Positions 1-64,000 of a stretch of 64,000 nt of DNA are shown here, piece after piece; the first letter of the stretch is position 1; the number at the start of each line of letters is the position of its first letter. This stretch comes from Halanaerobium praevalens DSM 2228. Its GTDB lineage: Bacteria > Bacillota > Halanaerobiia > Halanaerobiales > Halanaerobiaceae. Under the pieces are notes generated by a model. That model was not told the origin of the DNA, did no database searches, and was given only the letters and a program-made list of their open reading frames with translations. A program made the position numbers and the translations under genes. The stretch covers positions 248,001 through 312,000 of the forward strand of contig NC_017455.1 in the NCBI RefSeq assembly GCF_000165465.1, written 5' to 3'.

Positions 1-1
1 T

Positions 2-1225
2 AATTGGATTGGTTATCAAGTTTCAATGATCGCAGCTGGATTTACTGCTGCTGGAATTACTGCTCAGCAAATAGGAGTTACTCCTTATGCTGTGTTTTTG
101 CGTTCTATTCCTTGGAATTTTTATTGTCTTTTGGCCTTTTTTATGGTTGGCTTTATAGCAATTACTCAAAGGTATTATGGGCCAATGTTAGATGCAGAAT
201 GGCGCTCACGTAAAGAAGGTAAATTAATGAAAGATGGAGCAGAAGCTTTATCAGATATCAATACTGATGTAGGAGAACAGAGTCAAAAAAACCCAAAATT
301 GATTAATTTCTTTCTTCCAATCATTTCCCTTTTAGTTGTTAGTGTATTTTCTATGTGGTGGTTAGGAGAAGGCTATCAGAGTGGGGTTAGTATTGCTCAA
401 GCTTTTCAGGAAACTGATATAGCTCTTTCTTTACTTTATGGTTCTTTTGCTTTTGTATTTTTTGCTCTCATTGGTTCTTTGTTTTATAGAACAATGTCTT
501 TAAGTGCTGCTAGTGATGCAGTAATTGATGGTTTTAAGACAATGGTGATTGCAGCAGCTATAATTATTTTAGCTTGGACAATTGGACATGCAACTGACCA
601 AGTTGGAACTGCAGAATATGTTGTTAATATTTTAATGAATATTGGTTTACCAGGTAGAGCTTTACCAATAATCATCTTTTTAGCAGCAATGTTTATTTCA
701 TTTACTACTGGAACTTCTTGGGGAACAATGGCTATTTTAACTCCAATTGCTGTTTCAACAGGTTACGAATTAGTAGGTTTTAGTATTGTACCTGTTTTGA
801 TGGGTATTTTATTTGGAGGGGCGATTTTTGGTGATCATGTATCACCAATTTCAGATACAACTGTAATGTCTTCAATTTTTGCAGGTTCTGATCATATTGA
901 CCATGTTACTTCCCAAATTCCATATGCCTTAACAGCTGCTTTTTCAACCCTTTTTACTTTAGTCTTATATGCTTTGGGAATTGATTCAGTAGTTATTCTA
1001 TTAACCATTGCTTTTGTTTTAACCTTAGTTTTAACAATTGCTTTAAACAAATTTGATGCTAAAAGAAAAGGTTTACCTGAAGTAATGCCAACTGCAGCCG
1101 AAATGGAAGCAGGAATTACTTCAAAAACTAAAGCTAAGCTTTTTAATAAAATTGCAACTGCAGCTATAGCTTTTTATCTAATTTATATGATAAGTATTTT
1201 TCTTTTTGCTAATTTAGCTTCTTAG
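2..1225 (+). CDS. nhaC: Na+/H+ antiporter NhaC family, 5' truncated by window edge
   Basis: The reading frame is open to the left edge, so the N terminus lies outside the window; about 408 residues are visible. The protein is strongly hydrophobic with many membrane segments. It carries the NhaC-type stretch SDTTVMSSIFAGSDHIDHV followed by a Q-x-PYA motif near the middle, typical of Na+/H+ antiporters and related amino acid/H+ antiporters. It acts in the cytoplasmic membrane, exchanging Na+ for H+, a role that fits a halophile. An inverted repeat follows the stop. Other members of the family exchange malate/lactate or arginine/ornithine, so the substrate is not proven. Confidence 0.88.
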   Translation, partial: NWIGYQVSMIAAGFTAAGITAQQIGVTPYAVFLRSIPWNFYCLLAFFMVGFIAITQRYYGPMLDAEWRSRKEGKLMKDGAEALSDINTDVGEQSQKNPKLINFFLPIISLLVVSVFSMWWLGEGYQSGVSIAQAFQETDIALSLLYGSFAFVFFALIGSLFYRTMSLSAASDAVIDGFKTMVIAAAIIILAWTIGHATDQVGTAEYVVNILMNIGLPGRALPIIIFLAAMFISFTTGTSWGTMAILTPIAVSTGYELVGFSIVPVLMGILFGGAIFGDHVSPISDTTVMSSIFAGSDHIDHVTSQIPYALTAAFSTLFTLVLYALGIDSVVILLTIAFVLTLVLTIALNKFDAKRKGLPEVMPTAAEMEAGITSKTKAKLFNKIATAAIAFYLIYMISIFLFANLAS

Positions 1226-1262
1226 ACTAGAGAGTAGATTATTTAAGAAAATAATTAGTTTT

Positions 1263-1312
1263 AAACCCCTGTAAATATCTGGCTAAAAAAGTCAAGATAA
1301 ACAGGGGTTTCT
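1263..1312 (+). terminator. Terminator-like hairpin after nhaC
   Basis: Ten-base perfect inverted repeat, AAACCCCTGT (1263-1272) and ACAGGGGTTT (1301-1310), with a possible inner stem TATCT/AGATA. The T tract after the stem is short, so termination may be partial. Confidence 0.65.
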
Positions 1313-1351
1313 TAATCCAAAATTTTTTTAAAGCCTTAATTTGTTTTTAAA

Positions 1352-1381
1352 TTCGAAATTAAGCTTTTTTTCTGCTATAAT
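1352..1381 (+). promoter_or_regulatory. Candidate extended -10 promoter for ygiQ
   Basis: TGC-TATAAT, with the -10 at 1376-1381, is a perfect extended -10. The -35 region (TTCGAA at 1352-1357, 18-base spacer) is poor. Placed about 60 bases before the YgiQ start. Confidence 0.5.
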
Positions 1382-1441
1382 ACTTAGTAGAATGGTCAGT
1401 TTAAAGGGTCTAGAATAATAAAGGAGTTATTGATAACTTAG

Positions 1442-3295
1442 ATGAAAAATAAAAATAATAATTTTAAGAAAAATGTTCAAGCAGAATTAGAAAACCCTAG
1501 AGATCAATTTATGGTGATTTCTAAGGCAGATATGGCTAAAAGAGGCTGGAAAAAGCTAGATTTTATAATAGTAAGTGGTGATGCTTATCTTGATCATCCA
1601 TCTTTTGGCACAGCTATTATTGCTCGCGTACTAGAAGATGCTGGTTTTAAAGTGGGAATTATTGCTCAACCAAATTGGAAATCAACTCGAGATTTTAAAA
1701 AATTAGGTAAACCAAGATATGGGTTTTTAGTTTCAGCAGGTAATATGGATTCAATGGTTAATCACTTTTCAGTTACTAAAAATAGACGTAGTTATGATAA
1801 TTATTCTCCAGGTGGAGAAAGTGGCCATCGTCCTGATCGAGCAACTATAGTTTATAGTAATCGTTTGCGAGAAGCTTATGGAGATATCCCAATTATTATT
1901 GGTGGTATTGAAGCGAGTTTACGCCGCTTTGCTTACTATGATTACTGGGACAATAGTGTTCGTCGTTCAGTTCTTTTTGATAGTAGAGCTGATCTTTTGG
2001 TCTATGGAATGGGAGAAAAACAAATTTTAAAAATTGCTGAAAATTTAGAAGCTGGTTTAGATATTAAATATATTAATTATCTCCCAGGAACAGCTTTTAT
2101 AGCAGATGAGTTAGAATCACTTTATGATTATCAGCTTTTACCATCTTTGACAGAAGTTAAAAAAAGCAAAAAACAATATGCTTATGCTCATAAAATAGAA
2201 TATTTAGAACAAGATCCAGTTCGGGGCCAACAATTAGTTCAGCAGCATGGAAATCGTTATTTAGTTCAAAATCCACCAGCTGAACCCTTAGCTCAAGCAG
2301 AATTAGATCATGTTTATTCTCTACCTTATCAAAGAGATTACCATCCAGTTTATGAAAAAGATGGTGGAGTACCTGCAATTAAGGAAGTTAAATTTAGTTT
2401 AGTGAGCTCTCGCGGTTGTTTTGGAGCTTGTGCTTTTTGTGCTATTTCTTTTCATCAGGGTAAAATGGTTACTGCTCGAAGTAAAGAATCTTTGCTGCAA
2501 GAAGCTAAAAAAATAATACAGCTAGATGATTTCAAAGGTTATATTCATGATGTCGGAGGACCTACTGCTAATTTTCGTCAGCCTTCTTGTTCAGCTCAAA
2601 GTTCACGCGGAATGTGTAAAACTAAAGAATGTCTTTTTCCTACTGCTTGTGGTGAATTAGAGGTTGATCATCAAGAATATTTTTCTATTTTAAGAGAGCT
2701 TAGAAATTTACCAGAAGTGAAAAAAGTTTTTATTCGTTCTGGAATTAGGTTTGATTATCTTTTAGAAGATCAAAATAGTGATCAATATTTAAAAGAATTA
2801 GCAGCTCATCATGTTAGTGGTCAACTTAAAGTGGCTCCTGAACATGTTTCTGAAAAAGTATTAACTGCTATGGGTAAACCTAAAATAGAAGTTTTTGATC
2901 AATTCCGACATGCTTTTTATCAAGTTAATCAGGAACTTGGTTTAGAACAATATTTAATTCCGTATTTTATTTCTAGTCATCCTGGAAGTAGATTAGAAGA
3001 TGCTGTTGAATTAGCTGAATATCTAAGAGATATTAATCATCATCCTGATCAAGTTCAAGATTTTTATCCAACACCGGGAACAAAAGCTACTGCAATGTAT
3101 TATAGTGGTTATGATCCTCAGACATTAGAAGAGATTTATGTAGCTAAATCAAGAGAAGCTAAAAAAATGCAGAGAGCCTTATTACAGTATCATAAAAAGG
3201 AAAATAAACAAATAGTGCGTAAAGCTTTAAAAATGGCTGGACGCAAAGATTTAATTGGTTATGATAAAAAAGCACTTGTTCAACCAACCCATTAA
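1442..3295 (+). CDS. ygiQ: YgiQ family radical SAM protein
   Basis: 617-residue protein of the YgiQ family. An N-terminal B12-binding-like region carries 'IIVSGDAYLDHPSFG' near residue 40, and is followed by a radical SAM core. The iron-sulfur cysteines form C-x3-C-x2-C at C326, C330 and C333 in 'SRGCFGACAFCAISFHQG'. A further Cys-rich patch, CKTKECLFPTAC, is typical of the family. The reaction catalysed is not established for the family. It stands alone between nhaC and the orphan small gene. The ATG is preceded by AAGGAG at 1421-1426, a rather long 15-base spacing, but no other in-frame start is available nearby. Confidence 0.9.
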   Translation: MKNKNNNFKKNVQAELENPRDQFMVISKADMAKRGWKKLDFIIVSGDAYLDHPSFGTAIIARVLEDAGFKVGIIAQPNWKSTRDFKKLGKPRYGFLVSAGNMDSMVNHFSVTKNRRSYDNYSPGGESGHRPDRATIVYSNRLREAYGDIPIIIGGIEASLRRFAYYDYWDNSVRRSVLFDSRADLLVYGMGEKQILKIAENLEAGLDIKYINYLPGTAFIADELESLYDYQLLPSLTEVKKSKKQYAYAHKIEYLEQDPVRGQQLVQQHGNRYLVQNPPAEPLAQAELDHVYSLPYQRDYHPVYEKDGGVPAIKEVKFSLVSSRGCFGACAFCAISFHQGKMVTARSKESLLQEAKKIIQLDDFKGYIHDVGGPTANFRQPSCSAQSSRGMCKTKECLFPTACGELEVDHQEYFSILRELRNLPEVKKVFIRSGIRFDYLLEDQNSDQYLKELAAHHVSGQLKVAPEHVSEKVLTAMGKPKIEVFDQFRHAFYQVNQELGLEQYLIPYFISSHPGSRLEDAVELAEYLRDINHHPDQVQDFYPTPGTKATAMYYSGYDPQTLEEIYVAKSREAKKMQRALLQYHKKENKQIVRKALKMAGRKDLIGYDKKALVQPTH

Positions 3296-3350
3296 AATAT
3301 TAGCAGACTAAAGAGGGAAAGAAATTAGTTTAAAAATATCCTTAAATAGC

Positions 3351-3378
3351 TTGCATTATAATTTAAAAGTAGTATAAT
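3351..3378 (+). promoter_or_regulatory. Strong sigma-A-type promoter of the orphan small gene
   Basis: TTGCAT (3351-3356), 16-base spacer, TATAAT (3373-3378). Transcription would start near 3385, leaving a leader of about 115 bases before the 44-codon ORF. Confidence 0.7.
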
Positions 3379-3384
3379 CTAATT

Positions 3385-3499
3385 AATCCAACAAAGTGAG
3401 TAGCAGAGTTGATTATTAGGTTGGTAGTTTATATTTTTTGGAACAAGTAGATGTGCAGCGAGTATGTTCCCTAACACAATTATTAAGGGGGCATTACTA
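3385..3499 (+). promoter_or_regulatory. Structured 5' leader of the orphan small gene (class unknown)
   Basis: This leader lies in the only stretch over 300 bases without a large gene (3296-3854). It can fold with GGAACA (3440-3445) against TGTTCC (3465-3470), enclosed by TTAGG (3416-3420) against CCTAA (3470-3474). The hairpin loop is purine-rich. It does not match any riboswitch or T-box core that I know; no GGUGG T-box bulge is present. It could be a regulatory leader or part of a small RNA that also encodes the peptide. Confidence 0.4.
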
Positions 3500-3634
3500 A
3501 TGAAGAATATTTTTAAGCACAAGCGTACTCACAAAGATAAGTTGAAGCATAGCCAAAAAGCTGATGCAGATCAGAGACACGATAAATTAAAAAATAGTGC
3601 TTTAATGGAATATTATATGATGGGTGGCTATTAA
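3500..3634 (+). CDS. Orphan 44-residue basic peptide
   Basis: Complete ORF of 44 codons with an excellent Shine-Dalgarno site (AAGGGGG at 3485-3490). It has its own promoter (3351-3378) and a perfect terminator (3651-3678). The peptide starts MKNIFKHKRTHKDKLKHSQ, is rich in Lys and His in its first 30 residues, and ends in an unusual aromatic/Met/Gly tail, MEYYMMGGY. There is no signal peptide, membrane segment or cysteine. I do not recognise a family. The monocistronic arrangement with strong signals argues that it is expressed. It may be an RNA-binding or ribosome-associated small protein, but nothing in the sequence proves that. Confidence 0.6.
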   Translation: MKNIFKHKRTHKDKLKHSQKADADQRHDKLKNSALMEYYMMGGY

Positions 3635-3650
3635 AAAAGAAATTATTAGA

Positions 3651-3678
3651 ACTCAGGGCAACTGCCCTGAGTTTTTTC
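3651..3678 (+). terminator. Rho-independent terminator after the orphan small gene
   Basis: ACTCAGGGCA (3651-3660) pairs with TGCCCTGAGT (3663-3672), followed by a T run. One of the best terminators in the window. Confidence 0.9.
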
Positions 3679-3747
3679 TATCTAATTATTGTTTAAAAAG
3701 ATAAAAGTTAAAAATTAAGAAAATTTAGCAAAAACAATGGTTTTTTA

Positions 3748-3776
3748 TTGACTTTTTAAAATTGAATTGCTATACT
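3748..3776 (+). promoter_or_regulatory. Promoter of the alpha-glucoside operon
   Basis: TTGACT (3748-3753), 17-base spacer, TATACT (3771-3776). The first LacI-type operator begins five bases after the -10 and would cover the transcription start. Confidence 0.85.
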
Positions 3777-3780
3777 TTAG

Positions 3781-3794
3781 TGGAAGCGGTTCCA
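3781..3794 (+). promoter_or_regulatory. LacI-family operator O1
   Basis: TGGAAGCGGTTCCA, a near-palindrome with TGGAA/TTCCA arms around a central CG, as in LacI/GalR-family operators. It overlaps the expected transcription start. An identical copy lies 34 bases downstream. The regulator is probably the LacI-family protein at 6832-7827. It also fits the CcpA cre consensus with two mismatches. Confidence 0.85.
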
Positions 3795-3814
3795 TATATA
3801 TTTTTATATAATTA

Positions 3815-3828
3815 TGGAAGCGGTTCCA
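3815..3828 (+). promoter_or_regulatory. LacI-family operator O2
   Basis: Exact second copy of TGGAAGCGGTTCCA, 34 bases (about three helical turns) from O1. The spacing would place two bound dimers on roughly the same face of the DNA, favouring cooperative repression. Confidence 0.85.
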
Positions 3829-3854
3829 AAAAAGAAATCGAGGGGGATTTATTA

Positions 3855-5063
3855 ATGAAAAAGTTAGCTTTAGTTTTAATAATTTTAATTATCTGTTTTA
3901 GTTTTAGTTCATCTATTTTAGCTCAAACAATAGAATTAGAATTTTTTCAAAACAAAAGAGAAGCAGTAGCAACTTTTGACAAGTTAATTGAAAAATTTGA
4001 ATCAGAAAATCCTAAGATTAAAATTGAACAAAATCATGTTCCAGATGCAGAAACAGTTTTAAAATCAAGATTAGCTCGCAATAGAATACCAGATATTATG
4101 GGATTAGGTGGTAATTTTACCTATGGGCAGATTGCAGATGCTGGAATTTTAATGAACTTTGATCAGGCTTCTTACTTAGATTTAACTCAAGCTGCTTATA
4201 GAAAAATGTTAAAAGATTTACAAAAAAATGAGATTAATTATGGCATTCCATATACAGCAAATGCAAATACAGTTTTATATAATAAAGATAAATTTGCTGA
4301 ACTTGGTTTAAAAATACCTAAAACTTGGGATCAATTTATAAAAACAGCTGAAACTATTAAAGAAAATGGTGAGACTCCATTTTATTTAACTTATAAAGAT
4401 GCTTGGACGATTATGATTCCTTGGAATGCTTTAGCTGCAAATTTACAGGGAGAAAATTTTATTGAGCAAAAAAATGCTAAAAAAACAACTTTTCAGTCTA
4501 GATATCAAGCTGTAGCTCAAAAAATGTATCAATTACTTGATTATGGTCAAGATGATATTTTTGGCTTTAGCTATGAACAGGGTAATCAAGCTTTTGCTCA
4601 AGGCAAATCTTTAATGTATATTCAAGGAGTATGGGCAATTAATCCAATTTTAAAAGCAAATCCTGATTTGAATTTAGGAGCTTTTGCTCTGCCAGCAACT
4701 AATCAAAAAGAACAAAATAAACTTGTTTCTGGGGTAGATACTGTTTTAACAATTAGCAAAAACACTGCTCATCCCAAAGCGGCTGAGAAATTTATTCAAT
4801 TTCTTTTACAAGAAGAAAATGCTAAATTTTATATTAATGAGCAGTTAACTTTTTCAGCTGTTAAAAATGTATTTCAAAATGATCCAACAGTAGTTGATTT
4901 AAAAGAATACTTTGAAAAAGGAAAAATTGCTGCTTTCCCAGATCATTATTATCCTACTGGTATAGAAGTTCCTAATTTATTACAAGGTTTTCTTCATCGC
5001 GGTAATATAGAACAATTTTTAAAAGAACTTGATTCAGAATGGAATAAAGTTCAATCACGTTAA
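3855..5063 (+). CDS. ABC transporter sugar-binding protein (family 1)
   Basis: 402-residue extracellular solute-binding protein. The start is ATG 3855, preceded by GAGGGGG; upstream in-frame codons run through the operators, so they are leader. It has a clear signal peptide: MKK, a hydrophobic stretch, then SSSILAQ about residue 24. The mature part has family 1 features: 'FDKLIEKFESENPKIKIEQ', 'NTVLYNKDKFAELGLKIP' and 'PKAAEKFIQFLLQEE'. There is no lipobox Cys, so it is a free periplasmic protein, which fits a cell with an outer membrane. It delivers an oligosaccharide, probably an alpha-glucoside given the GH13 enzyme in the operon, to the two permeases downstream. Confidence 0.9.
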   Translation: MKKLALVLIILIICFSFSSSILAQTIELEFFQNKREAVATFDKLIEKFESENPKIKIEQNHVPDAETVLKSRLARNRIPDIMGLGGNFTYGQIADAGILMNFDQASYLDLTQAAYRKMLKDLQKNEINYGIPYTANANTVLYNKDKFAELGLKIPKTWDQFIKTAETIKENGETPFYLTYKDAWTIMIPWNALAANLQGENFIEQKNAKKTTFQSRYQAVAQKMYQLLDYGQDDIFGFSYEQGNQAFAQGKSLMYIQGVWAINPILKANPDLNLGAFALPATNQKEQNKLVSGVDTVLTISKNTAHPKAAEKFIQFLLQEENAKFYINEQLTFSAVKNVFQNDPTVVDLKEYFEKGKIAAFPDHYYPTGIEVPNLLQGFLHRGNIEQFLKELDSEWNKVQSR

Positions 5064-5083
5064 TTAGCATAAATATAAAAAAG

Positions 5084-5116
5084 AGGGATTTCTCTAATTT
5101 AGGGTAAATCCCTTTT
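5084..5116 (+). terminator. Intercistronic hairpin between binding protein and permease
   Basis: AGGGATTT (5084-5091) pairs with AAATCCCT (5106-5113), followed by only three or four T. Such hairpins behind binding-protein genes often stabilise the upstream message or terminate part of the transcripts, giving more binding protein than permease. Confidence 0.6.
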
Positions 5117-5139
5117 AAAATTAACTGGAGGTAATAAAG

Positions 5140-6003
5140 ATGAAAAAAACTTCAGCTGTTTTTTACTGGATGACAATTCCTGCTTTTATTTTATTTTTTA
5201 TTTTTCATACTCTACCTGCTTTACAAGGAATCTTTTATAGTTTTACAGATTATATAGGTTTTGGTAGCTATAGTTTTGTTGGTTTAAAAAATTATGTTAA
5301 TTTATTTAAAGATGGTCGTGCTTTTGATGCTTATCTTTTTACTTTTAAATTTGCTATTGTAGCAACAATTATAGTTAATATTTTAAGCCTTTTAGTTGCC
5401 TTAGGCTTAAATGCTAAAATAAAATTTAAAAATACTTTTCGAGCAATTTATTTTGTACCTTATATGTTAAGTATTTTAGTAATTGGTTATATTTTTAATC
5501 ATATTTTTACTTTTATTATTCCACAACTTGGCTCAAAATTTGGTTTAGATTTATTATCTAAAAATATTTTAGGTAACCTCGATTTAGCTTGGATTGGAGT
5601 AGTTATTCTGGCAGTTTGGAATGCTAGTGGTTTTAATATTTTACTTTATTTATCAGGTTTACAAACTGTGCCAGATGAATTATATGAAGTTGCTAAAATT
5701 GATGGAGCTGGGACTTGGAATCAGTTTAAACATATTACTTTTCCTTTAATTGCTCCCTTTTTTACAATTAATATTGTAATTTCAATGCGGGGCTTTTTAA
5801 TGGTTTTTGACCATATAATGGCTTTAACAGAAGGTGGTCCAGGTAGAGCTACTGAATCTATAACTTTATTAATTTATAATGGTGGTTTTATGGGAGGAGA
5901 ATTTGCTTATCAAAGTGCAAATGCAGTAATTTTTTTAGTAATAGTCTTAGCTGTCTCCTTTTTCCAAATTAAAGTACTACAAAAACGTGAGGAGGGTTAC
6001 TAA
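5140..6003 (+). CDS. ABC sugar permease, MalF/UgpA type
   Basis: 287-residue membrane protein with about six membrane segments. It has the permease EAA loop 'EVAKIDGAGTWNQFKHITFP' about residues 183-202, which docks onto the ATPase. SD GGAGG lies seven to ten bases before the ATG. Its stop overlaps the start of the next permease by one base (TAATG), so the two are translationally coupled and form the membrane heterodimer. No ATPase gene is in the operon; a shared MsiK/UgpC-type ATPase must come from elsewhere. Confidence 0.92.
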   Translation: MKKTSAVFYWMTIPAFILFFIFHTLPALQGIFYSFTDYIGFGSYSFVGLKNYVNLFKDGRAFDAYLFTFKFAIVATIIVNILSLLVALGLNAKIKFKNTFRAIYFVPYMLSILVIGYIFNHIFTFIIPQLGSKFGLDLLSKNILGNLDLAWIGVVILAVWNASGFNILLYLSGLQTVPDELYEVAKIDGAGTWNQFKHITFPLIAPFFTINIVISMRGFLMVFDHIMALTEGGPGRATESITLLIYNGGFMGGEFAYQSANAVIFLVIVLAVSFFQIKVLQKREEGY

Positions 6004-6824
6004 TGAATAAAAAGATAAATTGGTGGGCTACAGGCTTATTATTAATAGGATCTTTACTAATAATTATTCCTTTATATATGGCTTTTATAGTGTCTTTAAA
6101 AAACCCGGAACAATTAAATCGGTCTATTTTAGCTATTCCAGATTCAATCCAAATTTCTAATTATTTGCAGGCTATTAAAATGACAAATTATTTTGAGAGC
6201 TTAAAAAATAGTGTTTATGTTACTCTGCCAACAGTAGCAGTAGTTTTAATTGTTAACTCTATGGTTTCTTATGCTATTGCCAGAAATATGGATAAAAAAT
6301 ATTTTAAATTTCTTTATTATTATTTTATTAGTGCAATGTTTATTCCTTTTCCTTTAATAATGCTGCCAATTGTTAAAGAAATGGCAATTTTAAGACTTGA
6401 TAATCTTAATGGTCTTATATTATTATATATAGTATACGCTTTACCATTAAATATTTTTATTTACGTTGGTTATATTAAATCTTTACCTCGAAGTATAGAA
6501 GAAGCAGCTATTATAGATGGGGCTAATGTTTGGCAAATTTTTTGGAAAATAATTTTTCCAGTTTTAAAACCAATTAATGCAACAATTGCTATTTTAACAG
6601 CTTTAAAGGCCTGGAATGATTTTTTACTTCCTTTATTGATGATTAGTGACCGTTCTAAAATGACTTTGCCCTTAGTTCAGCATGTTTTTCAATCACAATT
6701 TAGTACAAATTATAGTCTTGCTTTTGCTTCTTATATTTTGGCTTTACTGCCAATGCTTCTGGTTTATATTATAGCTCAGAAAAAAATAATTAGTGGAGTA
6801 ATGAGAGGTTCAGTGAAAGGATAA
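6003..6824 (+). CDS. ABC sugar permease, MalG/UgpE type
   Basis: 273-residue inner membrane protein, the partner of the preceding permease. The EAA motif is 'SIEEAAIIDGANVWQIFWKI', near residues 160-180, followed by 'AWNDFLLPLLM', which is typical of the MalG group. The start overlaps the upstream stop by one base. Seven bases separate its stop from the LacI regulator start, consistent with one operon. Confidence 0.92.
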   Translation: MNKKINWWATGLLLIGSLLIIIPLYMAFIVSLKNPEQLNRSILAIPDSIQISNYLQAIKMTNYFESLKNSVYVTLPTVAVVLIVNSMVSYAIARNMDKKYFKFLYYYFISAMFIPFPLIMLPIVKEMAILRLDNLNGLILLYIVYALPLNIFIYVGYIKSLPRSIEEAAIIDGANVWQIFWKIIFPVLKPINATIAILTALKAWNDFLLPLLMISDRSKMTLPLVQHVFQSQFSTNYSLAFASYILALLPMLLVYIIAQKKIISGVMRGSVKG

Positions 6825-6831
6825 TTAAGTT

Positions 6832-7827
6832 ATGGCAAAAGATAAAGTAAATATTTATGATGTGGCTGCAAAAGCTGAAGTCGGAATTGGTACAGTTTCT
6901 CGGGTTTTAAATAATAGTCCAAAGGTTAAGACTGAAACTAGAACTAAAGTTTTAGAGGTGATTAAAGAATTAAATTATCGGCCAAATAAGCTAGCACAAA
7001 ATTTGGCGAGTCAAAAAGCAAATGCAATAGGAATTATAGTGCCTACTTTTATAGACCACTTTTTTGTAGAGGTTTTAAAAGGAATTCAGGCTGCTTTAGA
7101 AGCTGAAAAAATTGATTTGATTTTGTATAAAATTGATAAAGATCAAGCAATGTTAGATAAAATTTTGGATATTGTTCACAGCAAAAAAGTAGATGGAATT
7201 GTAGCTGTTACTATGGATATTGGAGAAGAAGATTATCAGCAGCTATTAGCAGAAGAAATACCAATTGTTTTAGCAGATGAGAAAAATGATGATTTTCATT
7301 CTATTTATTTAAATGATTTAAAAGGAGCAGAAATGGCTATTCAATATTTGCTGGCTCAAGGTCATCAAAAAATTGCTTTTATAAATGGAGTTCAAACTAG
7401 CCAGCATGGAATTAGAAGGCTCAAAGGAGTTAAAAACATTTTAGCTAAAAATGACCTAGTCTTAGAACCAGAATTATTAAAATTTGGTGATTTCAAGACT
7501 GAATCAGGCTATAAGTTAATGCTTGAAATTTTAGATTTACCCCAAGCTAATTGGCCAACTGCTGTATTTGCAGCTTCTGATAATCAAGCAATTGGAATTT
7601 TAGAAGCTTTAAAAGAAAAAAACATTAAAGTTCCAGCTGAGATAGCTGTAGTTGGCTATGATAATATAGAGTTAGCAGAGTATTTGAAAATAACTACTGT
7701 ATGGCAGCCAATGTACAAATTAGGTTATCTGTCAATTGAGGTTTTATTAAAAGCAATTAGAGGTGAGCTTAATAATTTTTATCAGACAGAATTAGAATTA
7801 AAATTAATTAAAAGAGAAACTGCTTAA
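6832..7827 (+). CDS. LacI-family transcriptional regulator
   Basis: 331 residues. The N-terminal LacI helix-turn-helix is 'IYDVAAKAEVGIGTVSRVLN', followed by the hinge 'NYRPNKLAQNLASQKA' and a periplasmic-binding-protein-like effector domain (ANAIGIIVPTF; 'AASDNQAIGILEALKEK'). It lies inside the operon it probably controls, between the permeases and the glucosidase. Its likely targets are the two identical operators at 3781 and 3815, and possibly the related site at 21244-21257 before the GH65 gene. Repression lifted by an imported alpha-glucoside is the expected mode. CcpA itself is less likely from this location. Confidence 0.9.
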   Translation: MAKDKVNIYDVAAKAEVGIGTVSRVLNNSPKVKTETRTKVLEVIKELNYRPNKLAQNLASQKANAIGIIVPTFIDHFFVEVLKGIQAALEAEKIDLILYKIDKDQAMLDKILDIVHSKKVDGIVAVTMDIGEEDYQQLLAEEIPIVLADEKNDDFHSIYLNDLKGAEMAIQYLLAQGHQKIAFINGVQTSQHGIRRLKGVKNILAKNDLVLEPELLKFGDFKTESGYKLMLEILDLPQANWPTAVFAASDNQAIGILEALKEKNIKVPAEIAVVGYDNIELAEYLKITTVWQPMYKLGYLSIEVLLKAIRGELNNFYQTELELKLIKRETA

Positions 7828-7843
7828 AAAAAGGGAGGCCAAA

Positions 7844-9508
7844 ATGAATAAAAAGTGGTGGAAAGAAGCGGTAGTTTATCAAATTTATCCTCGGAGTTTT
7901 AATGATAGTAATCAAGATGGAATTGGTGATTTGAGAGGAATAATAGAAAAGATTGACTATTTAGATCAACTGGGGGTTGATGCTATTTGGTTAAATCCAG
8001 TTTATAAATCTCCAAACGATGATAATGGTTATGATATTAGTGATTATAAAGCTATAATGGATGAATTTGGAACAATGGAAGATTTAGAAGAATTAATGCA
8101 AGTTTTAGATGAGCATAATATTAAATTAATTATGGACTTAGTTTTAAATCATAGTTCAGATGAACATCATTGGTTTCAAAAGTCACGTCAAAGTAAAGAT
8201 AATCCTTATCGTGATTATTATATTTGGCGAGATGGTAAAAATGGTGGTCCACCTAATAATTGGCAGTCATTTTTTGGTGGTTCAGCCTGGAAATATGATC
8301 AACAGACTGAGCAATATTATCTCCACCTTTTTTCCGAAAAACAGCCTGATTTAAATTGGGAAAATCAAGAATTAAGAGCAAAAATTTATGAGATTATCAA
8401 CTGGTGGTTAGAAAAAGGAGTCGATGGTTTTAGACTAGATGTAATTAATTTAATTTCTAAAGACCAAGATTTTCCAGATGGCAAAAAAGAAGGACTTAGA
8501 GGTCATGAATATTTTGCTAATGGACCTCGAGTTCATGAATTCATCCAAGAAATGGCAGCTAAAACTTATAATAAATATCAAGCTATGACAGTTGGAGAAA
8601 CTCCCTTTGTAGATAAAGATGAAGCTCTAAATTTTGTCAAAGCAGAAAGAAAAGAATTTTCGATGATTATTCCTTTTGAACATTTAGAGTTTGATAGTAA
8701 AGAGGGTTGGGCTCAAATATCTGATTGGAAATTAAAAGAGCTGAAGGATTTAATGAGTGATTGGCAGTTCAAATTACAAGAAAATAATGGTTGGACAAGT
8801 CTTTATTTTTGTAATCATGATCAACCCCGGATTGTATCTCGCTATGGAGATGATGGTCAATATAGAAGAGAATCTGCTAAAATGTTAGGAACTATGCTTC
8901 ATACTTTAAGAGGAACTCCTTTTATTTATCAAGGAGAAGAAATCGGAATGACTAATATTAATTTTGACTCTTTGGCAGATTTTGATGATATTGAAACCAG
9001 AGCTAAAATTAGAGAAGAACAGGCAAAAGGGAACTTAAGCCAAGCTGAAATTTTAGAAATTGCAAATTATAGAACTAGGGACAATGCTCGAACTCCTATG
9101 CCCTGGAATGAAGAAGAATATGCTGGATTTTCAGAAACTAAACCTTGGTTAAAATTAAATAGTAATTATCCAGAGATTAATGTTGAAAAAGAACTGGCAG
9201 CTTCAGATTCGATTTTTAAATACTATCAAAAACTAATTGCTTTAAGAAAAAAATATCCAGTTTTTGCTTATGGGAAATATAAACTATTATTAGCAGAACA
9301 TCCAGATATTTATGCTTATCAACGTTTAGGCTCAAAAAATAATTTATTAGTACTTTTAAACTTTAGTTCTCAAGCAGCTGTTTTTGATTTAAGGACTGAA
9401 TTGTCTGTAAATCAGGCAGAATTATTGCTAACTAATTACCAGTCAGAAAATAAATTCAGTTTAAAAGGCAGTTTAAAACCATATGAAGCTAGAGTTTATC
9501 TTCTTTAA
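7844..9508 (+). CDS. malL: GH13 alpha-glucosidase, oligo-1,6-glucosidase type
   Basis: 554-residue cytoplasmic (no signal peptide) GH13 enzyme. The conserved regions are 'MDLVLNHSSDEH' (I), 'GFRLDVIN' (II, nucleophile D199), 'TVGETP' (III, acid/base E252) and 'NHDQPR' (IV, D326). D199 falls at the same number as in Bacillus oligo-1,6-glucosidase. Val directly after the nucleophile is the residue usually associated with alpha-1,6 rather than alpha-1,4 preference. It is the last gene of the operon, with a good SD (GGGAGG), and would split the imported oligosaccharide to glucose. Trehalose-6-phosphate hydrolase or sucrose-cleaving activity are alternatives. Confidence 0.88.
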   Translation: MNKKWWKEAVVYQIYPRSFNDSNQDGIGDLRGIIEKIDYLDQLGVDAIWLNPVYKSPNDDNGYDISDYKAIMDEFGTMEDLEELMQVLDEHNIKLIMDLVLNHSSDEHHWFQKSRQSKDNPYRDYYIWRDGKNGGPPNNWQSFFGGSAWKYDQQTEQYYLHLFSEKQPDLNWENQELRAKIYEIINWWLEKGVDGFRLDVINLISKDQDFPDGKKEGLRGHEYFANGPRVHEFIQEMAAKTYNKYQAMTVGETPFVDKDEALNFVKAERKEFSMIIPFEHLEFDSKEGWAQISDWKLKELKDLMSDWQFKLQENNGWTSLYFCNHDQPRIVSRYGDDGQYRRESAKMLGTMLHTLRGTPFIYQGEEIGMTNINFDSLADFDDIETRAKIREEQAKGNLSQAEILEIANYRTRDNARTPMPWNEEEYAGFSETKPWLKLNSNYPEINVEKELAASDSIFKYYQKLIALRKKYPVFAYGKYKLLLAEHPDIYAYQRLGSKNNLLVLLNFSSQAAVFDLRTELSVNQAELLLTNYQSENKFSLKGSLKPYEARVYLL

Positions 9509-9552
9509 ATTAAATACTTTTTTTAAAAGCTAAAATTTTGTTTTGAAAGCTA

Positions 9553-9586
9553 AAGCCTCCAAATTTATTTGGAGGCTTAATTTTTT
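9553..9586 (+). terminator. Rho-independent terminator of the alpha-glucoside operon
   Basis: AAGCCTCCAAAT (9553-9564) pairs with ATTTGGAGGCTT (9567-9578), followed by AATTTTTT. Confidence 0.9.
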
Positions 9587-9664
9587 AGTTAGTTTAAAAT
9601 TAATCAATTTGGTGCAGGAATCTTAAGACTGGTAGTCGAATTAGTTTAATACAGAGGTGGAAAT

Positions 9665-11053
9665 ATGAAGAAAAAATTATTAAAAAATGCTAAAATTGTT
9701 GATGATAAAGGTATTAGAAAATCTGATTTAATAATTGAAGGAGAAAAAATAGCGGGAGAAGAAAAAAGAGGTTTTTTTGCTGCTAAAGAAGATCAAGCTG
9801 GGCTTGAAGTTATAGATTTGGCTGGTAAATATCTTTTTCCAGGTTTAGTTGATGCAAATACTAATTGTTTTTTTAGTTCTGATTCTAATTCAGTTAAAGA
9901 AAATTTTTACCAAACTAGCTTAGAGGCAGCAGCTGGTGGAATTACTACAATTATTGATTATATAGATTTTCCTGAAAATAATAATTTTAGAGAAGCAGTT
10001 TTTAAACAAAAAGAAAAAGCAAAGGCTTCAATTGTTGATTATAGTTTTCATCAAATATTAACTGATTTTAACTCTAATATTTCTGAAAGTTTAGTTGATT
10101 TAAAAGATTTGGGTATAGCCAGCGTTAAATTATTTACTACTTATCAAAAAGAAGGTTATATGCTGAGTCAAAAACAAAGAAAAGAACTTTTTCAAAGTTT
10201 AAACGAAACAAAAATCTTAGCTCAAGTCCATGCAGAAGATAATGATTTGATTCAGGATTTAAAAGAAATTTATTCTAAAAGAAATCTAACTGAATTAAGA
10301 TTTACTACTGCAATTAGGCCAGGTATTTCTGAGGCTTTAGCAATTAAAAAACTGGGGAATGAAGCCTTAGAAGCTGATATTCCTTTATACATTGTTCATT
10401 TGTCAGCTGCTGAAAGTTTAGAAGCAGTTAGAAATTTAAGAGCTAAAAAAGCTCAAATTTACATAGAAACTAATCCTCATTATTTGATGCTTGATGATTC
10501 TTATTTAAATAGCAGTCAAGCTCTACTTTATTTAATGATTCCCCCTTTAAAAACACGCTATAATAATCAACTTTTATGGCAGGGAGTTAGTCAAAATGAA
10601 TTTCAAGTTTTAGCAAGTAATCACTTTAATTTTAAAGCAGAAAAAATAGCTGATTCAGGGTTTAATTTTGAAAATTTAATTGGAATTCCCGGGACAGAAA
10701 CTATTTTATCTCTTTTATATAGTTCTGGAGTTAGAAATAATAGAATAACTATTCGAGAATTGATTGAAATGCTAGCTGTTAATCCAGCTAAAATTTTTGG
10801 TCTTTATCCAGAAAAGGGATCTTTAGAAATTGGTACTGATGCAGATTTAACTGTTTTTGATCCTAATTTAGAAAAAAGATTAAAAGCAGCTAACTTATAT
10901 TCTACTTCCAAAAAAAGTCCTTACCATGATTTTACAGTTAAAGGCTGTCCAATTATGACTTTTAGAAGAGGTAAATTAATTTTTGAGCAAAAGCTAAAAG
11001 CAGCTAAAGGAAGTGGGAAATTTATTTTTGCTCATAGTTCAAGTCTTTTTTGA
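9665..11053 (+). CDS. Dihydropyrimidinase/hydantoinase-fold protein lacking metal ligands
   Basis: 462 residues with the overall pattern of cyclic amidohydrolases (dihydropyrimidinase, hydantoinase, allantoinase): N-terminal 'LLKNAKIVDDKG', 'KYLFPGLVDA', K155 in 'ASVKLFTTY' (the carbamylated Lys position), H189 in 'QVHAED', H245 in 'YIVHLS', and C-terminal 'NPAKIFGLYPEKGSLEIG'. The metal-binding HxH after strand 1 is replaced by Asn (N65, N67 in DANTN), and the catalytic Asp of the usual TDH motif is N319 (ASNH). Three of six canonical ligands are changed, so a normal dinuclear hydrolase is unlikely. It stands alone between terminators, has a good SD (GAGGTGG), and the frame is intact, which argues for a maintained non-catalytic or altered function. 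Confidence 0.8.
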   Translation: MKKKLLKNAKIVDDKGIRKSDLIIEGEKIAGEEKRGFFAAKEDQAGLEVIDLAGKYLFPGLVDANTNCFFSSDSNSVKENFYQTSLEAAAGGITTIIDYIDFPENNNFREAVFKQKEKAKASIVDYSFHQILTDFNSNISESLVDLKDLGIASVKLFTTYQKEGYMLSQKQRKELFQSLNETKILAQVHAEDNDLIQDLKEIYSKRNLTELRFTTAIRPGISEALAIKKLGNEALEADIPLYIVHLSAAESLEAVRNLRAKKAQIYIETNPHYLMLDDSYLNSSQALLYLMIPPLKTRYNNQLLWQGVSQNEFQVLASNHFNFKAEKIADSGFNFENLIGIPGTETILSLLYSSGVRNNRITIRELIEMLAVNPAKIFGLYPEKGSLEIGTDADLTVFDPNLEKRLKAANLYSTSKKSPYHDFTVKGCPIMTFRRGKLIFEQKLKAAKGSGKFIFAHSSSLF

Positions 11054-11193
11054 TCTAAATAGTTAATTTATAATATTCAGTTCAATTCTAGTTGAAAGCA
11101 GGAAAGATTACATTTTTAGAGAAATTATTTATATAGCAATAATTTTAAAATTCTGTTTTTTTTGATTTCTAAAAATAATTAAGGAGTGAAAAA

Positions 11194-13551
11194 ATGGACA
11201 AATATAAAATTAAGAATTCTGATTTGGATTATAATTTTAAAGCTGAAAATTTAGATTTCACAACAACAGCAGAGCTTAGTTCAACTGATAAAAAAATAAT
11301 TGGTCAACAAAGAGCAGCAGATTCGCTTGATTTTGGAATGAGAGTTAATAAATGTGGCTATAATATTTTTATGGCAGGAGAATCTGGAACTGGAAAATCA
11401 ACTTATGCCGAAAATATGGCTCAAAAAAAGGCTGCTAGTTTAGATAAGCCCCAAGATATACTTTATGTTTTTAATTTTGCTGAAAAAGAAAAACCAAAAT
11501 TAATGAAAGTTCCAGCTGGGATGGGAACTGAATTAAAAACTGATATGAAAAAAAGTATAGAAGAATTAAAAACAGAAATACCAAGGGCTTTTGAAGGTGA
11601 AGAATATGAACAGGAAAAAAAGGAAATTTTAAATGAATATCAGCCTGAATCAAATAGACTAATGCAGGAGTTTGAAGAATCAGCTCGGGCCAAGGGATTT
11701 AGTTTAAAAAACACTGCTCAAGGCTTAATTCCAGTGCCGATTGATGAAGAAGGAGAAGCAATCTCTAGAGAAGATTTTCAGGATTTAGCTGAAGAAAAAA
11801 AAGAGGAAATTCGAAGTGAAAGCCAAAAAATACAAAATGAAATGGATCAGGTTATGCGAAAAATTCGCTCGATTAAGGCTCAAGCTCAATCAGAATTAGA
11901 AGCCTTAGAAAAGAAAATTGGAATTTCAGTTGTTCAACCTATTATTTGTCATTTAAAAGATAAATATCAAGAATCAAAAGCTGTTAAAAAATATTTAGAA
12001 GATGTGCAAGCAGATATAGCCGATAATATTAATCGTTTTCGCAAAAATGAAGAAGAACAACAAAATCCTTTAGCAGCAATGCAAAAGCAAGATAAAGACA
12101 ATTTTTTTATTCGTTACCAAATAAATATTTTTGTTGATAATAATAAAACTGAAGGTGCACCAGTTGTTTATGAAAAAAATCCTACTTATTATAATTTATT
12201 TGGAAAAATTGAAGGTGAAAGTAAATTTGGAACAATTACAACAAATTTTACAATGATTAAAAGTGGTTCTCTTCATCAGGCAAATGGAGGTTTTTTAATT
12301 ATTCAGGCTAAAGATTTATTAAATAACCCCTTTTGTTGGAATACTTTAAAAAGAGCTTTGATTAACCAAGAAATAGCTGTGGAAAATATTGGTGAACAAT
12401 ATAGGAGTATCCCAATTATTACTTTAAAACCCGAAGCTTTAGATTTAAATCTAAAAGTAATTATGATTGGTTCAGCATATATTTATCACTTGCTTTATAA
12501 TTATGATGAAGAATTTGCGGAATTATTTAAGATAAAAGCTGATTTTGATACGAAAATGGAGAGAAACAAAGAAAATATAACTAAATTTGCAAATTTTATT
12601 GCTTCTATAATTAAAAGAGAAGATTTAAAAGATTTTAGTGCTGAGGCAGTTGCTAAAATGATTGATTTTAGTTCTAGATTAAGTCGAGATCGGAATAAAT
12701 TATCAACAAAATTTAATAAGATTATAGAAATTTTGTATGAAGCAGATGTTTGGTCAAATAGCTTTAATGAGAAAATTGTTAGTCTTAATTCAGTTCAAAA
12801 AGCAATTGCAGAAAAAGAAAGACGCTCAAATTTATTAGAAGAAAAAATTCAGGAACAAATTGATCGAGATCATTTATTATTAGATCTAAGTGGTCAAGAG
12901 ATTGGACAAATCAATGGACTTTCTGTTTATCAGGCAGGCAATTATAGTTTTGGTCGTCCAGCTCGAATTACAGCTCGGAGCTATTTAGGCCAAGATGGGG
13001 TAATTAATATTGAAAGAGAAGCAAAAATGAGTGGAAGAATTCACAGTAAAGGTGTTATGATTTTAACAGGTTATTTAGGTGGTAAATATGCCCAAGAAGC
13101 TCCTTTGAGTTTGACTGCTTCTATTGCCTTTGAACAAAGTTATGGAGGAGTTGATGGAGATAGTGCAACTTGTGCTGAAGTAGTTGCTTTACTTTCTTCT
13201 TTAGCTGAACAGCCAATTCGACAAGATATAGCAATAACTGGTTCTATGAATCAAAAAGGTGTTGTGCAGCCAATTGGTGGAGTTAATGAAAAAATTGAGG
13301 GCTTTTTTAAAGTATGTGAGGCCCAAGGTTTAACTGGGAAGCAGGGAGTTATTATACCTCAGCGTAATTTGGATAATTTAATGTTAGAGCAAAAAGTAAT
13401 TACAGCAATTAATGAAGGCCAATTTAATCTTTATAGTATCGAAAAAATAGATGATGCTTTAGCAATAATGCTGGGCCAAAGTCCTAGTCAAATTCACCAA
13501 GCAGTTGCTGATAAATTAGCTGAATATGCTGAATTAGAAACTGAAGCTTAA
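11194..13551 (+). CDS. LonB-like ATP-dependent protease (AAA_32 + Lon_C)
   Basis: 785-residue Lon-family protease of the type with a non-standard AAA domain. Walker A is 'GESGTGKST' (K68). A long charged helical insertion spans about residues 125-290. The C-terminal S16 protease domain has the catalytic dyad S657 ('DGDSATCAE') and K700 ('GGVNEKIEGF'). The 43-residue Ser-Lys distance equals that in E. coli Lon. It degrades misfolded or regulatory proteins in the cytoplasm. SD AAGGAG lies before the ATG. The neighbouring hsp20 suggests a loose protein-quality theme, but it is separately transcribed. Confidence 0.9.
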   Translation: MDKYKIKNSDLDYNFKAENLDFTTTAELSSTDKKIIGQQRAADSLDFGMRVNKCGYNIFMAGESGTGKSTYAENMAQKKAASLDKPQDILYVFNFAEKEKPKLMKVPAGMGTELKTDMKKSIEELKTEIPRAFEGEEYEQEKKEILNEYQPESNRLMQEFEESARAKGFSLKNTAQGLIPVPIDEEGEAISREDFQDLAEEKKEEIRSESQKIQNEMDQVMRKIRSIKAQAQSELEALEKKIGISVVQPIICHLKDKYQESKAVKKYLEDVQADIADNINRFRKNEEEQQNPLAAMQKQDKDNFFIRYQINIFVDNNKTEGAPVVYEKNPTYYNLFGKIEGESKFGTITTNFTMIKSGSLHQANGGFLIIQAKDLLNNPFCWNTLKRALINQEIAVENIGEQYRSIPIITLKPEALDLNLKVIMIGSAYIYHLLYNYDEEFAELFKIKADFDTKMERNKENITKFANFIASIIKREDLKDFSAEAVAKMIDFSSRLSRDRNKLSTKFNKIIEILYEADVWSNSFNEKIVSLNSVQKAIAEKERRSNLLEEKIQEQIDRDHLLLDLSGQEIGQINGLSVYQAGNYSFGRPARITARSYLGQDGVINIEREAKMSGRIHSKGVMILTGYLGGKYAQEAPLSLTASIAFEQSYGGVDGDSATCAEVVALLSSLAEQPIRQDIAITGSMNQKGVVQPIGGVNEKIEGFFKVCEAQGLTGKQGVIIPQRNLDNLMLEQKVITAINEGQFNLYSIEKIDDALAIMLGQSPSQIHQAVADKLAEYAELETEA

Positions 13552-13633
13552 TTTAAACTTAAGTTTAAAAATGTAATAGATTTTATTTTATTTTTATTTT
13601 AAATTAGATAAGTTATATTTAGAGGTGAATTAA

Positions 13634-14779
13634 ATGAAAAAATTAATAAAAAATGCAAAACTAATTTTAACAGATAAAGTTATAAATAATGGTTCTCTAG
13701 TTTTTGATTCTAAAACTGGGAAAATAGAAAAGGTCTTAGCTTATCAATTTGAAGCTGGGCCAGAAATAGAAGTTATTGATGCTCAGGGAGGTTATCTGAG
13801 CCCAGGTATGATTGATACTCATATTCATGGTGCAGGTGGTTTTGATACAATGGAGGCTTCAGCTGAAGCTTTAACTGCAATAGCTAAAATTTTAGCTAGT
13901 TATGGTGTGAGTTCGTTTTTGCCGACAACGATGACTATGGCTAAAACTGAAATTCAGGCTGCTCTAGAAAACATTAGAGAGGTTAAAGCAAATAAACCAG
14001 TTGGAGCTAAAGTTTTAGGAACAAATGTTGAAGGTCCTTTTATTAGTCCTGATTATATTGGGGCTCAAAATAGTGAAAATTTAATTAAGCCAGATCTTGA
14101 TTTATTAAGAAATTATTATGATGTAATTGAAATTGTTACCTTAGCACCTGAAGTCGAAGGTGCACTTGAGTTAATTGAAGAATTAACTCAAAATAATATT
14201 ATTAGTTCTGCTGGTCATTCAGCTGCTAGTTATAAAGAATTTAAACAGGCTTATCAAGTTGGAATGGATCACTTTACTCATTTATATAATGCAATGACAG
14301 GTTTACATCATCGTAAACCTGGGCTTGTAGGGGCAGCTTTTGATTCAGATAGTACAGTCGAATTAATTGTAGATTTAATCCATCATCACCAAGCAGTTGA
14401 TCGTTTTACTATTCAAGCTAAAGGTGTTGACAAGGTTATCTTAGTTTCTGATGGAATGGAAGCAACTGGGTTAGAACCAGGAGAATATGAGCTGGGAGGT
14501 CAAAAAGTTATTGTTAAAGATGGTGCTGCTCGCTTAGAGAATGGAGTTCTAGCAGGTAGTGTTTTAACTTTAGATCAAGCAGTTAGAAATTTATTAGAAA
14601 TAACTGACTTATCTATATCAGAGGTTTTTAAAATGGCTACTTTAAATCCAGCTAGAAAATTAAAATTAGAGCATAAATTAGGAAAATTAGAAAGAGGTTA
14701 TCAAGCTGATTTAGTTATTTTTGATCAAAATTTTCAGGTCCAAAAAACATTTATAGATGGCCGCGAATTTAAGAGTTAA
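13634..14779 (+). CDS. nagA: N-acetylglucosamine-6-phosphate deacetylase
   Basis: 381 residues, the usual NagA length. It removes acetate from GlcNAc-6-P for amino sugar and cell-wall recycling. Diagnostic motifs: 'PGMIDTHIHGAGGFDTME', 'NVEGPFIS' (metal Glu), 'SAGHSAASY', 'THLYNAMTGLHHRKPG' and 'LVSDGMEATG' (catalytic Asp). The metal residues look intact, in contrast to the amidohydrolase upstream. No nagB is next to it in this window. SD GAGGTG lies before the ATG. Confidence 0.93.
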   Translation: MKKLIKNAKLILTDKVINNGSLVFDSKTGKIEKVLAYQFEAGPEIEVIDAQGGYLSPGMIDTHIHGAGGFDTMEASAEALTAIAKILASYGVSSFLPTTMTMAKTEIQAALENIREVKANKPVGAKVLGTNVEGPFISPDYIGAQNSENLIKPDLDLLRNYYDVIEIVTLAPEVEGALELIEELTQNNIISSAGHSAASYKEFKQAYQVGMDHFTHLYNAMTGLHHRKPGLVGAAFDSDSTVELIVDLIHHHQAVDRFTIQAKGVDKVILVSDGMEATGLEPGEYELGGQKVIVKDGAARLENGVLAGSVLTLDQAVRNLLEITDLSISEVFKMATLNPARKLKLEHKLGKLERGYQADLVIFDQNFQVQKTFIDGREFKS

Positions 14780-14854
14780 TTTGATAAAAATGAAGTATTA
14801 AGTATATAATTTCAATTAAAAGTCAATAAATAAATTAATTTCTCATTTGTTTAT

Positions 14855-14871
14855 TTTGACCTTTCCTGACT
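14855..14871 (-). promoter_or_regulatory. Candidate CtsR operator over the hsp20 -35 box
   Basis: Read on the minus strand the site is AGTCAGG-AAA-GGTCAAA, against the CtsR direct-repeat consensus RGTCAAA-NAN-RGTCAAA: one perfect and one imperfect heptamer (two mismatches) with the right spacing. It covers the -35 hexamer at 14856-14861. No ctsR gene is in the window. Confidence 0.5.
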
Positions 14872-14884
14872 TTCGTCTTATAAT
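14856..14884 (+). promoter_or_regulatory. Promoter of hsp20
   Basis: TTGACC (14856-14861), 17-base spacer, TATAAT (14879-14884); a second TATAAT overlaps at 14884-14889. Vegetative sigma-A type. Confidence 0.85.
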
Positions 14885-14936
14885 ATAATTAGAAAATAAA
14901 GATGAAAAAATAAAAAAAATTTCGGAGGTGGTTTTG

Positions 14937-15377
14937 ATGTTTGATTTAGTACCATTTAGAAACCGCAGTCGTCGTCAGGTAAGTGAAAGAGATGAAGATC
15001 CATTTAACAATTTAATGTCAAATTTCTTTGGTGATATGATGGATTTTGCTGGCTCTAACTTTAGAGCTGATATTAAAGAAAGTGAGACTGAATATACTAT
15101 TGAAGCAGAAATGCCTGGTATGAAAAAAGAAGATATTAATTTAGAAATTAATAATGATTATCTAACCATTTCGGCTGAACAAAAGCAGGAAAAAGAAGAA
15201 AAAAATGATAACTATATTAGGCGTGAACGAAGAAAAGGAAAATATGCACGCAGCTTTTATCTAGAAAATGTAAGAGAAGATGATATAGAAGCTAATTATG
15301 ATGATGGTATATTGAGAGTTCACCTACCCAAAGCAGAGGAAACACCTGTTAAAAAACGGACTATTGAAATTAAATAG
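14937..15377 (+). CDS. Hsp20/alpha-crystallin small heat-shock protein
   Basis: 146 residues. ATG 14937 is chosen because the earlier in-frame GTG (14928) lies inside the Shine-Dalgarno sequence GGAGGTG. It has an N-terminal arm with 'DPFNNLMSNFFGD', then the alpha-crystallin domain from about residue 40: 'FRADIKESETEYTIEAEMPG', 'YIRRERRKGKYARSF', and the conserved 'DGILRVHLPK' near the end. It is an ATP-independent holdase that keeps unfolding proteins soluble. It is monocistronic, with its own promoter and a possible CtsR site. Confidence 0.93.
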   Translation: MFDLVPFRNRSRRQVSERDEDPFNNLMSNFFGDMMDFAGSNFRADIKESETEYTIEAEMPGMKKEDINLEINNDYLTISAEQKQEKEEKNDNYIRRERRKGKYARSFYLENVREDDIEANYDDGILRVHLPKAEETPVKKRTIEIK

Positions 15378-15410
15378 AATTAAAATAACAACTTAAATAA
15401 ATTGATTATT

Positions 15411-15442
15411 AAACTCGGCCTTTTGGTCGAGTTTATTTTTTT
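15411..15442 (+). terminator. Rho-independent terminator of hsp20
   Basis: AAACTCGGCC (15411-15420), TTTT loop, GGTCGAGTTT (15425-15434), then ATTTTTTT. Confidence 0.9.
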
Positions 15443-15558
15443 AGGCAGGAAAACAAAGTTGATTGAAGAATATATTAATTAAGAAAATATAATTTATAAT
15501 TTATAAATAATAGTATAATTTTTAAGGAAATTTTAATTAAAAAACTGGAGGCTGAAAA

Positions 15559-16629
15559 TTGTCTTATCCAAAATTAGATATTTATTTAACTAAGATTGAA
15601 GCAAATGCTCAAAAGTTAAAAAAAGAATTAAAGGCAAAAAAAATAAAATTAACAGCAGTAGTTAAAGGTTTGGCTGGTGATGTAGAAATTTTTAAGGCTT
15701 ATCAAAAAGCAGATATTAAAAGTATAGCAGATTCTAGGTTAAAAAATATTATTAAATATAGAAAAGCAGGTTATCAAGGTGAAATTTTAATGCTTAGAAT
15801 TCCAATGCTTTCTGAAATTGAAAAAATGATCCCTTATGTTGATTCTGTTTTAGTTAGTGAAGCAAAAACTGCTAGTTTGATTTCGAAATTTGCAGTTAAG
15901 CAGAAAAAAGTTATTGATCTCATAATTATGGTTGATCTGGGAGATAGGAGAGAAGGAATTTTAGCTAAAAATTTATTAGCTTTAGCAGCAAAAATAAAAT
16001 CATTATCAGCTGTTAATTTAAAAGGGATTGGCACTAATTTGGGTTGTTTTGCTGGAATTATTCCTGATGATGAAAATACTAAAAAACTGATTGCTTTAAA
16101 AAAGGAATTAGAAAACAGTTTGAATTTCAAATTAGATATTTTATCTGCTGGTAATACAGCAACTTTAAAATTAATTAAAGAGCCTGAACTTAGTTCAGAA
16201 ATTACTAATCTAAGAATTGGTGAAGGAATTTTAATTGGTACAGATATTATTAACCAAGATTTACTGCAGGATTATAATCACTATAATTTTAGATTGCAGG
16301 CAGAAATTGTTGAATTAAAAGCAAAGCCTTCTTCACCAGAGGGAGAGATTGCTTTTGGAGGCCAAGGAAGGGGGCAGCTAATTGAAGATAAAGGTTTAAG
16401 AAAAAGAGCTATTTTGGCAGTTGGTAAACAGGATATAGATTATCAGGGCTTATATCCTAAACAAAAAGGGGTTCAAGTTTTGGGGGCCAGTAGTGATCAT
16501 TTAATTACTGATATAACAGATGCTGAGCTTGAGCTAGAAGTTGGAGATATTTTAGAGTTTAAGCTCAACTATAGTGCAATGTTGAGAGCTATGACTTCTC
16601 AATATATCACTAAAAATTACATAAAATAG
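15559..16629 (+). CDS. Ornithine/alanine racemase family PLP enzyme
   Basis: 356-residue fold-type III PLP enzyme of the Orr family, which includes ornithine and broad basic amino acid racemases. The PLP lysine is expected at K36 in 'LTAVVKGLAGD'. Later landmarks are 'NLGCFAG', 'LDILSAGNTATL' and 'NLRIGEGILIGTD'. TTG start with SD GGAGG six to ten bases upstream; no ATG lies nearby in frame. The lysine exporter gene starts 16 bases after its stop, so the two are co-transcribed and probably share a basic amino acid substrate. Which amino acid is used cannot be read from the sequence. Confidence 0.83.
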   Translation: MSYPKLDIYLTKIEANAQKLKKELKAKKIKLTAVVKGLAGDVEIFKAYQKADIKSIADSRLKNIIKYRKAGYQGEILMLRIPMLSEIEKMIPYVDSVLVSEAKTASLISKFAVKQKKVIDLIIMVDLGDRREGILAKNLLALAAKIKSLSAVNLKGIGTNLGCFAGIIPDDENTKKLIALKKELENSLNFKLDILSAGNTATLKLIKEPELSSEITNLRIGEGILIGTDIINQDLLQDYNHYNFRLQAEIVELKAKPSSPEGEIAFGGQGRGQLIEDKGLRKRAILAVGKQDIDYQGLYPKQKGVQVLGASSDHLITDITDAELELEVGDILEFKLNYSAMLRAMTSQYITKNYIK

Positions 16630-16645
16630 TAGTGGAGGGATAAGT

Positions 16646-17581
16646 GTGGATTTGTATTTGATTATTTTGTTTTTATTTTCGGGGATTGGACTTGGCTTTT
16701 TTTTAGATCAAGAAAATTATTTTGTTAAGTTTGCAGATTTAATTACAAAAGGTGGTTTAGTTATTTTACTTTTATCGATGGGGACTAATTTAGGTAGTAA
16801 TGAGCAGATAGTTCTTCATTTAGGAGAAATTGGACTACAGGCTTTTGTTTTTGCTATTTCTAGTATTATTTTTAGTGTGCTGGCAATTGTCATTTTTGTT
16901 AAAAGTTTTGCTTTAAACAATTTGCTTTTAAAAGCTGGCCCAGAGACAGAAGTAGAGATTGAAGAAGAAAATGGAGATAATACAATGACAATTTTAATTT
17001 TCACTTCAGTAATTGTCGGAATTTTAATTGGTTATTTCTTTTTAGTAGGGTCAGAAAATGCCTGGATTGATACAGTAACTAATTATTCTTTAGGAGTACT
17101 GCTTTTTGGAGTTGGAATTGATATTGGAGCTAGTAGAGAAATCCTAAAAGATATAAAAGTACTTGGTTGGAAATTATTTGTGATTCCAATTTTAATTGGG
17201 ATTGGCTCTTTAGTTGGAGCAATTTTGATTGGTATTTTCTTTGGTTTTACAACTGGAGAATCAGCAGCAGTGGGGGCTGGTTTTGGTTGGTATAGTTTAT
17301 CTGGTGTTTTAATTTCTAAATTACATAGTGCAGAGCTTGGTTCATTAGCTTTTTTAACTAATGTGTTTCGGGAATTACTTACAGTGATGGTTTTACCTTT
17401 AGTAGCTAAATATTTTGGCAGTTTAGCTTCAATTGCTCCTGGAGGAGCAACTACAATGGATGTTACTTTGCCGATGGTTAAAGAATGTGGAGGAGAAGCA
17501 GTGGTGATCCCTGCTTTTGTTAGTGGAGTTATTCTTTCGACTGCAGTTCCGATTTTAGTTCCGTTTTTTCTAAGCCTCTAG
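16646..17581 (+). CDS. lysO: LysO-type lysine exporter (DUF340)
   Basis: 311-residue membrane protein with about eight membrane segments and an acidic cytoplasmic loop (residues about 98-112, with 'EVEIEEENGDN'). Family landmarks are 'LLFGVGIDIGAS', 'GAGFGWYSLSGVL' and 'GGATTMDVTLPMV' near the C terminus. The family founder, E. coli YbjE/LysO, exports lysine. GTG start with GGAGGG upstream. It follows the racemase by 16 bases. Export of L- or D-basic amino acids is the likely role. Confidence 0.87.
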   Translation: MDLYLIILFLFSGIGLGFFLDQENYFVKFADLITKGGLVILLLSMGTNLGSNEQIVLHLGEIGLQAFVFAISSIIFSVLAIVIFVKSFALNNLLLKAGPETEVEIEEENGDNTMTILIFTSVIVGILIGYFFLVGSENAWIDTVTNYSLGVLLFGVGIDIGASREILKDIKVLGWKLFVIPILIGIGSLVGAILIGIFFGFTTGESAAVGAGFGWYSLSGVLISKLHSAELGSLAFLTNVFRELLTVMVLPLVAKYFGSLASIAPGGATTMDVTLPMVKECGGEAVVIPAFVSGVILSTAVPILVPFFLSL

Positions 17582-17621
17582 CTTAAAATTAATTTTTAAT
17601 TTATAAAAAAGGAATGATAAA

Positions 17622-18110
17622 ATGCTAAATAAAGAAAAAAATCTTGCTGATATAAATCGTTCATTAGCAGCACTATTAGGACCAGAAACTGATTGGTTAG
17701 CTAATTTAGCCAATAGTTCAGCTCTCTTATTTAATTTTATGGAAGATCTGAATTGGGCTGGATTTTACCTAAAAAAAGAAGAACAGTTAGTTTTAGGTCC
17801 TTTTCAAGGGCAAACTGCCTGTGTGCGGATTGATAAAAATAAAGGGGTCTGTGGTACGTCATATGCTCAGAGAAAAATAATGCTAGTTGAAGATGTTAAT
17901 CAATTTCCAGGTCATATTGCTTGTGATCCTAATTCTCGTTCCGAAATTGTCTTACCTTTAATTGTTAAAGGACAAGTAATTGGAGTTTTAGATATAGATA
18001 GTCCTCAGCCAGCTAGATTTGATGATTTAGATCAAAAATATCTAAAAGAATTTGTTGAAATTTTAATTGAACAGACTGATTTTTCAGCTTTAATTGAAAA
18101 CTTTAGTTAA
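17622..18110 (+). CDS. msrC: Free methionine-(R)-sulfoxide reductase (GAF domain)
   Basis: 162-residue single GAF-domain protein of the fRMsr family. The three redox cysteines are C67, C77 and C101; the 10- and 24-residue spacings equal those of the E. coli enzyme. Motifs are 'LNWAGFYL', 'LGPFQGQTAC' and 'CDPNSRSEIVLP'. It reduces free Met-R-sulfoxide using thioredoxin in the cytoplasm, an antioxidant repair function in an anaerobe. It lies 40 bases after lysO and 27 before the HAD gene. Confidence 0.92.
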   Translation: MLNKEKNLADINRSLAALLGPETDWLANLANSSALLFNFMEDLNWAGFYLKKEEQLVLGPFQGQTACVRIDKNKGVCGTSYAQRKIMLVEDVNQFPGHIACDPNSRSEIVLPLIVKGQVIGVLDIDSPQPARFDDLDQKYLKEFVEILIEQTDFSALIENFS

Positions 18111-18136
18111 TAATTTAGATTAAGTGAGGTGTTATT

Positions 18137-18868
18137 TTGCTAAAAAATAAAGATGTTTTTTTCTTTGATTTAGATGGTACTCTCTTAAATATTGAATTAG
18201 AAGAGTTTTTAAAATATTATTTTGAGGCACTGAGCCAAAAATTTAATGATTTATGTTCTGATCCTAAAAAATTCAGTCAGATTTTAATGGCTGCAACTGA
18301 AAAAATGATTAAAAATGATGGAAGCTGTAAAAATCAAGAGGCTTTTATGCAGGATTTTAAACAGAAGTTAAATATTAATGATCAAGCTAAAGTTGAAAAA
18401 ATAAAGGCTAGATTCGATAAATTTTATCAATCTGATTTTATTGGTTTAGCTAAATATTTTGACTTAGATCAAAAGTTACCAGCGCAGATTATTAATTATT
18501 TAAAGCAGAAAAATAAGAGATTAGTTTTAGCCACAAATCCTCTTTTTCCTAAAGAGGCTGTGATTGCTAGATTAAAATGGATTGGAATTGAAGCAGCTAA
18601 TTTTGAGTTAATAACTCATTATGAAAATATGAGCTATGCTAAACCAAATCCAAATTATTACCAAGAAATTTTAACTAAAATAGATGCAGAGCCTGCTAAT
18701 TGTTTAATGATCGGTAATGATTTAAAAGAAGATGCTGTAGCAACTGAAGTAGGAATTGAGACTATAATTATTGAAGATAATTTAATTAATCGAAAAGACA
18801 GTGATTATTCTATCAGTTGGCAGGGAAGTTTAGTGGAGTTCGAAAAATTAATAAAAGAAAAGATATAA
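18137..18868 (+). CDS. HAD-superfamily hydrolase
   Basis: 243 residues. Motif I is 'FFFDLDGTLLN' at residues 8-18 with the nucleophile Asp. Motif II Thr is in 'LVLATNPLFPKEAV'. Motif III/IV is 'AKPNPNYYQEIL' plus 'MIGNDLKEDAVA'. A helical cap sits between motifs I and II (C1 type). TTG start with SD GAGGTG. The substrate is unknown. It is not KdsC-like (those are about 180 residues and capless), nor does it carry the beta-phosphoglucomutase signature, even though GH65 lies beside it. Confidence 0.85.
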   Translation: MLKNKDVFFFDLDGTLLNIELEEFLKYYFEALSQKFNDLCSDPKKFSQILMAATEKMIKNDGSCKNQEAFMQDFKQKLNINDQAKVEKIKARFDKFYQSDFIGLAKYFDLDQKLPAQIINYLKQKNKRLVLATNPLFPKEAVIARLKWIGIEAANFELITHYENMSYAKPNPNYYQEILTKIDAEPANCLMIGNDLKEDAVATEVGIETIIIEDNLINRKDSDYSISWQGSLVEFEKLIKEKI

Positions 18869-18869
18869 A

Positions 18870-18908
18870 AAAATCTCCAGCCTTTTAAGTAATTAGGCTG
18901 GAGATTTT
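18870..18908. terminator. Bidirectional terminator between converging genes
   Basis: AAAATCTCCAGCCT (18870-18883) pairs with AGGCTGGAGATTTT (18895-18908). T-rich flanks lie on both sides, so it serves the HAD gene (+) and the GH65 gene (-). Confidence 0.92.
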
Positions 18909-18909
18909 A

Positions 18910-21204
18910 TTATTTTTCTACAACTAGTGTTTTTGTTTTTTTGAGTTCATATTCTTTTTGATAAACTTTAATTTTTAATGAATTACCCTTTTCAAGTGAA
19001 AAATAACTTTTATTTTTTTGTACTTCAACTTTAATTCTGTGGCCCCTAAATAAGATCATAAAACTAAATCCATCCCAGGCAGTAGGTAAAAATGGTTTAA
19101 ATGCAATTTGTCCTGCCTTAACTTTAAAACCAGCAAAACCTTTGACAATAGACATCCAACTGCCAGCCATACTGGTAATATGCAGACCATCATCTGTATC
19201 AGTATTATAATTATCAAGATCTAAGCGGGCAGTTCTTAGATACAGCTGATATGCTTTTTCTTCTCTTTCCAAGTCAGCTGCTAAAATCGAATAAATACAG
19301 GGAGAAAGTGAAGACTCATGTACTGTTCGTGGTTCATAAAAGTCATAATGTCTGGCAATACTTGCTTGATCAAAATCATCTTTAAAATAATAAATACCTT
19401 GTAAAACATCTGCCTGTTTAATATAAGGAGAGCGTAATATTCTATCCCAAGACCAGTTTTTATGCAGAGGAATATCTGCTGGCTTAAGGTCAGAGACTAA
19501 TTTCTGCTCTTTGTCAAGATAACCATCTTGCTGAGCATAAATATCATATTCTTCTAAATAAGGATAATACATTTTTTCCGTCATATCCTGCCATAATTCC
19601 AATTCGGAATCTTTGAGTTGAAGTTTTTCTATCCACTTTTGATATTTTCGGGGTTGATTTGCTTCTAGTTTTTTTAGACTTTTTAAAGTGTAATTTAAAG
19701 TCCAAACTGCTATTCGATTAGTATACCAATTATTATTAACATTATTTTCATATTCGTTTGGCCCAGTAACCCCTAGAATCATATATTTTCCTTGACGAGG
19801 ATTAAAATGAGATCTAGCTGCCCAAAAACGAGAAATTTGAGCTAAAACTGGAATACCATATTCTGCTATATATTTTTGATCACCAGTATAATCTACATAA
19901 TCTTTAATTGCATGAGCTATGGCTCCATTACGGTGTATTTCTTCAAAAGTTATTTCCCATTCATTATGACATTCCTCACCATTGATTGTTACCATTGGAT
20001 AAAGAGCACCTTCTAAACCTAGTTTATCTGCATTTTCCACAGCTTTTTGTAAGTGATTATATCTATATAAAAGTAAGTTACGGCTCACAGAGTCACTATG
20101 TGTTGCTAGATAAAAAGGCAGACAGTAAGCTTCAGTATCCCAATAAGTTAAACCTCCATATTTTTCGCCAGTAAATCCTTTAGGACCAATATTTAATCTA
20201 GGATCATGACCAGTATAGGTTTGATTTAAGTGGAAAATATTAAAACGAATACCCTGTTGTGCTTCTGGATCACCTTTGATTTTTATATCACTTTCTTGCC
20301 AAATTTGAGCCCAAGCCTTTTGGTGTTGACTAAATAGTTGAGAATAACCAGCTTTAAGAGCAGCAGCAGCTTTAGCTTTAGCTTTTTTAGTAATTTCTGT
20401 TTTTGGATAATCACGACTTGTGCAGACTGCCAGATATTTATTTAATTCGATATTCTGTTCTTTTTTAGCAGTTAGTTTAATTTTATTAGCAGTATAATTA
20501 GTTTCAGTTGCTAATTCTACTTCATATTGATCAGTATTGAGTTCCCAATTCATGGCAGTAGTAACTATAAAATTGGATTTCCTAGTTTTCATTGTTAAGA
20601 ATGAATTCCCAATTTTATTATCTTGATTTAAATTTTCCCAGAAAAACTCATCGTAGTTTGCATCTTCATTTTTTATATTACCATTTAGATAAGGAGTTAT
20701 TTCAATTTCTATATTTTGATTAAGGGGACATAAACTATATTTTAAAGCAGCGATTTCTTTTCTATCTTGACTTAAAAATCTTTTTTCGGTAATTTTAGTC
20801 CTTTTATTTTTTACCTTAACAATAAAAGTTCTTTCTAAGTAGGCTTCTTTCATATTTAGAGTTCTTTTAAAGCTTGTGAATTCAATTTGATTAAGATCAA
20901 TTTCTCGACCATCTATTTTCAGATTAAGACCAATAAAATCAGCAGCATTAGCAATTTTAGCAAAATATTTGGGATAACCATTTTTCCACCAGCCAACAAT
21001 GGTTTTATCTGGATAATAGACACCAGCAATATAAGTACCTTTTAAACTATCACCACTATATTTTTCGGCGAAATTACCTCTTAAACCCATATGACCATTG
21101 CCTAAGCTCATTATACTTTCTGTGACTCGATTATATTCTGGATCAAATCCGTTTTCAATAACTTTCCATTCATCAACTTCGAAATATTTTTTCAAAAAAT
21201 CCAC
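18910..21204 (-). CDS. malP: GH65 maltose phosphorylase
   Basis: 764-residue cytoplasmic GH65 phosphorylase. N-terminal 'YFEVDEWKVIENGFD'; catalytic (alpha/alpha)6 barrel with 'YWDTEAYCLPFYLATH'; general acid E484 in 'VTGPNEYENN' (equivalent to E487 of the Lactobacillus enzyme). The specificity loop H413-E421 reads HNEWEITFE, the form seen in maltose phosphorylases. It converts maltose and phosphate to glucose and beta-glucose-1-phosphate. Kojibiose, nigerose or trehalose phosphorylase activity cannot be fully excluded. Start: GTG 21204, but the SD AGGTGG overlaps it and better fits TTG 21195. No beta-phosphoglucomutase gene is adjacent. Confidence 0.87.
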   Translation of the reverse strand: MDFLKKYFEVDEWKVIENGFDPEYNRVTESIMSLGNGHMGLRGNFAEKYSGDSLKGTYIAGVYYPDKTIVGWWKNGYPKYFAKIANAADFIGLNLKIDGREIDLNQIEFTSFKRTLNMKEAYLERTFIVKVKNKRTKITEKRFLSQDRKEIAALKYSLCPLNQNIEIEITPYLNGNIKNEDANYDEFFWENLNQDNKIGNSFLTMKTRKSNFIVTTAMNWELNTDQYEVELATETNYTANKIKLTAKKEQNIELNKYLAVCTSRDYPKTEITKKAKAKAAAALKAGYSQLFSQHQKAWAQIWQESDIKIKGDPEAQQGIRFNIFHLNQTYTGHDPRLNIGPKGFTGEKYGGLTYWDTEAYCLPFYLATHSDSVSRNLLLYRYNHLQKAVENADKLGLEGALYPMVTINGEECHNEWEITFEEIHRNGAIAHAIKDYVDYTGDQKYIAEYGIPVLAQISRFWAARSHFNPRQGKYMILGVTGPNEYENNVNNNWYTNRIAVWTLNYTLKSLKKLEANQPRKYQKWIEKLQLKDSELELWQDMTEKMYYPYLEEYDIYAQQDGYLDKEQKLVSDLKPADIPLHKNWSWDRILRSPYIKQADVLQGIYYFKDDFDQASIARHYDFYEPRTVHESSLSPCIYSILAADLEREEKAYQLYLRTARLDLDNYNTDTDDGLHITSMAGSWMSIVKGFAGFKVKAGQIAFKPFLPTAWDGFSFMILFRGHRIKVEVQKNKSYFSLEKGNSLKIKVYQKEYELKKTKTLVVEK

Positions 21205-21219
21205 CTACCTTTCAGTTAA

Positions 21220-21248
21220 ATTATATCAGAACAAGTAGAATATTGAAA
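21220..21248 (-). promoter_or_regulatory. Promoter of the GH65 gene
   Basis: On the minus strand TATAAT (21220-21225), 17-base spacer, weak -35 TTTCAA (21243-21248). The weak -35 overlaps the operator-like site at 21244-21257. Confidence 0.65.
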
Positions 21249-21257
21249 GTGCTTCCA
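21244..21257 (+). promoter_or_regulatory. LacI- or CcpA-type operator at the GH65 promoter
   Basis: TGAAAGTGCTTCCA. The reverse strand TGGAAGCACTTTCA matches the alpha-glucoside operator in 11 of 14 bases, and the forward strand matches the cre consensus with one mismatch. It covers the -35 of the GH65 promoter, so repression is expected. Confidence 0.6.
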
Positions 21258-21313
21258 TTTATTTGAGACTTTAAATTTAAGTTGATTTGTTGTATGATAG
21301 AAATAATAATCAA

Positions 21314-21325
21314 TAATAATTATTA
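21314..21325. promoter_or_regulatory. A/T palindrome before the zip genes
   Basis: TAATAATTATTA is a perfect 12-base palindrome about 30 bases before the first ZIP gene. It could be a metalloregulator box, but in such A/T-rich DNA it may be chance. Confidence 0.3.
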
Positions 21326-21355
21326 AAATAAATATTGACAATTTGGAGGGGAATT

Positions 21356-22099
21356 ATGGAAACATTAATATATAGTTTTTTAGCTGGAGTATCTACAATT
21401 GTTGGGGTTTTTGTTTTAATGATTTTTGGAGAACCTAGTAATAAAGTTTTAGCTTCTCTTTTAGGCTTTGCAGGAGGAATTATGTTTGCAATTTCTGTTT
21501 TTGAATTGATGCCAGAAGCTTTATTGTTGGGATCAATGACAATTACAGTAATTGGGTTTTTATTAGGAGCCTTAATGATGTGGGGCTTAGATAAGGTAAT
21601 TCCCCATTCACACCTTTCTACAGCCGATCATTTGGAGATAGAGAATCCAGAAAAAATGCATGTTGAAAATCCTATGTTAAGAACAGGATATTTAATTTTA
21701 TTTGGGATTGCTTTACATAATTTGCCTGAAGGTTTAGCAATTGGGGCTGGTTTTGAGTCTAGTCCAGAAGTTGGTCTTTTAATTGCCCTGGCCATAGCTT
21801 TTCATAATATTCCTGAGGGATTGGCAATTGCTGGCCCGCTTAAAGCTGGTGGTTTAGATAATTTGAGATTATTATTATTTACCTTGATTGCCGGTTTAAT
21901 GACTCCAATTGGAACCTTAATTGGGATGGCGATTTTTAATATTTCAGCTAGTCTAGTTGGAGCTTCACTTGCTTTTGCAGCTGGAGCAATGGTTTATATT
22001 GTTAATGATGAATTAGTTCCTCAATCTAATAAAATGAACAGTCATTTTGCTAATGCTGGAATTATCACAGGTTTATTAATTGGTTTTATTATGCTGTAA
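21356..22099 (+). CDS. ZIP family metal transporter (first of pair)
   Basis: 247-residue membrane protein. ATG 21356 is chosen because the upstream in-frame ATG (21335) precedes the SD TTGGAGGGG. It has about eight membrane segments. The two ZIP metal-site helices are 'ALHNLPEGLAIGAGF' and 'AFHNIPEGLAIAGPL', with His, Asn, Pro and Glu as metal ligands. It imports Zn2+, Fe2+ or Mn2+ across the cytoplasmic membrane. It is followed after 51 bases by a second, divergent ZIP gene. Confidence 0.92.
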   Translation: METLIYSFLAGVSTIVGVFVLMIFGEPSNKVLASLLGFAGGIMFAISVFELMPEALLLGSMTITVIGFLLGALMMWGLDKVIPHSHLSTADHLEIENPEKMHVENPMLRTGYLILFGIALHNLPEGLAIGAGFESSPEVGLLIALAIAFHNIPEGLAIAGPLKAGGLDNLRLLLFTLIAGLMTPIGTLIGMAIFNISASLVGASLAFAAGAMVYIVNDELVPQSNKMNSHFANAGIITGLLIGFIML

Positions 22100-22150
22100 A
22101 ATTTAAGTAAATTAATTATAGATTAAAATTGAATATTTGGAGGTCATATA

Positions 22151-22966
22151 ATGTTAATTGAGTTTTTAAGCGGTTTTTCACCTGTGGTCCAGGCTTTATT
22201 AGCTACTTTATTTACTTGGTTTGTAACAGCCCTGGGGGCAGGAGTAGTGTTCTTTTTTAAAAATGTTGATCGCAGAATTTTAGATAGTATGTTAGGTTTT
22301 GCGGCTGGTGTTATGATAGCTGCTAGTTTTTGGTCGCTGTTGGCTCCAGCAATTGAAATTTCTGAGAGCTTAGGAGTACCTGGTTGGATTCCTGCTGTAA
22401 TTGGTTTTTTAGTTGGAGGAATATTTTTGCGTTTGATTGATCTGGTTTTACCACATTTACACCCAGCTTTGGCTAATAGTGAGCCAGAGGGGATTAAAAC
22501 TAAATGGCAGCGGAGTGTATTGTTGGTTTTGGCAGTTACTCTGCATAATTTTCCTGAAGGCTTAGCTGTTGGTGTTGCTTTTGGGGCAGCAGCTGTTCAA
22601 GGTTCTTCTGCTAGTATTGCTGGGGCGGTTGCTTTAGCATTAGGAATTGGTTTGCAGAATTTCCCAGAAGGAGCTGCAGTTTCAATTCCCTTAAAAAGAG
22701 AAGGGCTTTCAGCTAAAAAAAGTTTTATGTATGGACAGTTATCAGGAGCAGTAGAGCCAATTGCAGGGGTTTTAGGTGCAGCTGCTGTTTATTATATGCA
22801 GCCTATTTTACCATATGCCTTATCCTTTGCAGCGGGGGCAATGATCTTTGTAGTTGGGGAAGAGTTAATTCCTGAAGCTAATTCTGAAGGTAACAGCCAT
22901 TTAGCTACAACTGGCTTAATGCTTGGTTTTGCTGTGATGATGCTTTTAGATGTAGCACTTGGTTAA
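22151..22966 (+). CDS. ZIP family metal transporter, GufA type (second of pair)
   Basis: 271 residues with about eight membrane segments. The metal-site helices are '[15 protein letters not shown]' and '[15 protein letters not shown]'; the second carries Gln instead of the His seen in the upstream paralogue. The insertion between the two helices ('[16 protein letters not shown]') is typical of the GufA branch. SD GGAGG lies seven to ten bases before the ATG. Co-transcribed with the first ZIP gene. The Q-for-H change suggests a different metal preference. Confidence 0.9.
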
Positions 22967-23026
22967 AAATATTAAGTTTATAAATAGTCAAGAAAATATA
23001 AATAGCAGAATAATTTAAAATAATCC

Positions 23027-23055
23027 TTGACAATTAGATTTTAGAATGCTATACT
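23027..23055 (+). promoter_or_regulatory. Promoter of cold-shock gene 1
   Basis: TTGACA (23027-23032), 17-base spacer ending TGC, TATACT (23050-23055). An extended -10 plus a perfect -35 predicts very high transcription. Confidence 0.9.
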
Positions 23056-23060
23056 TTACT

Positions 23061-23093
23061 AGATGGAGAAAAAAATAAGTAAGATTTCCATCT
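23061..23093 (+). promoter_or_regulatory. Leader hairpin of cold-shock gene 1
   Basis: AGATGGA (23061-23067) pairs with TCCATCT (23087-23093) across an A-rich 19-base loop containing AAGTAA. The second csp gene has the equivalent hairpin with the same loop core, suggesting a conserved temperature- or stability-control element right at the 5' end of the mRNA. Confidence 0.6.
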
Positions 23094-23118
23094 TTAAAAA
23101 ATAGGAGGAATTTATTTA

Positions 23119-23322
23119 ATGATTTATACAGGAACAGTTAAGTGGTTTGATGGGAAAAAAGGTTTTGGCTTTATTGAAAGAGAAGACGGAGACGACGTGT
23201 TCGCACACTTCTCAGCAATTGAAGAAGAAGGTTTCAAGAACCTTGACGAAGGTCAAGAAGTAGAATTTGAAATCGTAGAAGGCGACCGCGGCCCACAAGC
23301 TGCTAATATCGTTAAATTATAA
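23119..23322 (+). CDS. cspA: Cold-shock protein, CspA family (copy 1)
   Basis: 67-residue single cold-shock domain with RNP1 'KGFGFIE' and RNP2 'VFAHFSAI'. It binds single-stranded RNA/DNA and melts mRNA structure. SD TAGGAGG precedes the ATG. The central and 3' codons are unusually C-ending (GAC, TTC, CAC, ATC) for this genome, as in very highly expressed genes. It differs from copy 2 at 32851 by three bases and one residue (D49 here, E there). Confidence 0.96.
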
Positions 23323-23348
23323 AGCATAAATAGTTTTATGAATTTAAG

Positions 23349-23378
23349 ACCCCAGTCATTAATTTGGCTGGGGTTTTT
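23349..23378 (+). terminator. Terminator of cold-shock gene 1
   Basis: ACCCCAG (23349-23355) pairs with CTGGGGT (23368-23374), followed by TTTT. Confidence 0.9.
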
Positions 23379-23557
23379 CTAATTTAAAGTTGATTTTAAT
23401 TTAAAAACTTCCTAATTTCTTTGTAAATCTGGAATAGCTAAAAAAATTAAAGGAGTTAAGGCTTTTATATCGAAATAATTTAATATAGAAAATTTATTTA
23501 TTTTTGATTTAAAAAACAGATTATTCTGAAAAAAGACAGAAATTAGGGGGAATAATA

Positions 23558-23914
23558 ATGGCAAAAATAATAGTTGTTGATGATGCAGCTTTTATGAGGT
23601 TAAATTTAAAACAAATTATGGAAGGTTTAGGTCATGAAGTTATAGCTGAGGCAGAAAATGGTAAAGATGCTATAGAAAAATATCAAGCTTCAAAACCTGA
23701 TATAATGTTTATGGATATTACGATGCCCGAAATGGATGGAATAGAGGCTGTAAAAAAGATAAAAGAAATAGACCCCGAAGCTAAAATAATCATGTGTAGT
23801 GCCATGGGGCAGAAAAAAATTGTAATTAATGCCATTACTGCTGGAGCCAAAGATTTTATTGTTAAACCATTTAAAAAAGATAAAATTGCTGAGACAATTG
23901 ATAAATTCCTTTAA
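23558..23914 (+). CDS. cheY: CheY-like single-domain response regulator
   Basis: 118-residue receiver domain only. The acidic pair is in 'IIVVDDAAFMR', the phosphorylation Asp is in 'IMFMDITMPEMDG', the switch Ser is in 'IIMCSAMGQ', and the conserved Lys is in 'DFIVKPFKKD'. It resembles the CheY of Firmicutes, which controls the flagellar motor. It lies beside a chemoreceptor and CheX genes, the last being CheY-P phosphatases. SD TAGGGGG precedes the ATG. It has its own terminator, so it is expressed singly. Confidence 0.92.
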   Translation: MAKIIVVDDAAFMRLNLKQIMEGLGHEVIAEAENGKDAIEKYQASKPDIMFMDITMPEMDGIEAVKKIKEIDPEAKIIMCSAMGQKKIVINAITAGAKDFIVKPFKKDKIAETIDKFL

Positions 23915-23932
23915 ATTTGTTTATTGAGAAAT

Positions 23933-23979
23933 AGTGTTTGCACTTTTAGTTTTAAATTAATAGTGCAAACACTTTTTTG
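23933..23979 (+). terminator. Terminator of cheY
   Basis: AGTGTTTGCACT (23933-23944) pairs perfectly with AGTGCAAACACT (23962-23973), then TTTTTTG. It also lies just past the end of the minus-strand GGDEF-EAL gene. Confidence 0.88.
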
Positions 23980-23991
23980 TTTTGACTTTAG

Positions 23992-26433
23992 TTAAATTAA
24001 ATTTAAATAGTTCTTTGCTAAAATAGCTTTAATTTGATCTTTAGCTAGTGGTTTACTAAAATAATAGCCCTGAATATAATCACAATTATGTGCTTTTAAT
24101 TGCAAATACTGTTCTTTAGTTTCAACACCTTCAGCAACTACAGGTAGATCTAGGCTGTGGAGCAGATTAATTAAATTAATTAAAGTGTCTATCTTATCTG
24201 CCGCCATAAAATTGTCTGCTAAAAATTTATCTAATTTAACCTTATCTGTTTTTAAATAACTAAGGTAGCTAAAAGAAGAATAACCAGTACCAAAGTCATC
24301 TAAAGCAATTTGAACTCCTATATTTTTTAATTGGTTAATAAAAGTAATAGCCTTATTATCTTCAATTAAGATGCTTTCTGTAATTTCAATTTCTAAATAA
24401 TGAGCAGCTATTTTATATTTTTTTAAATTCTTTTTTAAAAAGTCAAGATAGCCGTGATCTCGAATCTGTTTTGCAGAAAAATTAATTGAAATTGTAATCT
24501 CTGCTTGATATTGATTTTTTATTAAAGCTAACTGTTTAATAGCAGCTTTAGTCACCCAGCGTCCAATTTCAATAATCAAACCACTTTCTTCAGCAACTGG
24601 AATAAATTCTCCTGGAGAAAAACTATTGTCTTTTAATCTCAGTAAGGCTTCTAGAAAATCTGCCTGACCTGTTTTTAAATTGATTTGTGGTTGATATTTT
24701 AAACTAAAACCATTATTTTTTAGGGCATTTTGTAATTTGTTTTTTATTTTTTTGCGACGTTTAAGCTGCTCAATCATTTTTTGGTTATAGTAAAGATAAT
24801 TATTTTTCTTTATTTTTTTAGCTTCATACATTGCTATATCAGCTTTAGTAATTAATTGATCTGTAGTTTTAGCATCTTCGGGATAAAGGGCAATACCTAA
24901 AGCAAATTTGATAAAAATTTGATCATCTTTGATGGCAAAAGGCTGATTAAATACTGCTTTTAATTTAGTAACTTCTTTTTCTATTTGATTAATATTTAAG
25001 TTTTTAATTAAAATTAAAAACTCATCTCCACCATAACGGGCTACTGCAATATTTTCTGAACTAAAAGCAGCCAATCTTTGGGCAACTTCTGTTAAAAGTC
25101 GATCACCATAAATATGACCATAATTATCATTTATTTCTTTAAAATCATTAATATCTAATAAGGCTAGTGCACCTTTAGCATCTGATTTTAATTCTTTTTC
25201 TAAAATATTAATAAAGCGCCTTCGGTTTGGTATTTCTGTTAGTGGGTCATGAAAAGCCTGATAACTTAATTCTTCATTTAAGGCTGTTATTTCTTCATTA
25301 TATGCTTCTAGCTGTTGGTAAGAAGCAGCTATTTCTTCAGCCATATTATTAAAAGTTTGGGCAATCTGGCCAATTTCATCATTGCTTTTAGGCTCAATTC
25401 TGGCAAATAAATTACCATCACCAAAAGCACTTATTTTTTCAACTAAATTGGGAATTCTTTTAGTTAATCTATTAATTAAAAAATAACTAATTAAAATTAA
25501 GGCAAATAAGAAAAGAGTGAAAATCAGAGAAATTAAAGCTACAAATTTAATAATCTGCATTAAGATTTCTTTTTGATCAATAATCACTCCAACTGACCAA
25601 GAATTTGCTGGAATAGGAGCAAAAGCAAAATATTTAGCAGTATCTTCAAATTCAAATTCGGCTACTCCACTTTTGCCAGCTAATATTTTTTCACTTATCT
25701 TTTTTGGAAAACCACTATCATCTTTGATATTATCTTTTAAAATTCTTTTTAGTTCTGGGTGATAAATTGCTGTACCATCTGCAGCTATTAAAACAGCATA
25801 ACCACTTTCTCCTATTGAATAATTAGTCATTAATTTATTGACTCGATTAATATTTAAATCAATACCATAATTACCAACTAACTCTTGGTTTTTATAGATT
25901 GGTTTAACTATAGAAATAATTAAATTACCTGTGACTTGATCAATATAAGGTGTGGTATAAGTTAATTTTTTATTTACTTGCATTTTTTTAAACCAGTCCA
26001 TTTTTTCCATTTGATAAGTTGAAGCATGAGCCCAATTATAATCATCGATCACTAAATCATCTGCTTCTTTAAGCCCCAGCCAAACTAAATCTAGATTAGA
26101 ATTCATTTCTTTTGTGTTTTTTAAAATTTCAACAATTTCTCTAAAATTAGGATGCTCAAATTTTTCTCTTTTAGTTTCTACTTCACTAACTAATTTTTTT
26201 AGCTTGGGATTAGCTTCCATATTTTTAACTATTTCTGTATTTTTGCTAATAAAAGTATTTATTTCTTCAGCAATGATTTGAGCATCTTTTAACATTATTT
26301 TTTTATTATCATTAATTAAATTATTTTTGACCAAGCTAATAGTAATAACAGCTAAAAGAATAAAGACTATTAGATTGGTAATCACTATAGCTAAAATTAA
26401 TTTATTAGTAATACTTTTTTTGAGCCACTTCAT
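23992..26433 (-). CDS. Cache-HAMP-GGDEF-EAL c-di-GMP signalling protein 1
   Basis: 813 residues. The order is membrane helix (about 12-35), periplasmic dCache sensor (about 36-295), second helix (about 300-325), HAMP, a short coiled coil, GGDEF (intact at 468-472 in 'ARYGGDEFLIL'), then EAL (595-597 in 'DFLEALLRL', with 'LDDFGTGYSS'). Both enzyme signatures are intact, so it could make and break c-di-GMP under control of an extracellular ligand. The sensor resembles that of the chemoreceptor just upstream on the same strand: 'LGLKEADDL' here, 'LGLGEASDL' there. SD GGAGG precedes the ATG. Confidence 0.92.
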   Translation of the reverse strand: MKWLKKSITNKLILAIVITNLIVFILLAVITISLVKNNLINDNKKIMLKDAQIIAEEINTFISKNTEIVKNMEANPKLKKLVSEVETKREKFEHPNFREIVEILKNTKEMNSNLDLVWLGLKEADDLVIDDYNWAHASTYQMEKMDWFKKMQVNKKLTYTTPYIDQVTGNLIISIVKPIYKNQELVGNYGIDLNINRVNKLMTNYSIGESGYAVLIAADGTAIYHPELKRILKDNIKDDSGFPKKISEKILAGKSGVAEFEFEDTAKYFAFAPIPANSWSVGVIIDQKEILMQIIKFVALISLIFTLFLFALILISYFLINRLTKRIPNLVEKISAFGDGNLFARIEPKSNDEIGQIAQTFNNMAEEIAASYQQLEAYNEEITALNEELSYQAFHDPLTEIPNRRRFINILEKELKSDAKGALALLDINDFKEINDNYGHIYGDRLLTEVAQRLAAFSSENIAVARYGGDEFLILIKNLNINQIEKEVTKLKAVFNQPFAIKDDQIFIKFALGIALYPEDAKTTDQLITKADIAMYEAKKIKKNNYLYYNQKMIEQLKRRKKIKNKLQNALKNNGFSLKYQPQINLKTGQADFLEALLRLKDNSFSPGEFIPVAEESGLIIEIGRWVTKAAIKQLALIKNQYQAEITISINFSAKQIRDHGYLDFLKKNLKKYKIAAHYLEIEITESILIEDNKAITFINQLKNIGVQIALDDFGTGYSSFSYLSYLKTDKVKLDKFLADNFMAADKIDTLINLINLLHSLDLPVVAEGVETKEQYLQLKAHNCDYIQGYYFSKPLAKDQIKAILAKNYLNLI

Positions 26434-26468
26434 GGCCTACCTCCTCAGCAGAAACTAATTTAAAGTTA

Positions 26469-26505
26469 AAGCCTCAGCCAGTAAATATTAAATTGGCTGA
26501 GGCTT
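26469..26505 (-). terminator. Terminator between the chemoreceptor and GGDEF-EAL gene
   Basis: AAGCCTCAGCCA (26469-26480) pairs perfectly with TGGCTGAGGCTT (26494-26505). On the minus strand a T-rich run follows. It separates the MCP from the downstream diguanylate gene. Confidence 0.85.
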
Positions 26506-26533
26506 GAAGCTAATTAGTTATTATTTTAATGAA

Positions 26534-28570
26534 TTAAAATTTAAATTTATTGATTGATTCACTGAGTTCATTTGCCATTTCTGCTAGTTGGTCAGAGGCT
26601 CTAACAATTTCTTCAGTAGAACTGTACTGTTCTTCACTGGAAGCTGAAACTTCTTCGGCATTAGTTGCTGCCTCTTCACTAACTTTGGCGATCTCATTTA
26701 CTACTTCTTCAACTTTATTAGCATTTAAATTAACTCTTTCTGATTTACTGCTGATATTATCAATAAATTCTGCTAGCTGTAAAGAAGCACTATTTATTTC
26801 TTCAAAATAGTTTCTGGTTTCATCAATAGCTTCTACACTATGATTTACTACTTCTTCAGTATTATTCATTTTATCAACTGCATTATCTACTCCTGCTCCT
26901 ATTTTATTAATTAATTTATTAATCTGGACAGTTGCATTTTCTGATTCTTCTGCTAGTTGTCTGATTTCATCAGCAACTACAGAAAATCCTCGACCAGCTT
27001 CGCCAGCTCGGGCCGCCTCAATAGCAGCATTTAAAGCTAAAAGATTAGTTTGAGCAGCAATATTATTAATTAAAGCTACAATATCACCAATTTGAGTTGA
27101 TAATTCTCCTAAATTATTAATAGTTTTTGAAACTTCCTCAGCGTTATTTTTAACACTGCTGATTTCATTGACAGAGTTATCAATTGATTGATTACCACTT
27201 TTAATGTTTTCCATAACTTCATTTGACTGTGTATCCATTTGTTTAGACATATTTTCTACTTCTTCAATTTGTTCTAATAAATCTTTGATCATTACATTAG
27301 TTTGGTCTACTTGAGCAGATTGTTCTTCTGAGCCAGAAGCAACCTGTTGGATTGCATTACCAACTTCTTCAGCAGCAGAAGCTACTTCTTCTCCAGAAGC
27401 TGATAGTTCTTCACTTGAAGCAGATAAATCCGTAGCTGTATCTGCTACTTTTTCTATAATTGAGCGCATATTAGCTGTCATTTGATTTAAAGCAGTTGCA
27501 ATTCTACCTATTTCATCTGCTTGGTCTAAGTCAACTTTTGTAGAAAGATCACCAGCAGCTACATTATTAATAGCGGCTAAAATTTTATCTATTGGTTTTA
27601 AATTTTTCTTAAGCAGTAAACTAATTAAAATAGTGGTAAATAAAACTGCTCCAATCAGCAAGACTAGTGAGATAAATAAGATTCTATTTCCTTCTACCAT
27701 AATCTCATCTTTAGGCACTAAAGTACCAATTGACCAGCCACTATTAGCAACTGGATTAAAAGCCATTAATCTTTGTTCATTATTAAATTCATAATTGATT
27801 AAACCACTTTCACCAGCTTGCATTGAGCTAGCAGCTTGACCTAAAGCACCATCAAAATCACTCATATTATCATTCATTACTCTTTCTTCATTTGGGTGAT
27901 AAATAATAGTTCCATTTTTGGAGATTAAAATCGCATACCCTGTTTCTGCAACTTGATAATTACTTAAAATCTTTGAGATATCATCGAGAGTAATATCTAA
28001 AGCTAAGGTTCCTAAATCTTGTCCTGCCTGCATTACTGGTTTGGCAACTGAAATTATTAATCCACCAGTTACCCCATCAACATAAGGCTCAGTGACTATT
28101 GTATTTCCTGCCTTTATTGTTTCTTGATACCAGCCCTTGCCTCTAATTTGATAATCAGGGTCTGCATCATAATCATAATCCTGAGTAATTAAATCACTTG
28201 CTTCTCCTAGGCCTAAATAAGCTAAACTAATATTTTGGTCACTATTTTTAATAGCTGCTAGCTGCTCTACTACTTTATTATACAAGGGATGTTCTCTTTT
28301 ATTAGCTCTGTTTTCTATATCCTCTAAAATTTCTAAATAATCCTGGTTTGTTTCCATTTGGTTTACAATTGTCATATATCTTTCTAAAAATAGATTAACT
28401 TCTGTGGCGATTTTCTGCGAATCCTTCATTAATTTTGCTTCAGTTTCTTTTTCAAAAGAACTTCTAATTTGAGTTCTAAGCACATAACCATAGATGGAAA
28501 AGGTTATTAAAAATAAAATTAAGATTGAGAAAATAACTTTTCTACTGATACTACTTCTAATCCATTTCAT
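26534..28570 (-). CDS. Methyl-accepting chemotaxis protein with Cache sensor
   Basis: 678 residues: membrane helix (about 10-30), dCache periplasmic domain (about 31-290), second helix (about 298-320), HAMP (about 322-375), and a long methylation and signalling coiled coil. The conserved hairpin tip is '[20 protein letters not shown]' followed by '[16 protein letters not shown]'. It relays ligand binding to CheA/CheW. The sensor is homologous to that of the GGDEF-EAL protein encoded just downstream (shared 'PY.D.VTG.LIIS..KP' pattern). SD GGGGG precedes the ATG. No cheA or cheW is in the window. Confidence 0.95.
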
Positions 28571-28658
28571 AATTGTCCCCCTTATTTTTTTTTAGAGATT
28601 ATGACCAATCTTTTTTACAAAATTCATTATTTTGCAAAAATTGATTATTTAAAATAGG

Positions 28659-28723
28659 GAGACTGCAAAATAAAATTTATTAGCTGCTTTAAAATTGTAA
28701 TTTAAGCAGGATTTTGCAGCCTC
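28659..28723 (-). terminator. Terminator of the cheX genes
   Basis: Outer stem GAGACTGCAAAAT (28659-28671) with ATTTTGCAGCCTC (28711-28723), one A-C mismatch. Inner stem CTGCTT/AAGCAG. T-rich DNA follows on the minus strand. Confidence 0.75.
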
Positions 28724-28743
28724 ACTATGAGATTTATAATTAA

Positions 28744-29202
28744 TTATTTAATTGCAATATTAATATCAATTACCATGTCATCTACATTCATTTCGATTGA
28801 GATGAAACTATTTGTATTCATATCTAAAATAAAGCTTTCTCCAAAGAGAGTAGAAGGTGCTGTAATATCAACATCAATATCATTTTGCGAAAGATTAATA
28901 CTTGCATTTGCAGTTAGCATATTTGATAGTTCAGAAAGAGCACTTTTGGCCATGCTATTTAGTTCATCTAAATCTTCCTGCATCATCATCTGACCTGCAA
29001 TTTTTTTAGCATCATCAAAGTTTAGATAATAAGCAATATTACCTTCAATATCACCTACTATTCCTAACATCATTAAAATTCCACTTCTTTCAACATTATT
29101 TTTTTTAATACTTACATTTTTTTTACTTATTTTCTCAAAACCTAGTTGAGGAAAAATATTGTTGACAGAAGCAATAAAAGGATTAATGTACTCTGCTTTC
29201 AT
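28744..29202 (-). CDS. cheX: CheX-type CheY-P phosphatase
   Basis: 152-residue CheX/CheC-fold protein. The catalytic helix is 'SALSELSNMLTANAS', in which Glu and Asn (E-x2-N) attack phospho-CheY. N-terminal 'AEYINPFIASVNNIF' is typical of CheX. The ATG lies 20 bases inside the end of the upstream receiver-CheX gene, so the two are translationally coupled; SD AAGGGGG. It would switch off CheY-P, perhaps that of the neighbouring CheY. Confidence 0.88.
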   Translation of the reverse strand: MKAEYINPFIASVNNIFPQLGFEKISKKNVSIKKNNVERSGILMMLGIVGDIEGNIAYYLNFDDAKKIAGQMMMQEDLDELNSMAKSALSELSNMLTANASINLSQNDIDVDITAPSTLFGESFILDMNTNSFISIEMNVDDMVIDINIAIK

Positions 29203-30058
29203 TAGTTTTGCCCCCTTCTAAGCTGACATTCATAAAAATGTAATCTTCTTCTGATTCAATGACAAAAGAAGTATTTTCACTTTTAGGAAAAGAAAATTTA
29301 AGGTCATCACCATAAAAAGTAGTTGGAGGTGATAAACGTAAATTTAAGCCACTAATATCTTTATTTAGCATTGAAACTGCATTACCAACAATAATATTAG
29401 TAAATTCGCTTAAAGCATCCATAATAAAGCTTTGATCATCACTTTCTCTACCTAAGAAAGAGGCAGTAATTTTTTTAGCAGTTTTTTTAGAAGTGTCTAA
29501 AATAATTCGACCTTTACTTTTACCAATAAAACCAATAATTATAGATAGGCCACTTAATTTTTTATCTTCTCTTTCTGCTGCAGAACTTTCTACAGTATCT
29601 ACTCCAGTCTCAAGTGTTCTCTTAATATTAGTTTCTAAAGACTCTTTAAAAGCACTTTTGTATTTACTTTTTAATTCTTCTAAAATTTGCTCATAATGAA
29701 ACAGTTCATTTAAAACTTCATTTAATTCGTCTTTATCAATTGGTTTTTGTAAATAATCAAAAATTCCTTCAGCTTTTGCTTGTCTAATAATCTCATCATC
29801 TTTCATTGAGCTAATAGCAATTATGTTGAGATCAGGTATTTTGGCAAATAATTTTCTACTACAGCTAATACCATCAGATTTTTTTAAGGTCATGTCCATT
29901 GTTACTAAATCTGGTTCTAATTCTGGGGCCTTTGCTAAAGCTTCTTCCTCTGTGAGAGCACTGCCTACAATTTCAAATTTCTCTTTATCTAAAGAGTCTT
30001 TAATTATCTGAGTTGAAAATTTAGAATCATCGACTATAAAAACTTTTAATTTTTCCAC
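29183..30058 (-). CDS. Receiver domain fused to a CheX-type phosphatase domain
   Basis: 291 residues from the chosen GTG start at 30058. An earlier in-frame GTG (30067) sits inside the SD AGGAG and is rejected. Residues 1-120 are a receiver domain with 'VFIVDDSKFS' and phospho-acceptor Asp in 'LVTMDMTLKKSDG'. A charged linker (about 125-165) follows, then a CheX/CheC-like domain with the catalytic helix 'ALSEFTNIIVGNAV' carrying Glu and Asn. One polypeptide thus carries a phosphorylatable domain and a predicted phosphatase for such domains. It overlaps the stand-alone cheX by 20 bases. The DNA upstream (to 30320) shows no further gene. Confidence 0.85.
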   Translation of the reverse strand: MEKLKVFIVDDSKFSTQIIKDSLDKEKFEIVGSALTEEEALAKAPELEPDLVTMDMTLKKSDGISCSRKLFAKIPDLNIIAISSMKDDEIIRQAKAEGIFDYLQKPIDKDELNEVLNELFHYEQILEELKSKYKSAFKESLETNIKRTLETGVDTVESSAAEREDKKLSGLSIIIGFIGKSKGRIILDTSKKTAKKITASFLGRESDDQSFIMDALSEFTNIIVGNAVSMLNKDISGLNLRLSPPTTFYGDDLKFSFPKSENTSFVIESEEDYIFMNVSLEGGKTNESRVH

Positions 30059-30320
30059 ATAGATCACTCCTAATTTAATTATTTTCCGCTATATTATTAA
30101 TCATTCGTTAAAAAACTATATTTTCCTTTAAAAATATCAAAATTTTAGCTTTTTTGCAATAAAATAAGTACTTTTTGAAAATTATAAAGGTTTTTAAAGT
30201 TCTTCAGCTAATATTATTTATATAGATGGAAAAAAGTTAGGGGTTTTTAATAACTTAAATTCTAACTAATTAAAATTATTTTTATTCCAAAAAAGAGATA
30301 AAAGTTTAGGGAGGGATAAA

Positions 30321-32717
30321 ATGAAAGAAAATAAAGTTAAATGGTATAATAGCCTATTAATTAAAGTTAATTGGGCTATTGTCATTATTATTATAATTTT
30401 TATTGCAATTTTAACTTTTGCAATTAACCAATATATTTCCAATAAATTGAATGGATATTTAAAAGAATATAATTTAGAAATCGTTAAATCATTACAAAAA
30501 GATGTTAATAAAATTTTAGATAATGGAGAAAATGCTCTTAAAATTACTGCTGATTTGTTAGCTGAGTCTCCTAAAACTGAAAGTGAAATTTTGAGTTTAT
30601 TTGAAAAAGTCAAAAATAATTATCAGGAGTTTGAATATATTTATTTAGCTAATCAAAAGGGAGAAATTATTATTAAACCTCAGATTCAATTACCAGCTGC
30701 TTTTGATCCGCGTCAGCGAAACTGGTATCAAAAGGCAGTTAAGGAAAACAAGCTTATCTGGACAGATGCTTATTTAGATGCAAACCAAAGATATTTAATG
30801 ATTACAGTTGCTTTACCACTTTTAGATCAAAGGGGAGCAAGAGTAGGTGTTTTAGCAGCTGATATTAGATTAAGTGAACTAAGTAGTCAGATAGTAGATA
30901 AAAAAATTGGTCAAACTGGTTATCCTTTTATTATTAATAAAAAAGGTCAAATTATAGTCCATCCCAATGACAAACTAATTGAAGAAAGATATAATGTCAG
31001 TCAGGCTTTTAATCCTCAAGTAGTATTTGAAAATAAAAATGGTTTTTTGGAATATAATTTTAAAGGCCAAAAAAAGATTGCAGCTTATTTAACTTTAGCG
31101 AGATTGGATAGTGTTATATTTTCGCAAATAGCAGCAAAAGAAGTTTTTATGATTAAAGATGAAATTAGAAATATGATTTTTAAAATGGGTTTAGTAGTTT
31201 TAATTATTTTGACTATTTCAGTTTTATGTATTAATAAAAAATATTTATTAAATCCTTTATCTGAATTAGTTAATCAAATTAGCAAAGTAGCTTCTCGTAA
31301 TTATAATGTTCAAATTAAAGAGAGAAAAGACGATGAAATCGGCTTAGTATATAAAGAATTTAACAACATGACAGAAGAAATTAATGCAGCTTATCAGCAG
31401 TTAGCAGCTTATAATCAGGAAATAACTGCTTTAAATGGTGAATTAGAACATCAGGCAAAACACGACTTATTAACTGGAATAGCTAATCGCAGAAGTTTTT
31501 TAGAAGAATTACAGTTTGAATTAGCAAAATCAAAAAAAACAACAATAATTTTACTTGATTTAGATAATTTTAAAGAAATAAATGATACTTTAGGACATGT
31601 TTATGGAGATCAAATTTTAAAGAAATTTAGTAGTTTATTAGCAGAATTAGAAAATAAATTAGTTTCAGTTGCTAGATTTGGGGGGGATGAATTTTTGATT
31701 TTACTTAAAGAAACAGATTCTCCTCAAAAAATAAAAAAATATATTAAAAAGATCAAAAAATTAGCAGTAAATCATTTAGAAATTAATAAGCAAGAATTAT
31801 ATCTTGGTTTTAGTTTGGGAATTGCTAGTTATCCAAAAGATGCTAAAAATAGTTATGATTTAATTACTAAAGCAGATACAGCAATGTATGAAGCTAAAAA
31901 ATTATATAACCAAGACTATTTATTTTATAATCAAAAAATGATTAATAAAATGAAAAATAAAAAATTAATTAAAGAAAAGTTACAAAAGGCTCTAAAAAAT
32001 GATGGTTTTGAATTAAAATATCAACCCCAAGTTAAAATTAAAACTGGAGAAATCGAATATTTAGAAGCTTTAATTAGATTTAAAGATTATAAAATTTCTC
32101 CAGGTCAATTTATACCAGTAGCAGAAGAATATCGTTTAATTAATCAAATTGGACGCTGGGTGACTGAAAAAGCAATTAAAGAATTAGCTGTTTTAAATAA
32201 TAAAAAAGGTAGAAATATAAAAATATCTATTAATTTTTCTGCTCAACAATTAAATGATCAGGGTTATATAGAATTTTTGACTGCGAAATTAAAAGAAAAT
32301 AGGGTTGCACCTGAGTTTTTAGAAATAGAAATAACTGAAAGTCTTTTAATTAATAATGAGGCAAAAGCAATTAAATATTTAACAGAGTTATCTGATTTAG
32401 GAATTAAATTAGCTTTAGATGATTTTGGTACTGGTTATTCTTCTCTAAATTATGTTAATTATATTTCTTTTGATAAAGTTAAATTAGATAAAAAATTAAT
32501 AGAAGAATTTTTAGCTTATGATAATTTAGAAACTATATCAAGTTTAATTGCTCTTTTTAATAGTATTAAGTTACCAGTTGTAGCTGAAGGAGTAGAAACT
32601 AGAGAACAGTATCAGAAATTAAAATCGATTAATTGTGATTATATTCAGGGCTATTTATTTAGTAAACCAGTTTTAGCAGCTAAATTAGATAAGTTATTAA
32701 GTCAAACTTTTAATTAG
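30321..32717 (+). CDS. Cache-HAMP-GGDEF-EAL c-di-GMP signalling protein 2
   Basis: 798 residues with the same domain order as the minus-strand paralogue: membrane helix (about 15-35), dCache sensor (about 36-285), helix (about 290-310), HAMP, GGDEF at 454-458 ('ARFGGDEFLILL'), and EAL at 582-584 with 'LDDFGTGYSS'. Both catalytic signatures are intact. The sensor has 'RQRNWYQKA', 'DAYLDA' and a later Asp, resembling the amino-acid-binding dCache signature (R-x-W-Y, Y-x-D, D); paralogue 1 lacks the Arg. SD GGGAGGG precedes the ATG. Transcribed divergently from the receiver-CheX operon. Confidence 0.92.
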   Translation: MKENKVKWYNSLLIKVNWAIVIIIIIFIAILTFAINQYISNKLNGYLKEYNLEIVKSLQKDVNKILDNGENALKITADLLAESPKTESEILSLFEKVKNNYQEFEYIYLANQKGEIIIKPQIQLPAAFDPRQRNWYQKAVKENKLIWTDAYLDANQRYLMITVALPLLDQRGARVGVLAADIRLSELSSQIVDKKIGQTGYPFIINKKGQIIVHPNDKLIEERYNVSQAFNPQVVFENKNGFLEYNFKGQKKIAAYLTLARLDSVIFSQIAAKEVFMIKDEIRNMIFKMGLVVLIILTISVLCINKKYLLNPLSELVNQISKVASRNYNVQIKERKDDEIGLVYKEFNNMTEEINAAYQQLAAYNQEITALNGELEHQAKHDLLTGIANRRSFLEELQFELAKSKKTTIILLDLDNFKEINDTLGHVYGDQILKKFSSLLAELENKLVSVARFGGDEFLILLKETDSPQKIKKYIKKIKKLAVNHLEINKQELYLGFSLGIASYPKDAKNSYDLITKADTAMYEAKKLYNQDYLFYNQKMINKMKNKKLIKEKLQKALKNDGFELKYQPQVKIKTGEIEYLEALIRFKDYKISPGQFIPVAEEYRLINQIGRWVTEKAIKELAVLNNKKGRNIKISINFSAQQLNDQGYIEFLTAKLKENRVAPEFLEIEITESLLINNEAKAIKYLTELSDLGIKLALDDFGTGYSSLNYVNYISFDKVKLDKKLIEEFLAYDNLETISSLIALFNSIKLPVVAEGVETREQYQKLKSINCDYIQGYLFSKPVLAAKLDKLLSQTFN

Positions 32718-32761
32718 ACTATAATTAATAGCTAAAAAATAAATTATTTTACTAATAACCC

Positions 32762-32790
32762 TTGACAGGAGACTTTGATAATGCTAAACT
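32762..32790 (+). promoter_or_regulatory. Promoter of cold-shock gene 2
   Basis: TTGACA (32762-32767), 17-base spacer ending TGC, TAAACT (32785-32790). Same architecture as the promoter of copy 1. Confidence 0.88.
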
Positions 32791-32796
32791 ATAAAA

Positions 32797-32827
32797 GATG
32801 GAAACAAAAACAAGTAACACTTCCATC
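32797..32827 (+). promoter_or_regulatory. Leader hairpin of cold-shock gene 2
   Basis: GATGGAA (32797-32803) pairs with TTCCATC (32821-32827). The A-rich 17-base loop contains AAGTAA, as in copy 1. The stem is conserved while most of the loop differs. Confidence 0.6.
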
Positions 32828-32850
32828 ACGAAAATAGGAGGAATTATTTA

Positions 32851-33054
32851 ATGATTTATACAGGAACAGTTAAGTGGTTTGATGGGAAAAAAGGTTTTGG
32901 CTTTATTGAAAGAGAAGACGGAGACGACGTGTTCGCACACTTCTCAGCAATTGAAGAAGAAGGCTTCAAAAACCTTGAAGAAGGTCAAGAAGTAGAATTT
33001 GAAATCGTAGAAGGCGACCGCGGCCCACAAGCTGCTAATATCGTTAAATTATAA
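32851..33054 (+). CDS. cspA: Cold-shock protein, CspA family (copy 2)
   Basis: 67 residues, identical to copy 1 at 23119 except Glu for Asp at position 49. Only 3 of 204 bases differ, a much closer match than the surrounding DNA, so the genes are a recent duplicate or kept alike by gene conversion. RNP1 and RNP2 motifs are intact. It uses the same C-ending, high-expression codons and the same SD TAGGAGG. It lies immediately after GGDEF-EAL protein 2, but has its own promoter and terminator. Confidence 0.96.
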
Positions 33055-33082
33055 AGCAAATAATAGTTTTATAATAGAATTG

Positions 33083-33122
33083 AAAGCCCTGATTGCTTTT
33101 TTAAGTGGTCAGGGCTTTTTTG
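33083..33122 (+). terminator. Terminator of cold-shock gene 2
   Basis: AAAGCCCTGA (33083-33092) pairs with TCAGGGCTTT (33109-33118), then TTTT. Confidence 0.9.
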
Positions 33123-33261
33123 ATTATTAGTAATTTAATTAGTTTTAGTTTAGACTTGCTTTTAAAATAAAATTATTAAGACAATCCGTTTATTATAGAT
33201 ATAGAATAGAGATTTTAAAATAAGGAAGTTAATTAACTTTATAAGAGAAAGGGTTTTTAGT

Positions 33262-35067
33262 GTGGATAAAAGAGAAATAATTAATTTGGCAGTTATTGCC
33301 CATGTTGATGCTGGTAAATCAACTTTAGTTGATGCGTTTTTAAACCAGAGTGGAGTGTTTAGAGAAAATGAAGATGTAGTAGATTGTATTATGGATAGTA
33401 ATGATTTAGAACGTGAGCGGGGAATTACTATTTATTCCAAAAACTGTGCAATCGAGCATAATGGAGTTAAAATTAATATTGTAGATACTCCTGGTCATGC
33501 TGATTTTTCTTCTGAGGTAGAAAGAGTTATTAAGGCAGTTGATTCTGCAATTTTGATAGTCGATGCTTCTGAAGGTCCAATGCCACAAACAAGATTTGTT
33601 TTGAAAAAATCTTTAGAAAAAGGAATCAAACCTATTGTTTTTATTAATAAAATTGATAAAAATAATCAAAGAGCAGAAGAAGTTCATGATGAAATACTGG
33701 ATCTTTTTATTGAGCTTTCGGCTGATGATGAACAATTAGAGTTCCCTGTAATTTATGGAATTGCAGTTGAAGGGAAAGCTTTTTATGATCTCAATGATGA
33801 GAGTGAGAATTTAGATCCGCTTTTTGAAACAATTATTGAAAGTGTAAAAAGTTATCCAGATTTAGATGATAAACCTTTGCAAATGCAGGTTTATGATTTA
33901 GCTTATGATGATTATTTAGGTAGAATTGGCCTGGGAAGAGTTTACCAGGGTACAATTTCAGATGGTCAGCAGGTTGAAGTTTATAAGCGTGATGGTTCAA
34001 CTAAAAAAGGTAAAATTACTAAATTATCTGTTTACGAAGGTTTAAAGCAAAATGCAGTTGAGGAAACTCATAGTGGAGAGATTGTTTCAATTGCTGGTTT
34101 ACCTGATATTTCAATTGGAGAAACAGTTTGTGAAGTTGGCAAAGTTGATCCTTTACCAATGATGGAAATTGCCGAACCAACTTTGGCTATGTACTTTTTG
34201 GTTAATGATTCTCCTTTTGCTGGTTTAGAAGGTGAATATTTAACAACTCGTCACCTTAAAGCAAGATTAGATAGAGAATTAGAGGTTAATGTGGGCTTAA
34301 AAGTAGAAAAAGCTGAGAATACAGAAGCTTTTAAAGTTTCTGGTCGAGGAGAGCTGCATCTTTCTATTTTATTAGAAAATATGAGAAGAGAAGGTTATGA
34401 AGTATCTGTTTCTAAGCCCGAAGTTTTAATGAAAGAAATTGATGGTAAAAAACATGAACCAATTGAGCAAGTAATGGTTGAATTACCTGAAAAATATTCA
34501 GGAACTGTAATTAATAAATTAAATCAGCGTAAGGGAATTATGCAGTCAATGCTGCCTGAAGGTGATTATGTTCATTTAGAATATTTAGTTCCAACTCGCG
34601 GTCTAATTGGTTTTAGAAGTGAATTTATTAATGATACTAGTGGAGAAGGAACTTTAATTCGTTCATTTGCAAAATATGAACCATTTAAAGGAGAAGTTCC
34701 TAAACGTAAAAATGGAGTTTTAATTTCAAATCAAGAAGGAACAGCAATGGGTTATGCTCTTTCTAATTTAGAAGCCCGGGGAGAAATGTTTATCGAGCCG
34801 GGAACTAAAGTTTATGCAGGGATGATCATTGGTTTACACAGTCGGGATAATGATTTAACTGTTAATGCCTGTAAAAATAAGAAATTAACTAATGTTAGAG
34901 CTTCAGGTTCTGATGATTCTATTAACCTTGCTCCTGCCAAGAAGTTCACTTTAGAGCAGGCTTTAGAGTTTATAGAAGATGATGAGCTTGTTGAAATAAC
35001 TCCGAAGGCGATTCGTCTCCGCAAAAAAATATTAAATGAAAAAATGAGAATGAGAAAAAGTAAGTAA
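33262..35067 (+). CDS. typA: Ribosome-associated GTPase TypA/BipA
   Basis: 601 residues, normal TypA length. G1 'AHVDAGKSTL', G2 'RERGITI', G3 'DTPGHADF', G4 'NKID'. Domain II and the TypA-specific C terminus are present ('PTRGLIGFRSEFINDTSGEG'). It binds the 70S ribosome like EF-G and supports growth in the cold and ribosome assembly. GTG start with GAAAGGG upstream. The cold-shock gene directly before it makes a functional (cold adaptation) neighbourhood plausible, but a terminator separates them. Confidence 0.95.
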   Translation: MDKREIINLAVIAHVDAGKSTLVDAFLNQSGVFRENEDVVDCIMDSNDLERERGITIYSKNCAIEHNGVKINIVDTPGHADFSSEVERVIKAVDSAILIVDASEGPMPQTRFVLKKSLEKGIKPIVFINKIDKNNQRAEEVHDEILDLFIELSADDEQLEFPVIYGIAVEGKAFYDLNDESENLDPLFETIIESVKSYPDLDDKPLQMQVYDLAYDDYLGRIGLGRVYQGTISDGQQVEVYKRDGSTKKGKITKLSVYEGLKQNAVEETHSGEIVSIAGLPDISIGETVCEVGKVDPLPMMEIAEPTLAMYFLVNDSPFAGLEGEYLTTRHLKARLDRELEVNVGLKVEKAENTEAFKVSGRGELHLSILLENMRREGYEVSVSKPEVLMKEIDGKKHEPIEQVMVELPEKYSGTVINKLNQRKGIMQSMLPEGDYVHLEYLVPTRGLIGFRSEFINDTSGEGTLIRSFAKYEPFKGEVPKRKNGVLISNQEGTAMGYALSNLEARGEMFIEPGTKVYAGMIIGLHSRDNDLTVNACKNKKLTNVRASGSDDSINLAPAKKFTLEQALEFIEDDELVEITPKAIRLRKKILNEKMRMRKSK

Positions 35068-35092
35068 ATAATAAGTTTAACTTTAGTTTAAT

Positions 35093-35125
35093 AAATCCGT
35101 TTGTCAAAATGCAAGCGGATTTTTA
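35093..35125 (+). terminator. Terminator of typA
   Basis: AAATCCG-t-TTG pairs with CAA-g-CGGATTT, followed by a T tract. Confidence 0.85.
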
Positions 35126-35180
35126 TTATAAAAATCATTTTGAAAATTAAAATAATTTAGATTAAATTTAAATTAAATTC

Positions 35181-35210
35181 TTGACATAACTTGATCAAGG
35201 ATGTTATACT
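35181..35210 (+). promoter_or_regulatory. Promoter of rubrerythrin with palindromic spacer
   Basis: TTGACA (35181-35186), 18-base spacer, TGT-TATACT (35205-35210). The spacer holds the perfect palindrome CTTGATCAAG (35190-35199), a candidate repressor site. Confidence 0.75.
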
Positions 35211-35250
35211 ATTAATAGTAATAATTGTTAATAAATGGAGGTAGCTAAAT

Positions 35251-35823
35251 ATGGTACAAAATGATCAAACAGCACAAAATTTACGTTCTGCTTTTGCAGG
35301 AGAAAGTATGGCTTACCAGAGATACATAGTCTGGGGAGAAAAAGCTAAAGAAGAAGGATTTGAAAATGTAGCTTTATTATTTAAAGCAATTGCTAATGCT
35401 GAACAAGTACATGCAGGTAACCATTTTAGAGCTCACGCTAATGAAGAAGGTGGCTTTTTAGTTGCTGGTGGAGGAGAATTTGGTTATAGTTCAACTTCCG
35501 AAAACCTTGTTGGAGCTATTGCAGGTGAAGAAGGCGAAATTGAACAGATGTATCCCGCTTATAGCTTAGTTGCTAAAGACCAGGGTGAATCTGAGGCAGT
35601 ACGCTCTTTTCATTATGCTTTAGAAGCAGAGCAAATTCATGCTAAACTTTTTAGAGATGCTAAAGAACATGTAGATCAAGGTCAAGATATTGAACTTGAA
35701 TATGTAAGTATTTGTCAGGTTTGTGGACATACTGTTGTTGATGATATTCCTGAAAAATGTCCAGTTTGTGGAGAACCAAGTTCAGAATTTCGTAAATTTA
35801 CTAAACAAATAGTTTCTGAATAA
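35251..35823 (+). CDS. rbr: Rubrerythrin
   Basis: 190 residues. N-terminal ferritin-like di-iron domain with Glu ligands in 'RSAFAGESMAYQRYI' and 'ANAEQVHAGNH', and 'EEGEIEQMYP', 'ALEAEQIHAKLF'. C-terminal rubredoxin-like domain with C-x2-C at 'CQVCG' and 'CPVCG'. It reduces hydrogen peroxide to water using electrons from a rubredoxin partner. SD GGAGG precedes the ATG. The superoxide reductase gene follows after 84 bases with no terminator, giving a peroxide plus superoxide defence unit. Confidence 0.96.
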   Translation: MVQNDQTAQNLRSAFAGESMAYQRYIVWGEKAKEEGFENVALLFKAIANAEQVHAGNHFRAHANEEGGFLVAGGGEFGYSSTSENLVGAIAGEEGEIEQMYPAYSLVAKDQGESEAVRSFHYALEAEQIHAKLFRDAKEHVDQGQDIELEYVSICQVCGHTVVDDIPEKCPVCGEPSSEFRKFTKQIVSE

Positions 35824-35907
35824 ATTAATTTGGATTTTTCTAAAATAGCTTTTTAAAAAGTTGTTTTAGTTAAATAATAAACATCAAAACTATAAGGAGG
35901 AATTTAA

Positions 35908-36264
35908 ATGGGTTATTATGATCTTAAGAAGTTAGAAAACACTGGAGAAGATAAGACAGCCTTAGAGAAAAAACATGTTCCTTATATTCAATGTCCTGAT
36001 AAAGTAAAAAAAGGGGAATATTTTGAGGTGACAGTTACTTTTGGTAAGGAAATTACTCATCCAATGGGTCCAGATCATTATATTCAGTATTTTGATCTTT
36101 ATGCTAATTACGCAAGCCTTGCTAGAGTAGATTTTACACCTGATATGAAAGCAGAAGCTACTTTAACTCTTAAATTAGAAGAATCTTGTGACTTAAATGT
36201 ATATGCATTCTGTAACTTACATGATCACTGGGAAGGTTCCAAATCAATTGAAGTTGTAGAATAA
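35908..36264 (+). CDS. sor: Superoxide reductase (neelaredoxin type, one iron centre)
   Basis: 118 residues, without the N-terminal desulforedoxin domain, so class II. Fe ligands are His in 'EKKHVPY', His residues in 'EITHPMGPDHYIQ', and Cys plus His in 'YAFCNLHDHWEG'. The Glu-Lys pair before the first His is the active-site loop. It reduces superoxide to hydrogen peroxide, which the upstream rubrerythrin then removes. SD AAGGAGG precedes the ATG. Probably co-transcribed with rbr, ending at a UUCG hairpin. Confidence 0.95.
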   Translation: MGYYDLKKLENTGEDKTALEKKHVPYIQCPDKVKKGEYFEVTVTFGKEITHPMGPDHYIQYFDLYANYASLARVDFTPDMKAEATLTLKLEESCDLNVYAFCNLHDHWEGSKSIEVVE

Positions 36265-36288
36265 AAATAAAATAATTAAGTTTGAATT

Positions 36289-36312
36289 ACCGCCCTTCGG
36301 GGCGGTTTTTTT
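36289..36312 (+). terminator. Terminator with UUCG tetraloop
   Basis: ACCGCCC (36289-36295), TTCG, GGGCGGT (36100 + 200 to 206, i.e. 36300-36306), then a seven-T run. Ends the rbr-sor unit. Confidence 0.95.
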
Positions 36313-36342
36313 GATTTTTAGAGAAAAAAATTAAAAAACTTG

Positions 36343-36371
36343 TTTACAAAAGTAATTTAATCTGTTATACT
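36343..36371 (+). promoter_or_regulatory. Promoter of psuK-psuG
   Basis: TTTACA (36343-36348), 17-base spacer, TGT-TATACT (36366-36371). Confidence 0.8.
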
Positions 36372-36414
36372 TTATTTAAACAATAATTTAAAAGTCTAAA
36401 TAAAAATTTAGAAA

Positions 36415-36422
36415 AAGGAGGT
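36415..36422 (+). promoter_or_regulatory. Shine-Dalgarno AAGGAGGT that argues for an AUA start
   Basis: Perfect SD overlapping the only standard in-frame start (GTG 36421). The codon at ideal spacing (7 bases) is ATA 36430. Confidence 0.5.
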
Positions 36423-37563
36423 GCTGACAATAGAAAAGTTAACTGAGAGAGAAAAAGAGGTGCTGGCTTTAATCAAAGCTGATGCTACAATTAGTAGAGA
36501 AGAGATAGCAGCTAAACTTGCTATTTCCGAATCAGCGGTTGGAACTTATATCCATCATCTCAGTAATAAAGGTTACCTTCTGGGAAGAGGTTATATTACC
36601 GCTCCCGAAAAAAAAGTAGTAGTTGTTGGTGGAGCTAATTTGGATATTAAAGGTTATAGCCCTAATTATATAAAGGGAAGTTCAAGTCCTGGCTGGGTAG
36701 AAGAAAGTTCAGGTGGAGTTGGACGTAATATAGCTGAAGATCTAGGTCACTTAGGTGAAGAAGTAGTATTATTGACAGCAATTAGTAATGATCACTTTGG
36801 AGAACAGATTAAAGAAGAGACAAAAGAGGCTGGAGTTGATATTTCTCACTTTAAGATTAGTTCTGCTTTAGAACAAAAAACAGGAGTTTATTTGGCTCAT
36901 TTAGATCAGAATGGAGATTTAATCGGGGCAGTAAATGATATGAGTATTTTGAAAAAAATAGATTATGAATATTTAAATGAAAAAAGAAAAATAATAGAAA
37001 CTTCATCTATTTTAATTTTTGATACTAATTTAGAAGCAGATACAATTGCTTATTTATTAGAACTTTGTCAGAATAAAAAGATGAAAAAAATAGCAGATAC
37101 AGTTTCAGTAGAAAAGTCACTTAAGTTAAAAGGTAAATTAGAAAATTTAGATTATCTAAGAGGTAATTTAGATGAGATTGAAGTTGTTTTAGGTTTAGTT
37201 GATATTCAAGACTCTGAGTCTGTACAAGCTTTAAGTGTTAAAAAAAGAATGCAGAAAATAAAAGATTTTTATGCAGAAAATACTTCTCTGCCAGAACTAA
37301 TTATTACTGCTGGTAAAGATGGAGCTTATTATTTAAAACAAAATGAAACAGGTTTTGAGATAGAACACTTTAAAGCAGAAAAAGTAACTAAGACAGAGCT
37401 TGTTGAAACAACAGGAGCTGGAGATGCTTTAACTGCTGGTTTTGCTGCGGGTTTAATGAAAGATTATTCTATGGCTGAGTCAATCAAATTGGGAATTAAA
37501 GCTTCGGCTTTAACTATCAAATCAGAGTTAACATGTAATCCAGAATTAGCGAAATTAAAATAA
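36421..37563 (+). CDS. psuK: Pseudouridine kinase, HTH-PfkB fusion
   Basis: Up to 380 residues. An N-terminal helix-turn-helix ('EKEVLALIKADATISREEIA', then 'ISESAVGTYIHHLSNKGYL') joins a PfkB sugar kinase domain beginning 'KVVVVGGANLDIKG', ending in the anion hole and catalytic Asp 'TTGAGDALTAGFAAG'. It phosphorylates pseudouridine at the 5' position; its partner PsuG follows after 28 bases. The HTH may allow self-regulation. The start is uncertain: GTG 36421 overlaps the Shine-Dalgarno, whereas ATA 36430 has ideal spacing and gives the natural N terminus E-K-L-T-E-R-E. The coordinates give the outer limit. Confidence 0.9.
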   Translation: MLTIEKLTEREKEVLALIKADATISREEIAAKLAISESAVGTYIHHLSNKGYLLGRGYITAPEKKVVVVGGANLDIKGYSPNYIKGSSSPGWVEESSGGVGRNIAEDLGHLGEEVVLLTAISNDHFGEQIKEETKEAGVDISHFKISSALEQKTGVYLAHLDQNGDLIGAVNDMSILKKIDYEYLNEKRKIIETSSILIFDTNLEADTIAYLLELCQNKKMKKIADTVSVEKSLKLKGKLENLDYLRGNLDEIEVVLGLVDIQDSESVQALSVKKRMQKIKDFYAENTSLPELIITAGKDGAYYLKQNETGFEIEHFKAEKVTKTELVETTGAGDALTAGFAAGLMKDYSMAESIKLGIKASALTIKSELTCNPELAKLK

Positions 37564-37591
37564 ATTAAATCTTAAATGGAGGTAATTAATA

Positions 37592-38509
37592 ATGAAAAAC
37601 TTAGAAAAATATTTAGATATTAAAGACGAGGTAAAAGAGGCACTTGAGGCAGGAAAACCAGTTATTGCTCTAGAATCAACTATTATTGCTCATGGAATGC
37701 CTTATCCTAGAAATATTGAAACTGCTCTAGAAATCGAAGATATTTTAAGAGAAAATGGTGTTATGCCAGCTACTATTGGAATAATTGATGGTAGAATTAA
37801 AGTTGGATTAACTAAAGAAGAAGTAGAATTTTTAGGCCAATCTGACGAAGTTGCTAAAGTAAGCCGCCGTGATTTCCCAATTGTTTTAGGTGAAAAACAA
37901 CATGGAGCAACTACAGTTGCTGGAACAATGATTGCTGCTGAACTAGCAGGAATCAAGATTTTTGTAACAGGTGGAATTGGTGGAGTTCACAGAGGAGCAG
38001 AAACTAGCTTTGATGTATCTGCCGATTTAGAAGAACTCAAAAGAACTTCAGTTGCTGTAATCTCTGCTGGAGCTAAATCAATTTTAGATATTGGTTTAAC
38101 TTTAGAAAAATTAGAAACTTTTGGAGTGCCTGTGCTCAGTTATCAAACAGATGAGATACCTGCTTTTTACAGCCGTCACAGTGGTTTTAAATCAGATTAT
38201 AAATTAGATACTCCTGAACAAGCTGCAGCTATTTTGAAATCGAAATGGGAAATCGGGCTTGAGGGTGGAGTTTTAATTACTAATCCAGTACCAAAGGCAG
38301 ATGAAATAGAATATTCCCTAATTGAAGAAAAAATTGAGCAAGCTTTAGTTGAAGCAGAAAAAGAGGGAATTAGTGGTAAAGAAATGACTCCTTTCTTACT
38401 TGATAGAATTAAAGAAATTACTGATGGTCAGAGCTTAGAAACTAATATTTCTTTAGTTAGAAATAATGCAATAGTTGGAGCTAAAATTGCTAATGCTTTT
38501 GCTAAATAA
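37592..38509 (+). CDS. psuG: Pseudouridine-5'-phosphate glycosidase
   Basis: 305 residues, usual length. Signatures are 'ALESTIIAHGMPYPRN', 'GIIDGRIKVGL', 'HGATTVAGTM', 'FVTGGIGGVHRG' and 'SAGAKSILDIGLTLE'. It splits pseudouridine 5'-phosphate into uracil and ribose-5-phosphate, an unusual C-C glycosidic bond cleavage. With psuK it recycles pseudouridine from RNA turnover. SD GGAGG precedes the ATG. No nucleoside transporter gene is adjacent. Confidence 0.96.
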   Translation: MKNLEKYLDIKDEVKEALEAGKPVIALESTIIAHGMPYPRNIETALEIEDILRENGVMPATIGIIDGRIKVGLTKEEVEFLGQSDEVAKVSRRDFPIVLGEKQHGATTVAGTMIAAELAGIKIFVTGGIGGVHRGAETSFDVSADLEELKRTSVAVISAGAKSILDIGLTLEKLETFGVPVLSYQTDEIPAFYSRHSGFKSDYKLDTPEQAAAILKSKWEIGLEGGVLITNPVPKADEIEYSLIEEKIEQALVEAEKEGISGKEMTPFLLDRIKEITDGQSLETNISLVRNNAIVGAKIANAFAK

Positions 38510-38551
38510 GAATTATTAAGCTTAATTATTTAAATTAACTTAGAGACTAAT

Positions 38552-38581
38552 ATCCACTGCTTTTTTAGGGTGGATTTTTTT
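38552..38581 (+). terminator. Terminator of psuG
   Basis: ATCCAC (38552-38557) with GTGGAT (38570-38575) and a T-rich tail. Short stem. Confidence 0.65.
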
Positions 38582-38655
38582 ATTTAAGTTAGTAAAAAAT
38601 ATCACAAAAATAAAATGTAAGCTAAATAACAATTTTAATTAATAACTGTTCTTAA

Positions 38656-38684
38656 TTGATATAAAAGATTTGTTGTGATAATAT
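38656..38684 (+). promoter_or_regulatory. Candidate promoter of the dipeptide importer operon
   Basis: TTGATA (38656-38661), 17-base spacer, TAATAT (38679-38684). Plausible but degenerate. Confidence 0.4.
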
Positions 38685-38728
38685 AAATTAAAAGATAAAA
38701 ATGAATAAATAAGCAGGAAGTGGAAAAA

Positions 38729-39673
38729 ATGCGTAATTATATAATTAAGCGAATTTTATTATTAATCCCCATAATTTTTATAGTAGCTATTATTGCTTTT
38801 TTTATAACAAATTTAATGCCTGGAGATCCAGTGCGAGTTATTTTAGGTAATATGGCTTCAGAAGCAGAAGTACTTAGATTAGAAAAAAGTTTAGGTTTTG
38901 ATCAGCCACTTTTAATTAGGTTTTTTAAGTGGTTTACAGCAATTTTGAAAGGAGATTTTGGTAATTCTCTTTACTTAAATGCTCCAGTTTCAGAAATTTT
39001 ACTTAAGCGGCTTGAACCGACATTTTTAATTGCTATTTTCGCTGAAATAACAGGTATAACTGCTGGTATTTTATTAGGGATTTTAGCAGCAGCTAAGCAT
39101 CAAAAAATTTTAGATCAGCTTTCAATTACTTTTTCACTTTTAGGGATTTCTATTCCGAGTTTTTGGCTGGCCTTAATTTTAATGTTTTTCTTTTCAGTTA
39201 AATTAGGTTGGTTTCCAGTTAGTGGTTATGAAAAAATTGCTGAGGCAGGTTTTGGTAGTTTTAAATATTTAGTTTTGCCAGCTGTGACTTTAGCTTTTAT
39301 GCAGGCTGGTATTATAGCTCGGATGACTAGAAGCGCAATGTTAGAAACTCTTAGTCAAGATTATATTAGAACAGCTAAAAGTAAGGGTTTGGCTGCTAAA
39401 AAAGTTATTTTTAAACATGCACTTAAAAATTCTATGTTACCAGTAATTACTGTTATTGGGCATAACTTTGCTATTTTATTGGGAGGAACTTGGATTGTAG
39501 AAACTATTTTTGTGATTCCAGGCACAGGTTTTATGGCTATTAATGCTATTATGAGACGAGATATCCCGGTAATTCAAGCTTCAATTATTTTTGTGGCGAT
39601 TATTTATGTTAGCTTAAATTTATTAGTTGATTTAAGTTATGCATTTTTAAATCCTAAAATACGTTATAACTAA
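38729..39673 (+). CDS. ABC peptide permease, DppB/OppB type
   Basis: 314 residues from ATG 38729. The GTG at 38720 is rejected because it lies in the SD AGGAAG. It starts 'MRNYIIKRILLLIP', typical of DppB, with about six membrane helices, 'NLMPGDPVR' in the first loop, and the coupling helix 'TRSAMLETLSQDYIRTAKSK'. It forms the inner-membrane channel with the next gene. The operon ends with the binding protein; no DppD/DppF ATPase genes are present, so ATPases must be encoded elsewhere. Confidence 0.9.
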   Translation: MRNYIIKRILLLIPIIFIVAIIAFFITNLMPGDPVRVILGNMASEAEVLRLEKSLGFDQPLLIRFFKWFTAILKGDFGNSLYLNAPVSEILLKRLEPTFLIAIFAEITGITAGILLGILAAAKHQKILDQLSITFSLLGISIPSFWLALILMFFFSVKLGWFPVSGYEKIAEAGFGSFKYLVLPAVTLAFMQAGIIARMTRSAMLETLSQDYIRTAKSKGLAAKKVIFKHALKNSMLPVITVIGHNFAILLGGTWIVETIFVIPGTGFMAINAIMRRDIPVIQASIIFVAIIYVSLNLLVDLSYAFLNPKIRYN

Positions 39674-39684
39674 GGGGTATTAAA

Positions 39685-40527
39685 TTGTTATTTTTAGAAA
39701 AATACAAAAAATATAAACATCCATATATTACAACTTCAATAATTATTTTGATTTTTTTAATATTTTTGAGTGTTTTTGCTCCTTTTTTGACAGATTATAA
39801 TCCAGTTCGAAATAATGCCCGAAAAAGGCTGCAACCTCCCTCAAAAGCACATTTTTTGGGTACAGATCAATATGGAAGAGATGTTTTTACTAGAATAATC
39901 TACGGAATTAGAATTTCAATGGCTATTGGTTTAGCAGTAGTCAGCTTAACTGTTATTTTTGGTGGTTTGATTGGAATTATAGCTGGTTATTATCCTCAAT
40001 TAGATAAAGTTATTATGAGAGTTTTAGATGCTATGATGGCTTTTCCGGGGATTATTATTGCTATTTCTTTAGCTGCTATTTGGGGAGCAGGTAAATTAAA
40101 TATTATTTTAGCTTTATCTTTTGCCTATTTTCCTAAAATGGCAAGAATAGTTAGGAGTTCAGTTATTTCAATTAAAGATTTAGATTATGTTGAGTCTGCT
40201 AAAGCAGCTGGAGCTAAAGATCTGAGAATTATATTTAAGTATATTTTAAAAAATTCAGCTTCTCCGATTATGGTTCAAGCTACATTTAATTTCGCTTTGG
40301 CAATTTTAGATGAGGCAGCACTTAGCTTTTTAGGAGTAGGTATTATGCCTCCAGAACCAAGTTTAGGAGCTATGGTAACTGATGCTAGAACTTATATGGT
40401 TGTGGCTCCTTGGATGATTTTTGCTCCTGGGATAATGATTGTTTTGGCTGTTTTATCACTAAATTTATTAGGTGATGGCTTAAGGGATTTATTAGATCCA
40501 CATTTAAAAAATATAATAAAAAAATAA
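39685..40527 (+). CDS. ABC peptide permease, DppC/OppC type
   Basis: 280 residues, TTG start with SD AAGGGG. DppC landmarks are 'KAHFLGTDQYGRDVFTRIIYG', 'DAMMAFPGIIIAISLAAIWG' and 'SVISIKDLDYVESAKAAGA' (coupling loop), then 'SFLGVGIMPPEPSLGAM'. It is the partner of the upstream permease, 11 bases away. The binding protein starts 12 bases after its stop. Confidence 0.91.
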   Translation: MLFLEKYKKYKHPYITTSIIILIFLIFLSVFAPFLTDYNPVRNNARKRLQPPSKAHFLGTDQYGRDVFTRIIYGIRISMAIGLAVVSLTVIFGGLIGIIAGYYPQLDKVIMRVLDAMMAFPGIIIAISLAAIWGAGKLNIILALSFAYFPKMARIVRSSVISIKDLDYVESAKAAGAKDLRIIFKYILKNSASPIMVQATFNFALAILDEAALSFLGVGIMPPEPSLGAMVTDARTYMVVAPWMIFAPGIMIVLAVLSLNLLGDGLRDLLDPHLKNIIKK

Positions 40528-40539
40528 AGAGGTGGCAAA

Positions 40540-42120
40540 ATGAAAAAAGAAATGAGATTTGCTTCACTAGTTCTAATGGTAATGGTTTTTACACTTTTAG
40601 TAAGTGGTATTAGTTTTGCTCAAACTGAAGACCGTTATGGAGGGACTCTTAACACTGCTTTTCAGATGTCGGTTGCTCATTTAGACAGTGATAATTCTAC
40701 TGATTCTTTAATTACAGCTATGATGAACCATGTTTATGAAGGTCTATTTGAATTTGATGAGAATCTTAATTTAACCCCTCATTTGGCAGAAGATTATGAA
40801 ATAAAAGCAGATGGTTTAATTTATGAAGTTAAATTAAGAGAAAATGTTAAAATGCATAATGGCCAAATAATGAATGCAGATGATGTAATTGCCTCTTTTA
40901 GAAGGTGGCTTGAATTAAATAATGGAGGTCAGCTTGTAAAACCATATTTTGATAAAGTAGAAAAAATAGATGAATTTAATCTTCGTTTTAAATTCAAAGA
41001 AGTTTATGCTCCTTTTCTTAATATTTTAGCTTCACCTGTTTCTAACCAGAAGTTTGTAGTTAGAGCAGAAGAAATAGTTGAAGAATTTGGTTCTGATGTT
41101 ATTGATCGTCATGTAGGGACTGGACCCTATAAGTATGAAGAATGGGTGCCGGATCAGAAGTTAGTTTTAACTCGTTTTGAAGATTATAGTCCAAGTCCGA
41201 GAGAGGCTTCTTTCTTTGCTGGTAAAAGAACTGCTTATTTGGATAAAATAGTATTTAATTTTATTCCAGATGCTCAGGTTAGAGTTTCTGGGGTTCAGAC
41301 AGGTCAATTCCAATTTGCAGAAGAAGTTCCTAGAGATCAGTATCCTATTTTTAAAATGGATAATAATATAGAGAATGTAATTATTTATCCAGATCGGATG
41401 TCAATGTTAATTTTTAATAATTCAGCAGCACCTTTTGATAATAAATATGGACGTCAAGCTTTAGTTTATGCTCTTGATTTTGAAGAACTGGGATATGGAA
41501 TGATTGGTGATCCTAGATTTTGGCGTTTAGAATCTGCTTTACATGAAGAAGGTAATCCTTGGCATGTAGAAGATGCGGGTGCAGGTATTTATGGAGTATA
41601 TGATCCTGAAAAAGCAAAAGAGTTGCTGGAAAAGTCAGGTTATGATGGCCAGCCATTAGTTATTTTAAGTGGTCAAGATAATCAGATGGAAAGACAGGGA
41701 GCTATTGCAATTAAAGACCAACTTGAAAAAATTGGGATTGAAGTAGAGTTAAAACTATTTGATCGTCCAACTGTAGTTGAAAAAAGAGCTAAAAAAGAAG
41801 GTTGGCATATGCATCTTTCTCCCTTTATTAAAGTAGTTACAGATCCCCAAATCCATCAAGGTTGGACAGGTACTAATAAATGGATTAGTAATTGGGATAG
41901 TCAAGAATCCAGAGCAATGGATCAAGTTTTTAAAGAGATGTTAAAAGAGGTTGATCAAGAAAAACGTTATCAAATTATGGAAAAGATGCAGTCTGAACTC
42001 TGGGATTCTGTTCCCTATTTTAATATTTTAGATTATAGTCGACTTCATATTCGCAGATCAGAACTTAAAAACTTTAAGTCAGGCTGGCAGCCCTTCTTTT
42101 GGAACACTTATTTAGAATAA
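40540..42120 (+). CDS. ABC peptide-binding protein (family 5)
   Basis: 526 residues with a signal peptide (MKKEMRF, hydrophobic core, SGISFAQ about residue 28). Family 5 motifs are 'MMNHVYEGLFEFDENLNLTP', 'LAEDYEIKADGLIYEVKLR' and 'KMHNGQIMNADDV'. It binds di- or oligopeptides (or sometimes other small ligands) in the periplasm. There is no lipobox Cys. It is unusual in being last in the operon. Family 5 proteins can also bind nickel or glycosides, so the ligand is unproven. Confidence 0.9.
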   Translation: MKKEMRFASLVLMVMVFTLLVSGISFAQTEDRYGGTLNTAFQMSVAHLDSDNSTDSLITAMMNHVYEGLFEFDENLNLTPHLAEDYEIKADGLIYEVKLRENVKMHNGQIMNADDVIASFRRWLELNNGGQLVKPYFDKVEKIDEFNLRFKFKEVYAPFLNILASPVSNQKFVVRAEEIVEEFGSDVIDRHVGTGPYKYEEWVPDQKLVLTRFEDYSPSPREASFFAGKRTAYLDKIVFNFIPDAQVRVSGVQTGQFQFAEEVPRDQYPIFKMDNNIENVIIYPDRMSMLIFNNSAAPFDNKYGRQALVYALDFEELGYGMIGDPRFWRLESALHEEGNPWHVEDAGAGIYGVYDPEKAKELLEKSGYDGQPLVILSGQDNQMERQGAIAIKDQLEKIGIEVELKLFDRPTVVEKRAKKEGWHMHLSPFIKVVTDPQIHQGWTGTNKWISNWDSQESRAMDQVFKEMLKEVDQEKRYQIMEKMQSELWDSVPYFNILDYSRLHIRRSELKNFKSGWQPFFWNTYLE

Positions 42121-42179
42121 TTTGTTAGTAGCTTGTAAATATCAAGAGTGGAGAATAATTAAAATAGTATAAATAATAA

Positions 42180-42228
42180 AAGCAGCAGTCCTGAGGATAA
42201 GATAATTAAATTCTCTTAACTGCTGCTT
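42180..42228. terminator. Bidirectional terminator between peptide importer and half-permeases
   Basis: AAGCAGCAGT (42180-42189) pairs with ACTGCTGCTT (42219-42228). T/A-rich DNA flanks it on both sides. Confidence 0.8.
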
Positions 42229-42277
42229 CTTCAATATATATTTGGTCATAATTGCTCTCAAAAATAGCAGCTGCAAA

Positions 42278-42823
42278 TTACTCATTTTTAGGAATTTTAT
42301 AATCAATTTTTGTCAAGAAATTACCTAGAATAATTGAGCTGATAATGACCAGTGGTAAAGAAACACCAATTCTGATAGCAGTGAATTTAATTCCAAGTAT
42401 TGAAGCTTCCATAATACTCATAGGAATCATAACTAAAGAAGCAGCTGTTACATAAGTGAAAATTGAAGAATAATTTGCTCCTTTATGATAGAGAGTATTA
42501 GCTACTGGAAAAGCTACAAAAGTTCCGCCAACTGTAGTTGCGGCCAGCAAAATAGCATAGATGTATTTTTTGAAACCAGATTTATTACCAAAATTATTTT
42601 CAATGCTTTCACGACTGACCCAGACATCAAATAGACCTATCAGCACAAAAGCTGGGGGTAAGAGCAAACCCATATCACGGGCAAAAATCATAAAATTAGC
42701 TCCAATTCTTTGACCAAGATCAAAATTAATAAAATATGATCCAGCAATAAAGGCTGCAAAAATTGCAAATATATAATAATTTAAATTGCTATTTTTCTTT
42801 TTTTGTTCTTTGTTTTTAGCCAT
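42278..42823 (-). CDS. Half-permease B of a split permease pair
   Basis: 181 residues, about four or five membrane helices. The N terminus is strongly basic (MAKNKEQKKKN), predicting N-in topology. The core segment 'GTFVAFPVANTLYHKGANY' aligns with 'GFIAYPLAGILISKGVNY' of the partner gene, so the two are paralogous halves, resembling the halves of the COG0701 (DUF318) permease family. The start overlaps the partner's stop by one base (TAATG). Substrate unknown; relatives are linked to metalloid or redox-active sulfur compounds. Confidence 0.7.
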   Translation of the reverse strand: MAKNKEQKKKNSNLNYYIFAIFAAFIAGSYFINFDLGQRIGANFMIFARDMGLLLPPAFVLIGLFDVWVSRESIENNFGNKSGFKKYIYAILLAATTVGGTFVAFPVANTLYHKGANYSSIFTYVTAASLVMIPMSIMEASILGIKFTAIRIGVSLPLVIISSIILGNFLTKIDYKIPKNE

Positions 42824-43305
42824 TAGATTAACACCTCTCCGTATAAGATTCCTGTAGCAATAGCGATTAAAGCTGAGATGATCAAACCAGCAATATTCCG
42901 CCAGATAGTTGCTTTAATTCCGAAATATTCTTTTTCAACTGGATAAGTTGCTACTCCAACCAGCATCAAAGTTGTAATAAAGGCAGCTACAACCATATAA
43001 TTTACTCCTTTAGAAATTAATATTCCGGCCAAGGGATAGGCTATAAAACCGGGCATCATAGTAATTGATCCGATAATCAAGCCCATAATCATTCCGATAA
43101 ATGGAGCCTGGCCGCCAAGATAATTAATTATAAATCGATCAGAAATGAGCAAAATAAATGATAAAATAATTAATAATTTGAGATAAGTGCCCAGAATCTT
43201 AGAGAATTTTTTCCAGCCAATCTTTAGCCCTTTAAAAGTTTTTTCTTTATTCGTAAAAAATGAAACTATAACTGCGATTCCAGCAATATAATAAAGTGTA
43301 TACAT
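42823..43305 (-). CDS. Half-permease A of a split permease pair
   Basis: 160 residues, about four membrane helices. It starts directly with a hydrophobic helix followed by a basic loop ('KEKTFKGLKIGWKKF'), predicting N-out topology, opposite to half B. Signature 'MPGFIAYPLAGILISKGVNY' then 'ATYPVEKEYFG'. SD GGAGG precedes the ATG. The promoter region carries a perfect 7-3-7 inverted repeat (43324-43340). It probably forms a heterodimeric permease with half B. Confidence 0.7.
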   Translation of the reverse strand: MYTLYYIAGIAVIVSFFTNKEKTFKGLKIGWKKFSKILGTYLKLLIILSFILLISDRFIINYLGGQAPFIGMIMGLIIGSITMMPGFIAYPLAGILISKGVNYMVVAAFITTLMLVGVATYPVEKEYFGIKATIWRNIAGLIISALIAIATGILYGEVLI

Positions 43306-43323
43306 TAATTTACCTCCTCAACA

Positions 43324-43340
43324 ATACCCTTGTAGGGTAT
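43324..43340. promoter_or_regulatory. Operator-like inverted repeat before the half-permeases
   Basis: ATACCCT-TGT-AGGGTAT, perfect arms, ending 19 bases from the half-permease A start codon. The C/G tracts resemble operators of CsoR/CstR-family (copper or reactive-sulfur) repressors. No such regulator gene is in the window. Confidence 0.55.
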
Positions 43341-43494
43341 CTTTATATTTATATTATGCTCTAAACTTAAGAAAAAAAGTTAAGCATTTTACAATATTGA
43401 AAATTATATCGTAAAAACATGATATTTATGCTAGAGCACTGCTGAAATATAATTTAAAAATTGTGGTCTTGTAAACATAAGCTGGACATAAATC

Positions 43495-43523
43495 TTGCAA
43501 AATTTGCTTAAAAAATATATACT
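43495..43523 (+). promoter_or_regulatory. Promoter of pgi
   Basis: TTGCAA (43495-43500), 17-base spacer, TATACT (43518-43523), about 54 bases before the start codon. Confidence 0.65.
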
Positions 43524-43576
43524 TGTGATAGTATTATTAAGCAATTAATATTTTAAGAATATAAGGAGGAAATATA

Positions 43577-45013
43577 ATGTCTGCAGATCAAAAAGTTCAG
43601 TCAGAAACTGATTTAAGAGTTAAACTGGATATTAATAATGTTTTTGCAGAAATGATTGGTCAAAAACATGGACTTCAAAGAAAAGAACTATTCGATTTTA
43701 AAGATGAAGCAGTTAAGGCACATCAAAATATTTTAGCAGCTGCTGAAGCTGGTGAAATGGGTTTTATGGAATTACCCCATAACCAGCAAGAAATTGTGGC
43801 AGAACTTAAACAAACTGCTGAAGAATTAAAAGATAAATTTGATAATTTTGTTGTTTTAGGTATTGGCGGCTCAGCTCTAGGAAATATAGCAGTACAGACT
43901 GCTATTAATGATCCTTATTATAATTTATTTGCAGAAGCAAGAGATGGTTATCCTCGCCTTTTTGTAAGTGATAATGTTGATCCCGAAGGTGTTAAAGCTT
44001 TATTGGCTAAACTAGATCCTAAAAAGACTTTATTTAATGTTATTTCTAAATCAGGCAGCACAGCTGAAACAATGAGCCAATTTTTGCTGGCCCGCAAATT
44101 TATTGCAGAGGCAGTAGGTGAAGATCGAGTTGGAGAGCATTTTATAGCTACTACAAGTAAAGATTCTGGTTATTTAATAGAAATTGCCGAAAGAGAAGGA
44201 ATGAAGAAGTTTTTTATTCCTGATAATGTTGGAGGAAGATTTTCTGTTTTAACTCCAGTAGGTTTACTTTCAGCAGCAATGACTGGGGTTGATATTGAGC
44301 AATTATTAGCAGGAGCAGCTTATATGGATAAAATTTGTCGGGAAAATGATTTTTGGCAAAATCCTGCTTTAGTAAATGCTTTAATTCAGTATTTAGCTTA
44401 TAAAAAAGGTAAGGTAATGTCAGTTATGATGCCTTATTCTGATCGTTTAAGTGATCTAGCTGATTGGTATAGACAGCTGTGGGCAGAATCACTGGGTAAA
44501 GAAGTTGATCGTCAGGGAAATAAGGTTAATTTAGGTCCAACTCCAATTAAAGCTTTAGGAGCAACTGATCAACATTCTCAAGCTCAATTGTATATGGAAG
44601 GTCCTTTTGATAAAATAATTACTTTTCTTGAAGTAGAAAATTTTGCAGAAGAATTAGAAATACCTAAAGCTTATGCTGATTTAGATGGTTTAGGCTATTT
44701 AGGTGATCATAATTTTGCTGAATTAATTAACACTGAAAAATGGGCAACTGAGCTTGCTTTAAATAAAAGACAAAGAATGAATCAGACTGTTAAAGTTCCA
44801 AAAGTAAATGAGTTTACTTTAGGGCAGTTATTTTACTTTTTTGAGTTTCAGACTGCAGTAGCAGGAGAATTGTTTAATATTAATGCCTTTAACCAACCTG
44901 GAGTTGAATTAGGTAAAAACTATACGTATGGTATTTTTGGCCGTTCAGGCTATCAGGCTAAAAAAGATGAATTTGAAAATTCTGCTCAAAAAAATGAGGA
45001 TTTAATACTATAG
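43577..45013 (+). CDS. pgi: Glucose-6-phosphate isomerase
   Basis: 478 residues. SIS-fold isomerase with 'VLGIGGSALGNIAV' and 'VISKSGSTAETMSQF' (phosphate binding), 'PDNVGGRFSVLTPVGLL', and the family signature 'FNQPGVELGK' near the C terminus carrying the conserved Lys. It interconverts glucose-6-P and fructose-6-P in glycolysis, receiving the products of the GH13 and GH65 enzymes after phosphorylation. SD AAGGAGG precedes the ATG. Single gene with its own promoter and terminator. Confidence 0.95.
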   Translation: MSADQKVQSETDLRVKLDINNVFAEMIGQKHGLQRKELFDFKDEAVKAHQNILAAAEAGEMGFMELPHNQQEIVAELKQTAEELKDKFDNFVVLGIGGSALGNIAVQTAINDPYYNLFAEARDGYPRLFVSDNVDPEGVKALLAKLDPKKTLFNVISKSGSTAETMSQFLLARKFIAEAVGEDRVGEHFIATTSKDSGYLIEIAEREGMKKFFIPDNVGGRFSVLTPVGLLSAAMTGVDIEQLLAGAAYMDKICRENDFWQNPALVNALIQYLAYKKGKVMSVMMPYSDRLSDLADWYRQLWAESLGKEVDRQGNKVNLGPTPIKALGATDQHSQAQLYMEGPFDKIITFLEVENFAEELEIPKAYADLDGLGYLGDHNFAELINTEKWATELALNKRQRMNQTVKVPKVNEFTLGQLFYFFEFQTAVAGELFNINAFNQPGVELGKNYTYGIFGRSGYQAKKDEFENSAQKNEDLIL

Positions 45014-45058
45014 TTTCTTTAGATTTTATTCAAAATTAATTTAAATTTGGCAAAAGCT

Positions 45059-45106
45059 AGTTATCCACCTGAAATTGATTTGGGTGGATAACTGTGCTTA
45101 TTTTTA
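45059..45106 (+). terminator. Terminator of pgi
   Basis: AGTTATCCACC (45059-45069) pairs with GGTGGATAACT (45083-45093). The T tract begins a few bases later. Confidence 0.75.
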
Positions 45107-45128
45107 ATTTTAAAGTGGAGGTTTATGT

Positions 45129-46496
45129 ATGGGGCGCCTGCCAAAAAACCAAGAATTTAAACAGGAGAAATTATTTTCTGCTGCTGTTCCTCGTTCACCA
45201 GTTCAGCTTAAGCTTGTGCGGGAAATTAAATCTACAATCAATATTATTCAAAGAAATAAATCTGCTAAGATTATTAATTATCAAGCAGTAAAAATTGAAA
45301 ATGGGGAATACTTTTTATGTTTAGATCAGTTTAATTTAAAGCCTCTAGCTCAATATTTAACTACCAAAAAAATAAATTCTCAAAAATTACTTTTAGAATT
45401 TAGACAAATTTTTAAAACTTTAACTGAACTTAAACTTATCAAAAAGCTTTTTCCAAACGGTATTAAAGCAGATCATTTTTGGATTGATGCCTCAGAAAAC
45501 ATTTATTTGATGCCAGAATCAATTTTAAAAGTCAAAAAAAATTATTGTGGTTTAAACTTTAAGCTACCAGCGGCAGAATATTTTAGACCTCCTGAGATAA
45601 TTTCAGCTCCAAAGTGGCAGTTAGAAGCTTATCTTTTTAATCTGGCTGCTATTTTATATTATTTTTTAACTCAAACAACTATTTTTACTGACCAAGATAA
45701 AGCTAAAATTTTAACTAAAATTCAGGCTGAAAAAATTTTAAAAGTCCAAGTACTTAATCAGAAAATTAGTTCTGAACTAAATAATTTAATAATGAAGCTG
45801 TTAAGTAAGAAAGAGGATCAGCGGCCGAAATTGGAAACTGTTTTAATGAGTTTAGAAAATATAGCTCCAAAAAATAAATTTACTGTAAAATTTTTAGCTG
45901 CTGGCCAAAAATCAAAGCCCAATAAGTTAGTACAGAGTAAAAGAAGAAAGGAAAAAATAAAATTATTTTTTCGTCAGAACTGGAAAATCTTAGTTTTCTT
46001 TCTGCTTATTAGTGGAGGCTTTATTTGGGGACTGTTTTCAGGTCCTCCAGCCGTTATTAAGGAGACAACTACTCCAGTTGAAGTGGTTAATTATTTTTAT
46101 CAGGCAGTAGCAAATAAAAATATTAGCTTAGCGAAAGCAGCAGTAGATTTTGATTTAGATCAATTAGAGACCCTGATTGCTGAAAGTCATGTAATAGAAA
46201 AAATGCAGTCAGCTTATAGCAGTGGAGATCCTAAAAAAGAAATAAAAAGAGTTTATCAAATTAAAGACTTAAAGATCCAAAAGCTTTCTGCTGCAGCTAA
46301 ACAGTATAAATTCGAAGTTAAGTATAACTTTAGTTATCAAAATCAGAATGATAACTCTATTTTTCACACTAAAGATCAGGTATTAGTCAAAAAAGTTAAG
46401 GGAATTTGGCAAATAACTAAAATAGATGGTAATTTGAAAGCCTTGATTGCTGGAAATTATTCTGGGAGGGAAAAAAATGGATCAAAAAATAATTAA
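45129..46496 (+). CDS. Membrane-anchored pseudokinase with extracytoplasmic NTF2-like domain
   Basis: 455 residues. Residues about 25-250 look like a degenerate Ser/Thr protein kinase: 'GIKADHFWIDASENIYLM' sits where the HRD catalytic loop and DFG belong, and 'AEYFRPPEIISAPKWQLEAY' sits at the APE/helix F region, followed by 'FNLAAILYYFLTQ'. The ATP-binding Gly loop, VAIK Lys, HRD Asp and DFG Asp are not recognisable. A basic linker leads to one membrane helix (about 286-306), then an external domain ('PVEVVNYFYQAVANKNISLA') like NTF2/DUF4878 folds. The nadE start lies inside its 3' end, so the genes are coupled. Function unknown; perhaps a scaffold or sensor. Confidence 0.7.
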   Translation: MGRLPKNQEFKQEKLFSAAVPRSPVQLKLVREIKSTINIIQRNKSAKIINYQAVKIENGEYFLCLDQFNLKPLAQYLTTKKINSQKLLLEFRQIFKTLTELKLIKKLFPNGIKADHFWIDASENIYLMPESILKVKKNYCGLNFKLPAAEYFRPPEIISAPKWQLEAYLFNLAAILYYFLTQTTIFTDQDKAKILTKIQAEKILKVQVLNQKISSELNNLIMKLLSKKEDQRPKLETVLMSLENIAPKNKFTVKFLAAGQKSKPNKLVQSKRRKEKIKLFFRQNWKILVFFLLISGGFIWGLFSGPPAVIKETTTPVEVVNYFYQAVANKNISLAKAAVDFDLDQLETLIAESHVIEKMQSAYSSGDPKKEIKRVYQIKDLKIQKLSAAAKQYKFEVKYNFSYQNQNDNSIFHTKDQVLVKKVKGIWQITKIDGNLKALIAGNYSGREKNGSKNN

Positions 46497-47241
46497 AAAT
46501 AATGATTATCGAAAAATAAAAGAGAATTTAGTTAATTGGTTAAGAAGTGAACTAAAAAAATCGGGTCTTAAAGGTGCAGTTGTTGGTTTAAGTGGGGGTA
46601 TTGATTCGGCAGTTACAGCTAGATTATGTCAGCTTGCATTTCCTGAAAATTTATTAACAGTTATTTTACCATGTCATTCTAATCCTCAAGATAGAGAAGA
46701 TGCTTTAAAATTAGCTTCTGAACTGGATTTAAAGGTAATAGAAAATGATTTAAGTGAAGTCTATGATCATTTATTATCTAATTTAAAGTCAAATAAAATA
46801 AAGGGAAGCAAATTGGCGGCTGCTAATATTAAACCTCGTTTAAGAATGACCAGCCTTTATTATTATGCTCAATCTCTTTCTTATCTTGTTGTTGGTACAG
46901 ATAATAAGAGCGAGCTGAAGATTGGTTATTTTACTAAACATGGTGATGGTGGAATTGATTTAGCACCTTTAGGTTCTTTAGTAAAATATGAAGTGCGAGA
47001 ACTGGCAAAAGAGCTGGGTATTCCAACTGAAATCATCACTAAAAAACCTTCGGCAGGACTTTGGTCTGGCCAGACTGATGAAAAAGAAATGGGCTTTAGC
47101 TATCAACAACTAGATAATTATATTTTAACTGGTCAGGCTGAGCCAGAAATAAAAGCAAAAATAGAAAGATTAGCAGCTGCTAATCAGCATAAATTAACAC
47201 CAGTTCCAATTCCTCAGCGGAGAGATTTAATTGGGAACTAA
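46477..47241 (+). CDS. nadE: NH3-dependent NAD+ synthetase
   Basis: 254 residues from ATG 46477 (SD GGGAGGG); the earlier in-frame codons lie within the upstream gene. PP-loop 'GLSGGIDSAVTARL' binds ATP. 'RLRMTSLYYYAQ' and 'VVGTDNKSELKIGYFTKHGD' are standard NadE motifs, followed by 'KKPSAGLWSGQTDE'. It makes NAD+ from deamido-NAD, ATP and ammonia. There is no glutaminase domain, so it uses free ammonia. It overlaps the pseudokinase gene by 20 bases. Confidence 0.95.
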   Translation: MDQKIIKNNDYRKIKENLVNWLRSELKKSGLKGAVVGLSGGIDSAVTARLCQLAFPENLLTVILPCHSNPQDREDALKLASELDLKVIENDLSEVYDHLLSNLKSNKIKGSKLAAANIKPRLRMTSLYYYAQSLSYLVVGTDNKSELKIGYFTKHGDGGIDLAPLGSLVKYEVRELAKELGIPTEIITKKPSAGLWSGQTDEKEMGFSYQQLDNYILTGQAEPEIKAKIERLAAANQHKLTPVPIPQRRDLIGN

Positions 47242-47265
47242 TAGTTCTAGATTGAGGTGAAAATA

Positions 47266-48189
47266 ATGAAAAAAAGTTTAAATATTTTTAGTATAACATT
47301 GATTTTAGTTTTTAGCTTAGTAACTATAACTTTAGCTCAAAACTTTCCTCTTCAATATCAAGATGCTCTAGGAAGAAATATTAAAATTGAAAATAAAGTT
47401 CAAAGAATAGTCTCTTTAGCACCAGCAATTACCGAAATAATTTATGCTTTGGGAGCTGAATCAAGATTAGTTGCAGTTAGTTCAGCTTGTGATTATCCCA
47501 AGCAAGCTTTGGCTAAAGAAAAAATTGGCCGAATAGAAGAACCAGATATTGAAAAGATTGTAGCTTTAGAGCCTGATTTAGTTTTGACAGAGTCAGTAAC
47601 CAAAGTTGAGACTCTAAATCGTCTTTCAGAACTGGGAATTAAAAATATTGGTTTTAAACCTAGCTCGATTAATGATACAATAGATATGATTGAGGATATT
47701 TCTTATTTAATTTCTGCTCAGACTCAAGGAAAAAAACTGACAAAAGAGATGAGAAAAGAATATCAGAATTTAAGTAAATTAGTAGAAGAAAAATTAGAAA
47801 AGAAGCAAAGACCACGTGTTTTTTATCAGATTTGGTTAGATCCTCTTTATACAGCAGGTGAGGGAACCTTTATTGATGATCTCATTACTAAAGCTGGCGG
47901 CTATAATGTTGCTAGTAAGGCGGCAGGACGCTGGCCAACTTATAGTGCTGAAAGTTTAATTGCTGCTGATCCAGAAGTATATATTAGTAGTAAACACAGT
48001 ACACCTGAGGGCTTAGACTTAGAAGATTTGAGTCAAAAAAAGATATTTAGAGAGGTTTCTGCTTTTAAAAACAAGCGTGTATATTTAGTTGATCAAGATT
48101 TAGTTAATCGGCCTTCAAATAGAATAATCAAAGGCTATAAAGAAATTATCAAAGCGATTTTCCCAGACTTAAAAGAGGAAATAAATTAG
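47266..48189 (+). CDS. BtuF-like ABC substrate-binding protein (cobalamin/iron type)
   Basis: 307 residues from ATG 47266; the GTG at 47257 lies in the SD GAGGTG. Signal peptide: 'KKSLNIFSITLILVFSLVT', cut after about residue 24. Helical-backbone type metal/cofactor receptor: 'RIVSLAPAITEIIYALGAES', 'CDYPKQALAKEKIGRIEEPD', 'ALEPDLVLT' and 'GGYNVASKAAGRWPTYSAES'. It resembles BtuF/FecB proteins that bind cobalamin, cobinamide or ferric chelates in the periplasm. No BtuC/BtuD genes are adjacent, so the permease is elsewhere. Confidence 0.87.
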   Translation: MKKSLNIFSITLILVFSLVTITLAQNFPLQYQDALGRNIKIENKVQRIVSLAPAITEIIYALGAESRLVAVSSACDYPKQALAKEKIGRIEEPDIEKIVALEPDLVLTESVTKVETLNRLSELGIKNIGFKPSSINDTIDMIEDISYLISAQTQGKKLTKEMRKEYQNLSKLVEEKLEKKQRPRVFYQIWLDPLYTAGEGTFIDDLITKAGGYNVASKAAGRWPTYSAESLIAADPEVYISSKHSTPEGLDLEDLSQKKIFREVSAFKNKRVYLVDQDLVNRPSNRIIKGYKEIIKAIFPDLKEEIN

Positions 48190-48210
48190 TTATCTTGAAT
48201 AAAAATAAGT

Positions 48211-48241
48211 GGTAGTTAAAATTTAGAAACTAACCTTTTTT
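48211..48241 (+). terminator. Weak terminator-like hairpin before the envelope operon
   Basis: GGT-AGTT (48211-48217) pairs with AACT-a-ACC (48228-48235, one bulged base), followed by six T. It sits between the BtuF-like gene and the HutP-family gene. It may terminate the former or act as an attenuator for the latter. Confidence 0.5.
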
Positions 48242-48281
48242 AAAAGTAAATAACTAAAAAATAAGACCAAGAGGTGATTTG

Positions 48282-48752
48282 ATGGAATTATCGGATTTTT
48301 CAATTGATGACTTTACAATAATTGATGGAAGCCAGTCTATCGGAAAGGTGGCTGTATTACTGTCAATGGTGAATGATGAATTTGACAAAGAAATTATAGA
48401 TTCATATAAAAATGAGGGATATAAAGCTGTAATTACTCGAGCAGGAGGTAAAGGCTCAAAATTAAAAGATAAAGTTTTAAGAAACTGTTTAGGAGCTGCA
48501 ATTAAAGGTGATGTGATTACCGAATCAGTCCAAGACCAGCGAATTTTAACCCGCTGTGTAGAAAGAGCAATGATTGATTTTGATAAACCACTTTCTGGTA
48601 TCTCAGGAGCAGGAATTAAAATTGGAATTGTGAGTAAAGAACCACATTTAGCAGTAGCTCTTTACGGAAAACTTGGTATCCCTGGTTTGGATGTTGATCA
48701 CGAAATTTCAGGAATGGGGATTCATTATTATGGACTCAGTCAAAGAAAATAA
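48282..48752 (+). CDS. HutP-family protein (putative RNA-binding antiterminator)
   Basis: 156 residues from ATG 48282 (SD GAGGTG). The C-terminal part 'LAVALYGKLGIPGLDVDHE' followed by 'ISGMGIHYYG' aligns with the HutP motif of Bacillus ('IAVSLYGTIGAP...LEHETFGVGIN'). 'IGKVAVLLSMV' and a central GD-VITES segment also fit. HutP binds UAG-rich mRNA in a His- and Mg2+-dependent way to prevent termination. H140 matches the metal ligand H138 of HutP, but the other two metal His positions appear to be R87 and R91, so ligand binding probably differs. It is first gene of the LPS operon, and its 3' end overlaps msbA by 23 bases. Confidence 0.75.
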   Translation: MELSDFSIDDFTIIDGSQSIGKVAVLLSMVNDEFDKEIIDSYKNEGYKAVITRAGGKGSKLKDKVLRNCLGAAIKGDVITESVQDQRILTRCVERAMIDFDKPLSGISGAGIKIGIVSKEPHLAVALYGKLGIPGLDVDHEISGMGIHYYGLSQRK

Positions 48753-50508
48753 TCATTTTGAATTATTAAAAAGAGTATTTAAATATATTTTACCATATAA
48801 AGGCAGACTGGCAGGAGGAGTTGCCTCCATGCTAGTTCATGCCTTTTTAACTGTTTTTTTCGTTAAGGTTTTTCAGGATTTATTAGAAACAATTATTTCT
48901 GATATTGATATGGGCAGAGAAGGAATGATTCAGCTTTCTTTAGTTGCAGGAATGATGATTGTAGTTTATTTTCTCAAAGGGGTCTCCTATTATGGAAAAA
49001 CCTATCTTGTTTCTTATGTTTCTCAAAAAGCAATTAAAGATATGAGAGATGATCTTTATGCCCACCTTCATAATTTATCTTTAAGTTTTTATAGTAAAAA
49101 TAAAACTGGAGATATTTTATCAAGGGTAACTAATGATGTTAAAAATTTAGAAAGCTCAATGATCAAAACTACTGTAGGAACTATAGATAAGGTATTTACA
49201 TTAATTGGTGGTATAATTTACCTTGTGTATTTAAATTATCGGCTAACAGTCTTTTTAATTATAATCTTACCTTTAATTACTTATGTTATTACTAAATTTA
49301 ATTATAAACTAAAAAAAGTTAGTCGCAGAGTACAAATTAAAATAGCAGATGTTTCTGATGTACTACAAGAAACTTTATCAGCTGTAAGAGTTGTTAAATC
49401 TTTTGGCCGGGAAGAATATGAGTTTGATCGTTTTAGTAGTGAAAACCATGCTAATTTTAGAGCCAAAATGAAAAAAACACAGTATGGAGCAATTTTAACT
49501 CCTTTAGTTGAATTTATAGCTGCAATTTCCTTTACAGCTATCCTGTGGTATGGTGGTTATGAGGTTATGCAGGGACGAATGACAGCATCTGAGTTAATTG
49601 CCTTTTTTACTCTACTTTTAACTATTAGTGATCCTCTGCGTTCTATTACTAAATTATCTAAGCGTTTACAGCAGTTATTTGCTTCAGCTGAGAGAGTATT
49701 CGAAATAATGGATACAGAATCTGAGCTGCGTGAAGATGATCAAAACAAAATAGAACTCAAAAAAGTAGCAGGAGAAGTCGTTTATGATAATGTAAGTTTT
49801 GCTTATAATAAAAATGAGATAGTTTTAAAAAATATTAATTTAACAGCTAATCCTGGTGAAATTGTAGCTTTAGTTGGTCATAGTGGAGCTGGTAAAACGA
49901 CTATGGTAGATTTGATTCCACGCTTTTTTGACCCAATTTCAGGTCGGATGCGTTTGGATGGACATGATCTTAGAGATTTGCAAATAGATAGTTTAAGGGA
50001 TTTTATTGGTATTGTTCCCCAAGAAACTATTTTATTTAGTGGTTCTTTAAGAGATAATATTGCTTATGGTGATTTAGAAGCTGATTTTGAAGCTATTCAG
50101 CAGGCGGCTGAAGCAGCAAATGCCCATGGTTTTATTATGGATTTCCCCAATGCTTATGATACAATAGTAGGAGAAAGAGGAGTTGGTCTTTCTGGGGGAC
50201 AAAAGCAGAGAGTTTCTATTGCTAGAGCGATACTTAAAGATCCTAAAATCTTAATTTTAGATGAAGCAACTTCTTCTCTTGATTCAGAATCTGAAAATTT
50301 AGTTCAGGAAGCTTTGGAAAACTTGATGGAAGCTAGAACAACTTTTATTATTGCTCATCGACTTTCTACAATTAAAAATGCAGATAAGATTGTAGTAGTT
50401 GAACAGGGAGAGATAATGGAGGTTGGAAGTCACCAAAAATTATTAGCTGCTCAAGGTAAATATGCTTCTTTATACCAGGGACAGTTTATTGAAGATCCAA
50501 ATGCTTAA
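48730..50508 (+). CDS. msbA: Lipid A export ABC transporter (MsbA-like)
   Basis: 592 residues from ATG 48730, within the end of the HutP-family gene; upstream in-frame codons belong to that overlap. Six membrane helices (about 1-310) plus an ATPase domain: Walker A 'VGHSGAGKTTMV', Q-loop 'GIVPQETILFSG', signature 'LSGGQKQR', Walker B 'ILILDEATSSLDSE', switch His 'IIAHRLST'. As a homodimer it flips the lipid A-core precursor across the inner membrane. Other type IV exporters look alike, but the lpxK-kds neighbourhood supports MsbA. Confidence 0.9.
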   Translation: MDSVKENNHFELLKRVFKYILPYKGRLAGGVASMLVHAFLTVFFVKVFQDLLETIISDIDMGREGMIQLSLVAGMMIVVYFLKGVSYYGKTYLVSYVSQKAIKDMRDDLYAHLHNLSLSFYSKNKTGDILSRVTNDVKNLESSMIKTTVGTIDKVFTLIGGIIYLVYLNYRLTVFLIIILPLITYVITKFNYKLKKVSRRVQIKIADVSDVLQETLSAVRVVKSFGREEYEFDRFSSENHANFRAKMKKTQYGAILTPLVEFIAAISFTAILWYGGYEVMQGRMTASELIAFFTLLLTISDPLRSITKLSKRLQQLFASAERVFEIMDTESELREDDQNKIELKKVAGEVVYDNVSFAYNKNEIVLKNINLTANPGEIVALVGHSGAGKTTMVDLIPRFFDPISGRMRLDGHDLRDLQIDSLRDFIGIVPQETILFSGSLRDNIAYGDLEADFEAIQQAAEAANAHGFIMDFPNAYDTIVGERGVGLSGGQKQRVSIARAILKDPKILILDEATSSLDSESENLVQEALENLMEARTTFIIAHRLSTIKNADKIVVVEQGEIMEVGSHQKLLAAQGKYASLYQGQFIEDPNA

Positions 50509-50545
50509 AAGAACAATATAATTATTAAAAAAGGAGGAATAAATA

Positions 50546-51196
50546 GTGAAAAAAAATAAAAAAACTTTAAAAGAAAAAATAATTCCTCCTTTAGCATATT
50601 ATTTATTAAAGGCTACAAATTCTAGTTATAGACTTGAGGTTGAAGGTTGGCAAAGGATAGAGAAAAAAATTATGCAGCAAGAATCATTACTTTTTTCAAT
50701 TTGGCATGGGACACTTTGGGTTCCAGCTTATTTTTTGCGTGGTTTAGGTATTTATGCTTTAGCAAGTTTGAGTCGAGATGGAAGCTATATAGCTAAAGTC
50801 TTGGAGAATTTAGGTTGGGAATTAATTCGGGGTTCAAGTAGTAGGGGTGGTAGTCGTTCTCTACTTCAGCTTTATCGCAAGTTAAAACATGGATTTAGTG
50901 CAGCTATTACTCCAGATGGTCCAACTGGACCTCGGCATGAGGTTAAACCAGGTATTATATTTTTGCAAAAAAAGGCTGATTCATTTCTAGTCCCAGTTGG
51001 AGTTGATGCTCGCTGGAAGAAAAAATTTGGTAGCTGGGATCAATTTTTACTTCCTTACCCTTTTAGTAAAACAGCTATAGTTTTTGGTAAACCTTTTAAA
51101 TTTGAAGCAGAATTGTCAAGAGAAAGCAAACAAGAAATTTTAGCAGAGAAAATGAAAAAAGTAAATTTAAGAGCAGCTGAGTTAGTCAAAAAATAA
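50546..51196 (+). CDS. DUF374 lysophospholipid acyltransferase family protein
   Basis: 216 residues. GTG start, SD AAGGAGG eight bases upstream. It contains 'LLFSIWHGTLWVP' (acyltransferase-like His motif region), 'ASLSRDGSYIAKVLENLGW', 'RGSSSRGGSRSL' and 'AITPDGPTGPRHEVKPG', the DUF374 signature. The family occurs in LPS gene clusters of diderm bacteria and is assumed to act on lipid A or its precursors. There is one N-terminal amphipathic segment and no clear membrane helix. It lies between msbA and lpxK. Confidence 0.85.
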   Translation: MKKNKKTLKEKIIPPLAYYLLKATNSSYRLEVEGWQRIEKKIMQQESLLFSIWHGTLWVPAYFLRGLGIYALASLSRDGSYIAKVLENLGWELIRGSSSRGGSRSLLQLYRKLKHGFSAAITPDGPTGPRHEVKPGIIFLQKKADSFLVPVGVDARWKKKFGSWDQFLLPYPFSKTAIVFGKPFKFEAELSRESKQEILAEKMKKVNLRAAELVKK

Positions 51197-51211
51197 TTGG
51201 TGGTATTAATA

Positions 51212-52336
51212 ATGAATTATATAAGTAAGTATGTAGAAAAAATAATAGAAGGTTCTAAAAAAGGTAAAATAGCAGCATTAATCCGCTTTGTTTTACTTTT
51301 ACTATCTGTAATCTATGCTCAGTTAGCAAAATTTAGATCTTTTTTATATCAAAAAAATATTTTAAAGAAAAAAGAAGCCCAAGTACCTGTAATTAGTATT
51401 GGCAATATAACTACAGGTGGGACTGGAAAAACTCCCTTTGCAGATTTTTTAGCAACTGAACTAAAAGCTGATTACAAGATAGCAATTATTAGTCGGGGTT
51501 ATGGTGCTGCCAAAGAAGTTGAAGAACCTTTTTTGATTAAAGATCCAAAGAACTTATATGCAGGAGCTGCTCAGGCTGGAGATGAGCTTTTTATGCTGGC
51601 CCGAAAAAGCGAAAATTTAATTTTTATTAGGTCAGCTAATAGATATCAAGGAACAAAGTTGGCTGTAGCTCAGGGGGCAGATTTAGTTTTACTTGATGAT
51701 GGTTTTCAACACTACCAATTAAAACGTAAATTGGATATAGTAATTATTGATGCTGAAAACCCATTTTCCAACAGAAAAGTCTTGCCAGCTGGATTATTAA
51801 GAGAACCTTTTACTGCTTTAAAAAGAGCTGATCTTTTTCTTTTAAATCGAAGTGAAAATGTTGATTTTAGTCGGGTTAATGAATTGAAAAATTCTTTAAA
51901 TAAATTTAACCCTCAAAATAAAGGGGTTTTTAGAGCAGAAACTCAATTAGAAAGCTGTGTTTCTGTAGCTTCTCAGACTGAAGAAAAAATTGACTTTTTA
52001 AAGGAGAAAAAGGTTTTTGCTTTTTCAGGAATTGGTAGTCCAGAAGCATTTCAAAAAAGTATAGAGGCTGCTGGAGCAAAACTGGTTAGCTATAAAATAT
52101 TTAAAGATCATTATAATTATCAAAAAGAAGATCTATTAACTCTGCTTGATCAGTATTCAGCTTCTCAAGCAGATTTGATTTTAACTACAGAAAAAGATGC
52201 AGTTAAATTATTTGATTTTGCTGAAATAATTGGTGAACTTCCTTTTTATTATTTACCAATTTCTTTAAAAATTGAAGCTAAAAAAGAATTGCTGGAAATA
52301 GTTAAAACTAAAATTAAAAATGGAGAATCTAAATAA
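51212..52336 (+). CDS. lpxK: Tetraacyldisaccharide 4'-kinase
   Basis: 374 residues from ATG 51212 (SD TGGTGG); earlier TTG/GTG codons in frame overlap the SD. N-terminal membrane helix about 24-46, then P-loop 'GNITTGGTGKTPF', 'AIISRGYGA', 'AGDELFMLARK', 'VLLDDGFQHYQLKR' (DDGFQH is the LpxK hallmark) and 'TTEKDAVKL'. It phosphorylates the disaccharide to lipid IVA at the inner membrane. Upstream lpxA/B/C/D genes are not in the window. Confidence 0.95.
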   Translation: MNYISKYVEKIIEGSKKGKIAALIRFVLLLLSVIYAQLAKFRSFLYQKNILKKKEAQVPVISIGNITTGGTGKTPFADFLATELKADYKIAIISRGYGAAKEVEEPFLIKDPKNLYAGAAQAGDELFMLARKSENLIFIRSANRYQGTKLAVAQGADLVLLDDGFQHYQLKRKLDIVIIDAENPFSNRKVLPAGLLREPFTALKRADLFLLNRSENVDFSRVNELKNSLNKFNPQNKGVFRAETQLESCVSVASQTEEKIDFLKEKKVFAFSGIGSPEAFQKSIEAAGAKLVSYKIFKDHYNYQKEDLLTLLDQYSASQADLILTTEKDAVKLFDFAEIIGELPFYYLPISLKIEAKKELLEIVKTKIKNGESK

Positions 52337-52357
52337 TAATTTGAGGTGTATTTTTTA

Positions 52358-53101
52358 ATGAATAAACTAAAAACAGCTGCTTTGATTCCGGCTCGCTATA
52401 ATTCTACTCGCTTCCCAGCTAAAGCCCTAGCTAAAATTTCAGGGCAAGCAATGATTGTTAGAGTTTATGAGTCAGTAAAAGCCTGTCAGTTAATAGATCA
52501 AGTTTATGTTGCTACAGATGATCAAAGAATAAAAAAAGCTGTAGAAAAAGCTGGTGGTCAGGTTATTATGACAGATGCTAAACATCAAAGTGGAACAGAT
52601 AGAATTGCCGAGGCTGCTGCAGAAATTGAAGCTGATTTAATAGTTAATGTTCAGGGAGATGAACCCTTAATTAGAGCTCAAGATATTGCTCCAGCGCTGG
52701 AAGTTTTTGCTCAGAGACCAGAATTGAAAATGAGTACCTTAAAAAGAAAAATAACTGCAGCAGAAGCAGAGAATCCTGATCTGGTTAAAGTAATTACTGA
52801 TCAAAATGATTATGCCCTTTACTTTTCGCGGTCACCGATTCCCTATTATCGAGCTGAAACAGTTAAAAATAAAAATTATTATCAACATATAGGTCTTTAT
52901 GTTTATCGCCGTGATTTTTTGTTAAAATATGCTAAAATGCAGCAGACTGAATTAGAAAAGGCAGAGTCATTAGAACAACTCCGGGCTCTAGAAAACGGCT
53001 ATCAAATAAAAGTTATAGAAACAAATGCTAAACTAATCGGAGTTGATCGCAAAGAAGATATTAAATTAGTTGAAAAAGAACTTGCAGCTAGGCAAAATTA
53101 A
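52358..53101 (+). CDS. kdsB: CMP-Kdo synthetase
   Basis: 247 residues from ATG 52358; the GTG at 52346 lies in the SD GAGGTG. 'ALIPARYNSTRFPAKALA' is the nucleotide-binding start; 'VYVATDDQRI', 'GTDRIAEAA' and 'IVNVQGDEPLI' follow, with 'HIGLYVYRRDFLLKYA'. It activates Kdo with CTP for transfer by WaaA. Located directly before kdsA. Confidence 0.96.
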   Translation: MNKLKTAALIPARYNSTRFPAKALAKISGQAMIVRVYESVKACQLIDQVYVATDDQRIKKAVEKAGGQVIMTDAKHQSGTDRIAEAAAEIEADLIVNVQGDEPLIRAQDIAPALEVFAQRPELKMSTLKRKITAAEAENPDLVKVITDQNDYALYFSRSPIPYYRAETVKNKNYYQHIGLYVYRRDFLLKYAKMQQTELEKAESLEQLRALENGYQIKVIETNAKLIGVDRKEDIKLVEKELAARQN

Positions 53102-53143
53102 GTTAAAATTTTGTTTAAATAGGCAACTAAATGGAGGTAAAAA

Positions 53144-53989
53144 ATGCTTAAAAAAGTTAAATTAAATGAAGAAGTAATTTTTGGAGACCAGGAAAAACCT
53201 TTTGTGCTTTTGGCTGGCCCTTGTGCCATTGAAGAAGAAGATCGGGTATTAAGAATTGCAGAAGGAATTAAAGAAATTACAAGTAAGTTAGGAATTCCCT
53301 ATGTTTTTAAAGCATCTTTTGATAAGGCAAATCGTTCTTCAATTGAATCATATCGGGGACCTGGTTTAGAAAAGGGTTTAGAAATTTTAGCAAAGGTAAA
53401 AAAAGAGTTTGATTTACCTGTTATTTCAGATATTCATTTACCAGAACAGGCAGCAGCTGCAGCAGATGTTTTAGATATTATGCAGATTCCTGCTTTTTTA
53501 TCTCGTCAGACTGATATGTTAACAGCAGCTGGTAAGACTGGAAGTATTATTAATGTTAAAAAGGGTCAATTTTTGGCACCATGGGATATAGATCAAGTTG
53601 TAGCTAAAATAGAAAGTACAGGTAATGAAAAGATTATTTTAACTGAAAGAGGTGTTTCTTTTGGCTATAATAATTTAGTTGTTGATATGCGTTCATTACC
53701 AAGGATGCGCAAAACTGGTTATCCTGTTGTTTTTGATGCAACTCATGCTGTTCAATTACCTGGTGGTGCCGGTGACAGTTCTGACGGAGAAAAAGAATAT
53801 GTACCTTATTTAATGAGAGCAGCTTTAGCAGCTGGAATTGACTCTTTATTTATGGAAGTTCATGATAACCCAGCTGTAGCTAAAAGTGATGGAGCTAATA
53901 TGATTCCTTTAGTTAATTTGGAAGAAATTTTAAAACAAGGTTTAGCAATTGATCAAGCAGTCAAAAATTGTGAGCAAATAAATTATTAA
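53144..53989 (+). CDS. kdsA: Kdo-8-phosphate synthase
   Basis: 281 residues, standard length. '[20 protein letters not shown]', '[20 protein letters not shown]' (PEP and arabinose-5-P site), '[19 protein letters not shown]', '[18 protein letters not shown]' and '[19 protein letters not shown]' are all present. The metal-site Cys in 'AGPCAI' is kept; many metal-dependent forms use it. It condenses PEP with arabinose-5-phosphate. SD GGAGG precedes the ATG. Confidence 0.97.
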
Positions 53990-54005
53990 AAACTAGGTGA
54001 CTAAA

Positions 54006-55004
54006 ATGACAAAAATAAGCAAAACTAAGCGTGAAGAAAAATTAAAAGTAGGTTTAGAAGATGCTAAAAACACTTTGCAAATAGAAGCAGATGCGGTTTT
54101 AAAATTAAAAGCTGAGCTTGATGGCAGTTTTAAAAAAGCAATGGAAATGATTATTGATGCTCAAGGACGAGTTGTTTTTACTGGAGTTGGTAAAACAGGT
54201 TTAGTAGCTAAAAAATTAGCAGCAACTTTTTCTAGCACAGGCACTTCTGCATTTTTTGTTCATGCAGGAGAAGGCTTACATGGTGATTTAGGAATGATTA
54301 GAGAAGGGGATGTAGTAATTGCTGTTTCTAATAGTGGAGAAACAGATGAGGTTATTTCGCTTTTACCTTCTTTAAGAAGAATTGGGGTTAAATTAATTGC
54401 CCTAACTGGAAATGGAAGTTCTACTTTGGCTGAACATGCAGATCTAGTTTTAAAAGCAGATGTTGTTTCAGAGGCTTGTCCTCATAATTTAGCTCCCACT
54501 GCTAGTACTACAGCTGCTTTAGCATTAGGAGATGCTTTAGCAATTGCTCTTTCTTCCTATTATGGTTTTAGTCCAGAAGATTTTGCCCTTTTTCATCCAG
54601 GTGGTTCTTTAGGACGTAAACTATTAACTAAAGTCCAAGATGTAATTAAGATTAGAGAACAAAACCCAGTAGTTGCTATTGATGCAACTGTACGGGGTGC
54701 CTTGTTTAAGATGACCCAAAGCCAGATGGGCTCTACTTCTATTGTTGATCAAAATGGTGATCTCAAAGGAATTATTACTGATGGAGATATTCGACGTTTA
54801 TTAGAAAAGTCTTCTGATTTTATTGAAGAACCTGTTAAAAAATATATGACTATTGATCCAATTTCTATTGCTCCAGACAAATTGGCAGCAGAAGCTCTAC
54901 AAATTATGGAAGCTAAAGAAATAAATGATCTACCAGTAGTTGAAAATGAAAAACCAGTGGCAATGCTTAATTTCCAAGATTTATTAAGGGCTAAAGTTTT
55001 TTAG
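54006..55004 (+). CDS. kdsD: Arabinose-5-phosphate isomerase
   Basis: 332 residues from ATG 54006; the GTG at 53997 overlaps the SD. SIS sugar isomerase domain 'VVFTGVGKTGLVAKKLAATF', 'VIAVSNSGETDEVISLLP' and 'EACPHNLAPTASTTAALALG', then two CBS domains from about residue 205. It makes arabinose-5-P from ribulose-5-P for KdsA. The following step, KdsC phosphatase, is not encoded nearby. Confidence 0.95.
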   Translation: MTKISKTKREEKLKVGLEDAKNTLQIEADAVLKLKAELDGSFKKAMEMIIDAQGRVVFTGVGKTGLVAKKLAATFSSTGTSAFFVHAGEGLHGDLGMIREGDVVIAVSNSGETDEVISLLPSLRRIGVKLIALTGNGSSTLAEHADLVLKADVVSEACPHNLAPTASTTAALALGDALAIALSSYYGFSPEDFALFHPGGSLGRKLLTKVQDVIKIREQNPVVAIDATVRGALFKMTQSQMGSTSIVDQNGDLKGIITDGDIRRLLEKSSDFIEEPVKKYMTIDPISIAPDKLAAEALQIMEAKEINDLPVVENEKPVAMLNFQDLLRAKVF

Positions 55005-55068
55005 TTGAATTAACAGTCAATTTAATCAGGAAATTAAGCCTAATTATTAAAGATAAAAGAGGCTAAAT

Positions 55069-55935
55069 ATGAAAGATAAAATAAGTATTTTTTTATACAA
55101 TATTTTGAGATTTGTTCTTCAAAAATTGCCAGATAAAGCTGGTCTTTATTTGGGACGTTTAGTGGGTTATTTAGCTTATTTACTTAGTCCAGCTAGAAGA
55201 GAACATTCTCGGCTAAATTTAAAAAAGGCTTTAGCAGTTAATGAAAAAGAATCAAAAAGGTTAATTAAAAAAGTATATCAGAATTTAGGTTATAATTTAA
55301 CTGAGTTTTTAATCGAAGATAGTTTAACTAAAGAAGATATAGAAAAAATGGTCGAATTTGAAGGCTTAGAATATTTAGATCAAGCATTAAAAAAAGGCAA
55401 AGGAGTTATTTTGTATACTGCTCATTTTGGTAATTGGGAGTTGTTGGGAGCAGTTTTAGCTTTGAAAGGATATCAGATTAATTCAATTGCTAAAAAACAG
55501 AAAAATTATTTATTTGATCAAAAAATAAATAAAATTAGAAATAAAATTGGAATTGGTGTTATTCCAAAAGGTTTAGCGGTAAGACAGGCTTTTAAAAAAT
55601 TAAAAGCTAAAGAAATAGTAGCTATTTTGGGTGATCAAGATGCTCGCAGTAAAGGTTGGAAACTCAATTTTTTTGATAGAGATGCTTCTACATATGCTGG
55701 AGCTGTTCAATTTGCCCAAAGAACTGGTGCTGTAATTGTACCAGCTTTTTTGGAAAGGGAAAATTTTTTAGACCATAAACTTAAAATTTATCCACCACAA
55801 AAAATTAGTCAAAATACTTCTGAGGCTGAACTTAAAAAAAGATTACAAAGTTTGCTGAATTTAACAGAAAAAGAAATTAGAGAAAATCCAGCTGACTGGC
55901 TCTGGTTACATAAACGCTGGAAAACTTATAATTAG
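55069..55935 (+). CDS. Lipid A acyltransferase, LpxL/LpxM (HtrB) family
   Basis: 288 residues. One N-terminal hydrophobic segment with 'LGRLVGYLAYLLSPARREHS'. The catalytic motif H-x4-E is 'TAHFGNWELLGAVLA', followed by 'SIAKKQKNYLFDQKIN', 'DQDARSKGWKLNFFDRDAST' and 'QRTGAVIVPAF'. It adds a secondary acyl chain to Kdo2-lipid A at the inner membrane. It lies between kdsD and waaA, matching its expected substrate. Whether LpxL- or LpxM-type is undecided. Confidence 0.91.
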   Translation: MKDKISIFLYNILRFVLQKLPDKAGLYLGRLVGYLAYLLSPARREHSRLNLKKALAVNEKESKRLIKKVYQNLGYNLTEFLIEDSLTKEDIEKMVEFEGLEYLDQALKKGKGVILYTAHFGNWELLGAVLALKGYQINSIAKKQKNYLFDQKINKIRNKIGIGVIPKGLAVRQAFKKLKAKEIVAILGDQDARSKGWKLNFFDRDASTYAGAVQFAQRTGAVIVPAFLERENFLDHKLKIYPPQKISQNTSEAELKKRLQSLLNLTEKEIRENPADWLWLHKRWKTYN

Positions 55936-55973
55936 ATTTATTTTTAAATTATTAATTAAAGGGGGAAGCAATA

Positions 55974-57290
55974 ATGTATTTAATCTATAATCTACTTTTA
56001 TCAATTTTAATAGTCTTATTACTCCCCTATTATTATTTAAAAAGCAAAAAAAGTGGAGAAAAGCTTAATTTAAAAGAGCGCTTTGCTTTTTATGATCAAA
56101 ACTTAGATCTTTTATTTCCAGCTAAAAAAGTTATTTGGCTGCAGGCAGCTTCAGCTGGAGAAACTTTAGCAGCCAAAAAATTAACATCTGAACTGAGAAA
56201 AAAATATCCAGATGCTAAAATAATATTTTCGACTATGACTGCTAGTGGTAAAAAATTAGCTAAAGAAAAAATAGAAGCTGCTGATTTAATTATTTACCTT
56301 CCCTTTGATTTAAATTGGGTTGTTAAAAGAGCAGTTAATTTTTTTAAGCCAGATCTTTTTATCATGATTGAAACGGAATTATGGCCTAATTTGATTAAAG
56401 CTTTAGATCAACAAGGAACTAAGCTTATTTTAGCTAGTGGGCGTATTAGTGATGATTCTTTTGACCAATATAAATACTTGGGATCACTTTTAGCTGATGT
56501 ACTAAAAAGAGTAGATGTTTTTAGTATGCAGCAGCAAGAAGCAGCAGCTAAAATTGAAAAATTAGGCGCAGCACCTGATCATATTTGTATCAATGGTAAT
56601 TTAAAATATGATCTCGAATTGAAAACTCCAAGTCAAAAAGAGATAGTAGCTAAAAAAGAACTATTACAGTTAAGAGAAGAAACTAAAGTTTTAATAGCAG
56701 GCAGTACACATCAGGGAGAAGAAGAAATCATTTTAGAGCTTTACCAACAGCTTAAAGTTGATTTTCCTGAACTTAAAATTTTAATTGCACCTCGCTATGT
56801 TGAAAGGCGAGAAGAAATTTTAGAACTGTGTTATAAAAAAGATATTTCAGCTTCATTATATTCAAAACTAAAAAAAGAAAAAGCTAAATTAGATCAACAG
56901 ACAGACATTATAATTATAGATACTATGGGTGAATTAGCCGATCTATATTTTTATGCAGATTTAGTTTTTATTGGTGGTTCTTTAATTGAGCGGGGCGGTC
57001 ATAACATCATAGAGCCTGCAGCTCGGGCGAAGGTTGTTTTATTTGGCCAGAGCATGTATAATTTTAAAGAGCAAAGAAATTTTTTAGTTGATGAGGAAGT
57101 AGCCTTTGAAATTGAAAATATTGATCAGTTTTTTAAAAAGACTTATCAGCTTTTAGCTAATGAACAGTATCGAGAACAATTAGCACTTAAAGCAGCTAAA
57201 CTAATAGATCAAAATCGAGGTTCAGTTAAAAAGCATTTACAGCTAATTGAAGTGCTTTTAAAACAGGGAGAAGATTATAATGCAAGATAG
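55974..57290 (+). CDS. waaA: Kdo transferase
   Basis: 438 residues, GT30. N-terminal membrane anchor (about 4-22), 'IWLQAASAGETLAAKKL' (catalytic Glu region), 'IIFSTMTASGKKLAKEKI', 'IMIETELWPNLI', 'VLIAGSTHQGEEEIIL' and 'FIGGSLIERGGHNIIEPAA' (CMP-Kdo site). It attaches Kdo to lipid IVA. SD AAGGGGG precedes the ATG. Its end overlaps the next glycosyltransferase gene by 11 bases. It may transfer one, two or more Kdo residues. Confidence 0.95.
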   Translation: MYLIYNLLLSILIVLLLPYYYLKSKKSGEKLNLKERFAFYDQNLDLLFPAKKVIWLQAASAGETLAAKKLTSELRKKYPDAKIIFSTMTASGKKLAKEKIEAADLIIYLPFDLNWVVKRAVNFFKPDLFIMIETELWPNLIKALDQQGTKLILASGRISDDSFDQYKYLGSLLADVLKRVDVFSMQQQEAAAKIEKLGAAPDHICINGNLKYDLELKTPSQKEIVAKKELLQLREETKVLIAGSTHQGEEEIILELYQQLKVDFPELKILIAPRYVERREEILELCYKKDISASLYSKLKKEKAKLDQQTDIIIIDTMGELADLYFYADLVFIGGSLIERGGHNIIEPAARAKVVLFGQSMYNFKEQRNFLVDEEVAFEIENIDQFFKKTYQLLANEQYREQLALKAAKLIDQNRGSVKKHLQLIEVLLKQGEDYNAR

Positions 57291-58335
57291 AGATGTTAAA
57301 AAGATTTTAATTACAAGGTTAAGTGCTATTGGTGATGTAATACATGCTTTACCAGTTGCTTCTGCTTTAAGAAAAGAATATCCTGAAGCTCAAATCGATT
57401 GGTTAGTTGAAGCTAAAGCTTTACCTTTAGTTAAGTTAAATCCTTATTTAGACAATGTTATTTTGCTACCACGTAAAAAATGGCGCCAAATGTTAAATGA
57501 AGATGTGGTACAAACAGTAAAATCTTTTTTTGGCTTTTTTAAAAAAATGAAAAAAAATAATTATGATATAAATTTAGATTTACACGGCTTATTTAAAAGT
57601 GCTTTAAGTTCTTATTTGATTAAGCCAAAACTGCGTTTAGGGCCAGCTGATGGGAGAGAATTAAGTAAATTTGTCTATCAAGCTAAAATTGATATTCCAG
57701 CTAAAAAAATGCATCAAGTTGAAAGAAACCTTTATTTAGCTTCAGCTTTAGGAGCTGCAACTGAATCGCTTGATTATGGTCTAAAAATAACACCTGTCAT
57801 TAAAAGTCGAGTTAGCCGTTTATTTGCTAGAGAAAATATTGATTTAAATAAAAAAGTAGTTATTATCAATCCTTTTACTACTTGGGAATCTAAAAATTGG
57901 TTTTTAGACCGTTATTTTAGTTTAGCAAATAAGCTTATTCAAGCTGGTTATTATATAATTTTTACAGGGGCTAGTTCTGATAAAGAAGCAATTGCTAGTT
58001 TTGAATCTTCTTTTACTGATTCTTATAGTAATTTAGCTGGCGAAACTGATTTAGAAGAGTTAACAGAGCTTTATAAAAGAGCAGATCTTTATATTGGTGG
58101 AGATACTGGACCTACTCATTTGGCAGCTGCTGTGGATTTAGATGTTATTTCACTGATGGGTCCAACTTCACCAACAACTCATGGCCCTTATGGTAAAGGT
58201 CATACTGTTATTCAAGATAATAGCTTAGAATGTATTCGCTGTTGGGACCGACACTGCAGCCGCAAAATGCAGTGTATGAAGTCAATTAGTGTAGAGCAAG
58301 TCTTAAGGATTGCTAACAAGAAATTAAATGGTTAA
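57280..58335 (+). CDS. GT9 heptosyltransferase-like protein, WaaC type
   Basis: 351 residues, GT-B fold. N-terminal 'ILITRLSAIGDVIHALPVAS' is typical of heptosyltransferase I; C-terminal nucleotide-binding region 'YIGGDTGPTHLAAAV' and 'MGPTSPTTHGPYG'. A Cys-rich end, C-x2-C then C-x4-C ('CIRCWDRHCSRKMQC'), recurs in the next gene. Overlaps waaA by 11 bases, so the first core sugar after Kdo is the likely addition. No ADP-heptose synthesis genes are in the window; the sugar may be another one. Confidence 0.87.
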   Translation: MQDRDVKKILITRLSAIGDVIHALPVASALRKEYPEAQIDWLVEAKALPLVKLNPYLDNVILLPRKKWRQMLNEDVVQTVKSFFGFFKKMKKNNYDINLDLHGLFKSALSSYLIKPKLRLGPADGRELSKFVYQAKIDIPAKKMHQVERNLYLASALGAATESLDYGLKITPVIKSRVSRLFARENIDLNKKVVIINPFTTWESKNWFLDRYFSLANKLIQAGYYIIFTGASSDKEAIASFESSFTDSYSNLAGETDLEELTELYKRADLYIGGDTGPTHLAAAVDLDVISLMGPTSPTTHGPYGKGHTVIQDNSLECIRCWDRHCSRKMQCMKSISVEQVLRIANKKLNG

Positions 58336-58432
58336 TTATTTTGTTGAGCTCAAAATTATTTTTGCTTTATTTTCAAAGTTAACCTTTTACTTGTAATTTA
58401 TAGGTGTGATATTTAGAGAAGGAATGATTATT

Positions 58433-59494
58433 GTGGAAAAAATAGATAGAATAATAGTTATTGATCTTTTATATTTGGGAGATTTATTATTTGCTCATCC
58501 TTTTTTTGCTGGTTTAAGAAAGCTTTTTCCGAAGACTAGAATTGATTTGGTAGCAAATAGTAATTTTGCTGAAATAATGAGGTCTAATTCAAATTTAGAT
58601 CATGTTTATAGCTATAATAAAAATTGGAATACTACTCGTTCTTATAAATTTGCTAAGAAATTAAAAATGAATAATTACCAATTAGGGCTTAATATCCATG
58701 GTAATTGGAGAACAGCTTTGCTTTTAAAATTAATTGCAGCTGATAAAAATATTGGTTATGGGGGCCAAGGTAGAGGCCTATTTTTAGACCAAGAAATTGA
58801 AAAAAGTAATGCTTCACATGTGATAGAATTTTATCTTGATTTTTTGGAGCAACTTAAAGACAGTGAATTATTAATTCCTAATTTAAATGAGCAGCAGAAA
58901 AAAATGAATTTAACTGAAAGTGCTTACCCTGTTTTAGATTTTGAAAAAAGCTATCACAAAAAGGCAGAAAATAAATTAAAAGAGATTGGCTTAGAAAATG
59001 ATTTTTTGGTTTTAAATACAGGTGGGAGCTGGAATTCAAAACGATGGCCAGAAGAATATTTTGCTGAGATTGCTGATCTTTTAGCTGCTCAAAAACATAA
59101 AATATTATTTGTTGGTGGTTCGGCTGACAAAGAAAGAGTTGCTTATATTTGTAATAAGATTGAAAATCAAAAGCAAATTTATAATTTAAGTGGAAAAACA
59201 TCTTTGCTGGAGTTAGCTGCTATTTTAAAAAAGGCTAAATTAGTAATTAGTGGAGATACTGGTCCAATCCATGTAGCAGCAGCAGTTGGTACAAATACTT
59301 TTACTATTTTTGGGCCATCTGATGAAGAAAAATACGCTCCTCGCGGTAAAGGTCAAAATATCTTAATTAAAAATATTGATCTTAACTGTCGACCTTGTGG
59401 TGAACATGAGTGTCCACTTGGGCATTTTAAATGTATGCGAGAATTAACACCTGATTTAGTAGTAAAAAGGCTAAAAGAAGAGGAATTGATTTAA
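58433..59494 (+). CDS. GT9 heptosyltransferase-like protein, second copy
   Basis: 353 residues from GTG 58433, chosen because AGAAGGA lies nine bases upstream; a GTG at 58406 is also in frame. 'RIIVIDLLYLGDLLFAHPFF', 'LNTGGSWNSKRWPEEYFAEI', 'VISGDTGPIHVAAAVGTNT' and 'IFGPSDEEKYAPRGKGQN' are heptosyltransferase II-like. The Cys cluster 'CRPCGEHECPLGHFKC' mirrors the upstream gene. A 97-base gap precedes it, one of the larger gaps in this operon. Extends the inner core. Confidence 0.85.
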   Translation: MEKIDRIIVIDLLYLGDLLFAHPFFAGLRKLFPKTRIDLVANSNFAEIMRSNSNLDHVYSYNKNWNTTRSYKFAKKLKMNNYQLGLNIHGNWRTALLLKLIAADKNIGYGGQGRGLFLDQEIEKSNASHVIEFYLDFLEQLKDSELLIPNLNEQQKKMNLTESAYPVLDFEKSYHKKAENKLKEIGLENDFLVLNTGGSWNSKRWPEEYFAEIADLLAAQKHKILFVGGSADKERVAYICNKIENQKQIYNLSGKTSLLELAAILKKAKLVISGDTGPIHVAAAVGTNTFTIFGPSDEEKYAPRGKGQNILIKNIDLNCRPCGEHECPLGHFKCMRELTPDLVVKRLKEEELI

Positions 59495-60252
59495 TGCAGA
59501 AATTAAGTGCTCTAGTTTTAACCTATAATGAAGAAAAGCATATTGAAGACTGTTTAGCTAGTATTAGCTGGGTTGATCAAGTTATAGTAATCGATTCTTT
59601 TAGTGATGATCAAACTAAAGAACTTTGTCAGCAGCATGAAAATGTTGATTTCTATGCAAATGAATTTAAAGATTTTGCTAGTCAAAGAAATTTTGGCTTA
59701 GAAAAAATTAAAACAGATTGGGTTTTTGTAATTGATGCTGATGAAAGAGTAACTGAAGATTTAAGAGCTGAAATAGTAGAAACTTTAAATCAATCTGAAG
59801 CTAAAGCGGAAGGTTATGAGATAGCTCGCAAAAATTATTTTTTAGGTAAATGGATTAAATACTGTGGTTGGTATCCTGATTATACTTTAAGACTTTTTCA
59901 AAGCAGATATAGATATAGTGGTTTAGTGCATGAATCACCAGAGATAGATGGAAAGATTGCGAAACTTAAAAATGATTTTATTCATTATACATATCAGGAT
60001 TTAGAAAGTTATACAGCCAAAATTAATCAATATACTAGTCTTGATGCAGAAAAAAAATACCAGTCTGGTAAATCAGTAGGAATAGCTTATATTTTAATTC
60101 GACCTTTTTTGGAGTTTATAAAAAAATATTTATTTAAAAAAGGGTTTTTACTTGGTAGTCAGGGTTTGATATTATCAGTTTTATCAGCTTATTATCAGTT
60201 TTTAAAAGCAGTTAAACTTTGGGAATTAAATAACTTTGGGGATGAAAATTAA
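59494..60252 (+). CDS. waaE: GT2 glycosyltransferase, WaaE/KdtX type
   Basis: 252 residues. 'SALVLTYNEEKHIEDCLASI' (GT-A nucleotide site), 'VIVIDSFSDDQTKELC', 'FASQRNFGLEKIKTDWVFVI' then 'DADERVT' (metal-binding DxD-like), and 'YCGWYPDYTLRLFQSRYRYS'. Similar to the beta-1,4-glucosyltransferase acting on the LPS inner core. Start and previous stop overlap by one base, as do its stop and the next start. Confidence 0.88.
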   Translation: MQKLSALVLTYNEEKHIEDCLASISWVDQVIVIDSFSDDQTKELCQQHENVDFYANEFKDFASQRNFGLEKIKTDWVFVIDADERVTEDLRAEIVETLNQSEAKAEGYEIARKNYFLGKWIKYCGWYPDYTLRLFQSRYRYSGLVHESPEIDGKIAKLKNDFIHYTYQDLESYTAKINQYTSLDAEKKYQSGKSVGIAYILIRPFLEFIKKYLFKKGFLLGSQGLILSVLSAYYQFLKAVKLWELNNFGDEN

Positions 60253-61352
60253 TGAAAAGAATTGTTTTTTTAAATAGCTGTCCTGTTTGGGGTGGTGGAG
60301 AGAAATGGACCTTCACTACAGCTAAAATCTTAAATGAAGATCCAGAATTTGATATTTTTATTGCTACTGGCAGAGAAACAGAATTATTTAGGCGAGCAAA
60401 AGAAGCTGGAATTAAGACTAAAGAGATTGAAGTTAAAAGTGGAATAACAGTTTTGAATCCAATTAAGGTTAAAGTTTTTGTTGATTTTTTAAAAAGAAAT
60501 AAAATTGATATTATGTTTTTAAATATGTCTCAAGATTTAAAGTTTGGTGGTATTACGGGTAAATTAGCTGGTTTAGAGCGGATAATTTATCGGCGGGGTT
60601 TAGCAGTACCAATTAAAGATAGATTTTATAATAAATTTTTATTTAATAAATGCTTAACAAATGTAATTGCTAATTCTATTGCTGTAAAGAAGTCATTATT
60701 AAAAAATACTTCTAGTTGGTTTAAAAAAGGTAAAATTGATATAATCTACAATGGTGTTGATTTAGAGATAATCAAATCGGAGCTTGATCAAAACAATAGT
60801 AATTTAAGGAACGAGTTTAATATTGATGCTGAAGAAATTTTAATTTCTAAAATTGGTCGTTTAACAGAACAAAAAGGGCACAAATATTTATTTGAAGCTC
60901 TTTCTATTGTTAAAAATGATTATGATAAATTTACAGTTTTAATTGTTGGAAAAGGAGATTCAGAAAAAGAATTAAAAACTATGGTATCAAAATACAACTT
61001 GGAAAATCATATTATTTTTACTGGATTTCGCAGTGATATTTATAATATTTTAAATCAGAGTGACTTTTTAGTTCATACTGCTTTGTGGGAAGGTTGTCCT
61101 AACACTATTTTAGAGGCAATGGCGGTAGGCACACCGATAGTTGCCTCAAATATTCCTTCAGTGGAGGAAATATTAATTAATGAAGATGTGGGATATTTGG
61201 CTAAAAATAAGAATCCTAAAGATATAGCTTCAAAGATGATTAAAATGATAAAAAACGCTAATCGAAATCAACTTTCTTTTAATGCCAGAAAATTAATAGA
61301 AAAGCAATTCACTACAGATATAATGGTAAATAACATTAAAAAGATTTTATAA
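60252..61352 (+). CDS. GT4 glycosyltransferase
   Basis: 366 residues, GT-B fold. N-terminal 'VFLNSCPVWGGGEKWTFTTA'; C-terminal domain 'ISKIGRLTEQKGHKYLFEAL' and 'SDFLVHTALWEGCPNTILEA' then 'MAVGTPIVASNIPSVEE' (E-x7-E nucleotide-sugar motif). It adds an outer core or O-chain sugar; the donor cannot be read from the sequence. One-base overlap with the upstream gene, 18 bases to the O-antigen ligase gene. Confidence 0.9.
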   Translation: MKRIVFLNSCPVWGGGEKWTFTTAKILNEDPEFDIFIATGRETELFRRAKEAGIKTKEIEVKSGITVLNPIKVKVFVDFLKRNKIDIMFLNMSQDLKFGGITGKLAGLERIIYRRGLAVPIKDRFYNKFLFNKCLTNVIANSIAVKKSLLKNTSSWFKKGKIDIIYNGVDLEIIKSELDQNNSNLRNEFNIDAEEILISKIGRLTEQKGHKYLFEALSIVKNDYDKFTVLIVGKGDSEKELKTMVSKYNLENHIIFTGFRSDIYNILNQSDFLVHTALWEGCPNTILEAMAVGTPIVASNIPSVEEILINEDVGYLAKNKNPKDIASKMIKMIKNANRNQLSFNARKLIEKQFTTDIMVNNIKKIL

Positions 61353-61370
61353 CTAAGGTGGAATTCAAAT

Positions 61371-62567
61371 ATGAATAAAGTTTTAAAGGGCTTAGATAAG
61401 TTTATAATAGGTAGTTTATTATTTATGATGTTTAGCTCAGCAATTTCAATTGGTGGTTCAAGTATAGGTATGGGCTTTGCTTTTTTAGCCTGGATAATTA
61501 AAATGATGATTAAAAAAATAAAATCAGAAGAGATTTCTTTTGTGGCTGTACCTTTTAGTAATGCAATCTGGCTTCTTTTTGCAGCAATATTGATATCTTT
61601 TATTGGTACTTATAATTTTCAGCAAAGTTTAGAGGGCTTAGAAGATTATTTAATTGTAATTCTTCTTTTTTATACTGTTGTTAACAATGTTAAGGATTTA
61701 GAAACGGTTAAGAAAATGTTTGGTTTTGGAGTGCTGTCAATTATTTTATCCTCACTTTATGGAGTGTTTTATCAATATCTATATCAGGGTATTAGCAGAA
61801 TAGATTCTACATTTATGGCTTTAGATTTTGGTGCTTTGCTTTTAATGTATTCTATTTTTGTGATGACTTATTTATTTTTTGCTGAAAATAGCCTTAAATT
61901 TAAATATTTATCTGCTTCAGCCTTAATATTACTTTTAGTTACCTTGATTTTAAATAAATCACGTGGAGCTTGGCTAGGTTTTGCAGGTGGGTCTTTTATG
62001 ACTTTTTGGTTATATAAAAAGAAACTTATTCCTATCTTTTTGATTGCTTTAATAGTGATAGTGTTATTAGCACCAGCTGCTATTCAGGACCGGATAATTA
62101 GTATTACAGATTTAAAAAATAATAAAAGTAATACAACCCGTTTAGGTTTATGGAAGAGTGCTTTAATTATTTTTAAAGATAATCCTGTTAATGGTGTAGG
62201 TATTAATAATTTTCGGCCAGCTTATAAATCTGGTTATGAACAGGAAGGTGTTCCACCTTTTTCTCATGCTCATAATTCATACCTTAATTTTCTATCTGAG
62301 ACTGGAATTCTTGGCTTTTCTGCTTTAATTTATTTATTTTTTGATATTTTAAAATATTTATATTTAGCATATAAAAAAATTGAAGATAAATTTTCTAAGT
62401 TATTTATTTTAAGTGTTTTTTCTTCCTTTGTAGGAGCCTTTGTTATTCAGGGAATGACAGAATCCAATTTTTCAAAATCAGTAGTAGGTAGAACTCTCTG
62501 GTTTTTAATTGCTCTAGCTGTAATTATAGTTCAAATTAATGAGCAAAAAGCTGAACTATCAAATTGA
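61371..62567 (+). CDS. O-antigen ligase/polymerase (Wzy_C family)
   Basis: 398-residue membrane protein, about 10-12 helices. The Wzy_C region is 'LNKSRGAWLGFAGGSFM' followed by the large periplasmic loop 'NPVNGVGINNFRPAYKS' with 'PFSHAHNSYLNFLSETGILG'; the H-x-H-N pattern is the catalytic-loop hallmark of WaaL/Wzy-type enzymes. It joins O-chain to core, or polymerises it, on the periplasmic face. SD AAGGTGG precedes the ATG. Ligase versus polymerase cannot be separated by sequence alone. Confidence 0.85.
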   Translation: MNKVLKGLDKFIIGSLLFMMFSSAISIGGSSIGMGFAFLAWIIKMMIKKIKSEEISFVAVPFSNAIWLLFAAILISFIGTYNFQQSLEGLEDYLIVILLFYTVVNNVKDLETVKKMFGFGVLSIILSSLYGVFYQYLYQGISRIDSTFMALDFGALLLMYSIFVMTYLFFAENSLKFKYLSASALILLLVTLILNKSRGAWLGFAGGSFMTFWLYKKKLIPIFLIALIVIVLLAPAAIQDRIISITDLKNNKSNTTRLGLWKSALIIFKDNPVNGVGINNFRPAYKSGYEQEGVPPFSHAHNSYLNFLSETGILGFSALIYLFFDILKYLYLAYKKIEDKFSKLFILSVFSSFVGAFVIQGMTESNFSKSVVGRTLWFLIALAVIIVQINEQKAELSN

Positions 62568-62584
62568 AATAGGGGAGTTCAATA

Positions 62585-63403
62585 ATGAAAATTAAAAATA
62601 AAAAATCAGATGGAATAGATTTTTATTATAATAAAAAAGCTTCAAATGAAATGCTAGAAATGACTAAATATTGTTTGAGAAATAAAAGAATTGATAAAAA
62701 AAAATTTGAATTAATAAAAAAAGGTAACCAGCGAGAGGTATATAAAGCCATTATTGATTCAGAAAGTTATTATTTTAAAAAATATTGTTATCGCAGTTTT
62801 GATAAAAAACTAAAAAATATCTTCAGAAAATCAGCTGCTTATAATTCTTTTAAGCTCAGTAATGATTTAATTGAAAATGGTATTTCAGTAGTTAAACCTG
62901 TATTAGCAGCTGAAATCAAACATAACCACCTTACTGTTGATAGTGTATTTATCACCAAGGATTTTGGTGGGACAGATTTACAGCAATTTTTGGCTGAGCA
63001 AGATTATTCTGCAGCAGAAAAAGAAGAAATTATTATTAGTTTAGCTAAGTTATGGAGTAAATTATATAAAAACAATTATCTTAATGGAGATCCAAATCTA
63101 CCTGGGGTACTACTTAATTTTGATGATAAATTAAAATTATCCTTAGTGGATTTAGATAATTTTAGGCAGTCAATTTATTTAACTAAAAAAAGAATTATTC
63201 GAAATCTAGCTAAGTTTAATGCTCACAGTTATTCAGGTCTTGCTAAAATGGGAAGCAAAAAGCTAAAAAGTGCAGATCGGAAATTATTTTTGCAGCATCT
63301 CATAAGGAATTATAAGAGATTAGAAAAAATGAATCTTTACCAGGCTATTCAAGCTGAAACATTTAATATTTTAAAGGCCTGGGGAAAAAGTGAATTGATA
63401 TAA
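62585..63403 (+). CDS. WaaP-like LPS core kinase family protein
   Basis: 272 residues, kinase fold. 'FELIKKGNQREVYKAIIDSE' resembles a degenerate Gly loop, 'YYFKKYCYRSFDKKLKNIFR' carries the Lys and the basic patch common in LPS kinases (Kdo/WaaP family), and 'YLNGDPNLPGVLLNFDDKL' is the catalytic loop (Asp-Asn spaced as in antibiotic-kinase-like folds), then 'SLVDLDNFR' as the metal-binding DxD. It probably phosphorylates a core sugar. SD AGGGGAG precedes the ATG. Confidence 0.78.
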   Translation: MKIKNKKSDGIDFYYNKKASNEMLEMTKYCLRNKRIDKKKFELIKKGNQREVYKAIIDSESYYFKKYCYRSFDKKLKNIFRKSAAYNSFKLSNDLIENGISVVKPVLAAEIKHNHLTVDSVFITKDFGGTDLQQFLAEQDYSAAEKEEIIISLAKLWSKLYKNNYLNGDPNLPGVLLNFDDKLKLSLVDLDNFRQSIYLTKKRIIRNLAKFNAHSYSGLAKMGSKKLKSADRKLFLQHLIRNYKRLEKMNLYQAIQAETFNILKAWGKSELI

Positions 63404-63413
63404 AAAATCCCAA

Positions 63414-63421
63414 AAGGAGGA
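63414..63421 (+). promoter_or_regulatory. Shine-Dalgarno AAGGAGGA that points to an AUU start
   Basis: A perfect SD eight bases before ATT 63430, while the first ATG of that frame is 23 bases away. Confidence 0.55.
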
Positions 63422-63429
63422 AGAGAGAA

Positions 63430-64000
63430 ATTAATATTATTTATATGTATGATAGAAAATGGCCTTCTAAATGTCCAGGTATTAATTTTTGTACATCTAC
63501 TTGTGATGGTATTTCTAAATATTCTACAACTGATAATATATTTTTATTTGCTGTAAATAATACTAATGAAAGAGATATAACTGAAATATTATCTAATGAA
63601 TTTAACATAAACCCAAGAAGAAATTTCAAAATAAAACTTTTTAAGAAGTATATTTCAAGAACTAAGTTTATTTTATATTTAAATTTCATGAAAGGGTTTA
63701 TAAAACTTAATAGAAGTAAGAAAATTGATGTTATAATAACTAGGAATACTAAGTTACTACCATTTTTATTTCTATTAAAGAAATTATATAATATAAAAAT
63801 TGTATTTGAAACACACCATATATATGCAGCGCCACATTTAAGGGAGAAAAAGAATAGGAAAAAAGAAGTAAAAATACAAAAAAAAATATTACCTAAAATT
63901 GATGGTATAATATGTTTGCATAATCCTCAAAAAGAAATTTTAAAACAGAACATATCGCAAAAAAATTATCTTATTGCTAGACCTGGAATTTATAGTAAAA
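63430..64000 (+). CDS. GT-B glycosyltransferase (group 1), 3' end cut by window edge
   Basis: The frame is open from 63430 to the right edge (about 190 residues). The pattern is that of a group 1 glycosyltransferase N-terminal domain: start N-I-I-Y-M-Y-D-R (first beta strand), 'DVIITRNTKLLPFLFLLKKL', 'KIVFETHHIYAAPH' and 'LPKIDGIICLHNPQKEIL' (linker region to the second Rossmann domain). The start is taken as ATT because the SD and the first beta strand both fit it; ATG 63445 is the fallback. About half its Ile codons are ATA and AGG is used for Arg, unlike the upstream core genes, hinting at a different origin for this part of the cluster. Confidence 0.75.
   Translation, partial: MNIIYMYDRKWPSKCPGINFCTSTCDGISKYSTTDNIFLFAVNNTNERDITEILSNEFNINPRRNFKIKLFKKYISRTKFILYLNFMKGFIKLNRSKKIDVIITRNTKLLPFLFLLKKLYNIKIVFETHHIYAAPHLREKKNRKKEVKIQKKILPKIDGIICLHNPQKEILKQNISQKNYLIARPGIYSK

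Follow-up and report, generated by a model that had tools for sequence, protein, structure and literature searches.

The open reading frame at positions 9665-11053 of the window, the stretch of 64,000 nucleotides of the salt-lake bacterium Halanaerobium praevalens DSM 2228 analyzed here, is most likely a real pseudoenzyme, explained by the orphaning of a hydantoinase through loss of its pathway and not by a conserved asparagine site. The case presents the birth of a pseudoenzyme with a clear genomic context, given that pathway, cofactor and transporter are gone; it occurs twice in one genus, and two close relatives in which the gene has been deleted (G006 and G008) act as controls. That the urate pathway, the Mo/W-cofactor genes and the neighboring tupABC genes have been lost goes beyond what the original prediction contained.

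The reading frame and its family

The features that define the gene are the following:
9553..9578, + strand: terminator-like hairpin, 3' of the amylase gene and 5' of the frame
9653..9660, + strand: ribosome-binding site AGAGGTGG, strong and intact, read directly from the sequence
9665..11053, + strand: putative hyuA-derived frame of 462 aa, candidate orphaned and catalytically dead hydantoinase homologue (from the frame itself, family models, PDB matches and orthologue alignment)

The frame runs uninterrupted from the ATG at 9665 to the stop at 11053, as had been stated before, and the disruptions of a pseudogene are absent: the gene is full length, with no internal stops and no frameshift or truncation. 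The upstream hairpin suggests that it is probably transcribed on its own.

The protein scores 69.9 bits with the Pfam model Amidohydro_1 (cut-off 25), which places it among the cyclic amidohydrolases. Its top NCBIfam model is TIGR02033, with 317.8 bits, under the cut-off of 393.25, whereas this model gives 427.3 bits, above the cut-off, for the intact orthologue in L049. The closest PDB matches are the bacterial D-hydantoinases 1nfg and 1k1d, and the nearest intact Halanaerobium orthologues, at the same locus, are 64-67% identical over the full length. An AlphaFold2 model built from six sequences (pLDDT 63, pTM 0.69) has active-site loops below 50 and informs on the fold only; with three sequences the pLDDT was 36 and the model was of no use. 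In a Foldseek search, this predicted structure matched the dihydropyrimidinase 3sfw and the D-hydantoinase 1k1d along its entire length (TM 0.75). Homology and fold of a cyclic amidohydrolase thus extend over the full length of the protein, and the proposal that the protein combines a dihydropyrimidinase fold with a disrupted active site is borne out by families, PDB matches and residue alignment; structure prediction, which had been suggested for the site itself, supports the whole fold but gives the active-site loops low confidence. A single-sequence scan of the genome contigs returned as its sole match a distant D-aminoacylase-like locus.

A family score of this kind easily yields the annotation "dihydropyrimidinase" for the frame, and metabolic models that adopt it would include a reaction that is very probably beyond H. 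praevalens.

The active site and its counterparts

In the D-hydantoinase family the alpha metal is held by H58, H60, a carboxylated lysine and D315, and the beta metal by the lysine, H183 and H239. The alignment with the Geobacillus D-hydantoinase 1k1d gives these equivalents:
9857..9859, + strand: AAT codon of N65 (H58 of 1k1d, alpha-metal ligand gone); CAT or CAC in the compared intact orthologues of the genus and family
9863..9865, + strand: AAT codon of N67 (H60 of 1k1d, alpha-metal ligand gone)
10127..10129, + strand: K155, kept (K150 of 1k1d, the lysine carboxylated in active enzymes)
10229..10231, + strand: H189, kept (H183 of 1k1d, beta-metal ligand)
10397..10399, + strand: H245, kept (H239 of 1k1d, beta-metal ligand)
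10619..10621, + strand: AAT codon of N319 (D315 of 1k1d, alpha-metal ligand and catalytic base gone); GAT or GAC in the compared intact orthologues of the genus and family

The three replacements and three retentions named in the original prediction are therefore confirmed; Y160 (Y155 of 1k1d) and R218 are also retained. With the equivalents of H58, H60 and D315 replaced, the alpha site is destroyed while the beta ligands are still there, and the six-residue set of an active D-hydantoinase or HyuA (HxH, Lys, His, His, Asp) is incomplete. That another HxH pair and Asp might fill the site had been named as the refuting case; a search for the H.H pattern over the whole protein gave no matches, which rules out an alternative pair, and the Asp position is N319. 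From the missing ligands, we infer that the protein would be unable to act as a normal hydantoinase.

Compared with the orthologues, the protein also carries L70F, R73D, G84T, H214T, T318S, C321F, K328I and P339I. Among the 67 columns that are invariant in 34 intact orthologues, 15 are altered in the protein; when each intact orthologue was left out in turn, 0-3 invariant columns were altered (77 to 80 columns, from a smaller set), so that chance is no explanation. An error of sequencing or assembly is conceivable in principle, since just three single-base differences would produce the asparagines, and yet its probability is negligible: the genome is that of the type strain, finished as one replicon of 2,309,262 bp, the three codons are among about 90 differences at which four close relatives agree, many of them at invariant positions, and the gene loss in the neighborhood is independent of the three codons.

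The survey covered 12 genomes of the genus, H. praevalens (G000) among them, and a wider set of 61 relatives. Orthologues of the hydantoinase are widespread in the class, and the HxH and TDHC motifs are present in every one of the 34 intact, full-length orthologues retrieved, a set that reaches from the genus into other families. Conservation of the asparagine triplet in Halanaerobiales, for which a survey had been proposed, did not hold: among the genomes surveyed the triplet is found in H. praevalens only. Asparagine as the replacing residue is nothing special, given that each codon is one base away from the ancestral one (CAT to AAT twice, GAT to AAT once), that D to N is one of the two commonest substitutions in this gene on the H. 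praevalens branch, and that the protein is rich in asparagine (6.4% versus 3.2-4.0%).

The only other degenerate orthologue, with 50-51% identity, was found in another genome of the genus (G011). Here the changes are, in 1k1d numbering, H58Q, H60Y, Y155A, H183Q, E185G and D315A, so that the positions of the triplet carry Q, Y and A; 16 of the 67 invariant columns are altered. Eight positions (65, 67, 70, 73, 84, 214, 319 and 328) are altered in both copies, against an expectation of 3.6 (P = 0.005). Using a site set defined beforehand as the loops and pocket residues (PMC7175128) plus the ligands, the changes in G011 are concentrated in the set (p = 2.5e-5); for H. praevalens alone, 6 of 17 site-set columns and 9 of 50 others are altered, which is not significant (p = 0.13). 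G011 also carries a second hydantoinase (L072 7738-9105), intact and with HxH, that adjoins a nucleobase-permease-like gene and PreA and probably serves as the genuine dihydropyrimidinase in the reductive breakdown of pyrimidines.

Since the alpha ligands went selectively and all three beta ligands (K155, H189 and H245) stayed, as did Y160 and R218, a mononuclear or metal-free enzyme with a new reaction is also conceivable, and CRMP-3, which likewise lacks the DHPase residues, has been reported as a deacetylase (PMC4051505). We regard such altered catalysis as quite improbable: the protein lacks the catalytic base equivalent to D315, its substrate loop is altered (L70F, R73D), and the G011 copy, in like circumstances, has lost the equivalents of H189 and Y160 too, so that the retention seen here may be incomplete erosion.

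The vertebrate CRMPs, with which the protein had been compared, are non-enzymatic relatives of dihydropyrimidinase. The kinship holds at the level of the fold, and the principle alone is shared: the nearest relatives of the protein are bacterial HyuA and hydantoinases, whereas the CRMPs are eukaryotic, of another lineage, and have lost the lysine. CRMP-4 keeps only two of the six metal-binding residues, with the lysine replaced by Leu (PMC4051505), four of six being lost; the protein described here has lost three of six and keeps K, H and H.

The urate pathway and the locus

The HyuA of C. difficile, acting in the reductive urate pathway, hydrolyzes ureidomethyl-hydantoin and 5-ureido-dihydrouracil (PMC12507026). 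A genome with an intact hydantoinase (G001) has, away from the tup locus, a purine/urate cluster that includes YgeY, a YgeW-like carbamoyltransferase, a xanthine permease, XdhABC, 8-oxoguanine deaminase, SsnA, a dihydroorotate-dehydrogenase-like protein and adenine deaminase. Among the 12 genus genomes, the distribution of the xanthine-dehydrogenase-type Mo hydroxylase domain (PF02738), YgeY and SsnA (over cut-off) coincides with that of an intact hyuA: all are found in the same 8 genomes and in no others. Among the 61 relatives, YgeY is over cut-off in 34 of the 36 genomes with an intact orthologue, and it is absent from both degenerate genomes. Given this co-occurrence and the activity of the C. 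difficile enzyme, the intact orthologue is very probably, from context and family, the HyuA of the reductive urate pathway. The protein of H. praevalens shares with HyuA (TIGR02033) the full-length homology, the locus and the predicted fold; it differs in that it lacks three of the six metal and catalytic residues as well as substrate-loop residues, and in that its genome lacks the pathway, given that PF02738, YgeY, SsnA (over cut-off) and a YgeW-like carbamoyltransferase are all absent from H. praevalens.

The loss reaches further. MoaA (over cut-off) and TupA are missing only from H. praevalens and G011 among the 12 genus genomes, and AFOR (PF01314) is missing from these two and from the incomplete G003; the other complete members keep all three, and Mo/W-cofactor metabolism has been lost twice in Halanaerobium, apparently independently. 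Intact relatives in the genus and family have the gene order amylase, tupA, tupB, tupC, hydantoinase, a gene for a Rex-family regulator on the other strand, and Lon; the amylase is missing in G012 and G013, and nagA follows Lon in most. The corresponding sites in the window are:
9509..9664, + strand: position, in relatives, of the tungstate ABC transporter genes tupABC between amylase and hyuA; gone here, with 156 bp remaining
11054..11193, + strand: position, in relatives, of the Rex-family regulator gene (opposite strand); gone here, with 140 bp remaining

Neither degenerate genome preserves the tupABC-hyuA synteny, the G011 locus being without tupABC, and in G006 and G008 the hydantoinase gene has been cleanly deleted between tupC and the Rex gene. 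In distant relatives the hydantoinase lies beside XdhA-type genes or beside genes for molybdate transport and cofactor synthesis.

Three minor observations concern this locus. The Rex-family regulator gene (L037 9628-10308 and relatives), absent at the site in the window, is convergent with hyuA and adjoins Lon, and a redox control of the tup-hyuA locus in the relatives is possible. A gene for an MFS-type transporter (cluster c15) lies between lacI and the amylase in G001, G003, G004, G005, G009 and G011 and is absent in the window (7827-7844). Between G011 and the window the amylase (L041) is 79% identical, against 69% for Lon, a difference that may reflect exchange of the maltose locus between lineages.

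Decay or retention

The gene in H. praevalens evolves about twice as fast as its neighbors, with a protein branch length of 0.47 versus 0.25 (0.75 versus 0.36 in G011). This speed, the loss of the pathway and the neighboring genes, and the deletion of the gene from G006 and G008 would all fit a passive relic, which lost its job recently, drifts neutrally and has escaped a stop or frameshift by chance. We consider this doubtful. In 1000 runs of a neutral simulation, each stopped at 15 changes of invariant positions, drift predicts about 10 stops (mean 9.8; P of none 0.002) and about 6 violations of the hydrophobic core (mean 5.9; P of one or fewer 0.022), and the gene shows 0 and 1; no run satisfied both observations, and the result for G011 was similar. 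The core comprised the 88 columns in which every intact orthologue has a hydrophobic residue; two of these are violated in G011. The same selective pattern in this second lineage and the ribosome-binding site, still intact, also speak against a relic. The fold is spared, and the changes fall on loops and catalytic residues. The original prediction had spoken of a pattern and not random decay; this stands insofar as the simulation separates the gene from random decay of the whole gene, but the asparagine triplet itself forms no conserved pattern.

An MG94 codon model, implemented in our own script, gave an omega of 0.076 for the background, 0.103 for H. praevalens (about 0.055-0.165 from the likelihood profile) and 0.090 for G011, and an omega of 1 was rejected by 25.7 and 21.7 lnL, respectively; with dS fixed near the values of the neighbors, omega was 0.12-0.15 and 0.26-0.33. 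The lacI control could not be used for G011, where dS was 0 and omega lay at its bound. As averages over the whole branch, these values and the core differ from what is expected of a neutrally evolving pseudogene (omega near 1, core violated); since the terminal branch, represented by a single H. praevalens strain, includes time before the loss, and synonymous changes are near saturation, a low omega alone is no proof of present selection.

We favor, as the probable reading, a folded orphaned pseudoenzyme whose active site was dismantled after the urate pathway was lost and which has been retained for a non-catalytic role. The ancestor would have been hyuA, the gene of an amidohydrolase that opens ureidomethyl-hydantoin and 5-ureido-dihydrouracil. 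Absence from the genome shows that the H. praevalens lineage has lost the urate pathway, moaA and the tungstate transporter next to hyuA; with these gone the constraint on catalysis would have been lifted, and the alpha-metal site, comprising two His and the Asp that is also the catalytic base, may then have been replaced along with nearby substrate-loop residues. Because an intact, foldable protein would still be maintained here, and likewise in the independently dismantled G011 copy, a residual or new non-catalytic role is suggested; by analogy with pseudo-dihydroorotase, an oligomeric binding or scaffold protein would be the most likely one. The faster evolution, the viability of G006 and G008 without the gene and the non-significant clustering in H. 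praevalens count against retention. In a stronger version, the loss of urate catabolism and Mo/W-cofactor metabolism was followed in each lineage, independently, by recruitment of the orphaned hydantoinase to one and the same selected non-catalytic role. This seems to us rather unlikely; if true, it would provide a natural replicate of the passage from metabolic enzyme to pseudoenzyme.

A literature search on bacterial dihydropyrimidinase pseudoenzymes and on the metal sites of CRMP2 returned nothing useful. The view that such proteins are hardly known in bacteria is nonetheless contradicted by the well characterized pseudo-dihydroorotase, which is inactive yet required for the activity of Pseudomonas ATCase (PMC7053772). 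The protein of H. praevalens resembles it as a bacterial relative of the cyclic amidohydrolases that has lost ligands and kept the fold; pseudo-dihydroorotase assembles with ATCase, and the gene described here is not beside pyrB, whose neighbor is an ordinary intact pyrC.

Two specific roles were considered and rejected. A YgeW-like carbamoyltransferase as a retained partner, as in the pseudo-dihydroorotase-ATCase assembly, is absent from H. praevalens, and G011 has only distant homologues. A stand-in for a missing dihydroorotase is ruled out, given that H. praevalens has a PyrC with the HTH and TDH motifs in its pyr operon. As a separate observation, two contigs classified as viral in IMG/VR (L068 and L069) carry adjacent genes for aspartate carbamoyltransferase and dihydroorotase, which may be auxiliary genes or host contamination.
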